Shown: piece by piece, positions 1 to 64,000 of the stretch
Layout: each line of letters opens with the position of its first letter
How positions within the stretch are numbered: the stretch's first letter is position 1
Assembly (NCBI RefSeq): GCF_004123675.1
Contig: NZ_CP035417.1
Coordinates: 1,107,501 to 1,171,500, forward strand
Reading direction: 5' to 3'
DNA length: 64,000 nt
Source of the DNA: Leisingera sp. NJS204
GTDB lineage: Bacteria; Pseudomonadota; Alphaproteobacteria; Rhodobacterales; Rhodobacteraceae
Notes under the pieces: generated by a model
Told to the model about the DNA's origin: nothing
Database searches by the model: none
Seen by the model: the letters and a program-made list of their open reading frames with translations, nothing else
Program-made: the position numbers and the translations under genes

Positions 1-486
1 CTTTTCCTTTCCGCGGCGCTGGCCGCCCTGGCCAGCACCCCTGTTCTGGCCGGTGTATCAGGCCACGGCGACGGCCATGGCGCCCATGGCAGCCATGGCG
101 AACAGATGGCGGCCGGCATGCCGGGGAACCGCAGCAAGGTCAACCGCACAGTGAAAGTGATTATGAAGGAAACCGACGACGGCGAGATGATCTTCACGCC
201 CTCTGCCATGGAGTTCAAGCAGGGCGAAACCATCCGCTTTTTGGTGGTAAATAAAGGCGAACTGGACCACGAATTCGTCCTGGACACGCCGGAGCGCAAC
301 GCCATGCACAAGCAGGCCATGTCGGAGCAGATGGAAATGCACAACACGCCGAACGCCGTCACCCTGGCCCCCGGCAAGCGCGGCGAAATCATCTGGAACT
401 TCAGCAATGGCGGAACATTCGAATTCGCCTGCCTGATCCCGGGCCACTATGAATCCGGCATGTACGGCCAGGTTGCAGTCCAATGA
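1..486 (+). CDS. Cupredoxin-like periplasmic protein (5' end outside window)
   Basis: The reading frame is open to the first base, so the true start lies upstream. What is visible begins inside a signal peptide (Leu/Ala-rich, ending near VLAG). A His/Gly-rich stretch (GHGDGHGAHGSHG) and a cupredoxin fold follow. Likely type-1 copper ligands are the His of DHEFV and the C-x4-H-x4-M set in ACLIPGHYESGM near the C-terminus. It is probably a periplasmic copper-binding or electron-transfer protein. A cytochrome c and a two-component system follow, which fits a copper or redox-stress locus, though the true partner is unknown. The ATG at 106 lies inside the mature protein and is not the start. Confidence 0.85.
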   Translation, partial: LFLSAALAALASTPVLAGVSGHGDGHGAHGSHGEQMAAGMPGNRSKVNRTVKVIMKETDDGEMIFTPSAMEFKQGETIRFLVVNKGELDHEFVLDTPERNAMHKQAMSEQMEMHNTPNAVTLAPGKRGEIIWNFSNGGTFEFACLIPGHYESGMYGQVAVQ

Positions 487-532
487 TCTGCTGAGTGCCG
501 CTGCCTACCCCCTCAGGCAGCAGCACCGCGGC

Positions 533-567
533 GCGGCAGCTCCAATGGGGCTGCCGCATTTCCCTCT
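533..567 (+). terminator. Putative intrinsic terminator after the cupredoxin gene
   Basis: An 8-bp stem GCGGCAGC (533-540) pairs with GCTGCCGC (550-557) around a 9-nt loop, followed by a pyrimidine-rich stretch (ATTTCCCTC). A smaller hairpin, GCTGCCT/AGGCAGC, lies just upstream (about 500-521). Its position 50 bases after the cupredoxin stop argues that the next gene starts at 588 rather than at the upstream ATG at 495. The T-tract is weak. Confidence 0.5.
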
Positions 568-587
568 ATCTCAGCAGACTTATTTCA

Positions 588-1817
588 ATGCCGCCCGAGC
601 ACAGGTTCCCGCACTACCATTCTTTTGCCCATGAGACCGCGAATTGGCTGGGCTTCAGCTACGGTGAAACCTCTCCGGAATGGGTGCATCCGGCGATGCA
701 TCTCGTATTGCTGCTGGCCCCGGCTCTGCTGGCAATCTCCGCGGCTACGCTGCTTGGCCGGGCGCTCCATCTGCGGCTTGCGCGTTCCTCCGCTAGCCTG
801 GTGCCTCCTACGGCCGTGTCCATCGCTGGTCTAGACCGGAACCTAATTACCCACATTGCCCGGACCACGCGCCGGCAGCAGTTTTTCCTGCTGCTTCTGA
901 GCCTGTCTTTATTGCCTGTGTTGTATCTATCGTTGGAACTGCCCAAGCAGATAGTGAACAACGTATTGAGCAAATCGCACGCACCGCTGAGCCTGTTGGG
1001 ATTTGACCTGACTGCTACACAGCATCTGGCAGTTCTGAGCGGTGTTTTTCTGCTGGCAATCACGCTGAACGGTGTCGGGAAGTACCTGCTGAATGTGCTG
1101 AAAGGGCGGCTTGCCGAACGCTGTCTCAGACGTCTCCGGCTGCTCATCTATTGTCGTTGGCGCAAACAAGCCGGTCACCTGCGAAAAAGCGAGCTTCCGC
1201 AAATTTTGGGGCAGGAAGCAGAGCCGATTGGCGGCTTTGCAGCGGATCTGGTTGCGCTTCCGGTGACCCAGGGCGGAACGTTGCTTACCATCCTGCTGTT
1301 CATGTTCATTCAGGATCCGATCCTTGGTGCTGCAGCGCTGACTATTCTGCCGCTGCAACTGTTTCTGCTGCCCTTTCTGCAGCGGATCTTGAACCGGCTG
1401 AGCCGGGAACGTATTCAAGAGATGCGGAGACTCACCCGCGGTCTAACGGAACAGCTGAACCCGGCGCAGGACCGCCCCAGAGATGTGCTGCTTACAATGG
1501 CCTCGTTGCGGCAGTTGGAGGCGATCCGCAGGCGGATCCACCGAGTGAAGTTCTTTGCCAAGGCGTTGAACAATTTCCTGACCGCGCTGACGCCGTTCCT
1601 CTTCTATTCGCTAGGCGGGTACTTTGTGCTTGAGGAACGCATCACTCTGGGCGCTTTGATCGCGGTATTGGCGGCGCATAAGGATTTCTCAGCTCCGCTC
1701 AAAGAGCTGTTCCGCTTTTACCAGCAGCTCGAAGATACCCGGATACGCTACAAGGAGATCCTGGGGTTTCTGTTGGAACAGCAGCAAGCGGATTTAAAGC
1801 CGGCAGTGAAAAGCTGA
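588..1817 (+). CDS. ABC-exporter-type transmembrane protein lacking an ATPase domain
   Basis: This 409-residue protein has the layout of an ABC type-1 exporter membrane half. It has an N-terminal helix after about residue 25, paired helices near residues 110-190, long cytoplasmic-loop-like segments (RLRRLRLLIYCRWRKQ), and a C-terminal helix pair ending at an RYKEILGFL segment where the linker to a nucleotide-binding domain normally begins. No Walker A, signature or Walker B motif follows, and the protein stops about 15 residues later. The next gene is on the opposite strand, so no ATPase partner is adjacent. An in-frame ATG at 495 would add 31 residues reading through a putative terminator, so I prefer 588. 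The substrate is unknown. Confidence 0.65.
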   Translation: MPPEHRFPHYHSFAHETANWLGFSYGETSPEWVHPAMHLVLLLAPALLAISAATLLGRALHLRLARSSASLVPPTAVSIAGLDRNLITHIARTTRRQQFFLLLLSLSLLPVLYLSLELPKQIVNNVLSKSHAPLSLLGFDLTATQHLAVLSGVFLLAITLNGVGKYLLNVLKGRLAERCLRRLRLLIYCRWRKQAGHLRKSELPQILGQEAEPIGGFAADLVALPVTQGGTLLTILLFMFIQDPILGAAALTILPLQLFLLPFLQRILNRLSRERIQEMRRLTRGLTEQLNPAQDRPRDVLLTMASLRQLEAIRRRIHRVKFFAKALNNFLTALTPFLFYSLGGYFVLEERITLGALIAVLAAHKDFSAPLKELFRFYQQLEDTRIRYKEILGFLLEQQQADLKPAVKS

Positions 1818-1881
1818 CATCCAGCAGCGCTGCTGCCCAGCCTTCTGGCGGAAGAAGCCATGCAAACAAGTCCGTCCGATC

Positions 1882-2322
1882 TCAGTGGATCCCGTTTGCG
1901 CGTTGCAGCTCTCGCACGTAGCGTGTCACCAGGTTGACTTCGCCATCAGTCACCCCGGGCACTGGCGGCATGTTTCCGAACCGCCAGTGATGTGCTCGAA
2001 CGCCGTTTTTGGCAGCCAGCAGGAATGTGGTATCGGAGTGGTGGCTTGGCTCATAGATCTTGTGAACTAGCGGTGGGGCAACCCCTTCCTGACCAGCGGC
2101 GTTTTCGCCATGGCAGGATGCGCATTTGGCTTCAAAGATGTGTTTTCCGATCTGCGCGTTTTCAGAAAGGGTCTCGGGCAGCTTCACCTCAACAATAGCT
2201 ACGCCCTCCAATATGGCTTCCGCTGCTCCCGGCTTCTGCTCTGTTGGTCGGGAAACGCCCCACATGGCAAATCCGCCGACGGCAATCACTGCTATTGCAA
2301 GTAAAAGGCCCGTTCTGTTCAT
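1882..2322 (-). CDS. Class I c-type cytochrome, membrane-anchored or secreted
   Basis: This is a 146-residue protein when started at the ATG at 2322, which has a GGGGAAG ribosome-binding site. An ATG five codons upstream (2337) is possible. A single N-terminal hydrophobic helix (residues 5-20) serves as signal or anchor. The haem attachment motif CASCH lies near residues 67-71, and the likely axial Met is in FGNMPPVPG near residue 118, typical of a monohaem class I cytochrome c. It probably carries electrons in the periplasm. It is convergent with the ABC membrane half upstream and co-directional with the two-component genes, which are more than 100 bases away. Confidence 0.85.
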   Translation of the reverse strand: MNRTGLLLAIAVIAVGGFAMWGVSRPTEQKPGAAEAILEGVAIVEVKLPETLSENAQIGKHIFEAKCASCHGENAAGQEGVAPPLVHKIYEPSHHSDTTFLLAAKNGVRAHHWRFGNMPPVPGVTDGEVNLVTRYVRELQRANGIH

Positions 2323-2464
2323 GTCTTCCCCATCCAATTGTCAAAGTCGCCACCGTTGCGGGAGCTGTCCTGGCGGCCATTAGGTTTGCGGCCTTCCAGA
2401 GCAGGAAGATCAACGCCTGTACGGCCCGTGATTTGTATCGGAATGTATCCGAATTTGTCCGGTC

Positions 2465-3844
2465 TCACTGCCCAAGCGGCAGCTTCAGCACGGCGCAGAG
2501 ACCGCCCTCTGGCTGGTTGCGCAATGTGAGGCTGCCGCCATGCGCGCGCAGGATGGTGCGGGCAATCGACAACCCCAGCCCGTGTCCGCCGGTTTCAAGC
2601 GAGCGAGAGTCTTCCAATCGCGTGAAGGGGTCGAATACACGCTCCAAGTCAATTTCCGGAATACCCGGTCCTGGGTCCGACACAGTGATTACGGCGGCGC
2701 CGTCCTGTAATCGATATTCAACCTGCGCCGCGCCGCCATACCTCAGCGCGTTTTCAATCACATTGCGCAGAGCCCTGCGCATGGCGTTCAGCCGCAGGCA
2801 GATCTGGACGGGATCCCCAGGCAGCAGTTCAAAACCGTTCAGCATGTCGTTTCGTAAAGCCTGGAGAAAACTGCCCAGCTCGCAGTCTTCAGGCTTCTCT
2901 GCGTCCGCCAGACCACGGGCAAAGGAGAGTGTTGTTTCGACCATGCTCTGCATCTCCCCGATAAGGGATATCATGCTACTGCGGGTTTCATCGTCTTCCA
3001 CAAACTCTGCCCGCACCCGCATGGCTGTCAGCGGCGAGCGCAGGTCGTGGCCTAAGGCGGCAAGCATCCGGGTGCGCTCGGCAACCAGGCTGGTTATTCG
3101 ATGCTGCATCCTGTTGAACGCATGAATGAGCTCTTGTATCTCCTGAGGCCCATCTACGGGAAGCGGTTCAGTAGCTTCCTCCCCCCCCAGGTTTTCAGCC
3201 GCTGAGGAAAGCATGCGCAGGGGAGCCGTGACACGGGTCAGCACAAACAGAAAAATTGCAGCCAGGATGAAGCCTGTGCTGAGGGCAAAGGTGATCGTCG
3301 GCTGCAAAGACCATTGCAGCGGCGGCCGCTCGAACAATGTGGCTGCGTTCAGCCATTGGCCATCGCTCAGCGCAATTGACAGGTTCAATTCAATTGCCAG
3401 CATCTGGCCGCGCATCATTTCCCGATGGATCTCAGCCATCTCTGGTTCCAGATAGGGAAGTGGCAGTCCAGCACTATCAGTCTCGTGCAGTTCAGCCCGG
3501 ACCTCCCGGTTGGTGTCTCCGCCCAGAAGCGCGCGAACCCGCGCCTCCGCAGCACCATCAGTGTCATGTGAAGTGTGCGTTACGGCCGGGCTGCCGCTAA
3601 GTTCGAAACGCACCAGGGGAGAATTGGCAGCCCGGAGTATCGAGGGATGGAGGGACGGGGGAGCTTCTTCAATCAGCCTTGCGACATTGGCTGCCCTGCC
3701 GGCGGCTTCGGTGCTCATCGCAGCCCGGATCGCTAAGCTGCGTTCCCCAGACAAGAAAAACAGGCTTACGCCTTGTGCGGCAGCCAGCGCCAGCACGACC
3801 AAAAGCACTAACTGCGACCGCAATCTGCGCGGAATAAAACTCAT
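2465..3844 (-). CDS. Sensor histidine kinase
   Basis: A 459-residue transmembrane kinase. The order is: first membrane helix at residues 11-31, a periplasmic sensor region of about 150 residues with no recognised fold, second helix near 184-203, HAMP region to about 250, H-box ALGHDLRSP with the phosphorylated His at residue 266, N-box NVIENALRYGG at 361-371, G1 box SDPGPGIP and G2 box GGHGLGLS. All catalytic elements are present. The start overlaps the response-regulator stop by four bases (ATGA), so the two are translationally coupled. The neighbouring metal/redox genes suggest, but do not prove, a copper or redox signal. Confidence 0.93.
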   Translation of the reverse strand: MSFIPRRLRSQLVLLVVLALAAAQGVSLFFLSGERSLAIRAAMSTEAAGRAANVARLIEEAPPSLHPSILRAANSPLVRFELSGSPAVTHTSHDTDGAAEARVRALLGGDTNREVRAELHETDSAGLPLPYLEPEMAEIHREMMRGQMLAIELNLSIALSDGQWLNAATLFERPPLQWSLQPTITFALSTGFILAAIFLFVLTRVTAPLRMLSSAAENLGGEEATEPLPVDGPQEIQELIHAFNRMQHRITSLVAERTRMLAALGHDLRSPLTAMRVRAEFVEDDETRSSMISLIGEMQSMVETTLSFARGLADAEKPEDCELGSFLQALRNDMLNGFELLPGDPVQICLRLNAMRRALRNVIENALRYGGAAQVEYRLQDGAAVITVSDPGPGIPEIDLERVFDPFTRLEDSRSLETGGHGLGLSIARTILRAHGGSLTLRNQPEGGLCAVLKLPLGQ

Positions 3845-4566
3845 TGATCCAGAACCTCAATATCTACGGACAGGCAGTATCCGCCGTTGCGAACCGTAGT
3901 AATCAGGCGCGGGCGCAAGGGATCACTCTCTATCTTGCGGCGGAGGCGGCTGATCTGATTGTCAATTGTCCGATCCATTGGCGCCGCTGCACGGCCAGCG
4001 GTCAGATCCATCAACTGATCGCGGCTCAGTACCAGGCGGTTTCGCTCTAGCAGCGCGACTAGCAGCTTGAATTCGGAGCCGGTCAACGCCGTCTCTTGTC
4101 CTGCGCTGTCGAGGATCACCCGCCTGTCGCTATCCAAAACCCATTGCCCGAACTTCACACGTTTTCCTGCCAAGCGGCCTGCGGGTGGTTCTTCCTTTGC
4201 TGTACGGCGCATGATGGCCCGGATGCGGGCCAACAGCTCGCGCGGGTTAAAGGGTTTGGCCAAGTAGTCGTCTGCACCGGTTTCCAGCCCGGTTATCCGG
4301 TCGTGCTCCTCGCCCAAGGCGGTCAACAGCAGCACAGGCAATTGCCCTTCTTGAGATAAGCGTTTGCAAACGGACAGCCCGTCCTCACCTGGCATCATCA
4401 CATCCAGAACAACCAGATCGAAGCTTCCGGAGGTGAGCATCGCATCCATTTCTTTGGCGTCTTTGGCGGCGGAGGACCGCAGGCCGTTTTTCTCCAGGTA
4501 ACGTGTGACCGCTGACCGGATTTCACGGTGATCGTCGACCACCAGAATATGGGGGGTGTTGCTCAT
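3841..4566 (-). CDS. OmpR-family response regulator
   Basis: A 241-residue regulator. The receiver domain has the acidic pair D11/D12, the phosphoacceptor Asp at residue 55 (VVLDVMMPG), the conserved TA dyad and Lys (LAKPFNP). A C-terminal winged-helix DNA-binding domain ends with the typical RLRRKIE and RNGGYCL segments. It is the first gene of the operon with the histidine kinase. Divergent to it, across a 317-base gap, is the small secretory protein and cytochrome c' operon, a plausible target. Confidence 0.94.
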   Translation of the reverse strand: MSNTPHILVVDDHREIRSAVTRYLEKNGLRSSAAKDAKEMDAMLTSGSFDLVVLDVMMPGEDGLSVCKRLSQEGQLPVLLLTALGEEHDRITGLETGADDYLAKPFNPRELLARIRAIMRRTAKEEPPAGRLAGKRVKFGQWVLDSDRRVILDSAGQETALTGSEFKLLVALLERNRLVLSRDQLMDLTAGRAAAPMDRTIDNQISRLRRKIESDPLRPRLITTVRNGGYCLSVDIEVLDQ

Positions 4567-4883
4567 ACTTGTTTGAAATATACGAACACTGCAGCAAGGT
4601 TCGAGAGAGATTTGTCGCGAAGTGTATCAGAGGCAGCTTCGCTTGCTTCTCTGTTTGCGCAGTAATGAAAACACATAGCAGCGAGCGAGCAGTGTGAGGT
4701 TACCTGACTTGCAGAAGAGCTTTCTTGCTTATCTGCGAGTGCATTAACTTAAGGACCCACATGAACGAGCCGTATTGTCCGGCAGAGTGAATTGCGACGG
4801 TCGGCCGCTTGACCCGGATGGGTAGGAAAGGCATCGTTGTATGTGTCCGTGAACTTAGCCACGAAAACGGGATAAACTGAGCA
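4567..4883. other. Divergent intergenic region, no gene seen
   Basis: These 317 bases separate the response-regulator gene from the divergent operon starting at 4884. No frame gives a convincing protein. It should hold both promoters and any response-regulator box. I see no clear direct repeat that could be called a binding site. Confidence 0.6.
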
Positions 4884-5225
4884 GTGCGCCTCTTTACCAG
4901 ACTGGAAATTGGGTATTTGCTGCTGGCTGCGGGTCTACTCGTCGCAGTTATCTTCCTGTCTGCAAGCCAGGCCAATGCACACGGGGCTGGCGGCGGAGCG
5001 CATATCGCTGTCACTGTTCAGGACATTGATCAAGAACAGGCGGGCAGTGGCCATACTGAACACTGTCATGGCAGTTCGCTCTGTGGTGGTTTTGCTGTTC
5101 TCATAGGCAATTGCCTTTCAATGCGGCCAAGCATGCAGATCTCTCGTCATGATATGCCGCTGGCCCTATTGAGGCCGTTTACGATCACTGGCTTTGATCC
5201 GCCGCCTCCCCGTTACCTTTCCTGA
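4884..5225 (+). CDS. Small secretory or membrane protein with His/Cys motif, unknown function
   Basis: A 113-residue protein starting at GTG. One hydrophobic helix (residues 9-25) with an Ala-x-Ala-like end suggests a signal peptide or anchor. The mature part contains GSGHTEHCHGSSLCGGFAVLI, with clustered His and Cys resembling metal-handling sites in small copper-locus proteins, followed by a poorly conserved tail. I do not recognise the family with certainty. It lies 53 bases before the cytochrome c' gene and probably shares its transcript. Confidence 0.55.
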   Translation: MRLFTRLEIGYLLLAAGLLVAVIFLSASQANAHGAGGGAHIAVTVQDIDQEQAGSGHTEHCHGSSLCGGFAVLIGNCLSMRPSMQISRHDMPLALLRPFTITGFDPPPPRYLS

Positions 5226-5278
5226 ACACTGATCCTGCGCCTTCAAAGCGCAATCTCAAACTATTTCAGGAAAACAAG

Positions 5279-5879
5279 ATGACACTTTCCAAACTGGTTT
5301 CCGGCGCCGCATTGGCGTCGCTCATTGCTGTAGCTGCTCATGCCCACAGCGGTGCAACAGGCATCGTAAAGGAACGGATGGATGGCATGGGAGTTATGAA
5401 AGACAGCATGAAAGTGCTGGCTCCGATGATGCAGGGGAAAACAGCCTATGATGCAGCGGCAGTTCGAAGAGAAGCTGAAAAAAATAGGAGCCCATGCAGG
5501 TGAGGTCCTGACGACGCTCTTTCCGGAGGGTTCAAATGGGCATCCATCTGAAGCCAAGGCTGAGATATGGACCGATTGGAAAGGTTTTAGCGATCTCGCG
5601 GAAAGATTGCAGACCTATTCTGATGGCCTGGCCTCGGTGGCGGAGAGCGGGTTGATGATGTCAGAAACCCAAGGGACAGGCATGATGTCCAACGGCACAA
5701 TGATGGGATCATCTCATATGGGTTCAGGAAGCATGATGGGCGGCAGCATGATGGGCGGCGGCGCAATGATGGGCGGCAGTCCAAGTGCCGAGGCCCTGTC
5801 CCAGATGCCTGCCGACGGCGTGTTCATGATGCTGAGCCAAACCTGCTCTGCCTGCCATACCCGTTTCCGTGAGGAGTGA
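5279..5879 (+). pseudogene. Cytochrome c' (c556-type) with one-base frameshift and Met-rich insert
   Basis: Two frames together make one protein: a signal peptide (MTLSKLVSGAALASLIAVAA), a four-helix-bundle start (VKERMDGMGVMKDSMK...), and after the break EKIGAHAGEVLTTLFPEG continuing to the C-terminal haem motif CSACH. The break is at a run of seven A (5478-5484): with six A the frame continues from ...RREAEK directly into IGAHAGE. As written, the first frame stops at 5501-5503. Between the bundle and the haem site lies a stretch extremely rich in Met (repeated MMGGS, MMGGG, about residues 125-165), absent from ordinary cytochromes c'. The break may be a sequencing error, a real mutation, or slippage-corrected. 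Confidence 0.75.
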
Positions 5880-5888
5880 GGCTGGGTC

Positions 5889-5960
5889 ATGAAGCGCATA
5901 TTACGTTTTGCCCTTGGCACCGCAGTTACGGCGTCGGCAGCCCTGGCCGCAGCGGCCGAA
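5889..5960 (+). pseudogene. Secretory gene truncated after its signal peptide by an IS3-family element
   Basis: An ATG 10 bases after the cytochrome c' stop opens a typical signal peptide (MKRILRFALGTAVTASAALA, then AAAE). After 24 codons the sequence enters the left inverted repeat of the IS element. In-frame reading into the element ends at a TAG after about ten more codons. No continuation of a mature protein is evident on the far side of the element, so DNA has probably also been lost there. Confidence 0.7.
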
Positions 5961-6023
5961 TGGACGTGTCGCGGTTTGATGCCGCTCCTTTGATAGCATT
6001 TATTGCAGCAAAGGAGACGAACT

Positions 6024-6299
6024 ATGGGACTGAAACGGACAGAAGAATTCCGGGCCGATGCGGTGCGGATTGCGCTGACGAGCGGGCTGAGCAGGAAGCA
6101 AGTGGCCTCTGATTTGGGTGTTGGCCTTTCGACCCTGAACAAGTGGATCACAGCGCATCGCGACACCGAGGTGGTATCCGACAAAGACCTCGACCTTGCC
6201 CGAGAGAATGAACGGCTTCGACGGGAGAACCGCATTCTCAAGGAGGAGAGGGAGATCTTAAAAAAGGCAACGCAGTTCTTCGCGGGCCAAAAGCCATGA
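6024..6299 (+). CDS. IS3-family OrfA (helix-turn-helix, leucine zipper)
   Basis: A 91-residue OrfA starting MGLKRTEEFRADAVR, after the ribosome-binding site AAAGGAGA. It has the IS3-type helix-turn-helix (SRKQVASDLGVGLSTLNKW) and a C-terminal heptad coiled coil (LARENERLRRENRILKEER). It looks intact. Its stop overlaps the orfB start in ATGA, and a CAAAAG slippery string lies just upstream, so OrfAB could arise by -1 frameshifting as in other IS3 elements. Confidence 0.88.
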   Translation: MGLKRTEEFRADAVRIALTSGLSRKQVASDLGVGLSTLNKWITAHRDTEVVSDKDLDLARENERLRRENRILKEEREILKKATQFFAGQKP

Positions 6300-6607
6300 G
6301 GTTCAGGTTCATCGAAGAACACACTGATACCTTCAGCGCCAAGCGGATGTGCAATGTGCTGGATGTCAGTGAGCGCGGTCTACGGGCCTATCGCAGCCGC
6401 CCGGCCAGTCAAAGGCAGCGCACTGACATGGTCGTTCTGGCGCATATCAAGGAACAATCTCGCCTCAGCCTGGGCAGTTATGGCCGCCCACGGATGACCG
6501 AGGAACTGAAGGAGTTGGGCCTGAACATTGGCCATCGTCGCGTCGGGCGTTTGATGCGTGAGAATGGCATCCGTGTCGAACGATCTAAGAAATACAAGGT
6601 GACGACC

Positions 6608-6648
6608 ATTGCCCGGCAGACGATTGCGAAGCAATCAGCCGAGAGGGG
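6608..6648 (-). repeat. 41-bp hairpin intervening element, antisense copy, in IS3 orfB
   Basis: On the complement this reads CCCCTCTC, then a hairpin GATTGC-TTC-GCAATC, then CTGCCGGGCAAT. It shares the start and end of the two sense copies at 6982-7020 and 27181-27217 but has a different first stem. Deleting exactly these 41 bases joins ACC to GAC, restores the orfB frame and gives VTTDSNH, the sequence expected for this transposase family. Edges are uncertain by about two bases because the flanks contain GG. Confidence 0.65.
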
Positions 6649-6981
6649 GACAGCAACCACGCCTTCAACATCGCACCCAATCTGCTGAACCGGGATTTCT
6701 GCGCAGATGCGCCCAATCAGAAATGGGCAGGTGACATAAGTTACGTGTGGACGCGCGAGGGCTGGCTCTACCTGGCGGTGATCCTTGATCTGCATTCCCG
6801 GCGGGTGATCGGTTGGGCCATCAGCAATCGGATGAAGCGGGACTTGGCGATCCGGGCGCTGAACATGGCTATAGCCTTCAGATCACCGCCTATGGGCTGC
6901 ATTCATCATACGGATCGTGGATCGCAATACTGTTCTCATGACTATCAGATAATCCTGCGACAACACGGGTTCAGCGTGTCC

Positions 6982-7020
6982 CCCTCTCATGCATGTAAAC
7001 ATGCACTGCCGGGGCAGTGG
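6982..7020 (+). repeat. 39-bp double-hairpin intervening element in IS3 orfB
   Basis: It begins CCCTCTCA, then hairpin TGCATG-TAAA-CATGCA, then hairpin CACTGC-CGGG-GCAGTG, and ends GG directly before the ATG of MSGKG. It adds 13 codons in frame between the second catalytic Asp and the Glu of the transposase, where the family has VSMSGKGN with no insert. It matches the copy at 27181-27217 in order, spacing and loops, with paired changes in the stems. Confidence 0.75.
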
Positions 7021-7271
7021 ATGAGCGGCAAGGGAAATTGCTACGACAACTCGGCGGTCGAAACGTTCTTCAAAACGATCAAGGCAGAGCTGATCTGGCG
7101 AAGGTCGTGGCCAACGCGTAGGGCCGTTGAACTGGCCATCTTCAACTACATCAATGGCTTCTACAATCCGCGACGGCGGCACTCAGCATTGGGCTGGAAA
7201 AGCCCCGTCGCATTCGAACGGAAAGTGGCCTAAACGAGCACTTGGAGCGGCACGAAAACGGGACACGTCCA

Positions 7272-7788
7272 GTTCTTGGAAGCCGACTTTAGTGCCGCCT
7301 GCGGCGAACTTGCGGCATGAGCCCCATTTTTCCGGATTCTGCGCTTTGCACGAACGTCCGGTATATGACGAGCATTCTATGCAAAGGCGTTGAGCTGACT
7401 TAAAAGGCTGGTTCAGCCTGGACCATCTAAAGGTATTATTGGGGCTTTAGTTTGAGGGCAGCTGTCGATTGCCCCACAGTGTATCCAATCCTCAAGGGCA
7501 TTTCATGCCCGGCCAGTTTTGGAATGTCCCAAATGACCAGCAGTGCAAACAATACTGTAAGTTGCCACAGGTTTGCACAGGCGAAACCGCGTCAATCAGA
7601 GTTTTTCTTCAAGGCTTTGCCGAGAAAGCCCCTTGAGGCGTCTATTTTGATTTCAGCCGCTGGTTAGCTGCAACCGAAGCAGGGGTAAGTCACAGAGTTC
7701 TTTTTCCGAACTTGTTGTTGTGACCATTCTGATGGGGAAGACCGGTAGGGCAGCAGCCCGCGCCGGAGTGTCAGAAGAGGGTTTGGAA
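7272..7788. other. 517 bases without a recognisable gene
   Basis: This lies between the right end of the IS3-family element and the monooxygenase gene. A 71-codon open frame at 7452-7667 has no ribosome-binding site, no recognisable motif and atypical composition (Ser/Cys-scattered), so I leave it unannotated. The stretch is less GC-rich than its neighbours and probably includes remnants lost with the IS insertion, plus the promoter of the next operon. Confidence 0.5.
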
Positions 7789-9048
7789 ATGGCTGTAGAA
7801 AAGGTGGACACGCTGGTTGTCGGAGCAGGCCAGGCAGGAGTGGCCATGAGCGAGCACCTGACCAATCAAGGCGTGCCGCATCTGGTGCTGGAAAAGAACC
7901 GGATTGCCGAGGCCTGGCGGACCGGGCGCTGGGACTCGCTGGTTGCCAACGGCCCCGCCTGGCATGACCGTTTCCCGAACCTGGAGTACGAAGGAACTGA
8001 CCCCGAGGCCTTTCCGGCCAAAGAGAGGGTTGCGGACTACATGGTTGAATATGCGGAACGGTTCAAAGCGCCCATCCGCACCGGAGTTGAAGTGACCAGA
8101 GCCGAGCGTATTGATGGCACCGGCGGTTTCCGGGTCGAAACCTCGGATGGTGTGATCGAGACAAAGCGGATTGTGGCGGCAACCGGCGCATTCCAGCATC
8201 CTGTGATCCCGCCTGTGGTGCCCGAGGGCGCGGCGGTGAACCAGCTGCATTCTTTCCATTACCGCAACCCGGGGCAGCTGCCGGAGGGCGCTGTGCTTGT
8301 GGTCGGCGCTGGCTCCTCGGGGGCGCAGATCGCCGATGAGCTGAACCGGGCAGGCCGCAAGGTCTATCTTTCGGTCGGACCGCATGACCGGCCGCCGCGC
8401 ATGTACCGCGACCGCGATTTTGTCTGGTGGCTGGGCGTTCTGGGCCTGTGGGATCAGGCGGCGCTGGAACCGGGCAAGGAACATGTGACGATCTCGGTCA
8501 GCGGTGCCTATGGCGGCCAGACCATGGATTTCCGCCGCCTGGCCGGTGAGGGAGTGACGCTTCTGGGCCTGACCGAGTCCTATGAAAACGGGACCATGAA
8601 TTTTGCCGGAGACCTGCAGGACAATATTGCGGCAGGCGACGCGGACTACCTGAAAATGCTGGATCTGGCGGATGCCTATGTCGAACGCACCGGCATCAAT
8701 CTGCCGGAGGAGCCGGAGGCCCGAAAGGCCTTCCCTAATCCGGACAGCCTAACCAGCCCGCTCCGCGCGCTGGATCTGGACAAAGAAGGCATCACGACCA
8801 TCCTTTGGGCCACCGGCTTCCGCCAGGATTTCTCCTGGATGCAGGTCGATGCCTTTGACGGTGCCGGCCGCCCGCAGCATCAGCGCGGTGTGTCGGCTGA
8901 GCCAGGGATCTACTTCCTGGGCCTGCCCTGGCAGTCGCGCCGCGGCTCGACCTTCATCTGGGGGGTCTGGCATGATGCCAAACATGTGGCCGACCAGATC
9001 GCCATCCAGCGTCATTACGAAGGTTACCGGGGGTCTGGTGAGGCCTGA
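7789..9048 (+). CDS. Flavin-containing monooxygenase / FAD-dependent oxidoreductase
   Basis: A 419-residue protein starting at ATG 7789, preceded by AGAAGAGGG; the frame is open further upstream but without a ribosome-binding site. The first Rossmann motif GAGQAG is at residues 12-17 (FAD), a second VVGAGSSG near 170 binds NAD(P)H, and WATGFRQDF near 340 is the usual late ATG motif. This is the two-dinucleotide-fold architecture of class B flavin monooxygenases and related putative flavoprotein oxidases. It heads a run with RidA, DUF1028 and aldehyde dehydrogenase, so it probably oxidises an amine or related nitrogen compound to an imine or aldehyde, but the substrate is unknown. Confidence 0.82.
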   Translation: MAVEKVDTLVVGAGQAGVAMSEHLTNQGVPHLVLEKNRIAEAWRTGRWDSLVANGPAWHDRFPNLEYEGTDPEAFPAKERVADYMVEYAERFKAPIRTGVEVTRAERIDGTGGFRVETSDGVIETKRIVAATGAFQHPVIPPVVPEGAAVNQLHSFHYRNPGQLPEGAVLVVGAGSSGAQIADELNRAGRKVYLSVGPHDRPPRMYRDRDFVWWLGVLGLWDQAALEPGKEHVTISVSGAYGGQTMDFRRLAGEGVTLLGLTESYENGTMNFAGDLQDNIAAGDADYLKMLDLADAYVERTGINLPEEPEARKAFPNPDSLTSPLRALDLDKEGITTILWATGFRQDFSWMQVDAFDGAGRPQHQRGVSAEPGIYFLGLPWQSRRGSTFIWGVWHDAKHVADQIAIQRHYEGYRGSGEA

Positions 9049-9136
9049 ACCTTCGGTTCGCTGCAGAAAATGACAAAAGTGCCGGCAAGCATTGCCAATG
9101 CCCGGACACGCTATCCCGCCATGCCAGGAGGACATC

Positions 9137-9553
9137 ATGGCCCATACCCGCATCCGCAAGTTCAACACCAAAATCACCTACCCGGAACAGAACCTCGACA
9201 ACGACCTGTGCCAGGCGGTGGTAACGCAGGGCGGCAAGACCGTCTATCTGCGCGGCCAGTGCCCGCAGAATCTGGATGATGCCAAGAACATCGAAAGCCA
9301 CGACCCCGTCGAGCAGACCCACAAGGTGATGCAAAACATCCAGCAGCTGATCGAGGAATGCGGCGGCACAATGGAGCATCTGGTCAAGGTGGTGGTCTAT
9401 ATCACCGACGTGCGCCACCGCGAGGCCGTTTACCGCACCATGGGCGAATACATCAAAGGCGTGCATCCTGTTTCTACCGGCCTAGTGGTGCAGGCGCTGG
9501 CACGGCCGGAATGGCTGGTGGAGATCGACGGCACCGCAGTCATTCCGGACTGA
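9137..9553 (+). CDS. RidA-family (YjgF/YER057c) enamine/imine deaminase
   Basis: A 138-residue protein; the start at 9137 is set by AGGAGG eight bases upstream. The C-terminal half has the RidA signature region (LVKVVVYITDVRHREAVYR...HPVSTGLVVQALARPEWLVEIDGTAV), including the Arg before the PEWLVEI strand and the Glu that line the ligand pocket. RidA proteins hydrolyse reactive enamines/imines released by flavin or PLP enzymes. Its place directly after a flavoprotein and before an aldehyde dehydrogenase fits release of an imine by the first enzyme. The N-terminus (YPEQNLDNDLCQ) belongs to a RidA subgroup common in catabolic operons. Confidence 0.88.
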   Translation: MAHTRIRKFNTKITYPEQNLDNDLCQAVVTQGGKTVYLRGQCPQNLDDAKNIESHDPVEQTHKVMQNIQQLIEECGGTMEHLVKVVVYITDVRHREAVYRTMGEYIKGVHPVSTGLVVQALARPEWLVEIDGTAVIPD

Positions 9554-9590
9554 GACCGGAATTAGAGGACGGAAGCGAGAAGGCTGCCTG

Positions 9591-9631
9591 CCCCCTCGCA
9601 CTCCCCCGGGGATATTTACAGCCAGATGAAG
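9591..9631 (+). other. Short conserved-looking intergenic motif
   Basis: The gap between the RidA and DUF1028 genes carries CCCCCTCGCACTCCCCCGGG, then GATATTTACAGCCAGATGAAG. Similar CCCC-GG-ATATTT...AGATGAAG strings recur between genes in Rhodobacteraceae, as I recall them; I cannot check that here. There is only one copy in this window and no strong hairpin with a T-tract, so it is not a simple terminator. Confidence 0.35.
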
Positions 9632-9669
9632 GGCGGATCCGATTTGGCGGCACTTAAGGAGACAAGGCA

Positions 9670-10344
9670 ATGACATTTTCGCTTGTGGCGCGCTGCGTAG
9701 AGACCGGCATGTTCGGGATTGCCATATCGTCCTCGTCGCCCGCGGTTGCGGCGCGCTGTTCCTTTGCCCGTGCGGGTGTCGGCGCGGTGGCCAGCCAGAA
9801 TGTGACCGATCCCAGCCTCGGCCCGCTGGCATTGGACCTGATGGAGCAGGGGCTGACGGCTGCAGAGGCTGTCGAGCAAATTCGCAAGCAGGGCAAGTTC
9901 ATCGAATACCGCCAAGTGCTGGCGGTGGACAAGGCCGGCGGCACCGCGATCCATTCCGGGCCGAACAGTCTTGGCATCTGGACCCAGGCCGAAGGGCTTG
10001 ATGTGGTCTCGGGCGGCAACCTCTTGGCCAATGACGGGGTGTGCCAAGCCATCGTGGACGGGTTTTCGGCATCATCAGGACATCTTGGCGATCGGCTGAT
10101 TGCCGCAATGCGGGCCGGGCTGGCGGCTGGCGGCGAGGCCGGACCGGTGCATTCGGCAGGCATGAAGATCGTCGACAAGGTGAGCTGGCCGGTTGCGGAC
10201 CTGCGCTGCGATTGGACCGGGGACTGCCCGATCGAAAACATCGCCGCCGCCTGGGAGATCTACAAGCCGCAGCTGGACGCCTACGTTCAGCGCGCACTCG
10301 ACCCGCGCGAGGCGCCGTCTTACGGCGTGCCGGGCGACGAATAA
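9670..10344 (+). CDS. DUF1028 family putative Ntn-type hydrolase
   Basis: A 224-residue protein with the ribosome-binding site AAGGAGACAAGG. The start MTFSLVARCVETGMFGIAISSSSPAV and the following ARAGVGAVASQNVTDPSLGPLALDLMEQG are typical of DUF1028, an Ntn-hydrolase-like family of unknown substrate found next to RidA and peptidase genes. The RidA gene precedes it and the aldehyde dehydrogenase follows 14 bases after its stop. It probably hydrolyses an amide or peptide-like intermediate, but this is inference from the fold and context. Confidence 0.82.
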   Translation: MTFSLVARCVETGMFGIAISSSSPAVAARCSFARAGVGAVASQNVTDPSLGPLALDLMEQGLTAAEAVEQIRKQGKFIEYRQVLAVDKAGGTAIHSGPNSLGIWTQAEGLDVVSGGNLLANDGVCQAIVDGFSASSGHLGDRLIAAMRAGLAAGGEAGPVHSAGMKIVDKVSWPVADLRCDWTGDCPIENIAAAWEIYKPQLDAYVQRALDPREAPSYGVPGDE

Positions 10345-10358
10345 TCAGGAGAGAGACT

Positions 10359-11855
10359 ATGCTGGACTATACATCGGACGAGTGGAAATCCCGTGCGGCG
10401 GCCCTCTCTTTCCGCAGTCAGGCCTTCATTGACGGCAAGTTCACGGATGCGGTTTCGGGCAAAACCTTTGCCTGCGTGAACCCGGCAACCGGTGAGGTGC
10501 TGGCGCAGGTATCCGAATGTGATGAAGAGGACGTGAACCGAGCCGTGGCGGCGGGCCGCAGGGCGTTCGCGGACGGGCGCTGGTCGCGGATGGCGCCGGG
10601 GGATCGCAAGGCGGTGATGCTGAAGCTGGCGGACCTGATCCGGGAAAACCTGGAAGAGATGGCGCTGCTGGACAGTCTGGATATGGGTAAGCTGGTGACG
10701 GATGCCGCCACCATCGACGCCCCCGGATCTGCGCATTTCTTCCAGTGGTACGCTGAGGCCATCGACAAGGTCTATGATGAGGTGGCGCCGACCGGACCGG
10801 GTGATCTGGCGCTGGTCAGCCGCGTGCCGTTAGGTGTGGTAGGCGCAGTGACACCCTGGAACTTCCCGCTGGACATGGCGACCTGGAAGGCGGCAGCGGC
10901 GCTGGCAGTGGGTAATTCCATGGTGCTGAAACCGGCGGAACAGTCGCCGCTGTCTGCCGTGCGGCTGGCCGAGCTGGCGGCAGAGGCCGGAGTGCCGGAC
11001 GGGGTCTTCAACGTGGTGCCGGGCTATGGTGCCACTGCGGGTAAGGCGCTGGGGCTGCATATGGATGTGGATTGCCTCGCCTTCACTGGCTCCACCGCAA
11101 TCGGCAAGATGTTCATGCAGTACTCGGGGCAGTCGAACCTGAAACAGGTCTGGCCGGAGACCGGCGGCAAGTCTCCTAACCTGGTGTTTGCGGATTGCGA
11201 GGATCTGGAGGCGGCTGCCGACATGGCTGCCTTTGGCATCTTCTTCAATCAGGGTGAGGTCTGTTCGGCCAACTCGCGGCTCTATGTGGAGCGTTCGATC
11301 AAGGATGCCTTTGTCGAGAAGCTGATTGCCCGCGCCGAGGCGACCCAGCCGGGGGATCCGCTGGATCCGGCCTCGAAGATGGGCGCCATCGTGGATGAGA
11401 AGCAAACCGAGGGCATCATGCGCTTTGTCGAAGCAGGCAAGTCTTCGGCCAATCTGGTGGCTGGTGGTGAGCGCGTGACGGTCGGTGGCAAGGGCTGTTT
11501 TGTGCAGCCGACGATCTTTGATGATGTCAGCCACGACAACCCGCTGGCGCGGGATGAAATTTTTGGCCCGGTGCTGTCGGTCATTCCGTTTGATAGCGAG
11601 GAGGAGGCCGTCGCCATGGCCAATGACTCGATCTACGGGCTGGCGGCTTCGGTCTGGACGGACAACCTCAGCCGCGCCTGCCGGGTGTCGGACAAGCTGC
11701 AAGTGGGGACGGTCTCGGTCAACACGGTGGACGCACTTTCGGCGCAGACACCCTTTGGCGGTATGAAACAGTCAGGCTTCGGGCGCGATCTGTCGCTGCA
11801 CAGCCTGGAAAAATATACCGCGCTGAAAACCACTTGGATCAAATACCGGACTTGA
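10359..11855 (+). CDS. NAD(P)-dependent aldehyde dehydrogenase
   Basis: A 498-residue protein; ATG 10359 follows AGGAGAG. It has the cofactor segment TPWNFPLDMATWK, the glycine motif FTGSTAIGK, the general-base Glu in ETGGKSPNLVF, and the catalytic Cys in NQGEVCSANSRL. The C-terminal PFGGMKQSGFGRDLSLHSLEKYT is typical of betaine-aldehyde or gamma-glutamyl-gamma-aminobutyraldehyde dehydrogenases. Together with the upstream monooxygenase and RidA and the downstream polyamine-type transporter it probably oxidises an amino-aldehyde. The upstream open frame overlapping the DUF1028 gene is not coding. Confidence 0.92.
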   Translation: MLDYTSDEWKSRAAALSFRSQAFIDGKFTDAVSGKTFACVNPATGEVLAQVSECDEEDVNRAVAAGRRAFADGRWSRMAPGDRKAVMLKLADLIRENLEEMALLDSLDMGKLVTDAATIDAPGSAHFFQWYAEAIDKVYDEVAPTGPGDLALVSRVPLGVVGAVTPWNFPLDMATWKAAAALAVGNSMVLKPAEQSPLSAVRLAELAAEAGVPDGVFNVVPGYGATAGKALGLHMDVDCLAFTGSTAIGKMFMQYSGQSNLKQVWPETGGKSPNLVFADCEDLEAAADMAAFGIFFNQGEVCSANSRLYVERSIKDAFVEKLIARAEATQPGDPLDPASKMGAIVDEKQTEGIMRFVEAGKSSANLVAGGERVTVGGKGCFVQPTIFDDVSHDNPLARDEIFGPVLSVIPFDSEEEAVAMANDSIYGLAASVWTDNLSRACRVSDKLQVGTVSVNTVDALSAQTPFGGMKQSGFGRDLSLHSLEKYTALKTTWIKYRT

Positions 11856-11888
11856 TAAGCTTGGGCTGGCACAGGCATAGTCGCAGAC

Positions 11889-12833
11889 ATGCCTTTGCGT
11901 TTCACCCTGCGTCAGCTTGAGTATTTCGTCGCCGTCGGCGAGGCCGGGTCAATTGCCCTGGCTTCGGAGAAGGTGAACGTGTCCTCGCCTTCGATATCAT
12001 CGGCGGTGTCGCAGCTGGAAAATGAGTTCGGCCTGCAGCTGTTCGTGCGCAAGCACGCGCAGGGCCTGTCGCTGACTCAGGCCGGCCATCAATTCATGGA
12101 TCAGGCGCGTGCGGTTCTCTATGAGGCGGGCGCGCTCAGCCGTCTGGCGGACAATATCTCGGGCTTTGTGCAGGGGCCCTTGTCAGTCGGCTGCCTGCTG
12201 ACTTTCGCCCAACTGATCGTGCCGGGGCTGCGCCGCCAGTTTGAGGCGCTATATCCGGCGGTTACTATCAGCCAATTGGAGCGCGATCAGGCCGGGCTGA
12301 TTGGGCTGATCCGGCAGGCACGGATCGACGTGGCGCTGACCTATGACCTGAACATCCCGGCGGACCTGACATTCAACGCGCTGGCGGAGCTGCCGCCCTA
12401 CGCGTTGTTGAGCGAAGATCACCCGCTGGCAGACCGCGAGAGCGTCACTGTCGAAGACCTGGCCGCGCATCCGATGGTGCTGCTGGATCTGCCGCTGAGC
12501 GCCGAATACTTTCTTTCCATCTTCGAAGATGCAGGTGCCGCTCCGCAGATTTCCGAGCGCACCCGCGACATGGCGGTAATGCGCGGATTGGTGGCGAACG
12601 GCTTTGGCTATTCCATTGCCAATATCCGCCCGGTGACAGACATGGCACCAGACGGGCGCAAGCTGCAGTTCGTGCCAATCGAAGGCAAGCTGCGGCCGAT
12701 GCGGATGGGCCTGCTGACGGCTGAAGGGGCCGAGAACGTGCTGACCGTCAAAACCTTCATCAGCTACTGCCAGGAACGGATCACAGACGGCACTGTGCCA
12801 GGCATCCGTATCGGGGATGGCGGCGGCGCTTAG
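11889..12833 (+). CDS. LysR-family transcriptional regulator
   Basis: A 314-residue protein. The N-terminal winged helix-turn-helix (RQLEYFVAVGEAGSIALASEKVNVSSPSISSAVSQLE) is followed by a substrate-binding-like domain (YEAGALSRLADNISGFVQG, then LSVGCLLTFAQLIVPGLRR). It is co-directional in the middle of the catabolic run, between the aldehyde dehydrogenase and the TMADH-like flavoprotein, so it may regulate both flanking groups. The inducer is unknown. Confidence 0.9.
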   Translation: MPLRFTLRQLEYFVAVGEAGSIALASEKVNVSSPSISSAVSQLENEFGLQLFVRKHAQGLSLTQAGHQFMDQARAVLYEAGALSRLADNISGFVQGPLSVGCLLTFAQLIVPGLRRQFEALYPAVTISQLERDQAGLIGLIRQARIDVALTYDLNIPADLTFNALAELPPYALLSEDHPLADRESVTVEDLAAHPMVLLDLPLSAEYFLSIFEDAGAAPQISERTRDMAVMRGLVANGFGYSIANIRPVTDMAPDGRKLQFVPIEGKLRPMRMGLLTAEGAENVLTVKTFISYCQERITDGTVPGIRIGDGGGA

Positions 12834-12924
12834 GCGGCGGCTAAGCAATGCTTCCGTAAGCGCAACTTTCGCCTTTGGCACAGTCCTGTACCCTTTTGGC
12901 AGCTCTGCACGAAGGAGATGGAAA

Positions 12925-14994
12925 TTGCGCGATCCCCGCTATGATATTCTGTTCGAGCCGATGAAGATCGGCCCGCTCACCGCCAAGAACCGCTTTTACC
13001 AGGTGCCGCACTGCAACGGCGGCGGCTACCGCGACCCCTCTGCCGCGGCAGCCATGCGGGGCATCAAGGCCGAAGGCGGCTGGGGCGTGATCTTCACCGA
13101 ACAATGCGAGATGCATCACACCTCTGAAATCACCCCCTTCATCGAATTGCGCCTGTGGGAGGACAAGGACATCCCGCAGCTCAGGAAGATGTCGGAGCGG
13201 ATGAAGACCCATGGCGCTCTGGCCGGCATCCAGCTGGCCTATTCCGGGATCAACGGCCCGAACCTCTATTCCAAGGAGGTGCCGCTGGCGCCCTCTGCAC
13301 TGCCGATCCGCACCTTCACCAACGACCCGGTGCAGGCCCGCGCGCTGGACAAGCAGGACATCAAGGATCTGCGCCGCTGGTTCGTGAATGCGGCGAAACG
13401 GTCGAAAGAGGCAGGCTTTGACCTGATCTGCCTTTACGGCGCGCATGGCTTCGGCATCTTCCAGCATTTCCTGAGCCGGGCGACCAATCAGCGTTCGGAT
13501 GAATACGGCGGCTCACTGGAGAACCGCGCGCGTTTCAGCCAGGAAGTCATTGCCGATATGCGTGATGCGGTGGGCGATACCATGGCGATCACCCTGCGGG
13601 TCAGCTTGGATGAAACCATTGGCAAGCTGGGCTTCTCCAACGCCGAGGTGCGCGACTACATCGAGATGAACAAGGACCTGCCGGACCTCTGGGATTTGGC
13701 GCAAGGTACATGGGAAGATTGCTCCGGACCCAGCCGCTTCAAGGAAGAAGCCGCGCAGGAACAACTGGTGCGCGGCATTCATGAACTGACGGACAAGCCC
13801 ATTGTCGGTGTCGGCCGCTTCACCAGCCCCGATGTGATGGCCAAGATGGTGAAATCCGGCACCCTCGATTTCATCGGCTGCGCGCGCCCCTCGATTGCCG
13901 ACCCCTTCCTGCCGAAGAAGATCGAGGAAGGCCGGATCGAGGACATCCGCGAATGCATCGGCTGCAACATTTGCATCACCGGCGACATGACCATGTCGAT
14001 CAGCCGCTGCACCCAGAACCCGACCTTCATGGAGGAATGGCGCAAGGGCTGGCATCCGGAGAAGATGAACACCAAGGGCGACAGTTCCAACGTGCTGATT
14101 GTGGGCTCGGGCCCGGCCGGGCTTGAAGCCGCCTGGGCGCTGTGCCGCCGCGGCTATGACGTGGCGGTGGCCGAAGCAAAGGACGTAATCGGCGGTCGCG
14201 TGACCCGCGAGCGCACACTGCCGGGCCTCAATGCCTGGGGCCGTGTCGTGGATTACCGCGACTACCAGCTGAGCCAGCGTCCGAATGTGGAGATCTACCG
14301 CGAAAGCCCGCTGGATGCGGACAGCATCCTGGAGTTCGGCTTTGAGAACATCTGTATCGCCACCGGCTCCACCTGGCGCCGTGACGGCGTTTCCCGCCAG
14401 CATGTGGTGCCGATGCCGATCGCCGAAGGTGCCAAGGTCTATACCCCCGACGACCTGATGGACGGCACCATCCCCGAAGGCCGCGTGGTGGTCTATGACG
14501 ACGACCACTACTACATGGGCGGCGTTCTGGCCGAACTGCTGGCCTCCAAGGGGGCGCAGGTGACGCTGGTCACGCCCTCAGCCTTTGTCAGCGACTGGAC
14601 CAACAACACGTTGGAGCAGGTGGCGATCCATCCGCGTCTGGTCGAGGCCGGGGTGGAGATTGTGCTGAACCGCGGGGTGACGGAAATCCACGCGGGCCAT
14701 GTGGTCAGCAACTGCACCTACACGGACCGCACCTGGAACATCGAGGCGGATGCCGTGGTGATGGTCGCCTCGCGCACCGGCAACGACAGCCTCTATGAGG
14801 ATCTGCGTGCCCGCGAGCCGGAGTGGGCGGATGCAGGCATCAAGTCGGTCAAGATCATCGGCGACGCCAGCGCGCCGGGGCCGATTGCCTGGGCGACCTA
14901 CGCGGGCCACCGCTATGCCCGCGAACTGGATGGTGCGGATATCGGCGACGCGCTGCCCTTCCGCCGCGAGATCACCGAGCTGGCCGTGGACTGA
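12925..14994 (+). CDS. Trimethylamine-dehydrogenase-like NADH:flavin oxidoreductase
   Basis: A 689-residue protein. TTG at 12925 is chosen because AAGGAG (12912-12917) lies 7 bases upstream and the family start (RDPRYDILFEPMKIGPLTAKNRFYQ) follows at once; no in-frame ATG is nearby. An N-terminal Old-Yellow-Enzyme barrel binds FMN. The 4Fe-4S cysteines are C344, C347, C350 and C362 (ECIGCNIC...RCTQN). A dinucleotide domain follows (VLIVGSGPAGLEAAW). The family includes trimethylamine, dimethylamine and N-methylproline/betaine demethylases. The substrate is probably an N-methylated amine, given the M20 enzyme, aldehyde dehydrogenase and cationic-compound transporter around it. The next start is two bases past the stop. 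Confidence 0.87.
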   Translation: MRDPRYDILFEPMKIGPLTAKNRFYQVPHCNGGGYRDPSAAAAMRGIKAEGGWGVIFTEQCEMHHTSEITPFIELRLWEDKDIPQLRKMSERMKTHGALAGIQLAYSGINGPNLYSKEVPLAPSALPIRTFTNDPVQARALDKQDIKDLRRWFVNAAKRSKEAGFDLICLYGAHGFGIFQHFLSRATNQRSDEYGGSLENRARFSQEVIADMRDAVGDTMAITLRVSLDETIGKLGFSNAEVRDYIEMNKDLPDLWDLAQGTWEDCSGPSRFKEEAAQEQLVRGIHELTDKPIVGVGRFTSPDVMAKMVKSGTLDFIGCARPSIADPFLPKKIEEGRIEDIRECIGCNICITGDMTMSISRCTQNPTFMEEWRKGWHPEKMNTKGDSSNVLIVGSGPAGLEAAWALCRRGYDVAVAEAKDVIGGRVTRERTLPGLNAWGRVVDYRDYQLSQRPNVEIYRESPLDADSILEFGFENICIATGSTWRRDGVSRQHVVPMPIAEGAKVYTPDDLMDGTIPEGRVVVYDDDHYYMGGVLAELLASKGAQVTLVTPSAFVSDWTNNTLEQVAIHPRLVEAGVEIVLNRGVTEIHAGHVVSNCTYTDRTWNIEADAVVMVASRTGNDSLYEDLRAREPEWADAGIKSVKIIGDASAPGPIAWATYAGHRYARELDGADIGDALPFRREITELAVD

Positions 14995-14996
14995 CG

Positions 14997-16136
14997 ATGA
15001 CAGCAACGCTGGACATACTGGAGCGGCTGACCGGGTTCGACACGGTCAGCCGCAACTCCAATCTGGAGCTTGCCGCCTATGCGGAGGGCTTCCTGGTTGA
15101 GCGCGGTTTCGCAGTGGTGCAGCTGCCGTCGCCGGATGGCTCCAAGACCGGGCTGTATGCCGAGATAGGCCCGGCTGGGCAGGGGGTTCTGCTGTCTGCC
15201 CATACCGATGTGGTGCCGGTGGACGGGCAAGATTGGACCCGCGACCCGTTCCGGCTGACCCGGGAGGGAGGCCGCGTCTATGGCCGCGGCACCACCGACA
15301 TGAAGGGCTATGTCGCCAGTGCGTTGGCGCTGGCGGACCGGGCGGCGAAGGCGGATCTGAAAGAACCGCTGAAGATCGCGCTGTCCTATGACGAGGAAAT
15401 CGGCTGCGTCGGCATTCAGGAGATGCTGGAGCGTCTGGCACCGCTGATCGGCCAGCCCCGCGCCTGCTTCGTGGGGGAGCCGACGGAGATGGACGTCGCC
15501 ATCGGCCACAAGGGCAAGGCCGCCCTGCGCGCTGTATGCCATGGCCAAAGCGGCCACTCAGCGCTGGCCCCCAATTTCACCAACGCTTTGCACCTCGCCG
15601 TGGATTTCCTGGCGGAGCTGCGGGCGCTGCAGGATGATTTCGCCGCCAAAGGCGCCCGGGATGCGGCCTATGCAGTGCCGTATTCCACCGTGCATGTCGG
15701 CAAAATGAGCGGCGGCACCGCGCTCAACATCGTGCCGGACTGCGCTGAGCTGACCTTTGAATACCGCCATCTGGCAGCCGACCGCAGTGCGGACATTCTA
15801 GCCCGCATTCAGGCAGCTGCCGAACGGGTCAGTAACAACTATCCGGCTGAGGCGCGTATCGAGGTGGAGCAGTACAACGCCTATCCCGGTCTGGACGTGC
15901 CTGCGGACAGCCCTGTCGTCCCCTATGCTCAGAAGCTCGCCCAAAGCAATACCACTACCAAAGTCGCCTTTGGCACCGAGGCCGGGTTCTTTGACCAGCT
16001 GGGCGTGCCAACCGTGGTCTGCGGCCCAGGCTCGATGGAGGGGCAGGGGCACAAGCCCGACGAATACCTGGAGCTGAGCCAGCTTGCCGCCTGCGACGCG
16101 ATGATGGACCGCATCCTGGACGATCTGACTGGTTGA
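14997..16136 (+). CDS. argE: M20-family metallo-deacylase (acetylornithine deacetylase-like)
   Basis: A 379-residue protein starting at ATG 14997, two bases after the flavoprotein stop. The zinc-site signature HTDVVPVDGQ has the first His and Asp. The bridging Asp is in GRGTTDMKG, the catalytic Glu pair in SYDEEIGC, and later ligands in GEPTEMDV and the C-terminal GHKPDEYLE. Length and motifs match ArgE-type deacetylases. In a catabolic operon, however, it may hydrolyse an N-acyl amino acid or polyamine derivative rather than act in arginine synthesis. Confidence 0.86.
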   Translation: MTATLDILERLTGFDTVSRNSNLELAAYAEGFLVERGFAVVQLPSPDGSKTGLYAEIGPAGQGVLLSAHTDVVPVDGQDWTRDPFRLTREGGRVYGRGTTDMKGYVASALALADRAAKADLKEPLKIALSYDEEIGCVGIQEMLERLAPLIGQPRACFVGEPTEMDVAIGHKGKAALRAVCHGQSGHSALAPNFTNALHLAVDFLAELRALQDDFAAKGARDAAYAVPYSTVHVGKMSGGTALNIVPDCAELTFEYRHLAADRSADILARIQAAAERVSNNYPAEARIEVEQYNAYPGLDVPADSPVVPYAQKLAQSNTTTKVAFGTEAGFFDQLGVPTVVCGPGSMEGQGHKPDEYLELSQLAACDAMMDRILDDLTG

Positions 16137-16146
16137 GGAAAACGTC

Positions 16147-16221
16147 ATGGCATTATCCGCCTATCTGCAATCCTTGGCGCGCCGGTCCTATCTGGCAGCT
16201 ACACGCGGCCTGACAGAATGA
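16147..16221 (+). CDS. Possible 24-residue small protein coupled to the next gene
   Basis: An ATG preceded by GAGGAAAACGTC opens a 24-codon frame (MALSAYLQSLARRSYLAATR, then GLTE) whose TGA overlaps the ATG of the membrane-protein gene in ATGA. Such an overlap suggests translational coupling. The peptide is basic and amphipathic but too short to recognise. It could be a leader peptide or a chance frame. Confidence 0.35.
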   Translation: MALSAYLQSLARRSYLAATRGLTE

Positions 16222-16472
16222 TCGAGGAACTGGCCTGGTTTGACGCCGTCGGGCTGATCGGATCGGCGATCATTGTTGCGGCCTATTACATGGCTACGCG
16301 GGGTTTGCTGCCGGCCGACAAGATCCCGTTCAACGCGGCGAATATCGCCGGCGGATCTCTGGAGATGATCTCACTGATCTACCGCCCTAACCCAGGTGCC
16401 ATTGTGATTGAGGTGATGTTCCTGCTGATCGCCATACTTGCGATCCTGCGGAACCTGCGGGCCAGAGCTTAG
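16218..16472 (+). CDS. Small CBU_0592-like membrane protein
   Basis: An 84-residue protein with three hydrophobic segments (residues about 10-27, 38-55, 61-78). The sequence GLIGSAIIVAAYYMATRG...FNAANIAGGSLEMISLIYRPNPGAIVIEVMF resembles the CBU_0592 family of small inner-membrane proteins, whose role is unknown. It lies at the end of the forward operon and shares a palindrome with the convergent aspartase gene. Confidence 0.72.
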   Translation: MIEELAWFDAVGLIGSAIIVAAYYMATRGLLPADKIPFNAANIAGGSLEMISLIYRPNPGAIVIEVMFLLIAILAILRNLRARA

Positions 16473-16485
16473 GGTCAGGACCCTA
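16470..16485. other. Palindrome joining the stop codons of two convergent genes
   Basis: TAGGGTC-AG-GACCCTA spans the stop of the membrane protein (TAG, forward) and the stop of aspA (TAG, reverse). The two genes are separated by only 10 bases. The hairpin may act as a minimal bidirectional terminator, but it has no T-tract. Confidence 0.4.
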
Positions 16486-17871
16486 ATGCTCCGGCCCGTT
16501 CAGCATGGCAGCGGGTAAAAGGATTTCATCAATGCTGTCCCCAGGCAGGCTGCCCTGCTCTTCCAGTACCGCACGAATGCTGCGGCCGGAGGCTAGTGCG
16601 TCCTTGGCCATTCTGGCAGCGGCGTCGTAGCCCAGATGCGGAGCCAGAGCGGTGGCCAGCACCTGGCTATTGTCCAGCAGGGCGGCGCAGCGGTCCTCGT
16701 TGGCGGTGATCCCCGAAACGCATTTCACGGTCAGCACGTCAACTGCGTTTCTCAGTATACGTATGGATTCTAGCAGGTTATAGGCCACCACCGGTTCCAT
16801 CGCATTCAACTGCAGCTGGCCTGCTTCGGCTGCCATTGTGATGGTCAGGTCATTACCGATCACCTGGAAGCAGACTTGATTGACAACCTCGGGGATCACC
16901 GGATTGACCTTGCCTGGCATGATCGACGATCCCGCCTGCACCGCGGGAAGAGTGATCTCGCCAAAACCCGCACGCGGACCGGAGGACAACAGCCGCAGGT
17001 CGTTGCAGATTTTCGAAAGCTTTACCGCCACCCGCTTCAGGATACCCGAGTAGGCAACAAAGGCGCCGAGGTCAGAGGATGCCTCGATCAGATTGCCTGC
17101 CTGTTTCAGGTCAAAACCGGACAGAACTGACAGATATTGCAGCGCCAGCGGCGCATAGCCAGGTTCAGCATTCACACCGGTGCCGCCAAGGTTCACTTCG
17201 GTCAAGAGCCCGCTGATGTCGCGCAGCCGGTCGATGTCTTCGCCTACCGTGACGGCGAAGGAGGCAAACTCCATTCCCAGAGACATCGGCACCGCGTCCT
17301 GCAATTGGGTGCGCCCCACCTTGGCGATGCCGTCAAAAGCCGAAGCACGGTCCTCAAAGGCTTGCTGCAGCCTGTGCAATTCCTCGCACAGCGGCGCGGT
17401 GCTGGCGAGAACTGCAAGCCGGATTGCTGTCGGATAGACGTCATTGGTGGACTGGCCATGGTTCACGTCGTCATTGGGGTGCAGATGCGTGTAATCACCG
17501 GGCTGACGCCCCATCCAAAGCAGCGCGAGATTAGCTATAACTTCATTTGCGTTCATGTTGGTGGAGGTGCCGGCCCCGCCCTGGATCATGTCGACGCTGA
17601 AGTGTTCTTGATGCTGTCCCTGCAGGATCTCCGAACATACCGCAGTAATCGCATCTGCCTTGGCGGCACACAGGCCGCCAGTCTCAGCATTGGCGCGGGC
17701 CGCTGCAGATTTCACCATGGCCAGCGCTTGTACCAGAGCCGGAAAGTGCGAAAGCGGCACGCCGGTAATCGGAAAGTTTTGCCGGGCGCGTTCCGTCTGG
17801 ATGCCGTGCAGGCAGTCTGCCGGCAGATCAATCTGCCCGATGGAGTCCTGTTCAGCTCGTGTCTTGTGCAT
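16483..17871 (-). CDS. aspA: Aspartate ammonia-lyase
   Basis: A 462-residue member of the aspartase/fumarase superfamily. The signature GSSIMPGKVNPVIPE is present (fumarase lyase SS-loop), with earlier substrate-site motifs GAGTSTNMNANEVIAN and HPNDDVNHGQSTND. Length and the NMNANEV motif fit aspartase rather than class II fumarase. It converts aspartate to fumarate and ammonia in the cytoplasm. The start at 17871 gives the usual N-terminus (M-x-K-T-R-x-E-x-D). The frame is open upstream to 18015 through the pentanucleotide repeats, which could give an N-terminal extension. Confidence 0.88.
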   Translation of the reverse strand: MHKTRAEQDSIGQIDLPADCLHGIQTERARQNFPITGVPLSHFPALVQALAMVKSAAARANAETGGLCAAKADAITAVCSEILQGQHQEHFSVDMIQGGAGTSTNMNANEVIANLALLWMGRQPGDYTHLHPNDDVNHGQSTNDVYPTAIRLAVLASTAPLCEELHRLQQAFEDRASAFDGIAKVGRTQLQDAVPMSLGMEFASFAVTVGEDIDRLRDISGLLTEVNLGGTGVNAEPGYAPLALQYLSVLSGFDLKQAGNLIEASSDLGAFVAYSGILKRVAVKLSKICNDLRLLSSGPRAGFGEITLPAVQAGSSIMPGKVNPVIPEVVNQVCFQVIGNDLTITMAAEAGQLQLNAMEPVVAYNLLESIRILRNAVDVLTVKCVSGITANEDRCAALLDNSQVLATALAPHLGYDAAARMAKDALASGRSIRAVLEEQGSLPGDSIDEILLPAAMLNGPEH

Positions 17872-17880
17872 TGTCTTCTG

Positions 17881-17915
17881 TCCTGTCCTGTCCTGTCCTG
17901 TCCTGTCCTGTCCTG
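17881..17915 (-). repeat. (CAGGA)7 tandem repeat in the aspA ribosome-binding region
   Basis: Seven perfect copies of TCCTG on the forward strand, read as CAGGA on the aspA strand, end 9 bases before the aspA ATG. Each unit contains AGGA, so the tract is a chain of Shine-Dalgarno-like sites. The repeat is also inside an open frame in phase with aspA. Copy-number change by slippage (5 bases each) would alter spacing and the frame of any upstream start. Confidence 0.9.
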
Positions 17916-18162
17916 TCGCAGGGAGCGTTTCCCAAGGCCATAGACAGACCCGCAACCACACCAAAGATGCACTTTCCGTTGCAAGGCTTAGGGGCAGGCA
18001 AAGCAGAAGAAGCATCTCCTTTTGAGCAAGGTAAGTTCATGCTTTTGCGAGGATTTTGAAGGTTAGGCAAAGACTAACATTTGCTGAGGGAGTCAATTCT
18101 TAAAGCAGGCCCCCGACCTTCCTATGCTGGATCAAACGACACGCGGCAGAGGGGAGGCGCAA

Positions 18163-19254
18163 GTGCCCGGAAACAAGACAGATGCGATTGATGTGCGTAA
18201 CGCAGTCAAACGCTATGGGGATTTCACCGCTCTCAAGCGGATTTCTCTCACCATCAAGGACAACGAGTTTTTTACCCTGCTGGGCCCCTCCGGCTGCGGC
18301 AAGACCACCCTGCTGAGGATGATCGCCGGCTTCGAGGATGTGACCGAGGGTGAGATCCTGCTTTATGGCGACGAAATCGAAAAGCTGCCGCCGCATCAGC
18401 GGCCGGTGAACACCGTGTTCCAGAACTATGCGCTGTTCCCGCATATGACGATCCTGGACAACGTGGCCTTTGGCCTGGAGATGCGCGGCAAATCCAAAGC
18501 CGACGCCCGCAAACGTGCGGGTGAGATGCTGGAGCTGGTCCAGCTGTCGCAATTCGCTGCACGCAAACCGTCTCAGCTCTCAGGCGGCCAGCAGCAGCGT
18601 GTGGCGCTGGCGCGTGCGCTGGCGCCACAACCGAAAGTCCTGCTGCTGGATGAGCCGCTGTCGGCACTCGACCTGAAGCTCAGGAAGGCCATGCAGCTGG
18701 AGCTGAAACACCTGCAGCGGGAGACCGGGATCACCTTCATCTTCGTGACCCACGATCAGGAGGAAGCGCTCACCATGTCCGACCGCATCGCGGTGATGTC
18801 GGCGGGTGAGCTGCAGCAGCTGGGCACGCCGACCGAGATATATGAACAGCCGCGCAATATGTTCGTGGCAGACTTCATCGGCGAAACCAACCTGTTGGAG
18901 GTCTCCGTCGATCAGGTGATGAACGGCCGCGCGACTTGCCACCTGGGCGGCGGTCACGCGCTGACCTGCAATTCGGTGGACGGTATCGGCGCGGGCGCCA
19001 AGGTGCATATGTCGGTGCGGCCCGAGCGGCTGTTCATGTCCGACGCGCCGGTGGAGGCCGAGAGCCTCAAGGGCCGGGTGGCCGAGAACATCTTTGTCGG
19101 CACCGACATCAGCACGCTGGTCGATCTGGCCGAGGGGCCGCAATTCATCGTGCGCACCTCCAATTCCGACCGCGGCAACAAGCGGATCTTCGAGCCGGGC
19201 AGCGAGATTTTCGTCAACATGGAGCTGGGGGCCGGGCGCCTCCTGATGGACTGA
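18163..19254 (+). CDS. potA: ABC transporter ATPase, polyamine-type (PotA-like)
   Basis: A 363-residue protein; GTG 18163 lies 5 bases after GGGGAGG (18151-18157). An ATG at 18124 would add 13 residues without a ribosome-binding site. It has Walker A GPSGCGKTT, Q-loop QNYALFPHM, signature LSGGQQQR, Walker B LLLDEP and the H-loop THDQEEA. A C-terminal TOBE-type domain (HMSVRPERLFM) follows, as in PotA. It energises the permeases that follow; its stop overlaps the next start (ATGA). Confidence 0.92.
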   Translation: MPGNKTDAIDVRNAVKRYGDFTALKRISLTIKDNEFFTLLGPSGCGKTTLLRMIAGFEDVTEGEILLYGDEIEKLPPHQRPVNTVFQNYALFPHMTILDNVAFGLEMRGKSKADARKRAGEMLELVQLSQFAARKPSQLSGGQQQRVALARALAPQPKVLLLDEPLSALDLKLRKAMQLELKHLQRETGITFIFVTHDQEEALTMSDRIAVMSAGELQQLGTPTEIYEQPRNMFVADFIGETNLLEVSVDQVMNGRATCHLGGGHALTCNSVDGIGAGAKVHMSVRPERLFMSDAPVEAESLKGRVAENIFVGTDISTLVDLAEGPQFIVRTSNSDRGNKRIFEPGSEIFVNMELGAGRLLMD

Positions 19255-20183
19255 TGGCAGCAGGCGCAGCAAGCGGCGGCTCAGCCCGCGCAGACACGTA
19301 TAAGGACGCCCGCGGCTGGCTGCTGCTGCCGTCCTGGGCGGTGCTCGGAATCTTTGTGCTGGGTCCCGTCTGCATGATGCTGATCTATTCCTTCCTGACC
19401 AAGGAATTCCGCGGCGGGGTGATCTGGGAGTTCTCCCTGGCGGCCTATGACCAGTTCTTCTTTGACCGCGGGCTGTTCGGGGATGAACCGCCCAGCATCG
19501 AATGGACCTATATCACCATCTTCTGGCGCTCGATCTGGCAGGCCGGGGCGGCGACGCTGCTGAGCCTTCTGATCGGATTCCCCACCGCCTATTTCATCGC
19601 CACACGGCCCGAAAACGTGCGCCCCGTCTGGGTGTTCCTGATCACCATTCCCTATTGGGTGAACCTGCTGATCCGTACCGTCAGCATGAAGTTCCTGCTG
19701 CGCGACCAGGGTCCGCTCAATGACTTCCTGATCGGCACCGGGCTGATCGACAGCCCCATCCACATCGTCAACACAAACTTTGCGGTGCAGCTGGGCCTGT
19801 TCTATTCCTATCTGCCGTTCATGGTGCTGCCGGTCTATGCGGCGGTGGAGCGCTACAACTTCTCGCTCAGCGAGGCGGCGGCGGATCTCTATGCCAGCAA
19901 ATGGACCACCCTGCGCCGGATCGTGCTGCCTGCGGTGAAACCGGGCGTGGTGGCGGGCTGCATCCTGGTGTTTGTGCCCTCGATGGGCTCCTTCCTGGCA
20001 CCTGATCTGCTGGGCGGTGCCAAGAACTTCATGATCGGGTCGCTGATCGAAGAGCAGTTCAAGGGCAATGCTGGCAACTGGCCGTTCGGCGCTGCCGCGT
20101 CGATGATCCTGCTGACCATAGTGCTGATCATCCTGATATTCTCCGCCCGCCAGCAGGCCAAAACAGACAAGACCGGGGGCTGA
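19254..20183 (+). CDS. potB: ABC permease, polyamine-type (PotB-like)
   Basis: A 309-residue inner-membrane permease with about six helices. It carries the cytoplasmic EAA loop (LSEAAADLYASKWTTLRRIVLPAVKPGV) that contacts the ATPase. The start at 19254 overlaps the PotA stop. A long loop between the first two helices (residues about 45-85) is typical of the PotB/PotH group. It forms the translocation path with the next gene. Confidence 0.9.
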   Translation: MAAGAASGGSARADTYKDARGWLLLPSWAVLGIFVLGPVCMMLIYSFLTKEFRGGVIWEFSLAAYDQFFFDRGLFGDEPPSIEWTYITIFWRSIWQAGAATLLSLLIGFPTAYFIATRPENVRPVWVFLITIPYWVNLLIRTVSMKFLLRDQGPLNDFLIGTGLIDSPIHIVNTNFAVQLGLFYSYLPFMVLPVYAAVERYNFSLSEAAADLYASKWTTLRRIVLPAVKPGVVAGCILVFVPSMGSFLAPDLLGGAKNFMIGSLIEEQFKGNAGNWPFGAAASMILLTIVLIILIFSARQQAKTDKTGG

Positions 20184-20186
20184 GCC

Positions 20187-20996
20187 ATGGCGCATGTGAA
20201 TGAAAATATCAAATCCTACAAGGGTTTCCGCTCCATCACACTCCTGTGCCTGGCGGTCCTTTATGCGCCGCTGGTGATCGTCACCATCTACAGCTTCAAC
20301 GCCTCCCAATCGATCACCAACTGGGAAGGGATCTCCTTGCGCTGGTACGCCGATGTCTTCACCGGGCCGGAAAGCGAGAAGTTCAAGGTTGCGGCCTTCA
20401 ACAGTTTCACCATCGCAATCATCGCTGCCACTGCCAGCACAACAATTGCGACCCTGGCGGCGACTGCGATGGTCCGCGGCGGCAACTTCAAGCTGCGCAC
20501 GGTGTCTTTCGGGCTGATTTCACTGCCTTTGATGGTGCCGGAGATCGTGACAGCGGTTGCCACGCTGATCTTCTTCAACGCGATCGGCTTCACCCGCGGC
20601 TACATGACCATTCTGGTCGCCCATATCGCTTTCTGCATTCCCTTTGCCTATCTGCCGATCTCGGCCCGGATGCAGGGGATCGAGGACAGCTTTGAACAGG
20701 CGGCGATGGACCTTTATGCGACCAAGCGGCAGGCCTTCACCAAGATCCTGATGCCGCTGATGGCACCGGGCATCGTCTCCGGCTTCCTCTTGGCCTTCAT
20801 CGTCTCGCTCGACGACTTCATTATCACCAACTTCGTCAAGGGCGCGGGTGTCGAGACCCTGCCAACCGCGATCTTCGGCTCGGTCAAGCAGGGCATCAAA
20901 CCCAACATCATGGCGATCTCGACCATGCTGCTGAGCGTCTCAATCGTAATGGTCACCATCAGCTACTTCGTCAGCAAATCCGACAATACAAAATGA
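20187..20996 (+). CDS. potC: ABC permease, polyamine-type (PotC-like)
   Basis: A 269-residue permease with about six helices. The EAA-type loop ([28 protein letters not shown]) and the motif [13 protein letters not shown] are typical of PotC/PotI. The start is three bases after the PotB stop. It pairs with PotB in the membrane. Confidence 0.92.
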
Positions 20997-21016
20997 TCCA
21001 ACTTGGAGGGAAACAC

Positions 21017-22054
21017 ATGAAAAACCTGCTGAAAACCAGCGCCGCAGCTCTTGCTCTGAGTGTTGCAGCCAACGCCGCCGCCGCCGAGGGCAAACTGGTC
21101 CTCTATCATTGGTTCGAATACATGCCGCAGGAGGTGCTCGACAAGTTCACCGCCGAGACCGGCATCGAGGTGACAATGGACACCTACGATTCCAATGAAT
21201 CCATGCTGGCGACGCTGAAGGCCGGCGGCATGGGCACCTATGACTTGGCAGTGCCGGGCGACTACATGGTCAGCATCATGGCGGGCGAGGGCCTTTTGGA
21301 CACCATTGCCGATGGCGAACTGGCAAACAAAGGCAACATCGTGCCGGAATGGGCCGACCCCAGCTTTGACCCGGGCCGCGCTTCCTCGATCCCCTACCAG
21401 TGGGGCTCCACCTCCTTTGCGGTGAACCGCGACGCCTACAGCGGCGACATCCAGACCACTGCCATTCTATTTGAGCCCCCGGCAGAGCTGTCGGGCAAGA
21501 TCAACATGCTGGACAGCCAGGGGGAGGTGATGGCGATGGCCTCGCTGCATCTGGGCATTCCGCAATGCTCCACCGACCGCGAGCAGCTGAAAGCGCTGAA
21601 TACCATGCTGCAGGACGCCAAGCAGCATTGGGCATCCTTCAACTCGGATACTGCCAAGGAAGTGCTGGTGTCAGGGGATGCGGCTGTCGGGCAGATCTAC
21701 GATGGTTTTGCCGCCAAGGCGCGTGAGGAAGGCGCCAATGTGGAATACGCCTATCCGACCCAGGGCTATGTTGCCTGGATGGACAATGTGGTGCTGCTGA
21801 AGGATGCGCCCAACAGGGATAATGCGCTGAAGTTCATGGACTTCTTGCTGGAACCTGAAAACATCGCAGCAGTCACCAACTACGCGCAATACAATGCCGG
21901 GGTGACCGGCGTCGCGGAGCACCTTGATCCGGCACTGGCTGCCCAGCCGGAAAAGAACCCTCATGCTGATGCGGGCGATGGGGTTTTCATCGAGGTCTGC
22001 AATCAGGAGACACAGGCTGTCTATGACCAGATTTGGACCAACCTTAAGAAGTAA
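21017..22054 (+). CDS. potD: Periplasmic polyamine-type binding protein (PotD-like)
   Basis: A 345-residue protein with ribosome-binding site GGAGGG and a signal peptide ending at NAAAAEG. The mature protein starts KLVLYHWFEYMPQEVLDKFTAETGI, a PotD-type lobe start, with later WGSTSFAVNRD and MDNVVLLKDAPN. It delivers the ligand to the permeases. The nearby aldehyde dehydrogenase, RidA and TMADH-like enzyme suggest a cationic amine or betaine rather than necessarily spermidine. Confidence 0.9.
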   Translation: MKNLLKTSAAALALSVAANAAAAEGKLVLYHWFEYMPQEVLDKFTAETGIEVTMDTYDSNESMLATLKAGGMGTYDLAVPGDYMVSIMAGEGLLDTIADGELANKGNIVPEWADPSFDPGRASSIPYQWGSTSFAVNRDAYSGDIQTTAILFEPPAELSGKINMLDSQGEVMAMASLHLGIPQCSTDREQLKALNTMLQDAKQHWASFNSDTAKEVLVSGDAAVGQIYDGFAAKAREEGANVEYAYPTQGYVAWMDNVVLLKDAPNRDNALKFMDFLLEPENIAAVTNYAQYNAGVTGVAEHLDPALAAQPEKNPHADAGDGVFIEVCNQETQAVYDQIWTNLKK

Positions 22055-22088
22055 GAACCTTACCTGATTTCCCCACAGGGCAAGCTGT

Positions 22089-22119
22089 CCCGGGCATCAA
22101 TTGCCCGGGCATTTATTTT
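22089..22119 (+). terminator. Intrinsic terminator of the polyamine-type transporter operon
   Basis: Stem CCCGGGCA (22089-22096) and TGCCCGGG (22102-22109) with a 5-base loop, followed by CATTTATTTT. It begins 35 bases after the potD-like stop. Confidence 0.85.
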
Positions 22120-22763
22120 GGTTGCGAAACTCTGACCGGGGCCGCCAATGACAAAAATTTTTGGCAAGCGTTGCGAGCTTAAATAAACTTACTCAGCGCT
22201 GAAAAGGCGAGTGAAACAAGGAATACAGATCAGAGACCCATAGCAGCCATTGGCGCAGACGCAGCGAATAGGGGCGGTTTTTTTGTGCCCAGATACCAAA
22301 ACCTCATTGAATTTTCTTGGTTAAGACGGACTGGACTTGCCGGAGAACGGCCTGCAGGTGTCGGAAGGCGGATTTACGTTTGTCGCATGCGAGGCTAAGT
22401 TGTTGAAATTAAACAACCCAGAACGCGGCCAAGACGTAGTTCTGCTGTCGGACGTCAGTGACTGTGGCGTTCCACGTGACATGACCTAAACGTTTCAATA
22501 GGTCATTTTAGGCTGGTGATATGAGAAAACGGCCTCGGATTTCTTCCGGGGCCGTTGGCAAGTCTGACAAGGACAGACGAATGAGATGGCGCTGGGCTGA
22601 AGACATTATCAGGCTTTGATGCGAGGGGCGGAAGGACGAAGCCGCTATTGCGGCAATGGCGTTTGTGGCTGGCGTTACGAGCCGACCCTTATGGCGCATA
22701 TTTTGTGATCTTGCTGACCTGTTCGACGATTGGGGTTTCTCAATCTGATGACAGGAGGTTCCA
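22120..22763. other. No intact gene; start of the IS/prophage graveyard
   Basis: About 640 bases with lower GC than the flanks and stops in all frames. It holds an inverted repeat ATGACCTA (22481-22488) / TAGGTCAT (22499-22506) and short open frames without recognisable motifs. I assign nothing here. Confidence 0.5.
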
Positions 22764-22830
22764 ATGACAGAGGAGAAGAGGAGCCCGCTGCGTGCGCGGA
22801 TGATAGAAGACATGCGCATTCGTGGAAACC
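22764..22830 (+). pseudogene. N-terminal fragment of a tyrosine recombinase/integrase
   Basis: ATG 22764 opens MTEEKRSPLRARMIEDMRIR, the typical start of tyrosine recombinases of mobile elements (S-P-L-R-x-R-M-I-E-D-M). After GN the sequence changes abruptly into an IS110-type transposase tail on the opposite strand. Only about 22 codons remain, so it is non-functional. Confidence 0.6.
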
Positions 22831-22985
22831 CAATGATGAGCAGCTTTCTGATATATCGTTTAAGCTTCTTGGTGATCCGTTCGAGACGATCTTTGCCTCC
22901 ACTGGACGTGTTGAGCGGCGTTAGGCCCAGCCAAGCCGCCAAATCGCGTCCGGTCTCGAACTGTTTGTATCGCCGATGGTGACGG
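22831..22985 (-). pseudogene. IS110-family transposase fragment
   Basis: The complement encodes AAWLGLTPLNTSSGGKDRLE followed by RITKKLKRYIRKLLIIG, which matches the C-terminal domain of IS110/IS1111 transposases (A-A-W-L-G-L-x-P...S-G-G-K-x-R-L-x-R-I). No N-terminal RuvC-like part is present, and both sides join unrelated sequence. It is a remnant lying inside the broken integrase. Confidence 0.7.
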
Positions 22986-23163
22986 CGATATTCTCCAAGG
23001 CCGTGCTTTCGAGGCGCTGGGAGAAGCTCTACACACCGTTTTACCTGCTAAGTGGTGGAAAGCCGTCAGCATTGTTTATGAAACTGCTCGCCACCGGCTA
23101 TCAACTTTGGATGCTATCGAACAAAGTGAACCCAAGCTGTTTGGGGGGCGCTCAACCCAGTAG
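22966..23163 (+). pseudogene. C-terminal fragment of an unrecognised protein
   Basis: One frame reads GDGDILQGRAFEALGEALHT, then VLPAKWWKAVSIVYETARHR, and ends LFGGRSTQ before TAG (23161-23163). Composition and codon use look like real protein, but no start is present because the sequence joins the IS110 fragment upstream. I do not recognise the family. Confidence 0.4.
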
Positions 23164-23231
23164 TAAGATCAATCCAAGCGAACGAATCCTCTCTAAGCTA
23201 TATTGTGTACTTTGACGGTTTGTCTTAAACA

Positions 23232-23401
23232 ATGGTCATGGACAACCGAAAGTTGCCTTTGATCAACGGCATAGAGCACGCGGGGCAGGCTCTCAAGCAG
23301 CACAGGAAGGCAGTGGGCATGACGCAATTGGAACTAGCGCGCCTGTCCAATGTTGCTCAGTCTTCGATATCTGACATCGAGACGGGGACAGTGACACCTA
23401 G
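23232..23401 (+). pseudogene. Helix-turn-helix (XRE-type) N-terminus cut by an IS5-family element
   Basis: From ATG 23232 (or 23238) the frame encodes an XRE helix-turn-helix: LKQHRKAVGMTQLELARLSN followed by VAQSSISDIETGTVTP. It then enters the IS. If the IS and one CTAG copy are removed, it continues in frame as SLIEQDIRTIDISEVKR into the cytosine methyltransferase sequence at 24255. It may therefore be the start of one helix-turn-helix/methyltransferase protein, but the joined frame lacks methyltransferase motif I. Confidence 0.6.
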
Positions 23402-24250
23402 GTCATGTTGACAAAAGGCGGAACCATAGGCGGATTGACGTGATGTCGATGAAACCCAGAAAACTCTCAGCAGTTTTGTCATAACGGGTTGCGACACGGC
23501 GCGCGTTCTTGAGCTTGTTGAAGCACCGTTCGACCATATTGCGCAGCCGGTAAAGCGTATGATCCACTCCAACACGCATCTTGCGGGTCTTTCGCATCGG
23601 GATTTGCGGCTGGATAATGCGCTCGTTCATGTTTTCCCGAATGCGATCAGCGTCATATCCACGATCTGCCAGCAGCACTTTCGGCTCGGGCAGGTTGTCA
23701 GCCATGACAAGATCAAAGCCAAGGTAATCTGACGTTTGCCCCGGCGTGATCTCGGTTCTCATTGGCAACCCGTGCGCGTTGACGCAGAGGTGGATCTTGG
23801 TCGAAAACCCACCTCTTGAGCGGCCAAAACCCTGTTCCGGAGTCCCCCTTTTGCGCCAGCGGCTTGGTGGTGCGCGCGGATCACGGTGCTATCAACCATT
23901 TGCAGGGCGTCGGGGACGGCTCTGCTCTGGTTCAGGGCATCCAGGATATCCTCCCAAAGCCCTGCCAGGGTCCAGCGCCTGAACTGGCGGTAAACGCTGG
24001 ACCATTTGCCGAACTCCTCAGGTAGGTCCCGCCACGGGGACCCGGTTCTGGATATCCAGAAAATCCCATCCAGAACAAGGCGGTGGTTGGCCGGTTTGCG
24101 CCCGTTTGCAGCGCGGATAGCGAGGATGAAGTGTTCAAAAAACGCCCATTCCTCATCCGTCATCAGATCTCGTGCCAAGCTGGTCTCCATCGAAGATACC
24201 AGCTTGAATCACGCCTGCGGTGCGTTGTGAATCCCTTTTGTCAACACCGC
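23402..24250 (-). mobile_element. IS5-family insertion sequence (element C)
   Basis: 849 bases bounded by inverted repeats (GTCATGTTGACAAAAGG on the left; GCGGTGTTGACAAAAGG on the complement of the right end). It is flanked by CTAG at 23398-23401 and 24251-24254, a YTAR-type target duplication usual for IS5 relatives. It encodes a two-frame transposase on the reverse strand. Confidence 0.9.
23403..24190 (-). CDS. IS5-family transposase, two overlapping frames (element C)
   Basis: The first frame (24190 down to 23759) starts METSLARDLMTDEEWAFFEH and carries the first Asp region VDSTVIRAHHQAAGAKGG. The second frame (23768 down to 23403) continues GLPMRTEITPGQTSDYLG, the second Asp in LLADRGYDADRI, and the Glu in NMVERCFNKLKNARR. 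The switch lies near the A/G-rich stretch after AGAKGG, the usual place for programmed frameshifting in this group. All DDE residues are present when joined. Confidence 0.85.
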
Positions 24251-24254
24251 CTAG

Positions 24255-25143
24255 CCTGATTGAGCAGGACATTCGAACGATAGACATTTCGGAAGTTAAA
24301 CGGACGTTGGGGGGAGCGCCGCTGCATCTTCTTGCGGGATGCCCGCCCTGCCAAGGTTTTTCCAGTGTACGCAAGCTAAACAAAAAGGCTAGCGTTCGGG
24401 ATCCGAGAAATCAGTTGGTCGTAGAGTACTTCCGTTTTGTAGAAGAGCTGAAGCCACTTACACTGATGATGGAGAATGTTCCTGGTTTGGCCGACTACTA
24501 TCTGTTCAAACAGATAGTTAAGAAGCTCAAGGCTATGGGATATTGGATCGACGTCCAGGTAGTAAACGTAAAGAACTACGGTGTGCCACAAAGTCGACGA
24601 CGACTTGTAATGGTTGGATCTCGGCTGGGGGCGATCTCGGTTGCTGAAGGCTTTGAAGTGGAAACCACAGTACGTGATGCTATCTCTCACCTACCTACTC
24701 CGGAAGATTCGACTGATCCCATCCACAAAATTGTTGCCAAGCACAGCGATGCCATTAAGAAGCGTATTTCGCTGACACCGAAAGACGGTGGTAGTCGAAA
24801 AGACTTGCCAGCAGAATATACTTTGGACTGCCACAAAGACGAAAAGATCGGTTTCAATGATGTTTACGGCCGGTTGCGATGGGACACGATTTCCACGACT
24901 ATAACTGGTGGTTGTTTGAACCCTTCAAAAGGAAGATTCCTTCACCCAGAGCAAAACCGGGCTATCACGCCCCGTGAAGCAGCTCTTCTGCAATCCTTCC
25001 CAGAGGATTATGTCTTCCCTGCAGATGTACGGAAACAATCTTTGGCACTGATGATAGGCAACGCACTTCCACCAGCGTTTAGCTTTGCGCAGTCTGCAAA
25101 TATTGCTTCTCACCTAAGTGGGACGGAACAAATTCCGGGCTAA
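24255..25143 (+). pseudogene. DNA cytosine-5 methyltransferase lacking motif I
   Basis: Authentic sequence begins right after the IS5-family element. Catalytic motif IV is GCPPCQGFSSV with the nucleophilic Cys, motif VI ENVPGL, motif VIII QSRRR, then the target-recognition region, motif IX (WDTISTTITGG) and motif X (GNALPPAFS). Motif I (AdoMet-binding DLFxGxGG) and motifs II-III are missing. An ATG at 24220 lies inside the IS. The frame ends in TAA, part of the CTAA target of the next IS. It is unlikely to be active. Confidence 0.88.
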
Positions 25144-25992
25144 GTCGTGTTGACAAAAGGGATTCACGCCGCTCTCTGATCGTGATTCAAGCTGGTATCT
25201 GCGATGGAGACCAGCTTGGCACGAGACCTGATGTCGGACGAGGAGTGGGCGTTCTTTGAGCGGTTCATCTTGTCTGTTCGCGCCCCGAATGGGTGCAAAC
25301 CCACAAACCACCGGCTTGTTCTTGATGGTGTTTTCTGGATTGCTCGGACAGGGGCACCATGGCGGGACTTGCCCGAAGAATTCGGAAAGTGGTCAAGTGT
25401 CTATCGGCAGTTCCGCCGCTGGACGCTCGCAGGTCTCTGGGAACAGATCCTCGAGGCGCTGACCGAAAGCCGGATCGTCCCTGACGCCCTGCAAATGGTC
25501 GATAGCACCGTGGTCCGCGCCCATCATCAGGCAGCGGGCGCTAAAGGGGGCCCCCGCGACAGGGTTTTGGCCGTTCAAAGGGTGGCTTCACGACCAAGAT
25601 CCACCTCCGGGTGAATGCCGCCGGCCTGCCGATGCGAACGGACATCACCCCTGGCCAGACATCAGACTATCTCGGGTTCGATCTTGTCATGGACGACAAT
25701 CTCCCCGAACCATTCGTGTTACTGGCCGACAAAGGCTATGATGCTGACCGCATTCGCGACGAGATGCGGGAACGGGCCATTCAACCAGTGATCCCCATGC
25801 GGAAGTCGCGAAAGAAGCGTGTTGGCGTTGATCGCCCACTGTATCGACTGCGGAACCTGGTGGAGAGATGCTTCAACAAGCTCAAGAATGCCCGCCGCGT
25901 CGCGACCCGCTACGACAAAACGGCTGAAAGCTTCCTCGGCTTCGTCGACATCACATCAATCCGCCTCTGGATCCGCCATTTGTCAACATGAC
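25144..25992 (+). mobile_element. IS5-family insertion sequence (element D)
   Basis: 849 bases, the same length as element C but clearly diverged from it. Inverted repeats contain GTGTTGACAAAAGGG on the left and GTCATGTTGACAAATGG on the complement of the right end. It is flanked by CTAA at 25140-25143 and 25993-25996 (target duplication). It sits in opposite orientation to element C, so the two bracket the methyltransferase fragment. Confidence 0.9.
25204..25991 (+). CDS. IS5-family transposase, two overlapping frames (element D)
   Basis: Frame one (25204-25614) starts METSLARDLMSDEEWAFFER and includes VDSTVVRAHHQAAGAKGG. Frame two continues AAGLPMRTDITPGQTSDYLG with LLADKGYDADRI and NLVERCFNKLKNARR to the stop at 25991. 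A -1 shift at the GCTAAAGGGGGCC region would fuse them into GFGRSKGGFTTKIHLRVNAAG. The DDE residues are complete. Confidence 0.87.
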
Positions 25993-25996
25993 CTAA

Positions 25997-26195
25997 TAGT
26001 GCTCGAAAATCATTGAGTGCATCTTTTTGCTTATTTGTGAGCGTTTTGGATGATCCATCTCTCCCAACATCAAGGGCTGCTGCCAAGTGATGTTTTATTG
26101 TTCCCGATGTGGTCGGCCCGACAGCGATGACCATTGCATCGATCCCCGAAATAAGCTTGCGGTCCCAGCCATGCGAACCCAAATTTGGAGCTGTG
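25997..26195 (-). pseudogene. C-terminal part of an unrecognised gene split by an IS5-family element
   Basis: The reverse strand encodes NLGSHGWDRKLISGIDAMVI, then PTTSGTIKHHLAAALDVGRD and TLTNKQKDALNDFRALL before meeting element D. Deleting the IS with one CTAA copy continues the frame as ARNLFRPT and stops at 25114-25116, overlapping the end of the methyltransferase gene on the other strand. Its N-terminal part is lost at the IS3-family element. A convergent gene beside a methyltransferase could be its restriction partner, but I see no nuclease motif. Confidence 0.55.
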
Positions 26196-26275
26196 TGAGC
26201 TGCCCCCTGAATTTCGGACACTGACGTAAGCTATGATTTGTTGTCTGCTGGTCTTCGACGAAGAGGAGATCAGAG

Positions 26276-26569
26276 ATGTCGAAACGGAAGAACCACTCGC
26301 CCGAGTTCAAGGCGAAAGCCGCGCTTGAGGCTTTGAAGGGTGAGCGAACTGCGGCTGAGCTTGCCAGCCAATTCGGCGTCCATCCCACGATGATCCACAG
26401 CTGGAAACGCGCTCTGCTGGAAGGCGCGTCCGGCGTGTTTGAACACGGCGGAAAGAAGTCCCCAGAGATCGACGAGGAGCAGGTCAAAGAACTGCACGCG
26501 AAGATCGGGGAGCTGGCTGTCGCCAACGATTTTTTGTCACGAAAGCTCAAGCCGTGGACCGGCAAGTGA
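26276..26569 (+). CDS. IS3-family OrfA (element B)
   Basis: A 97-residue OrfA, MSKRKNHSPEFKAKAALEAL..., with a helix-turn-helix (TAAELASQFGVHPTMIHSWK) and a C-terminal zipper-like segment (EEQVKELHAKIGELAVANDFL). It is intact, with an AGGAGAT-type site upstream. orfB overlaps it in the -1 frame. Confidence 0.88.
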   Translation: MSKRKNHSPEFKAKAALEALKGERTAAELASQFGVHPTMIHSWKRALLEGASGVFEHGGKKSPEIDEEQVKELHAKIGELAVANDFLSRKLKPWTGK

Positions 26570-27466
26570 GGCGCAAGATGGTTGAGCCTGCCAATACCAA
26601 CCTGTCGATTGGCAAACAGTGCAAGCTGCTGTCGATCTCGCGGTCGTCGTTTTACTGCACGCCCAAGGGCGAGACGGCGATGAACCTGATGTTGATGCGC
26701 CGGCTCGAGGAACAGTTCCTGGAAACGCCGTTCTTTGGTGTCCGCCAGAAGACTTGGCACCTCCGAAACGACGGGCACCTTGTGAACGAGAAGCGCATCC
26801 GACGCTTGATGCGGCTGATGGGCTTGATGCCGATCTATCAGAAACCAAACACCAGCAAAGCAGCGAAAGGGCACAAGACCTATCCCTATCTGTTGCGTGG
26901 TCTACGCCTGGAGCGTCCCAATCAGGTGTGGTGTGCCGACATCACGTATCTGCCAATGCGCAGGGGCTTTCTGTATCTGGCGGCGATCATGGATTGGCAC
27001 ACCCGAAAGGTGCTGGCCTGGCGCCTTTCGAACACGCTGGAAGCAGACTTCTGCGTCGAGGCACTGAACGAGGCCATCGCCAGGTTTGGCCCGCCGGAAA
27101 TCATGAATACGGATCAGGGCAGCCAGTTCACATCTTTTGCCTGGACGAGCAGATTGCGCCGATCCGGCGTGCGGATCTCCCCTCTCGCGCATGCACACAT
27201 GCGCTGCCGGGCAGCGGATGGATGGCAAGGGGCGCTTCCTCGATAACATCTTCGTCGAGCGGCTCTGGCGGTCGTTGAAATACGAATGCGTCTGCCTGCA
27301 CGCCTGGGAGACCGGATCAGAGGCGAAGGCGGGCGTTGGGAAATGGATCGATTTCTACAACCGGAAACGCCCACACTCCGCCCTTGGCGGCAAACCCCCA
27401 GCCGTGGTCTTTTGGCTGAGAAAAGAAGAAACCCAAACCGATCAGCAGGAGCAGAGAGTAGCTTAA
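26554..27466 (+). pseudogene. IS3-family OrfB (DDE transposase) interrupted by one hairpin intervening sequence
   Basis: The first segment (to 27180) runs from RRKMVEPANTNLSIGKQCKL through the first Asp (WCADITYLP) and the second Asp (MNTDQGSQFTS) to GVRIS. A 37-bp insert (27181-27217) shifts the frame and leads to a stop at 27244-27246. Downstream the native frame resumes exactly with MDGKGRFLDNIFVERLWRSL, containing the catalytic Glu, and runs to the stop at 27466. Removing the 37 bases yields the uninterrupted family sequence RISMDGKGR. Confidence 0.87.
27181..27217 (+). repeat. 37-bp double-hairpin intervening element in IS3 orfB
   Basis: CCTCTC, then hairpin GCGCATG-CACA-CATGCGC, then hairpin CGCTGC-CGG-GCAGCG, ending G directly before the ATG of MDGKG. 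It sits at the same position relative to the DDE residues as the 39-bp copy at 6982-7020. Stem bases differ from that copy in compensating pairs (T-A to C-G, A-T to G-C). Confidence 0.75.
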
Positions 27467-27505
27467 CCTACGTCAAAACCTGTCCAAACATTGGGGAGTA
27501 GCTCA

Positions 27506-28201
27506 GTCCGATGGAGCGGTTATCGCCTATTCCGTGCGGCCTACGTATGGCGTGAGCGACGCGTTCTTCTAGGAGATGTGCCGAATCTCGGATCCAGCGC
27601 GGAAAGCAGGCTTCGTTGCTGACGTCCGCCTGCTGACGGAAGAGGGCCTGGACCCCGTCGAGCTGTTCGGGACATGCAGGGCATCTAAACTCTGGAGGCA
27701 CTCAGGGATCGTGCCGGCTGCGGCGCCATGGGCTTCCGGGCGCTGATCCGGCTGATCCGGTCCCGCCATCTTCAGCTCGTCAGCCACGAGCGCATTTCCC
27801 CGAAATCCCAGGTCTTCAAAAGGGAGCAGGTCTGATGAAGCTGTCCTACGACTATAACAATGCAGCCGCGCAGGCGGCGTTCAAGCCGGTTGTGAACGTG
27901 CTGGACCCATCGGCAAACTCTACCACCTCAATCTCGACGATCGGCGAGCCCTGGAAGTTTTGCGCAACGGTGTGGAGCTGATCCGGATTCGGACAGAGCA
28001 TCAGGCGGATAAAATCGCCTCCGGAATACGATCAAGCGTGATAACCAATGGGTTTTAACCCTAATGGCGTCCGAACCGGTCATTTCATTGATTGCCAACG
28101 CCAGATGTCACTTTTGGATAGTATTTTGTCCCATATGGACGTGGAACCGTTGTCAAACAACACGTAGTTGGCGTGAAGGAACCCAAATTCGGAGCAGCAA
28201 A
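27506..28201. other. Phage-like gene remnants; no intact gene
   Basis: A 56-codon frame from ATG 27576 (after AGGAG) reads MCRISDPARKAGFVADVRLL, then TEEGLDPVELFG. Another frame ends HLQLVSHERISPKSQVFKRE at 27833-27835, its TGA overlapping ATG 27835 of MKLSYDYNNAAAQAAFKPVV. That frame breaks near 27905 and a second frame continues IGKLYHLNLDDRRALEVLRN to TAA at 28056-28058. Overlapping small genes with a frameshift resemble decayed prophage genes. Families are not recognised. The last 140 bases precede dmdC and should hold its promoter. Confidence 0.4.
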
Positions 28202-29974
28202 ATGACCTATCAGGCGCCGGTTCGCGATATCATGTTCAATATCGAGCATTTGTCTGACTGGCCCGGGGTTGCATCTCTGGCGGCTTATTCCGGGATCGAA
28301 ACCGGGGATATCCAGGCAGCGCTGGAAGGGTTCGGGCGTTTTTGCTCGGACGTAATTGCTCCGCTTTCGGGCACCGGGGACGACACCGGAGCGCGGTTCG
28401 ACGGTGAAAATGTCGTGATGCCCGAGCCATACCCGCAGGCATATGCGCAATACGCCGGGATGGGCTGGCAAAGCCTGCCGCACCCGGAGGAGTTTGGCGG
28501 GATGGGGCTGCCGCGGGCCGCAGGGGCCGCCGCGACGGAGATATTGAACGCAGCGGATATGAGTTTCGGGCTTTGCCCGCTTTTGACCGACGGGGCGGTA
28601 GAGGCGCTGTTGCTTACCGGCTCCGGCGCGCAGAAAAAGCGATACCTCGAGCCGATGATTTCCGGCCGGTGGTCCGGCACCATGAACCTGACAGAACCCC
28701 AGGCGGGCAGTGATCTGGGGCGCGTGCGGTGCAAGGCGGAACCCGGTGCGGATGGTGCGTATTCGATCAGCGGAACAAAGATCTTCATCACCTATGGCGC
28801 GCACAGCCTGACCGAAAACATCGTTCATCTTGTTTTGGCGAGAACCCCTGATGCCCCGGCCGGCCCAAAGGGGCTGAGCCTGTTCATTGTGCCGAGATTC
28901 CTGGTCCAAGAAGACGGATCGCTTGGCCGGCGCAATACCGTCCAATGTGTCAGTATTGAGCATAAATTGGGCGTCAGGGCGAGCCCGACCGCGGTTCTGC
29001 AATTTGAAGGCGCCACCGGTTTCCTGGTGGGAGAGGAGAACCGGGGCCTTGAATATATGTTCGTGATGATGCGGGCCGCCCGGTTTTCTGTGGGCGTGCA
29101 GGGGGTTGCCGTATCCGAACGCGCGTATCAGCACGCCTTGCGCTATGCGCAGGAGCGGGTGCAGAGCCGCCCGGTTGACGGCAGCTCCAAGGAGGCTGTG
29201 CCGATCCTTCAGCACCCGGATGTGCGGCGGTTGCTGCTGCGGATGCGGGCCTTGACCGAAGGCGGGCGGGCTTTGGCGATGGCCACTGCAGGATGGCTGG
29301 ACCTGGCGCAGCACGCCGAGGCCGAACAGGCCGGCGAGGCGTCGGAGATGGCCGAATTTCTGGTGCCGCTGGTCAAGGGGTGCTGCACGGAACGGTCCGT
29401 GGAAGTCACCTCAATGGGTCTGCAGGTTCATGGCGGCATGGGGTTCATCGAAGAAACCGGGGTTGCGCAATTTTACCGGGATGCCAGGATTCTGCCGATC
29501 TACGAGGGCACGACGGCGATCCAGGCCAATGATCTGCTGGGCCGCAAAGTGCTGCGGGACGGCGGCAAGACCGCTCGCCGCTTTGCCGGCATGATCCAGT
29601 CGGTCGAGGCAGACTTGTGCAAGGGCAGCGCCAAGGCGCAGCTGGTTGCAGACCGGCTGGGGCAGGCGCGAGGCGCGTTTGAGGCCAGCCTTGCCTGGCT
29701 TCTGGAGACCGCGCCCAACGACCCCAATGCGGCTTACGCCGGCGGTGTTCCTTTTCTGATGCTGGCAGGCAATCTTGCCTCGGGCTGGCAGCTGGGCAGG
29801 TCGGTCCTGGCTGCTGAATCCAAGCTGGAACAGGGCGAAGACACAGCCTACATGACGCAGAAAATTGCCACCGCAGTGTTTTATGCACAGCATATTCTTG
29901 TGGAATGCGGAACCGAAAGCGCCCGGATCATCGACGGCAGCAATAGCCTGTTCGATGCCGGTTTCGAAATCTGA
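28202..29974 (+). CDS. dmdC: Acyl-CoA dehydrogenase, 3-methylmercaptopropionyl-CoA dehydrogenase type
   Basis: A 590-residue flavoprotein; ATG 28202 follows GGAGCAGC. It is longer than ordinary acyl-CoA dehydrogenases because of a C-terminal extension, as in DmdC. It has [13 protein letters not shown], the active-site region [12 protein letters not shown] with the catalytic Glu, and [10 protein letters not shown]. DmdC oxidises 3-methylmercaptopropionyl-CoA to methylthioacryloyl-CoA in the DMSP demethylation pathway. The next gene, a DmdD-like hydratase 56 bases on, supports this; other long acyl-CoA dehydrogenases of unknown substrate remain possible. Confidence 0.82.
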
Positions 29975-30030
29975 ACAATGGAAATTCCCGGCCTGGACAG
30001 GGGCCGGACAGTAACGAAAAGGTCAGAACA

Positions 30031-30837
30031 ATGTCGCAAGCAGCCAGTTCGCAAACCTATGAAAAGCTCGCCATTGAGCAGCGGGACAATGGTGTCTTTA
30101 TTGTCTCGCTCAACCGGCCGTCCAAGCGAAATGCGCTGGATGCTGCCACGATTGAGGAACTCATTTGCTTTTTCAGCGGTGCGCATCGCAACGGGGTAAA
30201 GGCAGTGGTGCTGGCTGGCGCGGGCGACCATTTCTGTGCTGGCCTTGATCTGGTGGAGCACTGGAAGGAAGACCGCAGCCCGGATGACTTCATGCATGTC
30301 TGCCTGCGCTGGCACGAGGCCTTCAACAAGATGGAATACGGCGGGGTGCCGATCATTGCCGCCCTTCAGGGGGCGGTTGTCGGCGGCGGGCTTGAACTGG
30401 CCAGCGCGGCCCATGTCCGGGTGATGGATCAGACCACTTATTTTGCGCTTCCTGAAGGCCAGCGCGGTATTTTTACCGGCGGCGGCGCCACCATCCGGGT
30501 GTCCGACATGATCGGCAAATACCGGATGATCGACATGATCCTGACGGGCCGGGTGTATCAGGGGCAGGAAGCGGTCGATCTGGGACTGGCGCAATACATC
30601 ACCGAAGGGTCCAGCTTCGACAAGGCGGTCGAGCTTGCCGATAAGGTCGCGCAAAACCTGCCGCTGACCAACTATGCCATCTGTTCGGCGATCAGCCATT
30701 TGAACAACATGTCGGGCATGGATGCGGCCTATGCCGAGGCTGTCGTGGCCGGCGTTGTGAACACCCAGCCCGCAGCGCGCGAACGGCTGGAGGCCTTTGC
30801 CAACAAAACCGCCGCGCGGGTGCGGCCCAACAGCTAG
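30031..30837 (+). CDS. dmdD: Crotonase-family hydratase, methylthioacryloyl-CoA hydratase type
   Basis: A 268-residue crotonase. The CoA/oxyanion-hole motif is [11 protein letters not shown], and the second is [15 protein letters not shown]. Two active-site Glu residues lie at 122 (GLEL) and 142 (LPEGQ), within one residue of the Glu121/Glu141 pair I recall for Ruegeria DmdD. DmdD hydrates methylthioacryloyl-CoA, releasing methanethiol and acetaldehyde. It is paired with the DmdC-like gene. No DmdB ligase or DmdA demethylase is adjacent. Confidence 0.82.
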
Positions 30838-30982
30838 GCCGCGTAAACCAGCCGTCAGGCCGTGGCTTTGCACATGGCCTGATGCTGTTGGATAGCGGCC
30901 GGTAGCGGCGGGCAGGGGGCTGTTCACACTTGGTGCGGGCGGCACGTGCAAGATTCACTTGGTGCTTCGATCGGCCCGTATC

Positions 30983-31010
30983 TTGACATAACCGGTTTTG
31001 TGGTTATTTT
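30983..31010 (+). promoter_or_regulatory. Promoter and operator of the ArsR-family gene
   Basis: TTGACA (30983-30988), a 16-base spacer, and TATTTT (31005-31010). An inverted repeat ATAACC (30988-30993) / GGTTAT (31002-31007) overlaps both hexamers, as expected for an autorepressor. The expected transcription start falls at or near the ATG at 31017, so the mRNA may be leaderless. Confidence 0.65.
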
Positions 31011-31016
31011 GGCGTC

Positions 31017-31334
31017 ATGACAATATCAAGCCACAACGCCCGCGCCCTTGCTGCCCTTGGCCACGATGCCCGTCTGGCCATCTTCCGCCTGCTGGTCAAA
31101 GCAGGCGAGGGTGGGCTGCGGGTTGGCGAAATTGCCGAACATCTGGGTTTGGCGCCCTCCACGCTGGCGCATCATCTGTCGGCATTGGTGGATGCCAGGC
31201 TGGTCGTGCAGGATAAGCGCGGGCGTGAGGTTTTCAACCGGGTAGATTACCCCGTCATGCTTGGCGTGGTGAATTTCCTGACATCCGAATGCTGCACAGG
31301 TGTGGCCCTGGCCTCCAAGAAGGAGAGCGCATGA
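31017..31334 (+). CDS. ArsR-family metal/metalloid-type repressor
   Basis: A 105-residue winged-helix protein. The recognition-helix segment is LRVGEIAEHLGLAPSTLAHHLSALVDARL, and the wing QDKRGREVFNRVDY. A vicinal Cys pair lies near the C-terminus (SECCTG), a plausible As(III) or metal site. No Shine-Dalgarno sequence precedes the ATG, consistent with a leaderless transcript. The permease gene begins 55 bases downstream and is probably its target. Confidence 0.85.
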   Translation: MTISSHNARALAALGHDARLAIFRLLVKAGEGGLRVGEIAEHLGLAPSTLAHHLSALVDARLVVQDKRGREVFNRVDYPVMLGVVNFLTSECCTGVALASKKESA

Positions 31335-31388
31335 AGTGATATGCTTTCTTTTTCGGCCTTAAATAACTATAAATCCGGTGATTTAGAA

Positions 31389-32438
31389 ATGACAAATGCA
31401 ACAAACGTTCCTCCAAGACCAGGTGTATCCCTCTGGCGGTTCTTCCTAGAGCAGCGGGTCTGGTTCGCCTCTGCCGCAATTCTGCTGCTGCTGGCCATTT
31501 TTGATCCGGCGCAATCCGCCGGCAGTGCTGTTTTTGCCGGGGCGGCGCTGGCGCATACGGCACCCTATCTGTTGTTTTCCATTGCCATCGCGGCCTGGGC
31601 AGGCGCCACCGGTGCAGACAATCTGGTGGCCAAGGCTTTTACCGGCAAACCGCTTCTGATGATTGCGCTCGGCGCACTGGCGGGCGGGTTGTCACCGTTC
31701 TGCTCTTGCGGGGTGATCCCGCTCATCGCCGCGCTTTTGTCGATGGGGGTGCCGCTGTCCGCCGTCATGGCGTTCTGGCTGGCGTCGCCGATCATGGATC
31801 CCTCGATGTTCTTTCTGACCGCCGGAGTTTTGGGTGTTGAATTCGCGATGGCCAAAACCGCAGCCGCAGTGGGGCTTGGCCTTTTTGGCGGCCTGGTTGT
31901 CCATTTGCTGAACCAGAGCGGCGCCTTGAAGGATGCGTTGCGTGACGGTGTCGGAAACGGCGGCTGCGGCGGAGCAAAACTGCGCGCGCCCAAGCCGGTG
32001 GTCTGGACATTCTGGACCGAGCCAGAGCGCCGGGCAAAATTTACCGCAACTGCATGGACCACGACGTTGTTCCTGGCCAAATGGCTGCTGCTGGCCTTTA
32101 TTCTGGAAAGTCTGATGCTGGCCTGGATCCCGGCGGAAACAGTGACCTCCGCCCTGGGCGGCGAAGGGCTGCTGCCGATCATTACAGCAACGCTGGTTGG
32201 TGTCCCGGCTTATCTGAACGGCTATGCGGCGCTGCCGCTGGTCGGCGGGCTGATTGAGCAGGGCATGGCGCCGGGGGCAGGCCTTGCCTTTCTGGTGGCT
32301 GGCGGCGTGACCTCGATCCCCGCAGCGATGGCGGTATGGGCGCTGGCCCGTCCGCAGGTTTTTGCGCTGTACCTTGGCCTATCGCTCAGCGGAGCCTTTT
32401 CCGCGGGGCTGTTGTTCCAGCTCTGGCACGCGGTCTGA
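31389..32438 (+). CDS. ArsP_1/DUF318-type permease
   Basis: A 349-residue membrane protein with about eight to ten helices. It has the conserved SPFCSCGVIPLIAALLSMGV motif and ASPIMDPSMFF, as in the ArsP_1 (DUF318) permease family, whose members export organoarsenicals or metal ions. A loop with GNGGCGG may bind metal. ATG 31389 is preceded only by TTTAGAA. Coupled to the ArsR-like repressor, it is probably an efflux system for arsenic or a related metal(loid). Confidence 0.78.
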   Translation: MTNATNVPPRPGVSLWRFFLEQRVWFASAAILLLLAIFDPAQSAGSAVFAGAALAHTAPYLLFSIAIAAWAGATGADNLVAKAFTGKPLLMIALGALAGGLSPFCSCGVIPLIAALLSMGVPLSAVMAFWLASPIMDPSMFFLTAGVLGVEFAMAKTAAAVGLGLFGGLVVHLLNQSGALKDALRDGVGNGGCGGAKLRAPKPVVWTFWTEPERRAKFTATAWTTTLFLAKWLLLAFILESLMLAWIPAETVTSALGGEGLLPIITATLVGVPAYLNGYAALPLVGGLIEQGMAPGAGLAFLVAGGVTSIPAAMAVWALARPQVFALYLGLSLSGAFSAGLLFQLWHAV

Positions 32439-32543
32439 TCTTGCCAGCCGGGGATGTGCCAGTGCCCTGGGGCGTCCCGCCAAAACCAGCGCGGGCGGGC
32501 GGGGCAGTAACCCAGTGGTTTCGCTCCGCCCAGGCGTGCTGCC

Positions 32544-34991
32544 TCAGGCCTTCACCCGGCTCATCGACGGGTCGTAGAGCGGGCTGAGCTGCACCTTGCA
32601 GGGGACCCTCTCAGCGGCGACTTCCAGCTCGTAGTCGCCGCTCAGAACATATTCTGCATCAACGCCATCTGAGTTGCGGATGTAGCCGTAACCAATGGAT
32701 TGCCCCACCGTGTAGCCATAGCCGCCCGAGCTGAGCCAGCCGGCGCGCTGGCCATTGCGATAGATGGTTTCGCGGCCAAGGAGCACCACACCGGGATCGG
32801 TGGTGAAGCAGGCGAGCATCTTTTTCACACCCTTGGCTTTCTGCGCTTGGGCGGCGGCGCGGCCTTTGAAGGGCATGTCCTGCTTCAGCTTTACCGCCCA
32901 GCCAAGCCCGGCTTCGAACGGGGTGTGGTCCGGCCCGATGTCGGCCCCCCATGCGCGGTAGCCTTTTTCCAGGCGCAAGGATTCAATGGCGCGGTAGCCT
33001 GCGTTGATAAGCCCGTGCGGATGCCCGGCCCGCATCAGCGCGGTATAGACGGTCTGGGCGTATTCCACCGGCAGGTGCAGCTCCCAGCCCAGTTCGCCCA
33101 CGTAAGTGACGCGCAGTGCCTGAACCGGGCAGCCCGCAATGCCGATGGTTCGGATAGTGCCGAACTTGAAGCCCTCGTTCGAAACATCGTCGCGGGTGAC
33201 GGCGGACAGGATATCGCGCGCCTTCGGCCCCATTAGCGACAGCACCGCATTGGAGGAGGTGATGTCGAACAGCTGGCAGTTCAGGCCATCGGGGATGTTA
33301 CGGCGGATCCAATCGAAATCATGGGTGGCATAGCCGGTGCCGGTGACGATGTAGAACTCGTCCGGCGCCACGCGGCCCACGGTCAGATCGCATTCGATGC
33401 CGCCTTTGTCATTCAGCATCTGGGTGTAGATCAGCGATCCCACCGGCTTGTTCACGTTATTGGCGCAGATCCAGTTCATCGCGGCCAGCGCATCCGGGCC
33501 TTTCAACGCGAATTTGGCGAATGATGTCTGGTCGAACAGCACCGCGGCTTCGCGGGCGGCCTTGTGCTCGCGCCCCGCCGCCTCGAACCAGTTCTGACGG
33601 CCAAAGCTGTAGACATCCTGGGGCGTTTCACCCCTGGCGGTATCGGCAAACCAGTTCGGGCGTTCCCAGCCGAGTTTCTCGCCAAAGCAGGCACCCTGGC
33701 GTTTGAGCGTGTCATAAAGCGGCGACTTGCGGCAGGGGCGGCCGGAGTCGTGTTCCTCATGCGGCCAGGCCATGGTGTAATGCTTGCCATAAGCCTCAAC
33801 CGTGCGGGTGCGGACCCAGTCGGTGTCGAAATGCGGGCGGCCAAAGCGGCGGATATCGGCGGACCACAGGTCAAACGGCGGCGCGCCGTTTTTCACCCAT
33901 TCAGCCAGCGCCATGCCGGCGCCGCCGCCTGCGGCGATGCCGAAAGCGTTGAAACCCGCGCCGACAAAGAAGTTCTGCAGCTCCGGCGCCTCGCCGATGA
34001 TGAAGTTGCCGTCCGGGGTAAAGCTTTCGGGTCCGTTGGTCAGGGTCTTGATACCGGCATGCTCCAGCGCCGGGACCCGGCCAAGCGCCTGTTCCATCAG
34101 CTGTTCAAAATGGTCGAAATTGCTGTCCAGCAGCGTGTAGTGGAAGCCCCGGGGGATGCCGTCCTGGGCCCAGGGGATCGGGTTCGGCTCATAGCCGCCC
34201 ATCACCAGCCCGCCGACTTCTTCCTTGTAATAGGTCAGCCGGTCGGGATCGCGCAGGGTGGGCAGGTTGGACGGCACGCCCTCGAACGGCTCTGTCACCA
34301 TATACTGGTGCTCCATCGGCACCAGCGGCACGTTGACACCAAACCGCTTGGCAAAATTGCGGGTCCATTGGCCGGCACAGCAGATCACCTTTTCACACTC
34401 AATCCGGCCATGTTCGGTGATAACGGCGCGGATCTTTCCGTTCTTGATCTCGATATCGATGACCTTGGTGTCCTCAAATATCTTCGCCCCGGCCATCCGC
34501 GCGCCCTTGGCCAGCGCCTGGGTGATGTCGGACGGGTTGGCCTGGCCGTCGGTAGGCATAAAGGCGGCACCGATCACGTCGGAGATATCCATCAGAGGCC
34601 ACAGATCCAGCGCCTCCTTGGGGGTCAGCAGCTCCATCTCCAGACCAAAGGAATGCGCGGTGGTGGCCTGGCGTTTGACTTCGGTCCAGCGTTCTTCGTT
34701 GCAGGCCAGCCGCAACCCGCCGTTCATCTTCCAGCCGGTGCCCAGGCCGGTTTCCTGCTCGATCTTGTTATACAAATCGACCGAATAGCCCAGCAGCTGG
34801 GTGATATTGGCGTTTGATCGAAGCTGCCCGACCAGCCCGGCGGCGTGGAAGGTGGTGCCCGAGGTCAGCTTTTTCCGCTCCAGCAGAACGGTATCCGTCC
34901 AGCCCAGTTTGGCCAGGTGATAGGCTGTCGAGCAGCCGATGATGCCGCCGCCGATGATGACTGCCTTGGCAGTTGAGGGGAGTTCGGTCAT
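32544..34991 (-). CDS. Dimethylglycine-dehydrogenase-like FAD/folate enzyme
   Basis: An 815-residue two-part protein. The N-terminal FAD domain has IIGGGIIGCSTAYHLAKLG and the motif TTFHAAGL, whose His carries covalent FAD in dimethylglycine dehydrogenases. The C-terminal half is a GcvT-type folate-binding fold (FDQTSFAKFALKGPDA, LMGPKARDIL, YVGELGWELHLP). The expected reaction is N-demethylation of dimethylglycine or a related N-methyl amine, passing the methylene to tetrahydrofolate. The downstream ABC transporter of the betaine type fits. Confidence 0.85.
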   Translation of the reverse strand: MTELPSTAKAVIIGGGIIGCSTAYHLAKLGWTDTVLLERKKLTSGTTFHAAGLVGQLRSNANITQLLGYSVDLYNKIEQETGLGTGWKMNGGLRLACNEERWTEVKRQATTAHSFGLEMELLTPKEALDLWPLMDISDVIGAAFMPTDGQANPSDITQALAKGARMAGAKIFEDTKVIDIEIKNGKIRAVITEHGRIECEKVICCAGQWTRNFAKRFGVNVPLVPMEHQYMVTEPFEGVPSNLPTLRDPDRLTYYKEEVGGLVMGGYEPNPIPWAQDGIPRGFHYTLLDSNFDHFEQLMEQALGRVPALEHAGIKTLTNGPESFTPDGNFIIGEAPELQNFFVGAGFNAFGIAAGGGAGMALAEWVKNGAPPFDLWSADIRRFGRPHFDTDWVRTRTVEAYGKHYTMAWPHEEHDSGRPCRKSPLYDTLKRQGACFGEKLGWERPNWFADTARGETPQDVYSFGRQNWFEAAGREHKAAREAAVLFDQTSFAKFALKGPDALAAMNWICANNVNKPVGSLIYTQMLNDKGGIECDLTVGRVAPDEFYIVTGTGYATHDFDWIRRNIPDGLNCQLFDITSSNAVLSLMGPKARDILSAVTRDDVSNEGFKFGTIRTIGIAGCPVQALRVTYVGELGWELHLPVEYAQTVYTALMRAGHPHGLINAGYRAIESLRLEKGYRAWGADIGPDHTPFEAGLGWAVKLKQDMPFKGRAAAQAQKAKGVKKMLACFTTDPGVVLLGRETIYRNGQRAGWLSSGGYGYTVGQSIGYGYIRNSDGVDAEYVLSGDYELEVAAERVPCKVQLSPLYDPSMSRVKA

Positions 34992-34999
34992 GTCAGTCC

Positions 35000-35881
35000 T
35001 CAGGTGTTTTGAAAGTCGTCAAGTGCGGCGCGCAGGCGCGTGAGGTTCCCGGCGGTGTAAGCCGCATAGTCAAAGTCGATTTCGGAAGTGATTTCCGAGA
35101 CCATGCTCCACATGGTTTCGCGCAGCAGCGAGGCGCATTTCATCGCCCCATAGCGGTGCAGCAGCTCATCCTTCACCGGTGCTTCGAAATAGGTTTCGAG
35201 CAGCCATTGCTCCTGCTGCTGCGTCAATCCGTTGTTGGAGGCCAGTCCGCCCAGATCGAACAACGGCGAGTTGAAGCCGGCATAGTCGTAGTCGATCAGC
35301 CAGAGCCGCTCTCCGTCATCCAGGAAATTGCCGCACAGCAGGTCGTTATGGCCAAAGACAATGTCAAAGGGGCCGGCGGCCTGTTCCAGACTGTTGCCGA
35401 TGCCGGCCAGCTCATTGGTCAGCGGTGCATGCGGGCTGTTCTGCTCCTGCAAGGTCGCCGCATAGTCGCGGATCACATGGAAAACCCAGAACACCAATGC
35501 CGGGCCTCGCAGGTACCGGGGCACATCGCGGTGGCAGGATTTCACCAGCTCCAGCACCCGCGGCAGCATCGCGGGGTCGCGCACGTCCGCTTCGGTCAGG
35601 GTGCGGCTTTCGATGAACTCCAGCACTGTCAGGCCGTCTTGGGTGTGAACAACCGCAGGCGACAGGCCGGCGGCATGGGCTGCACGGCTGGCCGCCAGCT
35701 CATTAAAGCGCATCACCTGGTGCAGGGGAATGTCATCACCCGCGCGCACCACGTATTTGCCAGCACTGTCCTGGACCAGGCAATTCACATTGGTGATACC
35801 GCCGTCGAGCGGCTTGATGTCTATCCCGCCCTGCCAGATCGGCAGGGCACGGATGCGGTTCAGCAGATCGGATTGGCTCAT
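35000..35881 (-). CDS. Choline/ethanolamine-kinase-like phosphotransferase
   Basis: A 293-residue protein. The Brenner-type motif is FGHNDLLCGNFL (catalytic Asp) and the metal-binding site LIDYDYAGFNSPLFDLG, both typical of the choline kinase/APH fold. The start at 35881 is next to the permease gene, whose stop is at 35884. It may phosphorylate choline or an imported betaine precursor. The frame is open upstream over the permease gene but is not coding there. Confidence 0.82.
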   Translation of the reverse strand: MSQSDLLNRIRALPIWQGGIDIKPLDGGITNVNCLVQDSAGKYVVRAGDDIPLHQVMRFNELAASRAAHAAGLSPAVVHTQDGLTVLEFIESRTLTEADVRDPAMLPRVLELVKSCHRDVPRYLRGPALVFWVFHVIRDYAATLQEQNSPHAPLTNELAGIGNSLEQAAGPFDIVFGHNDLLCGNFLDDGERLWLIDYDYAGFNSPLFDLGGLASNNGLTQQQEQWLLETYFEAPVKDELLHRYGAMKCASLLRETMWSMVSEITSEIDFDYAAYTAGNLTRLRAALDDFQNT

Positions 35882-35883
35882 GC

Positions 35884-37878
35884 TCAGCTCTCCAGTCCAA
35901 AGCGGATGCGGGCGCCGCGGGCACCGGCATTGACCAGCCGGTCGGCGATGATGGCGATAAAGGCGATGGCAAGACCTGCCACCAGGCCGCGGCCGGTGTC
36001 GGCCTTGGTCAGCGCAATATACACCTCCTGGCCCAGGTCGCGGGTGCCCACCAGCGCGGTGATCACCAGCATCGACAGCGCCAGCATAATGGTCTGATTG
36101 ATGCCCAGCAGGATCTCCGGCAGCGCCAAAGGCAGGCGCACCAGGCGCAGCAGCTGCCATTTGGTGCAGCCCGAGACCTGCCCTGCCTCGATCAGCTCGC
36201 CGCTGACGCTGCGCACGCCATGAGCCGCATAGCGGACTGCCGGTGCCAGCGCATACAGCACAATGGCAATCAGCGCGGTAAAGTCGCCGACCCGGAACAG
36301 CATCACCACCGGGATCAGGTAAACAAAGCTGGGCAGAGTCTGCAGCGTGTCGATCAGCAGGTTGATGGCGATTCCTGCGCGCCGGTTGAGCGCTGCCAGC
36401 ACTCCCAGCGGCACACCGATCAGTGTTGCCAGGATAACCGAGGCACCGCAGAGATAGACTGTGACCATCGCCTTGGCCCACAGGCCGCTGACCACGATCA
36501 GCAGCGACAGCCCGCCGCACAGCAGTGCCAGCCCGACGCCGCCCGCACGCCAGCCGAGCAGCGTCAGCATGGCGATGGCCCAGGGCCAGGGAAGGCCCAG
36601 CAGGGTTTTCTTGATCGGCAGCATAAACCAGTGGAGGAAGAATACCTTCACGGCCTCAAACGCGTCGAAGTAATTCACATTCAGGTATTTGACGGCATCG
36701 TTCCAGAAGTCGCCGGTGGTGATGGTCTGGCCGGCCGGATAGTCCAGCAGCAACGGCGAGAAGCGGCCAAGAACCCAGGTGACGGCCAGCAGGGACAGCA
36801 CCAGCACCGTGCGCTTGTGCCGGGTGGCAAAGGTTCCGGGCGGCGTGTGGTGAACCTGGCCCATGCGCTCTGCCAGTGCCTGGCTCAGCCGGTCCACGGC
36901 GATAGCCAGCACCACAATGGCAATGCCTGCCTCGAACCCGGCGCCGATGTCGAGCCGGCGCAGCGCGGCCAGCACGTCAAAACCAAGCCCGCCCGCGCCG
37001 ATCATCGAGGCGATGATCACCATGTTCAGCGACAGCATGATGACCTGATTGACGCCCACCATCAGGCTTTGGCTGGCCGAGGGCACCAGCACCCGCCACA
37101 TCAGCTGGCGCGAGGTAGTGCCGGCCATGCGGCCGAAGTCGAGGATCTCCGGGTCCACCGCCTTCAGCGCCATGATGGTGATGCGGATCATCGGCGGGGT
37201 GGCATAGATGATGGTGGCAACCAGCGCCGAAACCGGGCCAAAGCCGAACATGAACAGGATCGGCACCAGATAGGCGAAGATCGGAATGGTTTGCATCAAG
37301 TCCAGCACAGGGGAGAGGATGCGTTCGCCCAGCGGATGGCGGTAAGCCCAAATGCCCGCCAGCAGCCCGCCGGCCGCACCGATCGGAACCGCGATGACCA
37401 CCGAGGCCAGCGTCACCATGGCACTGTCCCACTGCCCGAATACGGCAAGGTAGGCAAAACAGGCCCCGACCAGCGCCGCCAGCCCCCAGTTGCGGCAGTA
37501 ATGCCCCAGCGCGACCGCTGCGGCGGTGACGGCAATCCAGCTGATGGCAGGCAGCAGGATCTGCTGATCCGGGCCGGAACCCAATAGAAAGCCATGCGCA
37601 AGCAGGCTAAGCATCAGCTCATAGGGTTGTTCGATCAGCCAGGCGAGGGCGCGGGTGGCATCGGTGAAGGACACCGGGCCGATGGCCGCGTCTTCGACCA
37701 GCCAGGTCATGCCTGCGGAGATATGGGTTTTGAACGGGATCACCCATCCTGAGGGCCATTTGACCAGCCAGCGCGCATCCAGCGCCTTGGCCAGGTCGCG
37801 GCCGAACCAGCCCAGCAGGATCGTGGCCAGTACCAGCCCCCAGGCGGCGGCGGCTTGTGCTGGCAGGCGCGGCTTCAT
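35884..37878 (-). CDS. proW: Duplicated ProW-type betaine ABC permease
   Basis: A 664-residue permease with two consecutive ProW-like membrane domains. The first has its coupling loop near PEILDFGRMAGTTSRQLMWRVLVPSASQSL, the second near GELIEAGQVSGCTKWQLLRLVRLPLALPEI. Each is preceded by the TIPIFAYLVP/TLPSFVYLIP segment of this family. Such a fused pair can form the whole translocation path from one chain. The start overlaps the ATPase stop by four bases. Confidence 0.88.
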   Translation of the reverse strand: MKPRLPAQAAAAWGLVLATILLGWFGRDLAKALDARWLVKWPSGWVIPFKTHISAGMTWLVEDAAIGPVSFTDATRALAWLIEQPYELMLSLLAHGFLLGSGPDQQILLPAISWIAVTAAAVALGHYCRNWGLAALVGACFAYLAVFGQWDSAMVTLASVVIAVPIGAAGGLLAGIWAYRHPLGERILSPVLDLMQTIPIFAYLVPILFMFGFGPVSALVATIIYATPPMIRITIMALKAVDPEILDFGRMAGTTSRQLMWRVLVPSASQSLMVGVNQVIMLSLNMVIIASMIGAGGLGFDVLAALRRLDIGAGFEAGIAIVVLAIAVDRLSQALAERMGQVHHTPPGTFATRHKRTVLVLSLLAVTWVLGRFSPLLLDYPAGQTITTGDFWNDAVKYLNVNYFDAFEAVKVFFLHWFMLPIKKTLLGLPWPWAIAMLTLLGWRAGGVGLALLCGGLSLLIVVSGLWAKAMVTVYLCGASVILATLIGVPLGVLAALNRRAGIAINLLIDTLQTLPSFVYLIPVVMLFRVGDFTALIAIVLYALAPAVRYAAHGVRSVSGELIEAGQVSGCTKWQLLRLVRLPLALPEILLGINQTIMLALSMLVITALVGTRDLGQEVYIALTKADTGRGLVAGLAIAFIAIIADRLVNAGARGARIRFGLES

Positions 37879-38897
37879 GCTGCGTCCCCTGTTCCAAACA
37901 GCACCCGGGCAACGGCCTGGCGGCCGATACTGCCGACGATCCGGCCGCTGCCGTCACTTACGGGGCGCGGCGCGTCCGCTACGATAATCTGCTCGGCCAC
38001 CTCCGACACCCGCGCAGATTGCAGTACCGGGGTGCCTTCGCCGCCGGTGCCGGGGGTCATGATGCCGCCCACTGTCAGCACCTTGGAGCGCGGGATATGG
38101 CGGGTGAATTCAGCGACATAATCTGTGGCCGGGTTCAGCACCAGTTCCTCGGGCGTGGCAATCTGGATGATTTCGCCGTCCTTCATGATGGCGATCCGGT
38201 CGGCCAGACGCACCGCTTCCTCAAAGTCGTGGGTGATAAAGACGATGGTCTTGTGCAAGCGGGCTTGAAGGCGCAGGAATTCGTCCTGCATCTCGCGGCG
38301 GATCAGCGGATCCAGCGCTGAGAACGGTTCGTCGAGAAACCACAGATCAGGCTCTGTCACCAGCGAGCGGGCAATGCCGACGCGCTGCTGCTGGCCGCCG
38401 GACAGCTCGCGCGGGTAGTAATCCTCGCGGCCCTTGAGACCGACCAGCTCCACCACCTCGCGGGCCTTGGCCTCCGCCTCGGCTTTGGGGACGGCCTGAA
38501 CCGTCAGCGGGAACATCGCATTCTGCAATACGGTCAGATGCGGCAGCAGGGCAAAGTGCTGGAACACCATGCCCATCTTATGGCGGCGGATTTCGATCAA
38601 TTCGCGCGCGCTGGCGGTCAGCAGATCCACGCCGTCAAACAGCACCTGGCCGCCGGTCGGCTCGATCAGCCGCGACAGGCAGCGCACCAGAGTGGACTTG
38701 CCGGACCCGGACAGCCCCATGATGATAAATATCTCGCCTTCGGCAATGTCGATGCGGGCATCGCGAACAGCGCCGATAATACCCGCCTTGCGGATCTCTG
38801 CGCCGCTGGGGGACGGGTTGCCGTTCAAAAACGCCTCGGCATTGGCGCCGTAAAGCTTCCAGACATTTCGGCAGGAGAGTTTGGTCTTGGGGGGCAT
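37875..38897 (-). CDS. proV: ABC transporter ATPase, glycine-betaine type (ProV-like)
   Basis: A 340-residue ATPase starting MPPKTKLSCRNVWKLYG. It has Walker A GLSGSGKST, Q-loop QHFALLPH, signature LSGGQQQRVGIARSL, Walker B LWFLDEP and H-loop THDFEEA. A C-terminal partial CBS-like regulatory region follows. The frame upstream to 39080 is not coding. It energises the duplicated permease. Confidence 0.9.
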   Translation of the reverse strand: MPPKTKLSCRNVWKLYGANAEAFLNGNPSPSGAEIRKAGIIGAVRDARIDIAEGEIFIIMGLSGSGKSTLVRCLSRLIEPTGGQVLFDGVDLLTASARELIEIRRHKMGMVFQHFALLPHLTVLQNAMFPLTVQAVPKAEAEAKAREVVELVGLKGREDYYPRELSGGQQQRVGIARSLVTEPDLWFLDEPFSALDPLIRREMQDEFLRLQARLHKTIVFITHDFEEAVRLADRIAIMKDGEIIQIATPEELVLNPATDYVAEFTRHIPRSKVLTVGGIMTPGTGGEGTPVLQSARVSEVAEQIIVADAPRPVSDGSGRIVGSIGRQAVARVLFGTGDAA

Positions 38898-39003
38898 CAA
38901 TGCGGTTCCTGAACCGGTCCGCGGAATGCGGCCGGGCTGATTGACGGGACAGGGGAAAAGGCCGGGGCCGCCTGAAAGCGTGCAGCAGCCCCGGGGAGTG
39001 AGA

Positions 39004-39951
39004 TCAGTTGCCGACCCAGCCGGACCAGCGGTCCTTGTTTGCGGCCATCCAATCCGACACCACTGTATCGATATCAACACCGTCCAGATCAGCCTTGCCG
39101 ACCATGGCGCTCATCTCTTCGTTGGTAATCTGGTAGGACTGCACGATCTCATAGGCGCCCGGCCATTTCTCCGGCAGCCCGGCCCAGGCGGCTTTCCAGA
39201 TCGGGCCGCGCGGCTTGCCGCAGTCATAGGCCAGATCCGGGTTCACCCCCGCCGCAGGATCGGCGTAGCATTCCGCGGAATAGGGCGGGAATTCCACGAA
39301 TTCGCCGTCGTATTTGGCCGGAGCCCAATGCGGCACATATACCCACAGGACAATCGGGTCCTGGCGCTGATAGGCGGATTCCAGTTCGGCAAACAGCGCC
39401 GCATCGGTGCCCGCGTGGACCACTTCAAATTCCAGCTCCAGCGCCTCGACGCGTTCTTCGTCAAAACCGCCCCAGGTGACCGGGCCGCCGACATAGCGCC
39501 CGTAGGGAGAGGTTTCCGCCGTTGCGAATTCCTCGGCGCAGTCCTTCAGCGCCTGCCAGTCGGGCAGGCCGGGACAGCGGTCTTTCATATAGGCGGGGTA
39601 CCACCATTCCTCGATCGCCATCAGCCCGGTTTCGCCGGCATTGACCACTTTGCCCGAGGCGGTTGCGTCGTCCAGCGCCTCGCGCCCGGTGGTTTCCCAG
39701 ATTTCCATCGCCAGATGCAGATCGCCGGTCTTCAGCCCGGCAAACTGCGCGATATAGTCTGCCTGGACATATTCGACGTTATACCCTGCTTCCTGCAGGA
39801 TGCTGCCCATGATCTTGGTGTTGATCAACTGGCCGGACCAGTCGTGCAGGGTCAGTTTGATGGGGTCGGAGGACTCGGCGGCCCAGGCGGATGAAGCGGA
39901 AACGGCGGCTGTCAGCGCCACGGCTCCCAAAGCGTTGAAGTTTCTCAGCAT
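39004..39951 (-). CDS. proX: Periplasmic betaine-type binding protein (ProX-like)
   Basis: A 315-residue protein with signal peptide MLRNFNALGAVALTAAVSAS...AWAAE. The mature protein has the OpuAC fold start (IKLTLHDWSGQLINTKIMGSI) and aromatic segments for quaternary-ammonium binding (YAQADYIAQF-like region, WVYVPHWAPAKYDGEF, WKAAWAGL). I choose ATG 39951 over one upstream (39975) because of GGGAAG before it. Divergent from a DeoR regulator. Confidence 0.87.
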   Translation of the reverse strand: MLRNFNALGAVALTAAVSASSAWAAESSDPIKLTLHDWSGQLINTKIMGSILQEAGYNVEYVQADYIAQFAGLKTGDLHLAMEIWETTGREALDDATASGKVVNAGETGLMAIEEWWYPAYMKDRCPGLPDWQALKDCAEEFATAETSPYGRYVGGPVTWGGFDEERVEALELEFEVVHAGTDAALFAELESAYQRQDPIVLWVYVPHWAPAKYDGEFVEFPPYSAECYADPAAGVNPDLAYDCGKPRGPIWKAAWAGLPEKWPGAYEIVQSYQITNEEMSAMVGKADLDGVDIDTVVSDWMAANKDRWSGWVGN

Positions 39952-40041
39952 AAGGACTTCCCTGATATGTGGCATTTTGTGCGATTCTTGGCGTCGCCTG
40001 CTGTGATGGTGCGGCGGTTGTGTCTGTCAGTCAATAAAAAA

Positions 40042-40130
40042 CCACAATAAGCCACATTAACCTCAAAAATTGAGCGATTTGAGGCTGTCAACGCCGCATC
40101 AACGGCTCATGTGTTGTTTTTTGTGGCTTT
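40042..40130. promoter_or_regulatory. Repeated CCACA/TGTGG boxes between binding-protein and DeoR genes
   Basis: CCACA occurs at 40042-40046 and 40052-40056 (10-base phase), with TGTGGCT at 40123-40129 in inverse orientation. Between them lies the inverted repeat CCTCAAA (40061-40067) / TTTGAGG (40078-40084). The spacing suits operator sites for the divergent DeoR regulator. Confidence 0.45.
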
Positions 40131-40158
40131 CTGACGTAGCAACGCAACAGGAGGCCCA

Positions 40159-40938
40159 ATGACCAAAAGCCGCAAGACCACCAATCAGCGTGAAGAGGAA
40201 ATCCTGCGGGCGCTGCAGCAGGCGGGGGGGTCCTGCCGGGTCAGCTATCTGGCCGGCAGGCTGGGCGTGTCGAATGAAACCATCCGGCGAAACATCCGCA
40301 CGCTGGAGGATGCCCAAGCGGTCCGCAAGGTGCACGGCGGGGTGCATCTGATTGAGGATGTGAACGAGCTGCCGCTGCAAAACCGGATGGATACCCACGC
40401 CTCAGAAAAGCAGCGTCTGGCCATCGAGGTGGCCAAGACCATCAGCGACGGGGATTCGGTCTTTTTGGACGTCGGTTCCACCACCGCTTATGTGGCGCAG
40501 GAGCTGCGGCAGCGGTCAAACCTCTTTGTGGTGACCAATTCCGTGCTGGTGGCCCATGCGCTTGCCTCGCGCAATAACAACCGGGTGTTTCTGGCGGGCG
40601 GCGAGCTGCGCCCGCATGACGGCGGTGCCTTCGGGGCCGAGGCGCTGGATCTGGTGCGGCGGCTGAACGTGCAGTTTGCCATCTTTTCGGCCGGGGCGAT
40701 CAATGCCGAACAGGGCTTCATGCTGCATGATCTCGAAGAGGCAAATCTGGCCCGTGTCGCGGCGGCCAATGCGCAGGTCCGGATTGTTGTGGCCGATCAT
40801 GACAAGTTCAACAAGCGCGCGCCGGTGTCGGTCGGCAAGGATACCAAATTCGAAGTCTTCTATACGGACGCGCAGCCGCCGCAGGCCGTCAAGGACATGC
40901 TCAAGGCGATGGATACCGATCTGATCGTGGTCGAGTAA
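40159..40938 (+). CDS. DeoR/GlpR-family transcriptional regulator
   Basis: A 259-residue protein. The N-terminal helix-turn-helix is EEEILRALQQAGGSCRVSYLAGRLGVSNETIRRNI, followed by the family segment VRKVHGGVHL. The C-terminal effector domain has DSVFLDVGSTTAYVAQEL and HDKFNKRAPVSVG. It is divergent from the betaine transporter operon and probably controls it, sensing a phosphorylated ligand as is usual for the family; the kinase-like gene in that operon could supply such a ligand. Confidence 0.88.
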   Translation: MTKSRKTTNQREEEILRALQQAGGSCRVSYLAGRLGVSNETIRRNIRTLEDAQAVRKVHGGVHLIEDVNELPLQNRMDTHASEKQRLAIEVAKTISDGDSVFLDVGSTTAYVAQELRQRSNLFVVTNSVLVAHALASRNNNRVFLAGGELRPHDGGAFGAEALDLVRRLNVQFAIFSAGAINAEQGFMLHDLEEANLARVAAANAQVRIVVADHDKFNKRAPVSVGKDTKFEVFYTDAQPPQAVKDMLKAMDTDLIVVE

Positions 40939-41149
40939 CGGGGCTGCGGTATGGTTCAGGACAGTTTGCAGCCACGATGTTGCAGCTGCGGCCGATGGGT
41001 GCCCCATCCCTGGAGCAGCTTGTGCTGGAAATTTCCATCTGGCCGTGGCTTGGGAAACCGTCCTCCATAGGCTGCCTGCTGTGCCCGGTTCGCAGAATTT
41101 CTGCTGCAAAGTAACTTTTTCTTGCCGCAGCGAAAGGGATGGGCTACCC
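40939..41149. other. Intergenic, no gene seen
   Basis: Contains the end of the DeoR transcription unit and the probable promoter for the cobalamin-riboswitch transcript. Open frames on the reverse strand here are antisense shadows of the DeoR gene. Confidence 0.5.
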
Positions 41150-41332
41150 GCGCTTTACCGGTCCCGAAAGGGCTAAGAGGGAATCCGCGGTGCCTGCCGG
41201 CGCCAAACGGAACTGCCCCCGCAACTGTAGGCGGCGAGAGCTGTGCCATGACGTCACTGGGCCAAAACGGTCCGGGAAGACGGCGCAGTCATTGACCCGC
41301 CAGTCAGGAGACCTGCCGGTGAAAACCGAAAG
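41150..41332 (+). promoter_or_regulatory. Cobalamin riboswitch
   Basis: The conserved core elements appear in order: AAGAGGGAATCCGCGGTG, AACTGCCCCCGCAACTGTA, GTCACTGGGCC, CCGGGAAGACGGCGC, and the B12-box region CAGTCAGGAGACCTGCC. This is the classic AdoCbl riboswitch layout. It lies about 145 bases upstream of a B12-type ABC transporter; the intervening GC-rich stretch is probably the expression platform. Edges are approximate. Confidence 0.93.
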
Positions 41333-41476
41333 ACACCGGGCGGGGTTGTCCGGGGAGGTTGCCGGTAAGATGCGCCGCCGTTTTCCGGTGCCGCAAGCGG
41401 GGGGCAGACCCTCAGCCTTACCGGTCAATGCCCTTTCACCCGTTCTCCGGTCATTGACACATGGAGATCGAATATC

Positions 41477-42487
41477 ATGTTTTTGCGTTCCGGCCTGATC
41501 GGCCTTTCCTTCATCGCTGCCGCACAGGCTGCGGCGGCCAGCGAAACCTTTCCGCTGACCATTGAAAACTGCGGCCAGTCGGTCACATTCAAGGCGCCGG
41601 CAGCGTCTTCGGTGACGGTTGGCCAGGCGGCGACCGAAGTGCTTTACGCGCTGGGGCTGGGCGATAAGGTGCTGGGCACCTCAGTCTGGTTCAACGACGT
41701 GCTGCCCGAATACGCGGACCTGAATGCCAAGATCGACCGTCTGGCCGACAACGATCCGAGCTTTGAAAGCGTCGTGGCCAAACGCCCCGGCCTGGTGGCG
41801 GCGCAGTACGAATGGCACGTCGGCCCCGAAGGTGTTGTTGCCAAGCGCGAGCAGTTTCATGATCTGGGCATCCCGACCTATGTGATGCCCGCCGATTGCG
41901 TCGGCAAGGACAACACCACCGGCGGCGACGGCACCCGCACGCAGATGTTCACCACCGGCAGCTTGTATCAGGGGATCGAGGAACTGGCGGCGATCTTTGG
42001 CGAAGCCGATAAGGGCGCCGAGCTGGTCGCCGAATATAAGGCCCGCGAGGCGGCAGCTGTTGCCAAGGCGCAGAAGGTCGCACTGGAAGATGCTTCCGCT
42101 GTGTTCTGGTTCTCTTCGCCGGAAATGGAAAGCGATCCGTTTGTGGCAGGCGAGAAGGGCGCGCCGGGCTACATGATGCAGCAGCTGGGGCTGCGCAACG
42201 TCATTGAGACCGACGAGGAATGGCCGACGGTCGGCTGGGAGACCATCGCCAAGGCCAATCCGACGGTGATTGTGATTGCCCGCATGGACCGCCGCCGCTT
42301 TGCCGCGGATGACTTCGAGAAAAAGCTGGACTTCCTGCGCAATGATCCGGTGGCGAGCCAGATGGATGCAGTCAAGAACAACCGCATCGTTGTGATGGAC
42401 GCCCAGGCGATGGATGCCACCATCCGTGCCATTCCGGCGCTGGAGGATCTGGCTGCTGAACTCAGCGTGATCGGCACCAGCCAGTGA
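41477..42487 (+). CDS. btuF: ABC substrate-binding protein, cobalamin type
   Basis: A 336-residue protein with a signal peptide (LIGLSFIAAAQAAAASE) and a PeriBP/BtuF-like fold (VTVGQAATEVLYALGLGDKVLGTS, ATEVLYALG region, GWETIAKANPTVIVIARMDR). Riboswitch control points to cobalamin or a cobinamide precursor. Homologues of this subgroup also bind Fe(III) complexes, so the ligand rests on the riboswitch. The stop overlaps the permease start by four bases. Confidence 0.85.
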   Translation: MFLRSGLIGLSFIAAAQAAAASETFPLTIENCGQSVTFKAPAASSVTVGQAATEVLYALGLGDKVLGTSVWFNDVLPEYADLNAKIDRLADNDPSFESVVAKRPGLVAAQYEWHVGPEGVVAKREQFHDLGIPTYVMPADCVGKDNTTGGDGTRTQMFTTGSLYQGIEELAAIFGEADKGAELVAEYKAREAAAVAKAQKVALEDASAVFWFSSPEMESDPFVAGEKGAPGYMMQQLGLRNVIETDEEWPTVGWETIAKANPTVIVIARMDRRRFAADDFEKKLDFLRNDPVASQMDAVKNNRIVVMDAQAMDATIRAIPALEDLAAELSVIGTSQ

Positions 42488-43533
42488 GTGCAGCCGCTGC
42501 AATCACATGGCAGGGCGTCAAGGGCGCGTGCCTGGCCTTGCCGGTGCTGGTTGCAGCGGTTCTGGCAGGCGCAATGATCGGGGAAACCGCGCTTGCGCCC
42601 GACCTTGTCCTGTCTGTTCTGGCCAATAAGCTGGCCGGGGCAGGGCTGCCGGTTGATCCGATAGATCAAGGCATTGTCTGGAGTTACCGGCTGCCGCGCG
42701 CGCTGGTGGCGGGGGCCTGCGGGGCGGCGCTGGCGGTGGCGGGCGTGGTGCTGCAGGCCCTGCTGCGCAACGCGCTGGCGGATCCCTATATCCTGGGCAT
42801 TTCCGCCGGCGCCTCGACCGGGGCGGTTGCGGTGACCATTGCAGGGCTTGGCGGCGGTGCGCTGTCGTTGTCCTTTGGCGCTTTTAACGGCGCGCTGCTG
42901 GCCTTTGGCTTTGTTGCTGTTCTGGCCCGGGCCGCCGGAGCAGGCGGCAGCCGCGCTGCGGCAGCGCAGATCGTGCTGGCGGGCATTGCAGGCTCGCAGC
43001 TGTTCAACGCGCTGACTGCTTTTATCATCGCAAAATCCGCCAACGCCGATCAGGCTCGCGGCATCATGTTCTGGCTGATGGGCAATATGGGCGGGGTGCG
43101 CTGGCCGGATGTGTGGCTGGCAGTGCCGCTGGCGCTGGCGGGCTGGGTCGTCTGCCGGTTCCATGCGCGGGCGCTGGATGCCTTTACCTTTGGCACCGAT
43201 TCAGCGGCCTCGCTGGGTGTTCCGGTGCGGCGGGTGCAAGTTATCCTGATCTTTGCTACCGCGCTGACCACAGCGGTGATGGTGTCCATCGTTGGCTCCA
43301 TCGGCTTTGTCGGCCTGGTGATCCCTCATGCGGCACGGTTCCTGGTCGGTCCAGGGCATCGCAGGCTGATGCCGGCCGCGGCGCTGACCGGCGCGGTGTT
43401 CCTGATTGGCGCCGACATCGTGTCCCGGATCATAATCCCTGGCCAGGTGCTGCCAATTGGCGTTGTCACCGCCCTGATCGGGGCGCCGTCCTTTGCGGTG
43501 ATCCTGGTACGCGGGAACAGGGCTGCGCGATGA
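42484..43533 (+). CDS. btuC: FecCD/BtuC-family ABC permease
   Basis: A 349-residue permease with about ten helices. It has RLPRALVAGACGAALAVAGVVLQALLRNALADPYILGISAGAS and a C-terminal FVGLVIPHAARFLVGPGHRRLMPAAAL, both hallmarks of the FecCD/BtuC family. Its stop overlaps the ATPase start (ATGA). Confidence 0.92.
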   Translation: MSAAAAITWQGVKGACLALPVLVAAVLAGAMIGETALAPDLVLSVLANKLAGAGLPVDPIDQGIVWSYRLPRALVAGACGAALAVAGVVLQALLRNALADPYILGISAGASTGAVAVTIAGLGGGALSLSFGAFNGALLAFGFVAVLARAAGAGGSRAAAAQIVLAGIAGSQLFNALTAFIIAKSANADQARGIMFWLMGNMGGVRWPDVWLAVPLALAGWVVCRFHARALDAFTFGTDSAASLGVPVRRVQVILIFATALTTAVMVSIVGSIGFVGLVIPHAARFLVGPGHRRLMPAAALTGAVFLIGADIVSRIIIPGQVLPIGVVTALIGAPSFAVILVRGNRAAR

Positions 43534-44291
43534 AGATCGAAGCCCGCAGCCTGTCTTACTCCATCCGCGGCAAGCTGCTGCTGTCTGATGTCTCATTGAT
43601 GGTTCAGCCGGGAGAGACCCTGGCGCTGGTCGGTCCGAACGGGTCCGGGAAGTCCACGCTGATGCGCCTGCTGGCGGGGTTGGCACGCCCGTCGCATGGC
43701 GAGGTTCTGCTGGCGGACAGACCCTTGGCGCAGCTGACGCGCAGAGAGGTCGCCCAGCGGACCGCGATTGTTGAGCAGCAGTCTGATACCGCCGAGCGCA
43801 TCACCGCACGGTCGGTGGTGGAACTGGGGCGGACGCCCTGGCTGTCAGCGTTGAGACCCTGGAGCAGCGAAGACAGCCTGCATGTGGAAAACGCGCTGAA
43901 GACGGTGGAAATGGAGGGGTTTTCCAGCCGCGAATGGGCCACATTGTCCGGCGGTGAACGGCAGCGGCTGCACATCGCCCGCGCACTTGCGCAGCGGCCC
44001 GGACTGCTGCTGCTGGACGAGCCGACAAACCACTTGGATATTCATCACCAGCTGTCGATCCTGAATTGCATCCGGAACCTGAAAGTGACCACCGTCGTGG
44101 CACTGCACGATCTGAATCAGGCGCTGATGTGCGACCGGGTGGCGGTGCTGTCGGGCGGACGCCTGGTGGCGCTGGGCACACCGCAGATAGCATTGAACCC
44201 GGATACAGTATCGGAAATTTTCGGGATCAAGGCCCGCTGGATCCGTGACGCGGACGGGGCAGGACCGTTCCTGTCCTTTCATCTGGCGTGA
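43530..44291 (+). CDS. btuD: BtuD/FepC-type ABC ATPase
   Basis: A 253-residue ATPase with Walker A GPNGSGKST, signature LSGGERQRLHIARAL, Walker B LLLLDEPTNHLD and H-loop HDLNQA. It completes the cobalamin-type transporter and is the last gene of the riboswitch-controlled operon. Confidence 0.92.
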   Translation: MKIEARSLSYSIRGKLLLSDVSLMVQPGETLALVGPNGSGKSTLMRLLAGLARPSHGEVLLADRPLAQLTRREVAQRTAIVEQQSDTAERITARSVVELGRTPWLSALRPWSSEDSLHVENALKTVEMEGFSSREWATLSGGERQRLHIARALAQRPGLLLLDEPTNHLDIHHQLSILNCIRNLKVTTVVALHDLNQALMCDRVAVLSGGRLVALGTPQIALNPDTVSEIFGIKARWIRDADGAGPFLSFHLA

Positions 44292-44404
44292 GCGGCTGCG
44301 ATGCTGCACTCCCGCCCGTTGCCGGGTCTCCTGACGAAGACCCCGCGCCCGTTGGGTCCGGCGCCGCGCTGCCGCGCGGCGGACCGGTCAGCACTGCTGA
44401 CCGG

Positions 44405-44424
44405 ATGTTTCGCGCGCGAAACAT
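44405..44424. promoter_or_regulatory. Perfect 20-bp palindrome resembling parS
   Basis: ATGTTTCGCGCGCGAAACAT is fully self-complementary. Its arms TGTTTC and GAAACA equal those of the bacterial parS consensus TGTTTCACGTGAAACA, but the centre is GCGCGC instead of ACGT. It lies in a 188-base gap between two convergent genes, where a transcription operator would be unexpected. Role unproven. Confidence 0.5.
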
Positions 44425-44479
44425 TGAGGCAGAATAACTGACCTTCTCATAATTTTGCGGGCGAGGGTTCCTGGGGCGT

Positions 44480-45976
44480 TCAGCTATTGGTGATCTCCCC
44501 AAGGATTTTGTTGCGCTGGATCTTCCCTGACGGCCCTTTGGGCAGGTCCGGCAGGATGTGGATTTCGTCCGGCGATTTGAACCGGCCCAGTACGGACTGG
44601 CAGATTTCGATCAGCTCCAGCGGTGTCAGGGAGGAGCCGTCGCGGATTTTAACGGCGGCCTCGACCGTTTCACCGTAGCTTTTGCAGGGGCGGGCAAAAG
44701 CGGCGGCCTCGATCACGTCGGGGTGTGAATAAAGCGCCTCGTCAATCTCGCGCGGGGCGATGTTTTCGCCGCCTTTGATGATCAGCTCTTTCAGGCGGCC
44801 GGTGACAAAGACATAGCCGTCTTCGTCGATGCGGCCCAGATCTCCGGTCCGCAGCCAGCCGTCCGGGGTGAATGTGTCCGCCGTGGCCTCCGGGTTGTTC
44901 AGGTATTCCAGCATCACGTTGGGGCCGCGTACGGCCAGTTCACCCTCGGTGCCATCGGTTACCGGCTGCTGGTTTGCATCCAGGATGGCGATGCCGTTGC
45001 CATAGCCGACACCGGGGGAGCCGATCTTGCGGGTGCCCGGAGGCAGCGGATTGGACAGGATCTGCGCGGCGGTTTCCGTCAGGCCCATGGTTTCGATGAT
45101 GGGAATGCCGAACCGGTCTTCAAACGCACGCTGCACGTCCGGAGCCAGCGCCGAGGACGCGGAACGGCCAAAGCGCAGGCGTGCCCTGGTGCTGTCAACG
45201 GGATCAAGCTCTGAGTGCAGCAGATGCGATATGATGGTCGGCACCACCGAAAACCACGTGGCCTTGGACCAGCCCGCATGCGCCCAGAAGCGGCTGGCGG
45301 AGAAACGCTCGCACATGGCCAGCGAGCCGCCGGAAATCAGCGTGCCCATCACCGTCACGCACAACCCGTTGATGTGGTAGACCGGCAGCACGCACAGACC
45401 GCGGTCCTGCGGTGTCAGCTCATGCGCGATGGCTGTGGTCCAGCCGCCGGCCAGCAGGCTGGCGTGGCTGTGCACCACCCCCTTGGGCTGCCCGGTGGTG
45501 CCGGAGGTATACATCAGCAAAGCGTGATCACCGGCAGAGAGCGGGTGCAGCTCTGCCGGTGAACCGCCAGCTACTGCCTGCCTGTCCAATGGGGAGAGGA
45601 TGGACAGGTCGGCAGCCTGCGCGAACAGCCCGGTCTGGCTGTCATGCACAAACGCAAAGCGGGCGCCGCTGTGCTGCAGCGCGTAGGCGACGGCACTGTT
45701 GCCCGCGACCAGATTGATCATGGTGGCGCGGAAGCCGCCGTAGAGCACACCGAACAGGCATTCGAGCGCCTCGCGCCCGTTTGGCTGCAGGATCGTGATG
45801 CTCTCGCCCTTGGCGATGCCCATCGCGGTCAGCGAACGGGCGATGGCCTCAGCCGTGCTGTGCAGTTCTTGCCAGCTGAGATCCGGCGCGCCATCGGGGA
45901 AGACAAAACCGGTGCCGCCGTCCTGGGCGCGTTTGTTCAGCCAGTCGCGAATGGTTCCTTTGGGCGGTTCCATCAT
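44480..45976 (-). CDS. sauT: AMP-forming acyl-CoA ligase, sulfoacetate-CoA ligase type
   Basis: A 498-residue ANL ligase starting MMEPPKGTIRDWLNKR, its ATG overlapping the stop of the upstream aldehyde dehydrogenase. It has the P-loop LLMYTSGTTGQPKGVVHSH, the A5 motif ETMGLTETAAQ, A7 DGWLRTGDLG and the catalytic A10 Lys in GPSGKIQRNKI. Together with the acylating aldehyde dehydrogenase and TTT transporter it fits SauT, which activates sulfoacetate to sulfoacetyl-CoA. A generic acid ligase cannot be excluded from sequence alone. Confidence 0.75.
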   Translation of the reverse strand: MMEPPKGTIRDWLNKRAQDGGTGFVFPDGAPDLSWQELHSTAEAIARSLTAMGIAKGESITILQPNGREALECLFGVLYGGFRATMINLVAGNSAVAYALQHSGARFAFVHDSQTGLFAQAADLSILSPLDRQAVAGGSPAELHPLSAGDHALLMYTSGTTGQPKGVVHSHASLLAGGWTTAIAHELTPQDRGLCVLPVYHINGLCVTVMGTLISGGSLAMCERFSASRFWAHAGWSKATWFSVVPTIISHLLHSELDPVDSTRARLRFGRSASSALAPDVQRAFEDRFGIPIIETMGLTETAAQILSNPLPPGTRKIGSPGVGYGNGIAILDANQQPVTDGTEGELAVRGPNVMLEYLNNPEATADTFTPDGWLRTGDLGRIDEDGYVFVTGRLKELIIKGGENIAPREIDEALYSHPDVIEAAAFARPCKSYGETVEAAVKIRDGSSLTPLELIEICQSVLGRFKSPDEIHILPDLPKGPSGKIQRNKILGEITNS

Positions 45977-47394
45977 TGTCCCGCCTCCGCCCAATAGCTG
46001 GCAAAGATGTCGTCCAATGGCGGTTCGCGAGGTGCGGTTTCGCGCACGATCTTGGTGGTTTGCACGAAATGCCGCCAATGGAGGTTGGTGTCGATCGAAT
46101 TGCCGCCCCAGCTGCCGCATCCCATCGACAGCGAAAACGGCATCCCATTGGTGAAGGCGCCGCCGGTGGCAAACGTATGGGCCTGATTGACGATCACCCG
46201 GCAGGCCGGCATTTCGCGGCCCAGCTCAACGGCACGTTCGTCCTTGGCAGTGTGGATGCCGATGGAATGGCCGCCGCCCTGATGATCCAGAATGCGGGCG
46301 GCGATGGCTTTGGCATCCGCGAAATCCTTGGCACGGTAGACCGCCAGAATGCGGCTCAGCTTTTCGCCGGACAGCGGGTGATCCGGGCCGATGCCCTTGG
46401 TTTCCACCGCCAGGAATTTTGTGCCTGCGGGGACTTTTCCGCCCATGTCCAGCGCAGCCAGCATTTTGTCCGCGTCCTGTGCAATGACGTCGCGGTTCAA
46501 GTGGCCGTCCGGCCAGAGCCTGGCGATGATGCCGTCTGCGTCAGCCTCGGGGATCAGCGCGCCGCCTTCCTGGGCCAATGCGGCGATAAATTGGTTATAA
46601 ATGGCGTCCACTACCACAACCGAGTTCTCTGAGGAGCAGGAGGTGGCGTTGTCGAACGTCTTGGAGGCAGTGATCTTTGCTGCGGCGCCGGACAGATCGG
46701 CGGTCTCGTCCACGATCACGGGTACATTGCCTGCCCCCACGGCCACAGCAGGGGTGCCGCAGGATTGGGCGCGGTGGACGTTGTTCTGGCTGCCGGTGCA
46801 GATCACCCGGTCGGCGGTCTCCATCAGAGTCTGGGTCTTGGCCTTGGAGCCGGGCGCGGGGATCATCTGCACCAGATCCGGGTCAAGCCCGAGCTTGGCG
46901 AATTCGGCGTGGATATAGGAGAGCAGCAATTCGCAGGACGCGACACCCTTGGGCGAGGGGGCCACAACAATGGCATTGCCGCCTTTCAGCGCGTTGATGA
47001 TGTTGTTGGCAGGCGTCGCCGCCGGGTTGGTTGAGGGGACAACGGCGCCGATCACGCCGATGGGGCGCATTATCTCGGTAATGCCGGTCGCGGGATCGTC
47101 GCTGATGATGCCCTGGGTCTGAACGTTTGCAATGTCGCGCAACAGTCCCAGCGTCTTGCGGTGGTTCTTGATGATCTTGTCCGGCACGTTGCCCAGGCCG
47201 GTGGAGTCAACGGCAAGCTTGGCCAGGGACCGGTTGCGGGCAGGTTCCATGATGGCCCAGCCTGCCGCCAAGACTGCCTTGTCATACAGCGCCTGGCTGC
47301 CGCGGGTCTCGAATGCCTGCTGGGCGGTGCGCGCGCGCGCCACGATCTGTTCCACCTCGGCGATGCCAGAGGCGAGTGCGTCCTGAGCGGTCAT
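45973..47394 (-). CDS. sauS: Acylating aldehyde dehydrogenase, sulfoacetaldehyde dehydrogenase type
   Basis: A 473-residue member of the acylating (CoA-dependent) aldehyde dehydrogenase group. The catalytic Cys lies in NATSCSSENSVVV. Earlier are the cofactor segments VVPSTNPAATPANN and CTGSQNNVHRAQ, and late FATGGAFTNGMPFSLSMGCGSWGGNS. Start at 47394 follows GAGGAAAG. In Cupriavidus, SauS reduces sulfoacetyl-CoA to sulfoacetaldehyde; adjacency to the ligase supports the same role. Xsc, the next enzyme, is not in the window. Confidence 0.78.
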   Translation of the reverse strand: MTAQDALASGIAEVEQIVARARTAQQAFETRGSQALYDKAVLAAGWAIMEPARNRSLAKLAVDSTGLGNVPDKIIKNHRKTLGLLRDIANVQTQGIISDDPATGITEIMRPIGVIGAVVPSTNPAATPANNIINALKGGNAIVVAPSPKGVASCELLLSYIHAEFAKLGLDPDLVQMIPAPGSKAKTQTLMETADRVICTGSQNNVHRAQSCGTPAVAVGAGNVPVIVDETADLSGAAAKITASKTFDNATSCSSENSVVVVDAIYNQFIAALAQEGGALIPEADADGIIARLWPDGHLNRDVIAQDADKMLAALDMGGKVPAGTKFLAVETKGIGPDHPLSGEKLSRILAVYRAKDFADAKAIAARILDHQGGGHSIGIHTAKDERAVELGREMPACRVIVNQAHTFATGGAFTNGMPFSLSMGCGSWGGNSIDTNLHWRHFVQTTKIVRETAPREPPLDDIFASYWAEAGQ

Positions 47395-47462
47395 GTCTTT
47401 CCTCGATTGATTGTCCGGGGCAGGGGCGCTGCCCCGGAGGGTTTCGGCCAGTGGGCGCGGGG

Positions 47463-48422
47463 TCAGAGCCCGGCCAGAAGTTCCTTGAGCGTCTGTTCGC
47501 GGGCGGCCCACATTGCTTTGACCTCGTCACGGCTCATGATGTGCATGGGCGAACCGCCGGCCTGCATCTTCTTGGCCACGCGGGGGTTTGCGAACATCTC
47601 GGGCACGGTGGCGGCGAGTTGGTCGATCACCTCTTGCGGGGTGCCTTTGGGCACCATCACGCCGCGGAAATTGACCGAGGAATTGTCGACGTCCAGTCCC
47701 TGCTCCTGCATTGTGGGCACGTCGGGCAGGAACTCCGAACGCTGCAGGTCCGCCACGCCCAGAATTCTGACGTTGCCGGCCTCCTGCGCGCGGAAGGCGT
47801 CGGACAGGTTATTGATGCCGCCCATAACCTCGCCGGCGATCACCGCCTTCATCGCAGCGGCGCCGCCGCCCTTGGTCGGGATATAGGCCATCTTGACGCC
47901 AGCGGCCTTTTCGATCTGCAGCGCGGCAATATGGTGGCCAACAAACAGCCCGGCGCCGGAGAAGGTCAGCTTGCCCGGGTTCTCCGTGGCATGGGCAACC
48001 ACATCCGCCATTGAGGTGAAAGGACTGTCCGCGGCGACAACAAACACCGCCGGGTCGGCGCCCCAGTTGGCGATGGGTTCAAAGCTGTCAGAGGAATACT
48101 GCACGCCGCCCTTGATCGACTGGGCGATGAAGTGAGGCACGTTGTAGGCCGCCAGTGTGTAGCCATCCGGATCGGCCTGGGTGGCGAACCAGTTCCAGCC
48201 GACACGGCCGCCGGCGCCGGGCTTGTTGATGATGGCGATGGGCATCCCCAATGCATCCTCGTTGCCCGCGGTCATGGTCACGATCCGGGCCTGGAAATCA
48301 GTGGCACCGCCCGCGCCGTAAGAGACCATCATCATGATCGGGCGTTCCGGGTAATCCTCGGCCAGGGCAGCGCCGCCCAGGCCCATCAGCGCCATGGCTG
48401 CGCCTGCAATCAGTTTCTTCAT
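47463..48422 (-). CDS. tctC: TTT transporter periplasmic binding protein (TctC family)
   Basis: A 319-residue protein with a signal peptide (MKKLIAGAAMALMGLGGAALA) and the Bug/TctC fold (YPERPIMMMVSYGAGGATDFQAR, INKPGAGGRVGWNWFA, PGKLTFSGAG). It binds a carboxylate or sulfonate, here probably sulfoacetate, and feeds TctAB. Ribosome-binding site GGAGGAGAAG. Confidence 0.9.
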   Translation of the reverse strand: MKKLIAGAAMALMGLGGAALAEDYPERPIMMMVSYGAGGATDFQARIVTMTAGNEDALGMPIAIINKPGAGGRVGWNWFATQADPDGYTLAAYNVPHFIAQSIKGGVQYSSDSFEPIANWGADPAVFVVAADSPFTSMADVVAHATENPGKLTFSGAGLFVGHHIAALQIEKAAGVKMAYIPTKGGGAAAMKAVIAGEVMGGINNLSDAFRAQEAGNVRILGVADLQRSEFLPDVPTMQEQGLDVDNSSVNFRGVMVPKGTPQEVIDQLAATVPEMFANPRVAKKMQAGGSPMHIMSRDEVKAMWAAREQTLKELLAGL

Positions 48423-48475
48423 TTTCTTCTCCTCCCTAATGATTTCGCTATTGTTTCCGGGCCGCGTTAAAACGG

Positions 48476-48931
48476 TCAGAACAGAATTTCACGTGGTGTG
48501 TAGACGCTCAGCAGCAGCGCAAAGAGCCCGTACATCACTGCAACAAAGCAGGCGGTGACCACTGCGCGCTTGATCCAGGTTTTACCTTCGGAATGCGGCG
48601 CGGGGTCATAAAGCGACAGCAGAATGAAAAAGCCGATGGTGGTGGCGGTATAGAACCCCAGCGTCTTGGCAGCCCAGAAGACATAGATCAGCATCACCAC
48701 CAGCCCCGGAACCATGTTCAGGAACATCGTGCGGGACACGCCCGAGCCGACCTTGCTGAGGCCGAGGACGGCTTTGCCAAAGGTCCAGCCGGCCAGCACC
48801 ACAAACACCGAGGCGATCAGGCGCGGGAACAGGAAGGCTTCGGCGGGGGCCTGGGTGTAGCTGATCCAGGCAACCCAGATGCCCACAGCAAAGACCAGAC
48901 CGGAGCCGAAAATGTGCTGAGAGCGGTTCAT
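48476..48931 (-). CDS. tctB: TTT transporter small membrane subunit (TctB family)
   Basis: A 151-residue protein with four hydrophobic helices, starting MNRSQHIFGSGLVFAVGIWV at 48931, where it overlaps the tctA stop by four bases. Length and helix pattern match TctB. The open frame further upstream overlaps tctA and is not used. Confidence 0.88.
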   Translation of the reverse strand: MNRSQHIFGSGLVFAVGIWVAWISYTQAPAEAFLFPRLIASVFVVLAGWTFGKAVLGLSKVGSGVSRTMFLNMVPGLVVMLIYVFWAAKTLGFYTATTIGFFILLSLYDPAPHSEGKTWIKRAVVTACFVAVMYGLFALLLSVYTPREILF

Positions 48932-50439
48932 GCCTGCGCCTCCTCTTTGGTGGTGTAGCGGCGGCTGCGCAATTCCATCCAGGCCGAGTAGGCGACGGAG
49001 GCAACAACCACGGCGATCAGGAAAAGGTTCAGCCCGCCGGACAGGAAGTAGCTGGCCCGGCCGACTGTGGCATCGGCGATCATGCCGCCCTGGATGAAGT
49101 TGGATTCCGCGATCGGACCCAGGATCAGACCCAGCACCAGCGGTGCGGCGGAGAAGCCGAAGCGTTCCAGGAAATACATGCCGATGCCAAGGCAGGCCAT
49201 CACATAGACGTCGCCCATCGAACTTTGCACGGAATAGGCACCGAACACCGACAGCGCCAGCACGATGGCGGCCATCACCGATTGCGGCACCTGGGCGACG
49301 CGGGCAGCAAGCCCCGCCACGTAAAGGCCGAAGAGGCACATCAGAACCTGGCCCACCAGCATCGAGTTGATGAAGGTCCAGGCCACATCGGGGTGATTGT
49401 CGAACAGATCGGACCCCGGAAAGATCCCGTGGATCAGCAGCCCGCCCAGCAGCACCGCGGCGGTGGGGCTGCCTGGGATCGACAGGGTCAGCAGCGGCAC
49501 CAGCGACGGGCCGACCATGGCGTTATTGGCAGCTTCCGCGGCGATCACGCCCTCGCTGTGACCCTTGCCGAATTTCTCCTTCTCAGAGGAGAACTTCTTG
49601 GTCTGGTCATAGGCCACCAGCCCGGCGATCTGGCCGCCCACACCGGGGATCAGGCCAATGATCGAACCGGTGATGGTGCCGATGCCCAAGGCCAGGGGAC
49701 GGCGGATCAGCTCCTTGGTGGCGTCCAGAACCGAGTGTTTTTGCACCTCGATCACCTCGGCACCTGATGTGCGGCGGCCCTTGGCGAACATGGTCAGCAC
49801 CTGCGGGATGGCAAACAGGCCGATGAGGGCCGCGATGATATTGATGCCGCCGCCAAGCGACGGGTGGAAGATAAAGCGCTGGGCACCCATGATATCGTCA
49901 AAGCCGATGGTTGCCAGCCACAGCCCGATGCAGCCCGACAGCAACCCCTTGACCACCGAGGCGGAATCGAGCGAACCGATCACCGTGACGCCCAGGATCG
50001 CCAGCCAGAACAGATGCGAGGGGCCGAATGCCAGCGCCCATTCGGCCAGCAGCGGTGTCAGGAAGATCAGCAGCAGCACGCCGAAGATGCCGCCCACGGC
50101 AGAGGCGAGGAAGGACAGTTGCAGCGCCTTGGCGCCCTGGCCCTGCTTGGCCATCTGATGGCCGTCCAGAGTGGTGGCGATATTGGCCGGCGCGCCGGGG
50201 ATCTTCAGCAGGATGGCGCTGACGGCGCCGCCTGCAACAGTGGAGGTATAGGCCGCCCCCAGAAGGATCAGACCCTGCACAGCCTCCAGATGGAAGGTGA
50301 ACGGGATCAGCAGCGCCACTGCCATAGTGGGGGAAAGCCCCGGGGTTGCCCCCAGGATCAGCCCGCCAATCGTGCCGCCCAGAAGCAACAGAAAGGACAG
50401 CGGCGAGAAGACGTCTCCGAAGTAAAATATGAAGTCCAT
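48928..50439 (-). CDS. tctA: TTT transporter large membrane subunit (TctA family)
   Basis: A 503-residue permease with about twelve helices. It has the family motif GATPGLSPTMAVALLIPFTFHL and the second internal motif GLIPGVGGQIAGLVAYDQTKK. Together with TctB it forms the secondary transporter driven by the TctC binding protein. It is the first gene of the operon on this strand; the operator upstream (50513-50526) suggests LacI control. Confidence 0.92.
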   Translation of the reverse strand: MDFIFYFGDVFSPLSFLLLLGGTIGGLILGATPGLSPTMAVALLIPFTFHLEAVQGLILLGAAYTSTVAGGAVSAILLKIPGAPANIATTLDGHQMAKQGQGAKALQLSFLASAVGGIFGVLLLIFLTPLLAEWALAFGPSHLFWLAILGVTVIGSLDSASVVKGLLSGCIGLWLATIGFDDIMGAQRFIFHPSLGGGINIIAALIGLFAIPQVLTMFAKGRRTSGAEVIEVQKHSVLDATKELIRRPLALGIGTITGSIIGLIPGVGGQIAGLVAYDQTKKFSSEKEKFGKGHSEGVIAAEAANNAMVGPSLVPLLTLSIPGSPTAAVLLGGLLIHGIFPGSDLFDNHPDVAWTFINSMLVGQVLMCLFGLYVAGLAARVAQVPQSVMAAIVLALSVFGAYSVQSSMGDVYVMACLGIGMYFLERFGFSAAPLVLGLILGPIAESNFIQGGMIADATVGRASYFLSGGLNLFLIAVVVASVAYSAWMELRSRRYTTKEEAQA

Positions 50440-50512
50440 TCAGGGCCTCCCAACCCGGCTGATCCCGTTTTCACGTTTCTTGACAATTCAGGTTAGGCCA
50501 TGAAAATAGTAT

Positions 50513-50526
50513 TGCAAACGTTTTCA
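50513..50526. promoter_or_regulatory. LacI-family operator between tctA and its regulator
   Basis: TGCAAACGTTTTCA is a near-perfect palindrome around CG and matches the LacI-family pattern TGxAAxCGxTTxCA. It lies between the divergent transporter/sulfoacetate operon and the LacI regulator, so one dimer could control both. Confidence 0.75.
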
Positions 50527-50552
50527 TAAACTGTCTCGCGGGAGGGGAAGTT

Positions 50553-51575
50553 TTGGCTTTAAAACAAAAGGGTAACGTCGATATCGTCGCGGTGGCCAAG
50601 GCTGCCAAAGTGTCTCCCTCCACGGTGTCGCGTACCTTTAATCACCCGGATCTGGTCAGCCCGGCGACTCGCAAAAAGATCAGCCGCGCAGTGCAGAAGC
50701 TTGGTTACATCCGCAACCGCGCGGCGCAGACGATGCACGGTAAGCGTTCAGCTACTATCGGTCTGGTTGTGCCAACAATCAACCATGCGATTTTTGCCGA
50801 GGTGATCCAGGCGTTTTCGGATGCCATCGGCAAAGAGGGGTTCAGCCTGCTGCTGGCCTCGCATGGGTATGATCTGGAGCGCGAGTACGCGATGGTGCGC
50901 AAGTTTCTGGAACACCGGGTCGACGGGGTGGCGCTGATCGGGCTGGAGCATTCGCAGGCCACCGCCCGGCTGATCGCGCAGCAGGAAACCCCGGCGATGG
51001 CGATCTGGAACTATGCCGAGGATGCGGAACTGCCTTGTGTCGGGGCCGACAACCGGCAGGCAGGCAGGATGGCAGCGGCGCATCTGCTGGAGCTTGGGCA
51101 CCGCGATATCGGCCTGATCTTTCCTGACACCCGCGGCAATGACCGGGCGCGGCACCGGCTGTCGGCGGTGCTGGAAACCCTTGAAGCTGCAGGCATCACC
51201 GTGCCGCAGGACAGAAAATCCGAGGCGCCTTACAGTGTTGCGCAGGCCAAGCAGGCGGCCTTGGAGCTGCTTGCCGGCCCGTCCCGTCCGACGGCGCTGT
51301 TGTGCGGCAATGACGTGATAGCCCAGGGCGCGCTGTACGGGGCGCAAAAATGCGGGCTGAAGGTGCCAGAGGAGCTGTCGGTGATGGGGATCGGCGACTT
51401 CAAAGGCTCGGCTGATATTGAACCCGGCCTGTCAACGGTCCGGATCCCGGCTGAAACCATAGGAACGCTCGCAGGTGCGCAGTTCACCCGTTTTATCACA
51501 TCCGATGCGCCGGAACCTTTCAGGCTGTGCTGTGAACTGGAGCAGATCATCCGGGGGACAACCGGGCCGGCCTAA
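50553..51575 (+). CDS. LacI-family transcriptional regulator
   Basis: A 340-residue protein starting at TTG 50553, five bases after GGAGGGG; the helix-turn-helix begins at once (VDIVAVAKAAKVSPSTVSRTFNHPDLVSPATRKKI), so no alternative start fits. A periplasmic-binding-like domain follows (ATIGLVVPTINHAIFAEV). It is divergent from the TTT/SauST operon with a LacI operator in between. The known SauR regulator is not of this family, as I recall, so this is an alternative control arrangement. Confidence 0.9.
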   Translation: MALKQKGNVDIVAVAKAAKVSPSTVSRTFNHPDLVSPATRKKISRAVQKLGYIRNRAAQTMHGKRSATIGLVVPTINHAIFAEVIQAFSDAIGKEGFSLLLASHGYDLEREYAMVRKFLEHRVDGVALIGLEHSQATARLIAQQETPAMAIWNYAEDAELPCVGADNRQAGRMAAAHLLELGHRDIGLIFPDTRGNDRARHRLSAVLETLEAAGITVPQDRKSEAPYSVAQAKQAALELLAGPSRPTALLCGNDVIAQGALYGAQKCGLKVPEELSVMGIGDFKGSADIEPGLSTVRIPAETIGTLAGAQFTRFITSDAPEPFRLCCELEQIIRGTTGPA

Positions 51576-51584
51576 GCAATTGCG

Positions 51585-52472
51585 CTAGCCGGGAAGATCG
51601 CAGGACAGGTCGCAGGATTGGATGAATGCGCTGCATTCCGCGGTAAGCGAGGCAAAGCGGGAGCGGTCGCGCTGGTACAGATAAACCTCGCGCCTGTCCG
51701 GCAGATCGGCAATCGGGCGGAAAGCCGTGGTTTCCGGCATGAAGCGGGCCACGGTTTGCGGCAGAACCGTGACCCATTTTCCTGTGCGCACCATGGTGAT
51801 CAGTGAATGGGTGTTGTGGATCGTCACATCCGCGCCGCTGCTGGCCTCGACAAAGCGCTCATTGCGGATCAGATCACACAGCGCATTGCGGACAAACCCA
51901 GCGCCGGTGACATCCGCAATGGAGGGCGGGCTGTCTTGCTGAAACAGCGGGTGCACGGCAGAGCAGACCAGTCCGAAACGGTCCTCGAACAGCGGCACTG
52001 CCTTGACCCCGTTCAGCGGGTGATAGCCAGAGGCGATGCCGATATCCGCCTTGCCCTCGGCCAGCGCATCCAGCACCTGCTGGGTGTCGGTATCGCGCAG
52101 TTCAACTTTAAGGCCGGGGTAGCGGGCGGTCATATGCTCCAGCACCGGCGGGAACACCAGCGCCGCGACCGAGGGAACCGAGACGATGCGGATCAGCCCG
52201 TGAATGGCCTCAGCCGCCATCTCGATGCTTCGCACCGTCTGGTCGAACTGACGCACTTGTTTCTGGGCCAATTCAAAAACCTGCTCTCCCAAAGAGGACA
52301 GCTGGTTCTTGCGTTCGCCTTCGAACAGCTTTTTGCCCAGATGGTCCTCCAACTGTTTGAGGGTCATGGAGACGGCGGACTGGGTCCGGCCCAGACGGTT
52401 GGCCGCCTCTGACAGGTTGCCGGTCTGTGACACCGTGCAAAAGGCACGCAGCATTTCGATTTTCAAAGCCAT
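51585..52472 (-). CDS. LysR-family transcriptional regulator
   Basis: A 295-residue protein starting MALKIEMLRAFCTVSQTGNL, with helix-turn-helix RLGRTQSAVSMTLKQLEDHLG and effector domain IRIVSVPSVAALVFPPVLEH. The start at 52472 is chosen because the frame upstream has no family match. It is divergent from the aldehyde dehydrogenase at 52578, its probable target. It ends 10 bases before the convergent LacI gene end. Confidence 0.9.
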   Translation of the reverse strand: MALKIEMLRAFCTVSQTGNLSEAANRLGRTQSAVSMTLKQLEDHLGKKLFEGERKNQLSSLGEQVFELAQKQVRQFDQTVRSIEMAAEAIHGLIRIVSVPSVAALVFPPVLEHMTARYPGLKVELRDTDTQQVLDALAEGKADIGIASGYHPLNGVKAVPLFEDRFGLVCSAVHPLFQQDSPPSIADVTGAGFVRNALCDLIRNERFVEASSGADVTIHNTHSLITMVRTGKWVTVLPQTVARFMPETTAFRPIADLPDRREVYLYQRDRSRFASLTAECSAFIQSCDLSCDLPG

Positions 52473-52577
52473 GACTTCAGAAATTCTGTAGTTACGTTCA
52501 GTTAATTGAGTTTGACTGATGCGGGTGCCGAAGTCCATCCTGCTGTAAATCTTAAAATCAGCATCTGGGGCTTCTCT

Positions 52578-54023
52578 GTGACCAAATTGAACCTGATTGC
52601 CGGCGAATGGCTGGCTGGCGAAAGCGAAATCGAAAACCGCAATCCTTCGGATCTGAGCGATCTGGTCGGCATGTTTGCCCAGGCCAGCGCCGATCAGCTG
52701 GAGGCGACGCTGGACCAGGCACAAATCGCGCAAGCCGAGTGGGAAGCCTATGGCATGGAGCGCAAGCAGGCCGTGCTGATGAACATCGGCAACGAGCTGA
52801 TGAGCCGCGCCGAAGAACTGGGCACGCTGCTGGCCCGCGAAGAAGGCAAGCCGTTTGCTGAAGGCAAGGGCGAAGTCTACCGCGCCGGTCAGTTTTTCAC
52901 CTATTACGCCGCTGAATGCCTGCGTCAGCTGGGCGAAAACGCCGATTCTGTACGTCCCGGCGTTGAAATCGACGTACGCCGCGAAGCGGTTGGCACCGTT
53001 GCCATCATCAGCCCCTGGAACTTCCCGACCGCGACCGCGTCGTGGAAGATTGCGCCGGCGCTGTGCTACGGCAACGCCGTGGTTTGGAAACCTGCCAACA
53101 TCACCCCGGCATCGGCTGTTGCGCTGACTGAAATCATCCAGCGTCAGGATATCCCCAAGGGTCTGTTCTCGCTGGTCATGGGCTCGGGCCGCTCAATCGG
53201 TCAGCGCCTGGTGGAAAGCCCCAAGGTCAACGCCATTTCCTTCACTGGTTCGGTTCCGGTTGGCAAAGGCATCGCCTCGGCCGCGATCCAGAACCTGACC
53301 AAAGTGCAGATGGAGATGGGGTCCAAAAACGCGCTGGCGGTTATGGACGATGCAGATATTGATCTGGCTGTGACCCTCGCGCTTGGCGGTGCCTTTGGCA
53401 GCACCGGTCAGAAGTGCACCGCGTCGTCGCGTCTGGTTGTGCATGCTTCGGTTCACGATGAATTTGTCGAAAAACTGGTTGCCGGCGCCAGCGCCTACAA
53501 AGTCGGGCACGCCCTGGAAGAGGGGACGCAAATTGGCCCCGTTGTCAGCCAGCAGCAGCTGAACGAGAACCTGGCCTATGTCGATCTGGGCAAATCCGAA
53601 GGTGCCGAACTCGCCTGCGGCGGTCAGCGTCTGGAGATGCCGCACGAGGGCTATTACATGTCTCCCGGCGTTTTCCTGAACACCAACAACCAGATGCGCA
53701 TCAACCGCGAGGAAATGTTCGCGCCGCTGACCAGCGTGATCAAGGTCGGCAGCTATGACGAAGCGCTGAGCGTGGTGAACGACACCAACTTCGGCCTGAC
53801 CTCGGGCATCGTGACCCAGTCGCTGGCCCGCGCAACCCATTTCCGCCGCAACGCCCGCACCGGTGTTGTCACCGTCAACCTGCCGACCGCAGGCACCGAC
53901 TATCACGTGCCATTCGGCGGCCGCGGCGACAGCTCCTATGGCCCGCGCGAGCAGGGCAAGGCGGCGGCGGAGTTCTATACCACCGTCAAGACCGCCTACA
54001 TCAGCGCCGGCAATCCGGTCTGA
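52578..54023 (+). CDS. NAD(P)-dependent aldehyde dehydrogenase
   Basis: A 481-residue protein. GTG 52578 gives the family N-terminus TKLNLIAGEWLAGESEIENR; a TTG at 52506 would add 24 unlikely residues. It has SPWNFPTATASWKIAP, FTGSVPVGK, the Glu in EMGSKNALAVMDDADID, and the catalytic Cys in TGQKCTASSRLVV. It resembles alpha-ketoglutaric-semialdehyde and similar dehydrogenases of amino-acid catabolism. It leads the operon with the dipeptidase. Codon choice here is smoother than in neighbours, suggesting high expression. Confidence 0.88.
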   Translation: MTKLNLIAGEWLAGESEIENRNPSDLSDLVGMFAQASADQLEATLDQAQIAQAEWEAYGMERKQAVLMNIGNELMSRAEELGTLLAREEGKPFAEGKGEVYRAGQFFTYYAAECLRQLGENADSVRPGVEIDVRREAVGTVAIISPWNFPTATASWKIAPALCYGNAVVWKPANITPASAVALTEIIQRQDIPKGLFSLVMGSGRSIGQRLVESPKVNAISFTGSVPVGKGIASAAIQNLTKVQMEMGSKNALAVMDDADIDLAVTLALGGAFGSTGQKCTASSRLVVHASVHDEFVEKLVAGASAYKVGHALEEGTQIGPVVSQQQLNENLAYVDLGKSEGAELACGGQRLEMPHEGYYMSPGVFLNTNNQMRINREEMFAPLTSVIKVGSYDEALSVVNDTNFGLTSGIVTQSLARATHFRRNARTGVVTVNLPTAGTDYHVPFGGRGDSSYGPREQGKAAAEFYTTVKTAYISAGNPV

Positions 54024-54158
54024 TTATTGGACCCCTGGCAGCGCCGTGCAGCCGGCCTGCCAGTTTATGGACGCGTCCGTTCTGCCCATTGCAGGGCGGG
54101 CGCTTACTGCCCGCTCCAATGGGCCGGGCGATGGTTTTTTGAATTTCGAGGTGCTTGA

Positions 54159-55142
54159 ATGACCGGATACCGTATCGATTGCCTGCAATATGCCAACTGG
54201 TCGGAAAAGATCTTCCGCCAGCTGCGCGAGGGCGGCGTGGACGCGATCCAAGTCACCATTGCCTATCACGAGAACTTCCGCGAAACGGTTCTGAACTTTG
54301 AGAAGTGGAACCGCTGGTTCGAGCAGTATCCGGACCTGATCATGAAGGGGCAGTGGGCCTCTGACATCGACAAGGCGCGCGAAACCGGCCGCACCGCGGT
54401 ATTCTTCGGTTTCCAGAACCCCTCGCCGATGGAAGACGACATTGGTCTGGTTGAGATTTTGCACACCCTGGGTGCGCGGTTCATGCAGCTCACCTATAAC
54501 AACCAGTCGCTGCTGGCGACCGGCTGCTATGAGGCCGAGGATCCAGGCATTACCCGCATGGGCAAACAAGTGATCAAGGAGATGAACCGGGTTGGCCTGG
54601 TGGTCGACATGAGCCATTCGGCAGACCGTTCCACCATCGAGGCGGCTGAGCTGTCCACCCGCCCGATCGCCATCACCCATGCCAACCCGCATGAGTGGTC
54701 GCCCGCCCTGCGTAACAAGAAGGATGACGTCATCCGCGCGGTGACCGGCCACGGCGGCATGCTGGGCTTTTCGGTCTATCCGCATCACCTGAAAGACAAG
54801 GGCGCCTGCACCCTGCAAAGCTTCTGCGAGATGGTTGCAAGCACCGCTGACAAATACGGGGTGGAACACCTCGGTATCGGCACCGACCTGTGCCAGGATC
54901 AGCCCGACAGCGTGGTTGAGTGGATGCGTGTCGGCCGCTGGAGCAAGGAAATCGATTACGGCGAAGGATCAGCCGCCGCTCCGGGCTTCCCGGAAATGCC
55001 AAGCTGGTTCAAGGACAACCGCGACTTTGGAAACATCGAAGAGGGCCTTCGCGCGACGGGCATGAACGATGATGAGGTCAGCGGCATCATGGGCGGGAAC
55101 TGGCACCGGTTCTTTGCCGAAAACTTTGGCCCCAAAGGATAA
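54159..55142 (+). CDS. Membrane-dipeptidase family (M19) zinc hydrolase
   Basis: A 327-residue M19-type amidohydrolase. Metal-site features are VVDMSHSADRSTIEA and AITHANPHEWSPALRNKKDD (His ligands), and the late GTDLCQDQ. The usual first H-x-D near the N-terminus is altered (IDCLQYANW), so the first metal ligands are unusual. Members cleave dipeptides or lactam-like compounds. Its place among an aldehyde dehydrogenase, Ldh2 reductase and BCCT transporter suggests hydrolysis of an imported amino-acid derivative. Confidence 0.8.
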   Translation: MTGYRIDCLQYANWSEKIFRQLREGGVDAIQVTIAYHENFRETVLNFEKWNRWFEQYPDLIMKGQWASDIDKARETGRTAVFFGFQNPSPMEDDIGLVEILHTLGARFMQLTYNNQSLLATGCYEAEDPGITRMGKQVIKEMNRVGLVVDMSHSADRSTIEAAELSTRPIAITHANPHEWSPALRNKKDDVIRAVTGHGGMLGFSVYPHHLKDKGACTLQSFCEMVASTADKYGVEHLGIGTDLCQDQPDSVVEWMRVGRWSKEIDYGEGSAAAPGFPEMPSWFKDNRDFGNIEEGLRATGMNDDEVSGIMGGNWHRFFAENFGPKG

Positions 55143-55147
55143 CCTAA

Positions 55148-56860
55148 ATGGAAACAACCGCGCAGACATCAATATCACTACGGGACCCGGCGCAGGTCAT
55201 GCGCCTTAGCCGTCTCGGTTCTTTGCACCAGTGCCGCCTCAGCTTTATGCGGATTCTGACACGGCGCATGGCCCGCGAAAACTGGAGCTTTTCGCGCCCC
55301 AGGTTTGATATTGATGAAAACGGGGTCGGCGTTGCGGTCTTTTCCGCAACCGGCCCTGCGCGGACCTATTCCCTGATCGCCTTTGCACATGATCTGCCGC
55401 CTGAAATGCGGTCGGACCGGGTGATTGCGACGGCCTGGGACGCCACCTTTGCCCTGTTCGACGGTGTCCCGACAGACGACGACATCGAACGCCTTTCGAA
55501 CAATGTCCCTTATCAGGAAGCCGGCCGGGTCAGCGAACGCGAGATTTCGGTATCGCGCGCCAACCGGTCCGTGCGCCTGTGGGAACATGTGGTTTCCGCC
55601 TTGTCCGAAGGCCGCCAGCCGGATGCCGCCCAGCTTGATGCCGTCGGCTATCTGATGCGGACCACGGCTGTTTACGGATCAGGAAAACTGGGTGCGGCGG
55701 ACCGCGAGATGATCGCAAAGCGCCCGGAATTCCAGGTTCCGTTCCAGGCCGAGATGCTGTCGGTTTTCCTGACCCGCTGGTTCGTGCGCGATCTGGTCCA
55801 GCATATGGCAGACCTGCGTGCCAAGGCGGCAGGCCGGACAGCAGCACAGCTGGACCCGGAACTGGCCCGTTCGCTTGGGATCGGCAATTCAACCGGACTG
55901 GGCATGGCGCCATTCCTGCTGAACCATCCGGTTCTGTTCAACAACTGGATCGCCGCCCGCGAGGATGCAATCCGTATTGTCCGCAGTCTGGACAGCGCAT
56001 CGGAGGACGAAATCGCCCTGTTCCTGCGGCTTTTGCAGCGCAGCAAAAAGAATGTTGACCTGTGGCAGTCCGAGCATGAGATCCAGGTGCGCAAACTGGC
56101 CGGGCTGCGGAACGACCTGGAACAGATCGACGCCTATCTGAGCACTCCGCAGGTGCTGAGCGGTCCCCAGCCATGGGATCAGATGCACCGCTGGGCCGAA
56201 GAAACACTGTCTCTGGAAGGCCAGGAATGGCTGGCCTCAATGATGCTGGAACCCTATGGCAGCCTGATTGACGAGTTGAGCGACGGCATGGCGGCAGATA
56301 ACACGCCGACATTCCGGATTGCTGGAGCGATGACCATTGACGAACTGCGCGGGCTTCTGACGCGGATTTACGAATGGGCGATCGGTACAGACTGGCAGAA
56401 ACGGGAAAACCGGGCCCGCGCCTGGTATGTTTCGGAAGAAAAGCTGGAACCGCGCCTGGGCGAACGGTTCGAGGAGCCGGTGGAGGAATACGAGCAGCCG
56501 CTGGCGCCTGGCCGGGATGCTGCGGCGCTGTTCAATGCGCTGGCGCATTGGCAGGGCGAGATCCGCGTTGCCGAGTTCCTGCTGCGCCATCCTGAATACC
56601 GCCATACAGTGCGCCGCGCCCAGATTGCAGGCCGCGCACCTTATGCCGAGATCCGGGACAACACGATTTCGCACGACGTTCTGCCGATTGACATGCTGCG
56701 TTGCAAACTCGCCTTCTTCGGTGCTACGCAGTTTGATCCCCGCTCTGACCGCTGGGTGCGGATCTGCATGTACGGCAATGCGCCCTATCCGCAGGAGCTT
56801 TCGCAGGAGAACGCCGAATTCTGGGTCTATCCCAGACTGGAAGAGGGGGCATTGGCATGA
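55148..56860 (+). CDS. Uncharacterised conserved-looking protein, 570 residues
   Basis: A long cytoplasmic protein without signal peptide or membrane helices. It starts METTAQTSISLRDPAQVMRL after the dipeptidase stop (5-base gap) and its end overlaps the next start (ATGA). I see no nucleotide-binding or metal motif. Notable stretches are SRLGSLHQCRLSFMRILTRR, IAFAHDLPPEMRSDRVIATA (residues about 76-96), and conserved-looking acidic/aromatic residues near the C-terminus (RWVRICMYGNAPYPQELS). Codon use matches its neighbours, so it is a real gene, probably an enzyme or assembly factor acting with the DUF3726-like protein. Confidence 0.7.
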   Translation: METTAQTSISLRDPAQVMRLSRLGSLHQCRLSFMRILTRRMARENWSFSRPRFDIDENGVGVAVFSATGPARTYSLIAFAHDLPPEMRSDRVIATAWDATFALFDGVPTDDDIERLSNNVPYQEAGRVSEREISVSRANRSVRLWEHVVSALSEGRQPDAAQLDAVGYLMRTTAVYGSGKLGAADREMIAKRPEFQVPFQAEMLSVFLTRWFVRDLVQHMADLRAKAAGRTAAQLDPELARSLGIGNSTGLGMAPFLLNHPVLFNNWIAAREDAIRIVRSLDSASEDEIALFLRLLQRSKKNVDLWQSEHEIQVRKLAGLRNDLEQIDAYLSTPQVLSGPQPWDQMHRWAEETLSLEGQEWLASMMLEPYGSLIDELSDGMAADNTPTFRIAGAMTIDELRGLLTRIYEWAIGTDWQKRENRARAWYVSEEKLEPRLGERFEEPVEEYEQPLAPGRDAAALFNALAHWQGEIRVAEFLLRHPEYRHTVRRAQIAGRAPYAEIRDNTISHDVLPIDMLRCKLAFFGATQFDPRSDRWVRICMYGNAPYPQELSQENAEFWVYPRLEEGALA

Positions 56861-57504
56861 ACCATTCCCTGAATGAAATCGAAGCAATGTGCAAACGCGC
56901 CGCCCGTGGCGCCGGTCTCCCCTGGGGATTGGCCGAGGAGGCTGCAAAAGGCACGCGCTGGCTCTCTTCCTTTGGCTTTCCGGGGGCGGAACTGCTGGCT
57001 GCGCTGCTGGAGATGAACGACCGTTTGCCGCCCGCAGATCTGGCGCCCTTGACACTGGCAGGGGTGTGGAGCGCCCCTTCGGGGCGGATGAGCCCGCTGA
57101 TTGCCGGCGCCGCCTTAAGCGACTGCGCGGTGCAGCTGATGGATGCGGGCCGGATCGAAATGGAGCGTGTTTGCGTGCCGCTGCTGCTGGTTCCTTTTGC
57201 TGCAGGGGCTGCGTTGCGGCTGGAGACTCCGGTTGCTGTTGAATGGGCGGGTGTCTACCTTGCAACAGATGGCCGCCAGCTGTGCGCGCGGGGTGCTCCC
57301 GACGCCTACACAGCGATGCTTGCCGACAAGGTCGCTTTCACAACTCCGGCTGAAATGACCGACCGCCGGGAGCCGGTTTTGCGCGGCAGCGCACCGGCCG
57401 AGGCCTGGGACCGCCTTGGCGTTCTTGCCCACCGCACTTATGCGCCCGCCACCGAAGCCTCGCGATTGCGCGGCGCAGGTGCCGGGCTGTCCGACAACGA
57501 CTGA
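56857..57504 (+). CDS. DUF3726-like protein of unknown function
   Basis: A 215-residue protein starting MNHSLNEIEAMCKRAARGAG followed by LPWGLAEEAAKGTRWLSSFG, which resembles the DUF3726 family. It overlaps the preceding 570-residue gene (ATGA), so the two products are probably made in fixed ratio and may form a complex. A possible glycine-rich turn (FPGAELLAALLEM) follows. No catalytic motif is recognised. The next gene, an Ldh2 oxidoreductase, begins 13 bases on. Confidence 0.68.
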   Translation: MNHSLNEIEAMCKRAARGAGLPWGLAEEAAKGTRWLSSFGFPGAELLAALLEMNDRLPPADLAPLTLAGVWSAPSGRMSPLIAGAALSDCAVQLMDAGRIEMERVCVPLLLVPFAAGAALRLETPVAVEWAGVYLATDGRQLCARGAPDAYTAMLADKVAFTTPAEMTDRREPVLRGSAPAEAWDRLGVLAHRTYAPATEASRLRGAGAGLSDND

Positions 57505-57517
57505 TAGAGGCGTCGCT

Positions 57518-58528
57518 ATGACCGAAACCAAAACCCTGACCCTTGCCGAGATCGAGGATCTGTCCTTCCGCGCCCTGGTGGCGGCCGGCACGTCCGAGGC
57601 CAACGCCCGGCCGCTGGCTGTGGCCACCGCAGCAACCGAAGCGGATGGCGTCGCCAGCCACGGCCTGGCCTATATCCCGATCTATGCCGAGCATGTGCAA
57701 TGCGGCAAGGTGGACGGGCAGGCGGTTCCGGTTCTGGCGCGCCCGCGTCCCGGCGTGGTGGCGGTGGATGCCGCCACCGGCTTTGCCCATTCTGCTATTG
57801 ATATGGGTTTCGAGGCGCTGATCCCGGCTGCCCGCGAGCAGGGTGTCGCGGTTCTGGCGATCCGCAACAGCTATAATTGCGGCGTGCTGGGCTATCACAC
57901 CGCGCGTCTGGCCCGTACCGGCCTGGTGGGGCTGGGCTTTACCAATGCGCCTGCCTCCATCGCGCCTTCGGGCGGCAAGAAGCCTGTTGTCGGGACCAAT
58001 CCGTTCTCCGTGGCGGTGCCGGGTGAAGACGGCGAACCGGAACTGCTGATTGACCAAAGCGCCAGCACCATCGCCAAAAGCGAAGTGATGAAACACGCCC
58101 GCGAAGGCAAGGAGATCCCGCTGGGCTGGGCGCTGGACGCTGATGGCAATCCGACCACCGATCCGGATGCGGGCCTCAAGGGCTCCATGGCGCCGTCGGG
58201 CGGCTACAAGGGGGTTGGTGTCGCGCTGCTGACCGAGATTATGGCCGCTGCGCTGACCGGTGCGACCCTCGGTATCAACGCCTCGCCGTTTTCCGGCACT
58301 GCAGGCGGGCCGCCCAAAACCGGCCAAATGTTCATCGCAATCGACCCGGTTGCCACCTCAAATGACAGTTTTCGATCCGGAATGGTCGGAATCGTAGAAG
58401 CAGTACGTGCGCAGACTGGCGCACATCTGCCGGGCGACGGGCGCCGCGGCAAGCGGATCAAGGCCCGGACAGATGGCGTCGCGGTCAGCGTAGCAACGCT
58501 GAACAGGATCAAAGCCCTAATGGGCTGA
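57518..58528 (+). CDS. Ldh2/malate-dehydrogenase-like NAD(P)H oxidoreductase
   Basis: A 336-residue Ldh2-family protein starting at ATG 57518. It has EADGVASHGLAYIPIYAEH with the conserved catalytic His, NSYNCGVLGYHTARLA, and GTNPFSVAVPGEDG, then GGYKGVGVALLTEI. The family includes ureidoglycolate, malate/lactate and delta-1-pyrroline-2-carboxylate/piperideine reductases. Given the dipeptidase and aldehyde dehydrogenase, a cyclic imino-acid reductase is the most attractive guess. The frame upstream overlaps the DUF3726-like gene and is not used. Confidence 0.82.
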   Translation: MTETKTLTLAEIEDLSFRALVAAGTSEANARPLAVATAATEADGVASHGLAYIPIYAEHVQCGKVDGQAVPVLARPRPGVVAVDAATGFAHSAIDMGFEALIPAAREQGVAVLAIRNSYNCGVLGYHTARLARTGLVGLGFTNAPASIAPSGGKKPVVGTNPFSVAVPGEDGEPELLIDQSASTIAKSEVMKHAREGKEIPLGWALDADGNPTTDPDAGLKGSMAPSGGYKGVGVALLTEIMAAALTGATLGINASPFSGTAGGPPKTGQMFIAIDPVATSNDSFRSGMVGIVEAVRAQTGAHLPGDGRRGKRIKARTDGVAVSVATLNRIKALMG

Positions 58529-58538
58529 CGCCAGGCTC

Positions 58539-58581
58539 CGGCGGTTGCGCGAACCGCCGGAAAATCCGCACTTCGGTGCGG
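58539..58581 (+). other. Two adjacent intercistronic hairpins
   Basis: CGGCGGTT-GCGCG-AACCGCCG (58539-58559) is followed by CCGCAC-TTCG-GTGCGG (58566-58581), the second with a stable UUCG tetraloop. There is no T-tract, so they may be processing or stability elements rather than a terminator. The ribosome-binding site of the BCCT gene (GGGAGGA) follows 12 bases later. Confidence 0.6.
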
Positions 58582-58605
58582 CACGTGCGAAACGGGAGGA
58601 AACGC

Positions 58606-60435
58606 ATGTCAATTAAACAACCTTTCACCGATCTGGAGATTAAAACCTCCGACGGTGGCTTCTATAAGGGGCACAGTCTTGAGATCGCTTTGCTCAGCAA
58701 GGGGATCATGGTCGCTTTGGTTCTCTGGGCCTTGGTCTGGCCGGCCAACGCCACCGGCGTTCTGGGCAGCCTGAACTGGCGCATTCTGGAAGACTTCAAC
58801 GCCTTCTACATCGTTATCGTCGGCTTCTTCGCCTTTTTCCTGTTTGTGGTCGCCGCATTGCCGCAAACCGGTAAGCGGATCATGGGGACGCCGGGACAAG
58901 GCAAGGAGTTCTCGGACTTCTCCTGGTTCTCGATGATGTTCGGCGCCGGCCTGGGCGTCGGCCTGATGGTTTTTGCTACTGCTGAGCCGCTTGGCCTTTG
59001 GGGTTCCAACCCGGAAGTGCTGGCGCAAAACGTGGTTCCGAACACCGAAGAAGCCATTCAGTCCGGCTTCCGCTACACATTCCTGCACTATGGCTTCCAC
59101 GCCTGGGCGATCTATGTGGTGACCGGCCTGTCGCTGGCCTACTACGCCTATACCCGCGATATGCCGCTGACCATCCGCACCGCGCTGACACCGCTGTTCG
59201 GCAAGCTGATGAACGGCATTGCGGGCCATGTGGTTGACGTGCTGGGCGTGGTCGCCACCATCCTGGGTGTGTCGGTGACCATCGGTTTCGGCGTGTCGCA
59301 GTTCGTTGACGGCGTCTATGCCATCACCGGCATGGAATGGATGATGGACATGAGCGGCGACGCGCCTGCACCGGGCACTGTTGGCCTGCTGTCAGGTCTC
59401 TTTGCCATCATGGGCCTGTCGATCATCTCGGCTGTGTCCGGCGTGGGCCGCGGCGTGAAGTATCTGTCGAACCTGAACCTGGTTCTGTCGCTCATCCTGC
59501 TGCTGACTTTCGTGGTCTTCGGCTCGTTCATGTTCGCAATGACCACCTATGCTTCGGCCTTTGTGGACTATATCCTGCACTTCGTTTCGCTGAGCTTCGG
59601 TCCCTACACCCCGCAGGCTGCAGCCGACTTCTCGGCAGCGCTGCCTGCTGAAGCGGCGCCTTATGCAGATGCGCTGCGTGGCGGGGCGACTAACGCCTGG
59701 GGCTCCTTCGACGGCTTCAAATCGGGTCTGGAAGGCGAAGCCGCCGCCCTGTCCGACGATGTACTGTCGGCAGCTTATGCTGCGGGTGAACCGCAGCGTC
59801 AGTTCGGCTGGCAGGCAGGCTGGACCACCTTCTACTGGGCCTGGTGGATTGCGTTCTCGCCTTTCGTCGGCCTGTTCCTGGCACGCATTTCCCGCGGCCG
59901 TTCGGTGCGTGAATTCATCATCGGCTGCGTGTTTGCACCGGCGATGGTCTGCTTTGCCTGGATGGCAATCCTGGGCGGCACCGCAATCGACCTGGAACTG
60001 AACGGCGCGGCAGAAGGCGCCATCATCGGCGCGTCGAACACCGCCAAGCTGTTCGTGACCCTGCAAAGCATGATCGACGGCGGCCTGCTGTCCGGCATCA
60101 CCATCATGTGCGTGGTGCTGATCATGACCTTCCTGGTCACCTCGGCGGACTCGGGCATCCTGGTGATGAACACCATCATGTCCGGCGGCGACCAGAACAT
60201 CGGCAACAAGCATAAGATCGTTTGGGGCCTGATCCTGACAGCCGTGATCGGCACCCTGCTGTTCGCGGGCAAGCAGAACGGCGGAGCCGACCCGATGGAG
60301 GCGCTGAAAAGCGCGATGATCATCGGCGCGCTGCCCTTCACCATGGTCATGGGCCTGATGTGTGTGGCTTTGGCCAAGGCGCTGTTCCGTGACGGCCAGC
60401 GTGAAAAGGCTGGGGAAAGCGCACCTGCTGAATAA
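58606..60435 (+). CDS. BCCT-family betaine/carnitine/choline-type transporter
   Basis: A 609-residue membrane protein with about twelve helices; ATG 58606 follows GGGAGGA. It has the BCCT signature GAGLGVGLMVFATAEPLGLW, then YGFHAWAIYVVTGLSLAYYAYTRD and WTTFYWAWWIAFSPFVGLFLARISRGRSVREFI, which carry the aromatic ligand box. It is longer than CaiT and includes an extra periplasmic-type loop (residues about 340-400). It imports a quaternary-ammonium or related zwitterion for the surrounding operon. Confidence 0.92.
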   Translation: MSIKQPFTDLEIKTSDGGFYKGHSLEIALLSKGIMVALVLWALVWPANATGVLGSLNWRILEDFNAFYIVIVGFFAFFLFVVAALPQTGKRIMGTPGQGKEFSDFSWFSMMFGAGLGVGLMVFATAEPLGLWGSNPEVLAQNVVPNTEEAIQSGFRYTFLHYGFHAWAIYVVTGLSLAYYAYTRDMPLTIRTALTPLFGKLMNGIAGHVVDVLGVVATILGVSVTIGFGVSQFVDGVYAITGMEWMMDMSGDAPAPGTVGLLSGLFAIMGLSIISAVSGVGRGVKYLSNLNLVLSLILLLTFVVFGSFMFAMTTYASAFVDYILHFVSLSFGPYTPQAAADFSAALPAEAAPYADALRGGATNAWGSFDGFKSGLEGEAAALSDDVLSAAYAAGEPQRQFGWQAGWTTFYWAWWIAFSPFVGLFLARISRGRSVREFIIGCVFAPAMVCFAWMAILGGTAIDLELNGAAEGAIIGASNTAKLFVTLQSMIDGGLLSGITIMCVVLIMTFLVTSADSGILVMNTIMSGGDQNIGNKHKIVWGLILTAVIGTLLFAGKQNGGADPMEALKSAMIIGALPFTMVMGLMCVALAKALFRDGQREKAGESAPAE

Positions 60436-60504
60436 GCAACACCTCCGGGCTGCTATACCAGAGCGGCCCGGTAAACCGATCTGCCGCCCGTTCAGGCGGC
60501 AATA

Positions 60505-60536
60505 GGGCCGGCGGGAGAAATCCCTCCGGCCCTTTT
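60505..60536. terminator. Bidirectional terminator between BCCT and LysR genes
   Basis: GGGCCGGCGGGA (60505-60516), loop GAAA, TCCCTCCGGCCC (60521-60532), then TTTT. It is a 12-bp stem with one mismatch. A second hairpin GCCGCC-CGTTCA-GGCGGC (60483-60500) lies just upstream. It ends at the stop of the convergent LysR gene. Confidence 0.85.
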
Positions 60537-61462
60537 CACGTCGGGCTGACTGGATCCTGGCTGGCGGCCTCCAGTTTGAACCACTTCAGCATCCGCTCCA
60601 GCGCGCTGCCACCGGATTCGCGGTACTGCAGAAAATAACTGTGCGGCCTGTCCGACACCGAAGGCCCCAGCCGCAGCACCTCGCCGGCTACCAGGGCCTG
60701 ATCGGCAATCCCCGCCCAGCCCAGCCCAATGCCTTCGCCGCGCCGCACCGACTGCAGCAGGAACGGATAGGCGTCGAATTCCGCGGCGGTGCCGAATTGC
60801 GGCGCCTGCAGCCCTGCATGGGAAAACCAGCCATCCCAGGTCAGAAAGCCGGAGGTTCCGGTGTCAAAATGCAAAAACAGATCCGGCGCGAGTTGCGCAA
60901 TGTTGTTCTTTGCCTCTGGGTAGGCCTCCAGAAAACCGGGGCTGCATATGGGGAAGGTTTCTGCCGGGATCAGCGGAAAATAAGGGCGGTCCGGCATCCG
61001 TGACGGATCCCAGACAACTGCTGCATCCAGGCGGCTGAGGTCGATGTCCCCCAGCTGATCTGTGGTCACGACCCGCACCCGCCTGCCGCCCAGAAAGGCC
61101 CTCAGATCCGAGTAACGCGGCATCAGCCATTGATCTGCAAAGCCGAAGGTGCAGGCGAGCGTCACCTCATCTGTCTCCGGTGCAGCCAGAACTTCGCTCC
61201 AGGCCTGATCAACATGGCCCAGTCCCAGCGCCACCGCATCGGCCAGCCGGGAGGCATTGGCAGTCGGGGTGATCCGGTTGTTGTTGCGCTCGAACAGCGG
61301 CTGCCGCAGGCGCTCCTCCAAAGTGGAGATATGGCGCGAGACCGCAGGCTGGCTGAGGCCCAGCTCCACCGCGGCGCGGGACAGGCTGGCATGGCGCACC
61401 GCCACTTCCAGCACCGATAGGGCATTCAGCGATCCGGCAGTGGGGCGTATTGAGCGTTCCAT
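60536..61462 (-). CDS. LysR-family transcriptional regulator (GcvA-like)
   Basis: A 308-residue protein with helix-turn-helix SLSRAAVELGLSQPAVSRHISTLEERL and effector domain typical of the GcvA subgroup (VTLACTFGFADQWLMPRYSDLRAFL). It is divergent from the CoA-transferase gene at 61570, across a 107-base gap, and probably regulates it. It is convergent with the BCCT gene. Confidence 0.9.
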   Translation of the reverse strand: MERSIRPTAGSLNALSVLEVAVRHASLSRAAVELGLSQPAVSRHISTLEERLRQPLFERNNNRITPTANASRLADAVALGLGHVDQAWSEVLAAPETDEVTLACTFGFADQWLMPRYSDLRAFLGGRRVRVVTTDQLGDIDLSRLDAAVVWDPSRMPDRPYFPLIPAETFPICSPGFLEAYPEAKNNIAQLAPDLFLHFDTGTSGFLTWDGWFSHAGLQAPQFGTAAEFDAYPFLLQSVRRGEGIGLGWAGIADQALVAGEVLRLGPSVSDRPHSYFLQYRESGGSALERMLKWFKLEAASQDPVSPT

Positions 61463-61569
61463 AGGAAATTGTTAGGGAGCGCATGCTTTTTTGGCCAGTG
61501 GATATTGCGGGGTCTGAAGATAATCTGTTGCGGATTGAACTTTGAACCGACAACAGGCGAGACCTCCCC

Positions 61570-64000
61570 ATGCCGCAGCGCCCCCTTTCCCATATCCGCG
61601 TTCTCGACTTCGGCCATTACCTGGCCGGTCCCCTGACCGGCATGATGCTGGCCGATATGGGCGCCGAAGTGATCCGCATTACCCCGCCCGGCGGCACCGG
61701 CTTTGACGGCCCGGCTTTCGACATGCTGTCGCGGGGCAAGCAGGTGCTGGAACTGGACCTGAAATCCGATGAAGGCCGCGCCACCGCAATTGAGCTGGCC
61801 AAACGTGCCGATGCGGTGATCGAAAACTTCCGCCCCGGTGTTATGGACCGCCTGGGCCTGGGGCCGGAAGTGCTGCGTGCCGCCAATGATCAGCTGGTCT
61901 ATCTGTCGATGCCGGGCTTTGCCTCCACTGACGCTGATCTCGCGGACCTGCCCGCCTGGGAGGCGGTGATTGCCGCCTATACCGGCCAATTCACCGACAT
62001 GGGGCTGAACCGCCGCCTGATGGGCATCAACCCGTCTTTTTCGCCTCTGGCGCTGGCTTCGGCTTATGGGGCCAGCTTTGGCGCTATGTCTGTGCTGTTT
62101 GCGCTGAACGCGCGGGAACAGAACGGCGGCGACCATATCGAGGTGCCGCTGGCCGCCGCGCTGCTGGAGGGGCTGGTCTATAACTGCGAGCAGATCGAGG
62201 ACTACCCCGAGCGCTATAAATCCCCGCGCGAGGTGGAGCTGGACCGGCGCGAGGCCGAAGGCCTGCCGATGAATCTGAAGTTCGCGGAGCTGTCCGAATT
62301 CCTCGACCCGTTCTACCGCACCTATACCTGCGCCGACGGGCGCGGCTTCTATGTGGTGGCCGGCTCGGTCGCAACCCACCCGCGGCGGGTGCTGGAGACC
62401 CTTGGGCTGAAGGACCTGGCCGATGAGCTGCCGGATTTCTCAGCCTATCTGGACACCAAGGATTGGCCTGCCGAATGGTCAATGCGCAATTATCCGGTGG
62501 GTCCGTCCGACCGTGCGCGGGTGTCATCTGCGATGAAGGCCGCATTCCTGACCAAGCCCTCGTATGAGTGGGAGGATTTGTTCGGCGCCGCCAAGGCCCC
62601 TGCCACTGCACAGCGTTTCACTAGTGAATGGCTTGATGACCCGCATGCGCTGGCCTCGGGCCTGGTGCTGCAGGTGGAGGATGCCAAGCACGGAACAATG
62701 CGTCAGATGGGCAATGTGGCCTGGCTGAGTGATGACGCAGGCGCGGCGCAGAAGATCAGCGCCGCCAACGCTGATCTGTCTGCGCTGCTGGCCGAGCCGG
62801 AGCGTGGCGGTGGCAGCAGTCACGAGGGCAAAGGGTGGCTCGACGGATTGAAGGTCGTTGACCTCACCAATGTGATTGCCGGGCCGACCATCGGTTCAAC
62901 CCTGGCGCGGTTCGGCGCTGAGGTGACGCTGGTGCAGCCGGTTGAACCGTCTGTCGATCCTTGGAACACGGTGGTCTTTGGCATCCACGCGCAGCGCGGC
63001 AAGGAAAGCATCCTGCTGAACCTGCGCACGGACGCGGGGCAGGACGCATTGGCCCGCCTGATTGCCGGCGCTGACGTAATCACGATGAACGGCACCGATC
63101 AGCAACGGGACAAACTGGGACTGTCTCCGGCGCGGCTGGCCGCTATCAACCCGCGCCTGATCCTGGTGCAGCTGGATGCCTTTGGCGGCCCTATGCGCGG
63201 ACCGAAGTCGGATCACCTGGGCTATGATGATCTGGCGCAAGCCGCCACCGGCGTGATGCTGCGCTTTGGCGGCGGCATAGGCACGCCCGAAGAGCACGCC
63301 CATTTCGGCACCATCGACGTGCTGACCGGTTTTTGCGCCTGTGTGGCTCTGGGCGGCGCTTTGCTGCGGCTTAAGGAAACCGGCAAAGGCGGAGTGGCGC
63401 GGGCCTCGCTGGCGGCGGCGGGCAATCTGATCCAGGCGCAGTTCATGTACGGCCACGCGGGCAGGGCGCCCTTTGACGAACCCTCAGGCCGCGAGGCGCT
63501 GGGGTGGGGGCCGTTCTACCATTGTTATCAGGCCGCGGACGGCTGGTTCTTCTTTGCGGCGCCCAGTGAGCGCGGCGCTGCGCTGGCGCGGGTGGCAGAG
63601 CTGGCAGAACTGGCCGCGCTGCCGGTGGATCAGCTGCATGCCCCCCTGTCCGTGCGGTTCAGCACGCAGCCGCTGGCGCATTGGCGTGCGGCATTTGCCG
63701 GAACCTCTGCCACGGCGGTGCCGCTGTCGTCGCTGCACGAAACCCGCGATGCGTCGCTGCAGCTGGAAAGCGCCGGCAGTATCGATCTGAAGGAAGCAAC
63801 GTTCCGGGTGATCCGCCACGACCGGCACCCGATGGGCCGCTGGTGCGATCTGGTGGCGCCGAATGCGGTGCGCCCGCAAGCAGGCCGGATCACTATACCG
63901 GGGCCTGCGCCGAAATACGGTGCGCACACCAGAACAATCCTGGAGCGGTTGGGTTACCCGCCGGAACAGGCTGAGGCGATGATTGCCAGCGGTGCTGCGG
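61570..64000 (+). CDS. Fused double CaiB/BaiF-type CoA-transferase (3' end outside window)
   Basis: The frame from ATG 61570 is open to the window edge (810 codons, no stop), so the end is missing. It has two class III CoA-transferase repeats. The first (residues 1-410) opens LSHIRVLDFGHYLAGPLTGM and MLADMGAEVIRITPPGG; the second (about 420 on) opens GLKVVDLTNVIAGPTIGSTL and ARFGAEVTLVQP. The catalytic Asp appears in the second half (FGTIDVLTGFCA) but in the first the equivalent segment reads SFSPLALASAYGA without it. Related fused proteins act on carnitine-like or bile-acid-like acids. The LysR gene upstream is divergent. Substrate unknown. Confidence 0.85.
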   Translation, partial: MPQRPLSHIRVLDFGHYLAGPLTGMMLADMGAEVIRITPPGGTGFDGPAFDMLSRGKQVLELDLKSDEGRATAIELAKRADAVIENFRPGVMDRLGLGPEVLRAANDQLVYLSMPGFASTDADLADLPAWEAVIAAYTGQFTDMGLNRRLMGINPSFSPLALASAYGASFGAMSVLFALNAREQNGGDHIEVPLAAALLEGLVYNCEQIEDYPERYKSPREVELDRREAEGLPMNLKFAELSEFLDPFYRTYTCADGRGFYVVAGSVATHPRRVLETLGLKDLADELPDFSAYLDTKDWPAEWSMRNYPVGPSDRARVSSAMKAAFLTKPSYEWEDLFGAAKAPATAQRFTSEWLDDPHALASGLVLQVEDAKHGTMRQMGNVAWLSDDAGAAQKISAANADLSALLAEPERGGGSSHEGKGWLDGLKVVDLTNVIAGPTIGSTLARFGAEVTLVQPVEPSVDPWNTVVFGIHAQRGKESILLNLRTDAGQDALARLIAGADVITMNGTDQQRDKLGLSPARLAAINPRLILVQLDAFGGPMRGPKSDHLGYDDLAQAATGVMLRFGGGIGTPEEHAHFGTIDVLTGFCACVALGGALLRLKETGKGGVARASLAAAGNLIQAQFMYGHAGRAPFDEPSGREALGWGPFYHCYQAADGWFFFAAPSERGAALARVAELAELAALPVDQLHAPLSVRFSTQPLAHWRAAFAGTSATAVPLSSLHETRDASLQLESAGSIDLKEATFRVIRHDRHPMGRWCDLVAPNAVRPQAGRITIPGPAPKYGAHTRTILERLGYPPEQAEAMIASGAA

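Follow-up and report, generated by a model that had tools for sequence, protein, structure and literature searches.

The stretch of DNA analysed, here called the window, comprises 64,000 nucleotides of the Leisingera genome and contains two IS3-family elements. The orfB genes of both are interrupted by short inserts that form two adjacent hairpins (Table 1). The first-pass annotation had reported the same kind of insert in the two elements, and both are present. The family is far larger than was first seen. Within the first IS a third member, of 41 bp, is inserted in the reverse orientation. All three are built on one shared plan (CCCTCTC / variable hairpin / CTGCCGGGCAG / YG), and the pattern CCTCTCN{10,30}CTGCCGG occurs three times in the window against an expectation of 0.08.

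Table 1. Coordinates of the insertion sequences, their hairpin inserts and the riboswitch within the window
Feature	Position	Strand	Description
IS3-family element no. 1 (orfA/orfB)	5961-7271	+	8 full genomic copies among those listed, all with both inserts
41-bp double-hairpin insert in IS3 no. 1	6608-6648	-	antisense to orfB, frameshift, at ACGACC|GACAGC
39-bp double-hairpin insert in IS3 no. 1	6981-7019	+	sense, at GTGTC|GATGAGCGG, orfB motif ..S^MSGKGN..
IS3-family element no. 2	26196-27505	+	7 full-length genomic copies listed, plus partial ones of 1093 bp and 420 bp
37-bp double-hairpin insert in IS3 no. 2	27180-27216	+	sense, frameshift in orfB, at ATCTC|GATGGATGG, motif ..IS^MDGKG..
Cobalamin riboswitch	41142-41334	+	

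The exact limits of the inserts come from comparison with insert-free relatives, and clean insert-free sites are known for all three. The 39-bp insert, first placed at 6982-7020, is real, but its limits had been set one base off. Its site is empty in L209, L281 and L282, and L280 holds a 38-bp version. The 41-bp insert is common to L209 and L280, and its site is empty in L281, L282, L283, L285 and L286. For the 37-bp insert the exact empty site is found in Leisingera thetidis (L461) and Leisingera sp. M527 (L462). One 80% relative of the first IS3 element lacks the sense insert only. Such cleanly joined relatives speak against the possibility, raised in the first-pass annotation, that the inserts are ancestral parts of these two IS subgroups. 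The locus L280, situated in the orfB gene of an IS3 element from genome G009, also carries an insert of a third type, GTTCCTCGGGCAAATGATCCCCCGGATCATTTGCGGAATCCTCG, next to its two family members.

Across the family the element starts with 5′-CCCTCTC, continues through a variable stem 1 and the invariant hairpin CTGCCGGGCAG, and terminates with YG-3′, with a total length of 37-45 nt. The ends of the inserts vary by 1-2 bases: copies start with two to four C's and differ in one 3′ G. In many copies there is a bulge of one base, often A, after three stem-1 pairs. The dominant lengths are 37, 38, 40, 41 and 43, and there is no modulo-3 bias over the range 37-45. Terminal inverted repeats are absent; the ends are CCCTCTC and GCAGYG, and the inverted pairs are those of the internal hairpins. 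Stem 1 lies directly before stem 2 in all 30 of the loci fetched with the stem-2 pattern, among which neither a longer parent or autonomous element nor the two separated halves of one was seen.

The pairing of stem 1 is well supported by covariation. Over 30 distinct 41-mers 96.7% of the cells are paired, two-sided changes occur in seven of the eight pairs (50 cells), and the covariation score was reached by none of 500 shuffles. Stem 1 drifts in sequence but retains its fold. Stem 2 (CTGC/GCAG) provides no information on covariation because it is invariant apart from its outer pair; the base pair just outside the stem tends to covary (A..T in 33 cases, G..C in 11), yet C..T is found in 48. 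This second stem looks to be recognised by its sequence. The earlier proposals that both stems covary, and that the fold rather than the sequence is selected, are thus borne out for stem 1 but not for stem 2.

Searching Rfam with positions 6400-7300 (E up to 10) returned no match except a chance match, and the same search over the whole 64-kb window gave the cobalamin riboswitch alone. Nothing matching the family was found in open-access papers or in Rfam, in agreement with the first-pass annotation. The genomes of marine roseobacters hold a large, undescribed family of double-hairpin DNA elements of ∼40 bases.

The host genome contains 65 matches to the search pattern compared with two for the reversed pattern, a few of the 65 being chance or terminator-like matches. 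The element is present in 29 of 101 genomes of relatives, all 29 in the same family. A scan of 84,980 genomes with a pattern that favours a perfect stem 2 found at least 120 stretches, and among the matches listed nearly all are from Rhodobacterales. In 106 plasmid records the element occupies 241 places, and true copies are few in the viral collection, where they lie in IMG/VR contigs. Copy counts per genome refer to the best candidates scored in each search. Hundreds of copies exist across the Rhodobacteraceae, so that the inserts are far from being peculiar to one genome, a doubt left by the first-pass annotation. Among the matches listed two family members (L087 and L129) are from the gammaproteobacterium Vreelandella neptunia; L087 is located inside an IS3 gene and was probably carried over with its IS.

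Two kinds of match were set apart from the family. Those of the CGGCGG-AAA-GCCG type (for example L019, L028 and L033) are intergenic and terminator-like. They and many matches in relatives have the form CCCTCTCGGCGGCAAAGCCGCCTGCCGGGCAGCGGG..TATTTTT and mimic the element, and this likeness may not be due to chance. The matches in Synechococcus FrhB (L133, L178, L182 and L188) are chance coding matches. A second family of small-hairpin inserts occurs in the same transposase genes (L025, L052, L073, L085, L092 and L476-L479, the last being IS3 copies of G019). Its plan is CGCCATTG-N-CTCGGACCAATGGCG-N-AATGGCTC, and some copies have TCTCTCGG in the loop, recalling the CCTCTC tail.

The genes that carry the element belong to IS3, IS5, IS21, IS66, IS256, IS481 and IS91-like elements and to a tyrosine recombinase. 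Most insertions for which the frame could be called lie inside transposase or integrase reading frames; the transposase share is a lower bound, the frame not being callable in many of the sampled loci. In a Pfam tally of 66 sampled loci all domains are of transposase, integrase or HTH type except for families of two unrelated proteins, one of them FrhB of Synechococcus, matched by chance, and the other a weak match. Within the host genome itself L010 lies just past an IS3 gene, and the target of L018 was not assigned. The targeting of transposases that had been proposed is therefore a strong bias, but it is not one towards IS3 alone, since many IS types and the tyrosine recombinase are entered, in both orientations.

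Insertion takes place at C|GATG or C|GACA; the C is conserved at 72%, the G at 88% (a value partly forced by the scan pattern) and the A at 66%. No target duplication is present in alignments of filled and empty sites. The framed loci include all phases and both strands (about 60:40), and even a single site can hold lengths that differ modulo 3, the window having 39 bp where L280 has 38 bp. Frames were called by homology with near-identical loci excluded, in place of codon-usage scoring of the flanks and a first blastp call, both of which were noisy; the homology calls are themselves imperfect and misread IS427-like genes that have a programmed frameshift. In the Sulfitobacter plasmid loci L463 and L464 the elements form part of the open frames of annotated IS3 transposases, which shows that they are at times translated by annotation pipelines.

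The clearest view of how sites become filled is provided by the catalytic codon of IS5 (LLI^DSTGIK), where the empty target is CTGATC|GACAGCACCGG and the insert is 41 bp. In the first sample 11 loci are filled at this position, with at least seven different stems. Filled and empty copies are interleaved in a tree of 42 IS5 copies from 18 genomes, and the closest filled/empty pair, 98% identical, reads CTGAT[C+41 nt]GAC against CTGATAGAC. An identical 41-mer occupies the identical position in 41 pairs of IS copies that are only 60-90% identical (in G000, G003, G006 and G013). G005 has a different class of 41-mer at the IS5 site, and its elements are decaying. IS5 copies are all filled in some genomes, among them G000, G005 and G006, and all empty in others such as G001, G007, G015 and G017; the filled state clusters by genome with P = 0.003, by a statistic that ignores phylogeny. 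L391 and L422 share the same 41-mer and their flanks differ at -5, -9, -13 and +12, so that no co-conversion tract is visible. In the first IS3 element the window copy is closer to the empty L281 (dS 0.65) than to the filled L280 (dS 1.6), although its inserts match those of L280 at both positions.

Comparison of these sequences shows what is in all likelihood repeated gain at C|GATG or C|GACA in conserved transposase motifs, in either orientation and without target duplication, and this would be the simplest account of the distribution of filled and empty sites. Simple random transposition leaves the occurrence of one variant per site (one in G000, G003, G006 and G013, another in G005) unexplained. 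The association of variant with site is a hint that empty copies acquire the element from filled ones in a templated homing step. It is conceivable, although we regard it as doubtful, that homing takes place with neither a known endonuclease nor an intron. Each member of a diverged transposase family in the cell would then receive a site-specific copy of a 41-nt hairpin in its catalytic codon, and the hairpin would be either among the smallest of homing parasites or the tool of a host system that silences transposases at their active sites.

Interrupted IS copies have nevertheless multiplied. Five of the eight full copies of the first IS3 element are identical, and no insert-free full copy of either IS3 element was found among the copies listed in the host genome. 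Near-identical insert-bearing copies recur in G002, G005, G019 and G033. Polymorphisms common to at least two amplified copies comprise 19 nonsynonymous and 4 synonymous changes, compared with a neutral expectation of 74% nonsynonymous; under an omega of 0.1 the P value is 1e-9. As a rough contrast, insert-free IS91-like copies have fewer nonsynonymous than synonymous changes, these controls being more diverged than the copies tested. The few changes suggest that insert-bearing copies multiplied without constraint on their own protein. Because the shared changes are neutral, mobilisation in trans looks to be the better account of these copies than a rescue through splicing or bypass. The helper transposase would then either be gone from the genome now or be a diverged relative.

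The best reading is that of a tiny non-autonomous hairpin element of the REP/MITE kind. In its full form it proposes mobile DNA elements of 37-45 nt with two adjacent hairpins and an invariant single-stranded CCCTCTC tail, which are gained via an enzyme acting in trans and spread with trans-mobilised IS, and we judge this somewhat likelier to be true than false. The enzyme would recognise the folded single strand, hairpin 2 and the tail by sequence and hairpin 1 by shape, and would insert it at the short target. Insertion would break the transposase frame and render the IS non-autonomous. The interrupted IS could persist and multiply if moved in trans by a related intact transposase, and would take the element with it to new replicons and hosts. 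The filled IS5 copies L422 and L424, whose reading frames are otherwise intact, count against this explanation.

The mobilising enzyme was sought among Y1 and Y2/IS91-like candidates and none was found. A HUH nuclease (of IS200/IS605, RAYT/REP or IS91 type) would be expected to act on hairpin ends beside a short target (CATC when read on the complementary strand), to leave no duplication and to excise almost seamlessly. The element has two subterminal hairpins, with the invariant one adjoining the target GATG, target duplication is absent, and the counts of Y2/IS91-like genes (Y2_Tnp) loosely track those of the element and are high in the richest genomes. Against this, G002 (42 copies), G006 and G019 are rich in the element and have no match to PF01797, which led to rejection of a Y1 transposase as the mover. 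The GTAG or CGTC tag is absent, no ends matching those of the element were found at IS91-like loci, and no Y1 or Y2 gene was seen flanked by such ends. A mover of this class is consequently thought unlikely.

The insertions could also be read as the work of the cell, which would silence its resident transposase genes by placing hairpins within their catalytic motifs, the single variant per site or lineage reflecting a templated process. The strong bias towards catalytic motifs, the filling of every IS5 copy in some genomes and of none in others, the single variant per site and genome and the lack of co-conversion are all consistent with such an anti-transposon system. It has little probability in our judgement, as insert-bearing IS multiplied after insertion (identical inserts in eight copies) and the elements also occur antisense and near the ends of IS.

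The inserts had been termed intervening sequences, with the implication of removal from the mRNA. Short hairpin inserts in coding sequence are known in the mitochondrial byp elements, which are mobile in yeast mitochondria, and in the bypassed region of T4 gene 60; bypass is orientation-specific and the protein is kept. If the present inserts were removed from the RNA like an intron or bypassed by the ribosome, the transposase would still be made. This could account for IS with one to three frame-breaking inserts at four to eight near-identical copies in several genomes where no insert-free copy was seen, for the intact joined frames of some, and for an omega of about 0.05 among IS3 relatives sharing inserts. 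That omega comes mostly from empty lineages, however, as the empty L281 is a closer relative of the window IS than the filled L280. Moreover the elements occur in both orientations, their lengths differ at one site and by values that vary modulo 3, the changes among amplified copies are neutral, and there is no Rfam match to a ribozyme or intron. The term is not supported, and removal or bypass is very improbable.

That the inserts are old parts of the IS lineages, kept by constraint on sequence and precisely lost many times, seems scarcely credible: the element is identical across IS copies of 10-40% divergence, and the empty pair L449/L450 has a base difference precisely at the junction, resembling an excision scar, but unrelated stems occupy the same site in other genomes, the elements of G005 are decaying, the empty genes are intact and annotated in relatives, and many precise losses would be needed.

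Should the reading as a trans-mobilised hairpin element hold, mobile elements close to the minimum size would be present as a class of their own throughout a bacterial family, with active sites encoded by other mobile elements as their targets. This would account for many roseobacter transposase genes that have no full-length gene annotation, and would provide a test case from nature for the movement and site finding of very short hairpins. The filled/empty pairs in culturable strains allow direct experiments.

The element resembles MITEs in being non-autonomous, multi-copy and dispersed, and differs from them in having neither terminal inverted repeats nor target-site duplication. The rickettsial palindromic elements (RPE) suggested at first as the nearest analogue are repeats of 105-146 bp in protein genes, inserted in frame in conserved host proteins (PMC2229807); the comparison fails on size and on frame keeping, the present element being about 40 nt, frame-breaking and found in the genes of mobile elements. 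RUP, the repeat unit of pneumococcus, is nearer in target preference. It is a small non-autonomous MITE that has been reported from more than six IS families and inactivates transposase genes, with a length of 107 bp, terminal inverted repeats, a TA target and IS630-Spn1 as its proposed helper (PMC2229807). The idea of small repeats in the transposase genes of several IS families is thus already known from RUP. Here, by contrast, the length is 37-45 nt, there are no inverted ends or duplication, the target is C|GATG, identical sites are used recurrently and no helper was found. REP sequences are high-copy hairpins of 20-40 nt, probably moved in trans by the transposase of another element (RAYT), and are mostly intergenic with a GTAG or CGTC tag and, for GTAG, a nearby Y1 transposase (PMC2817692, PMC3733652). 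The present family instead has a CCCTCTC / GAGAGGG tail with neither tag in its consensus, lies inside transposase genes and lacks association with Y1. What separates it from RUP, REP and RPE is its size, its ends, its target, the absence of duplication and the repeated use of catalytic codons.
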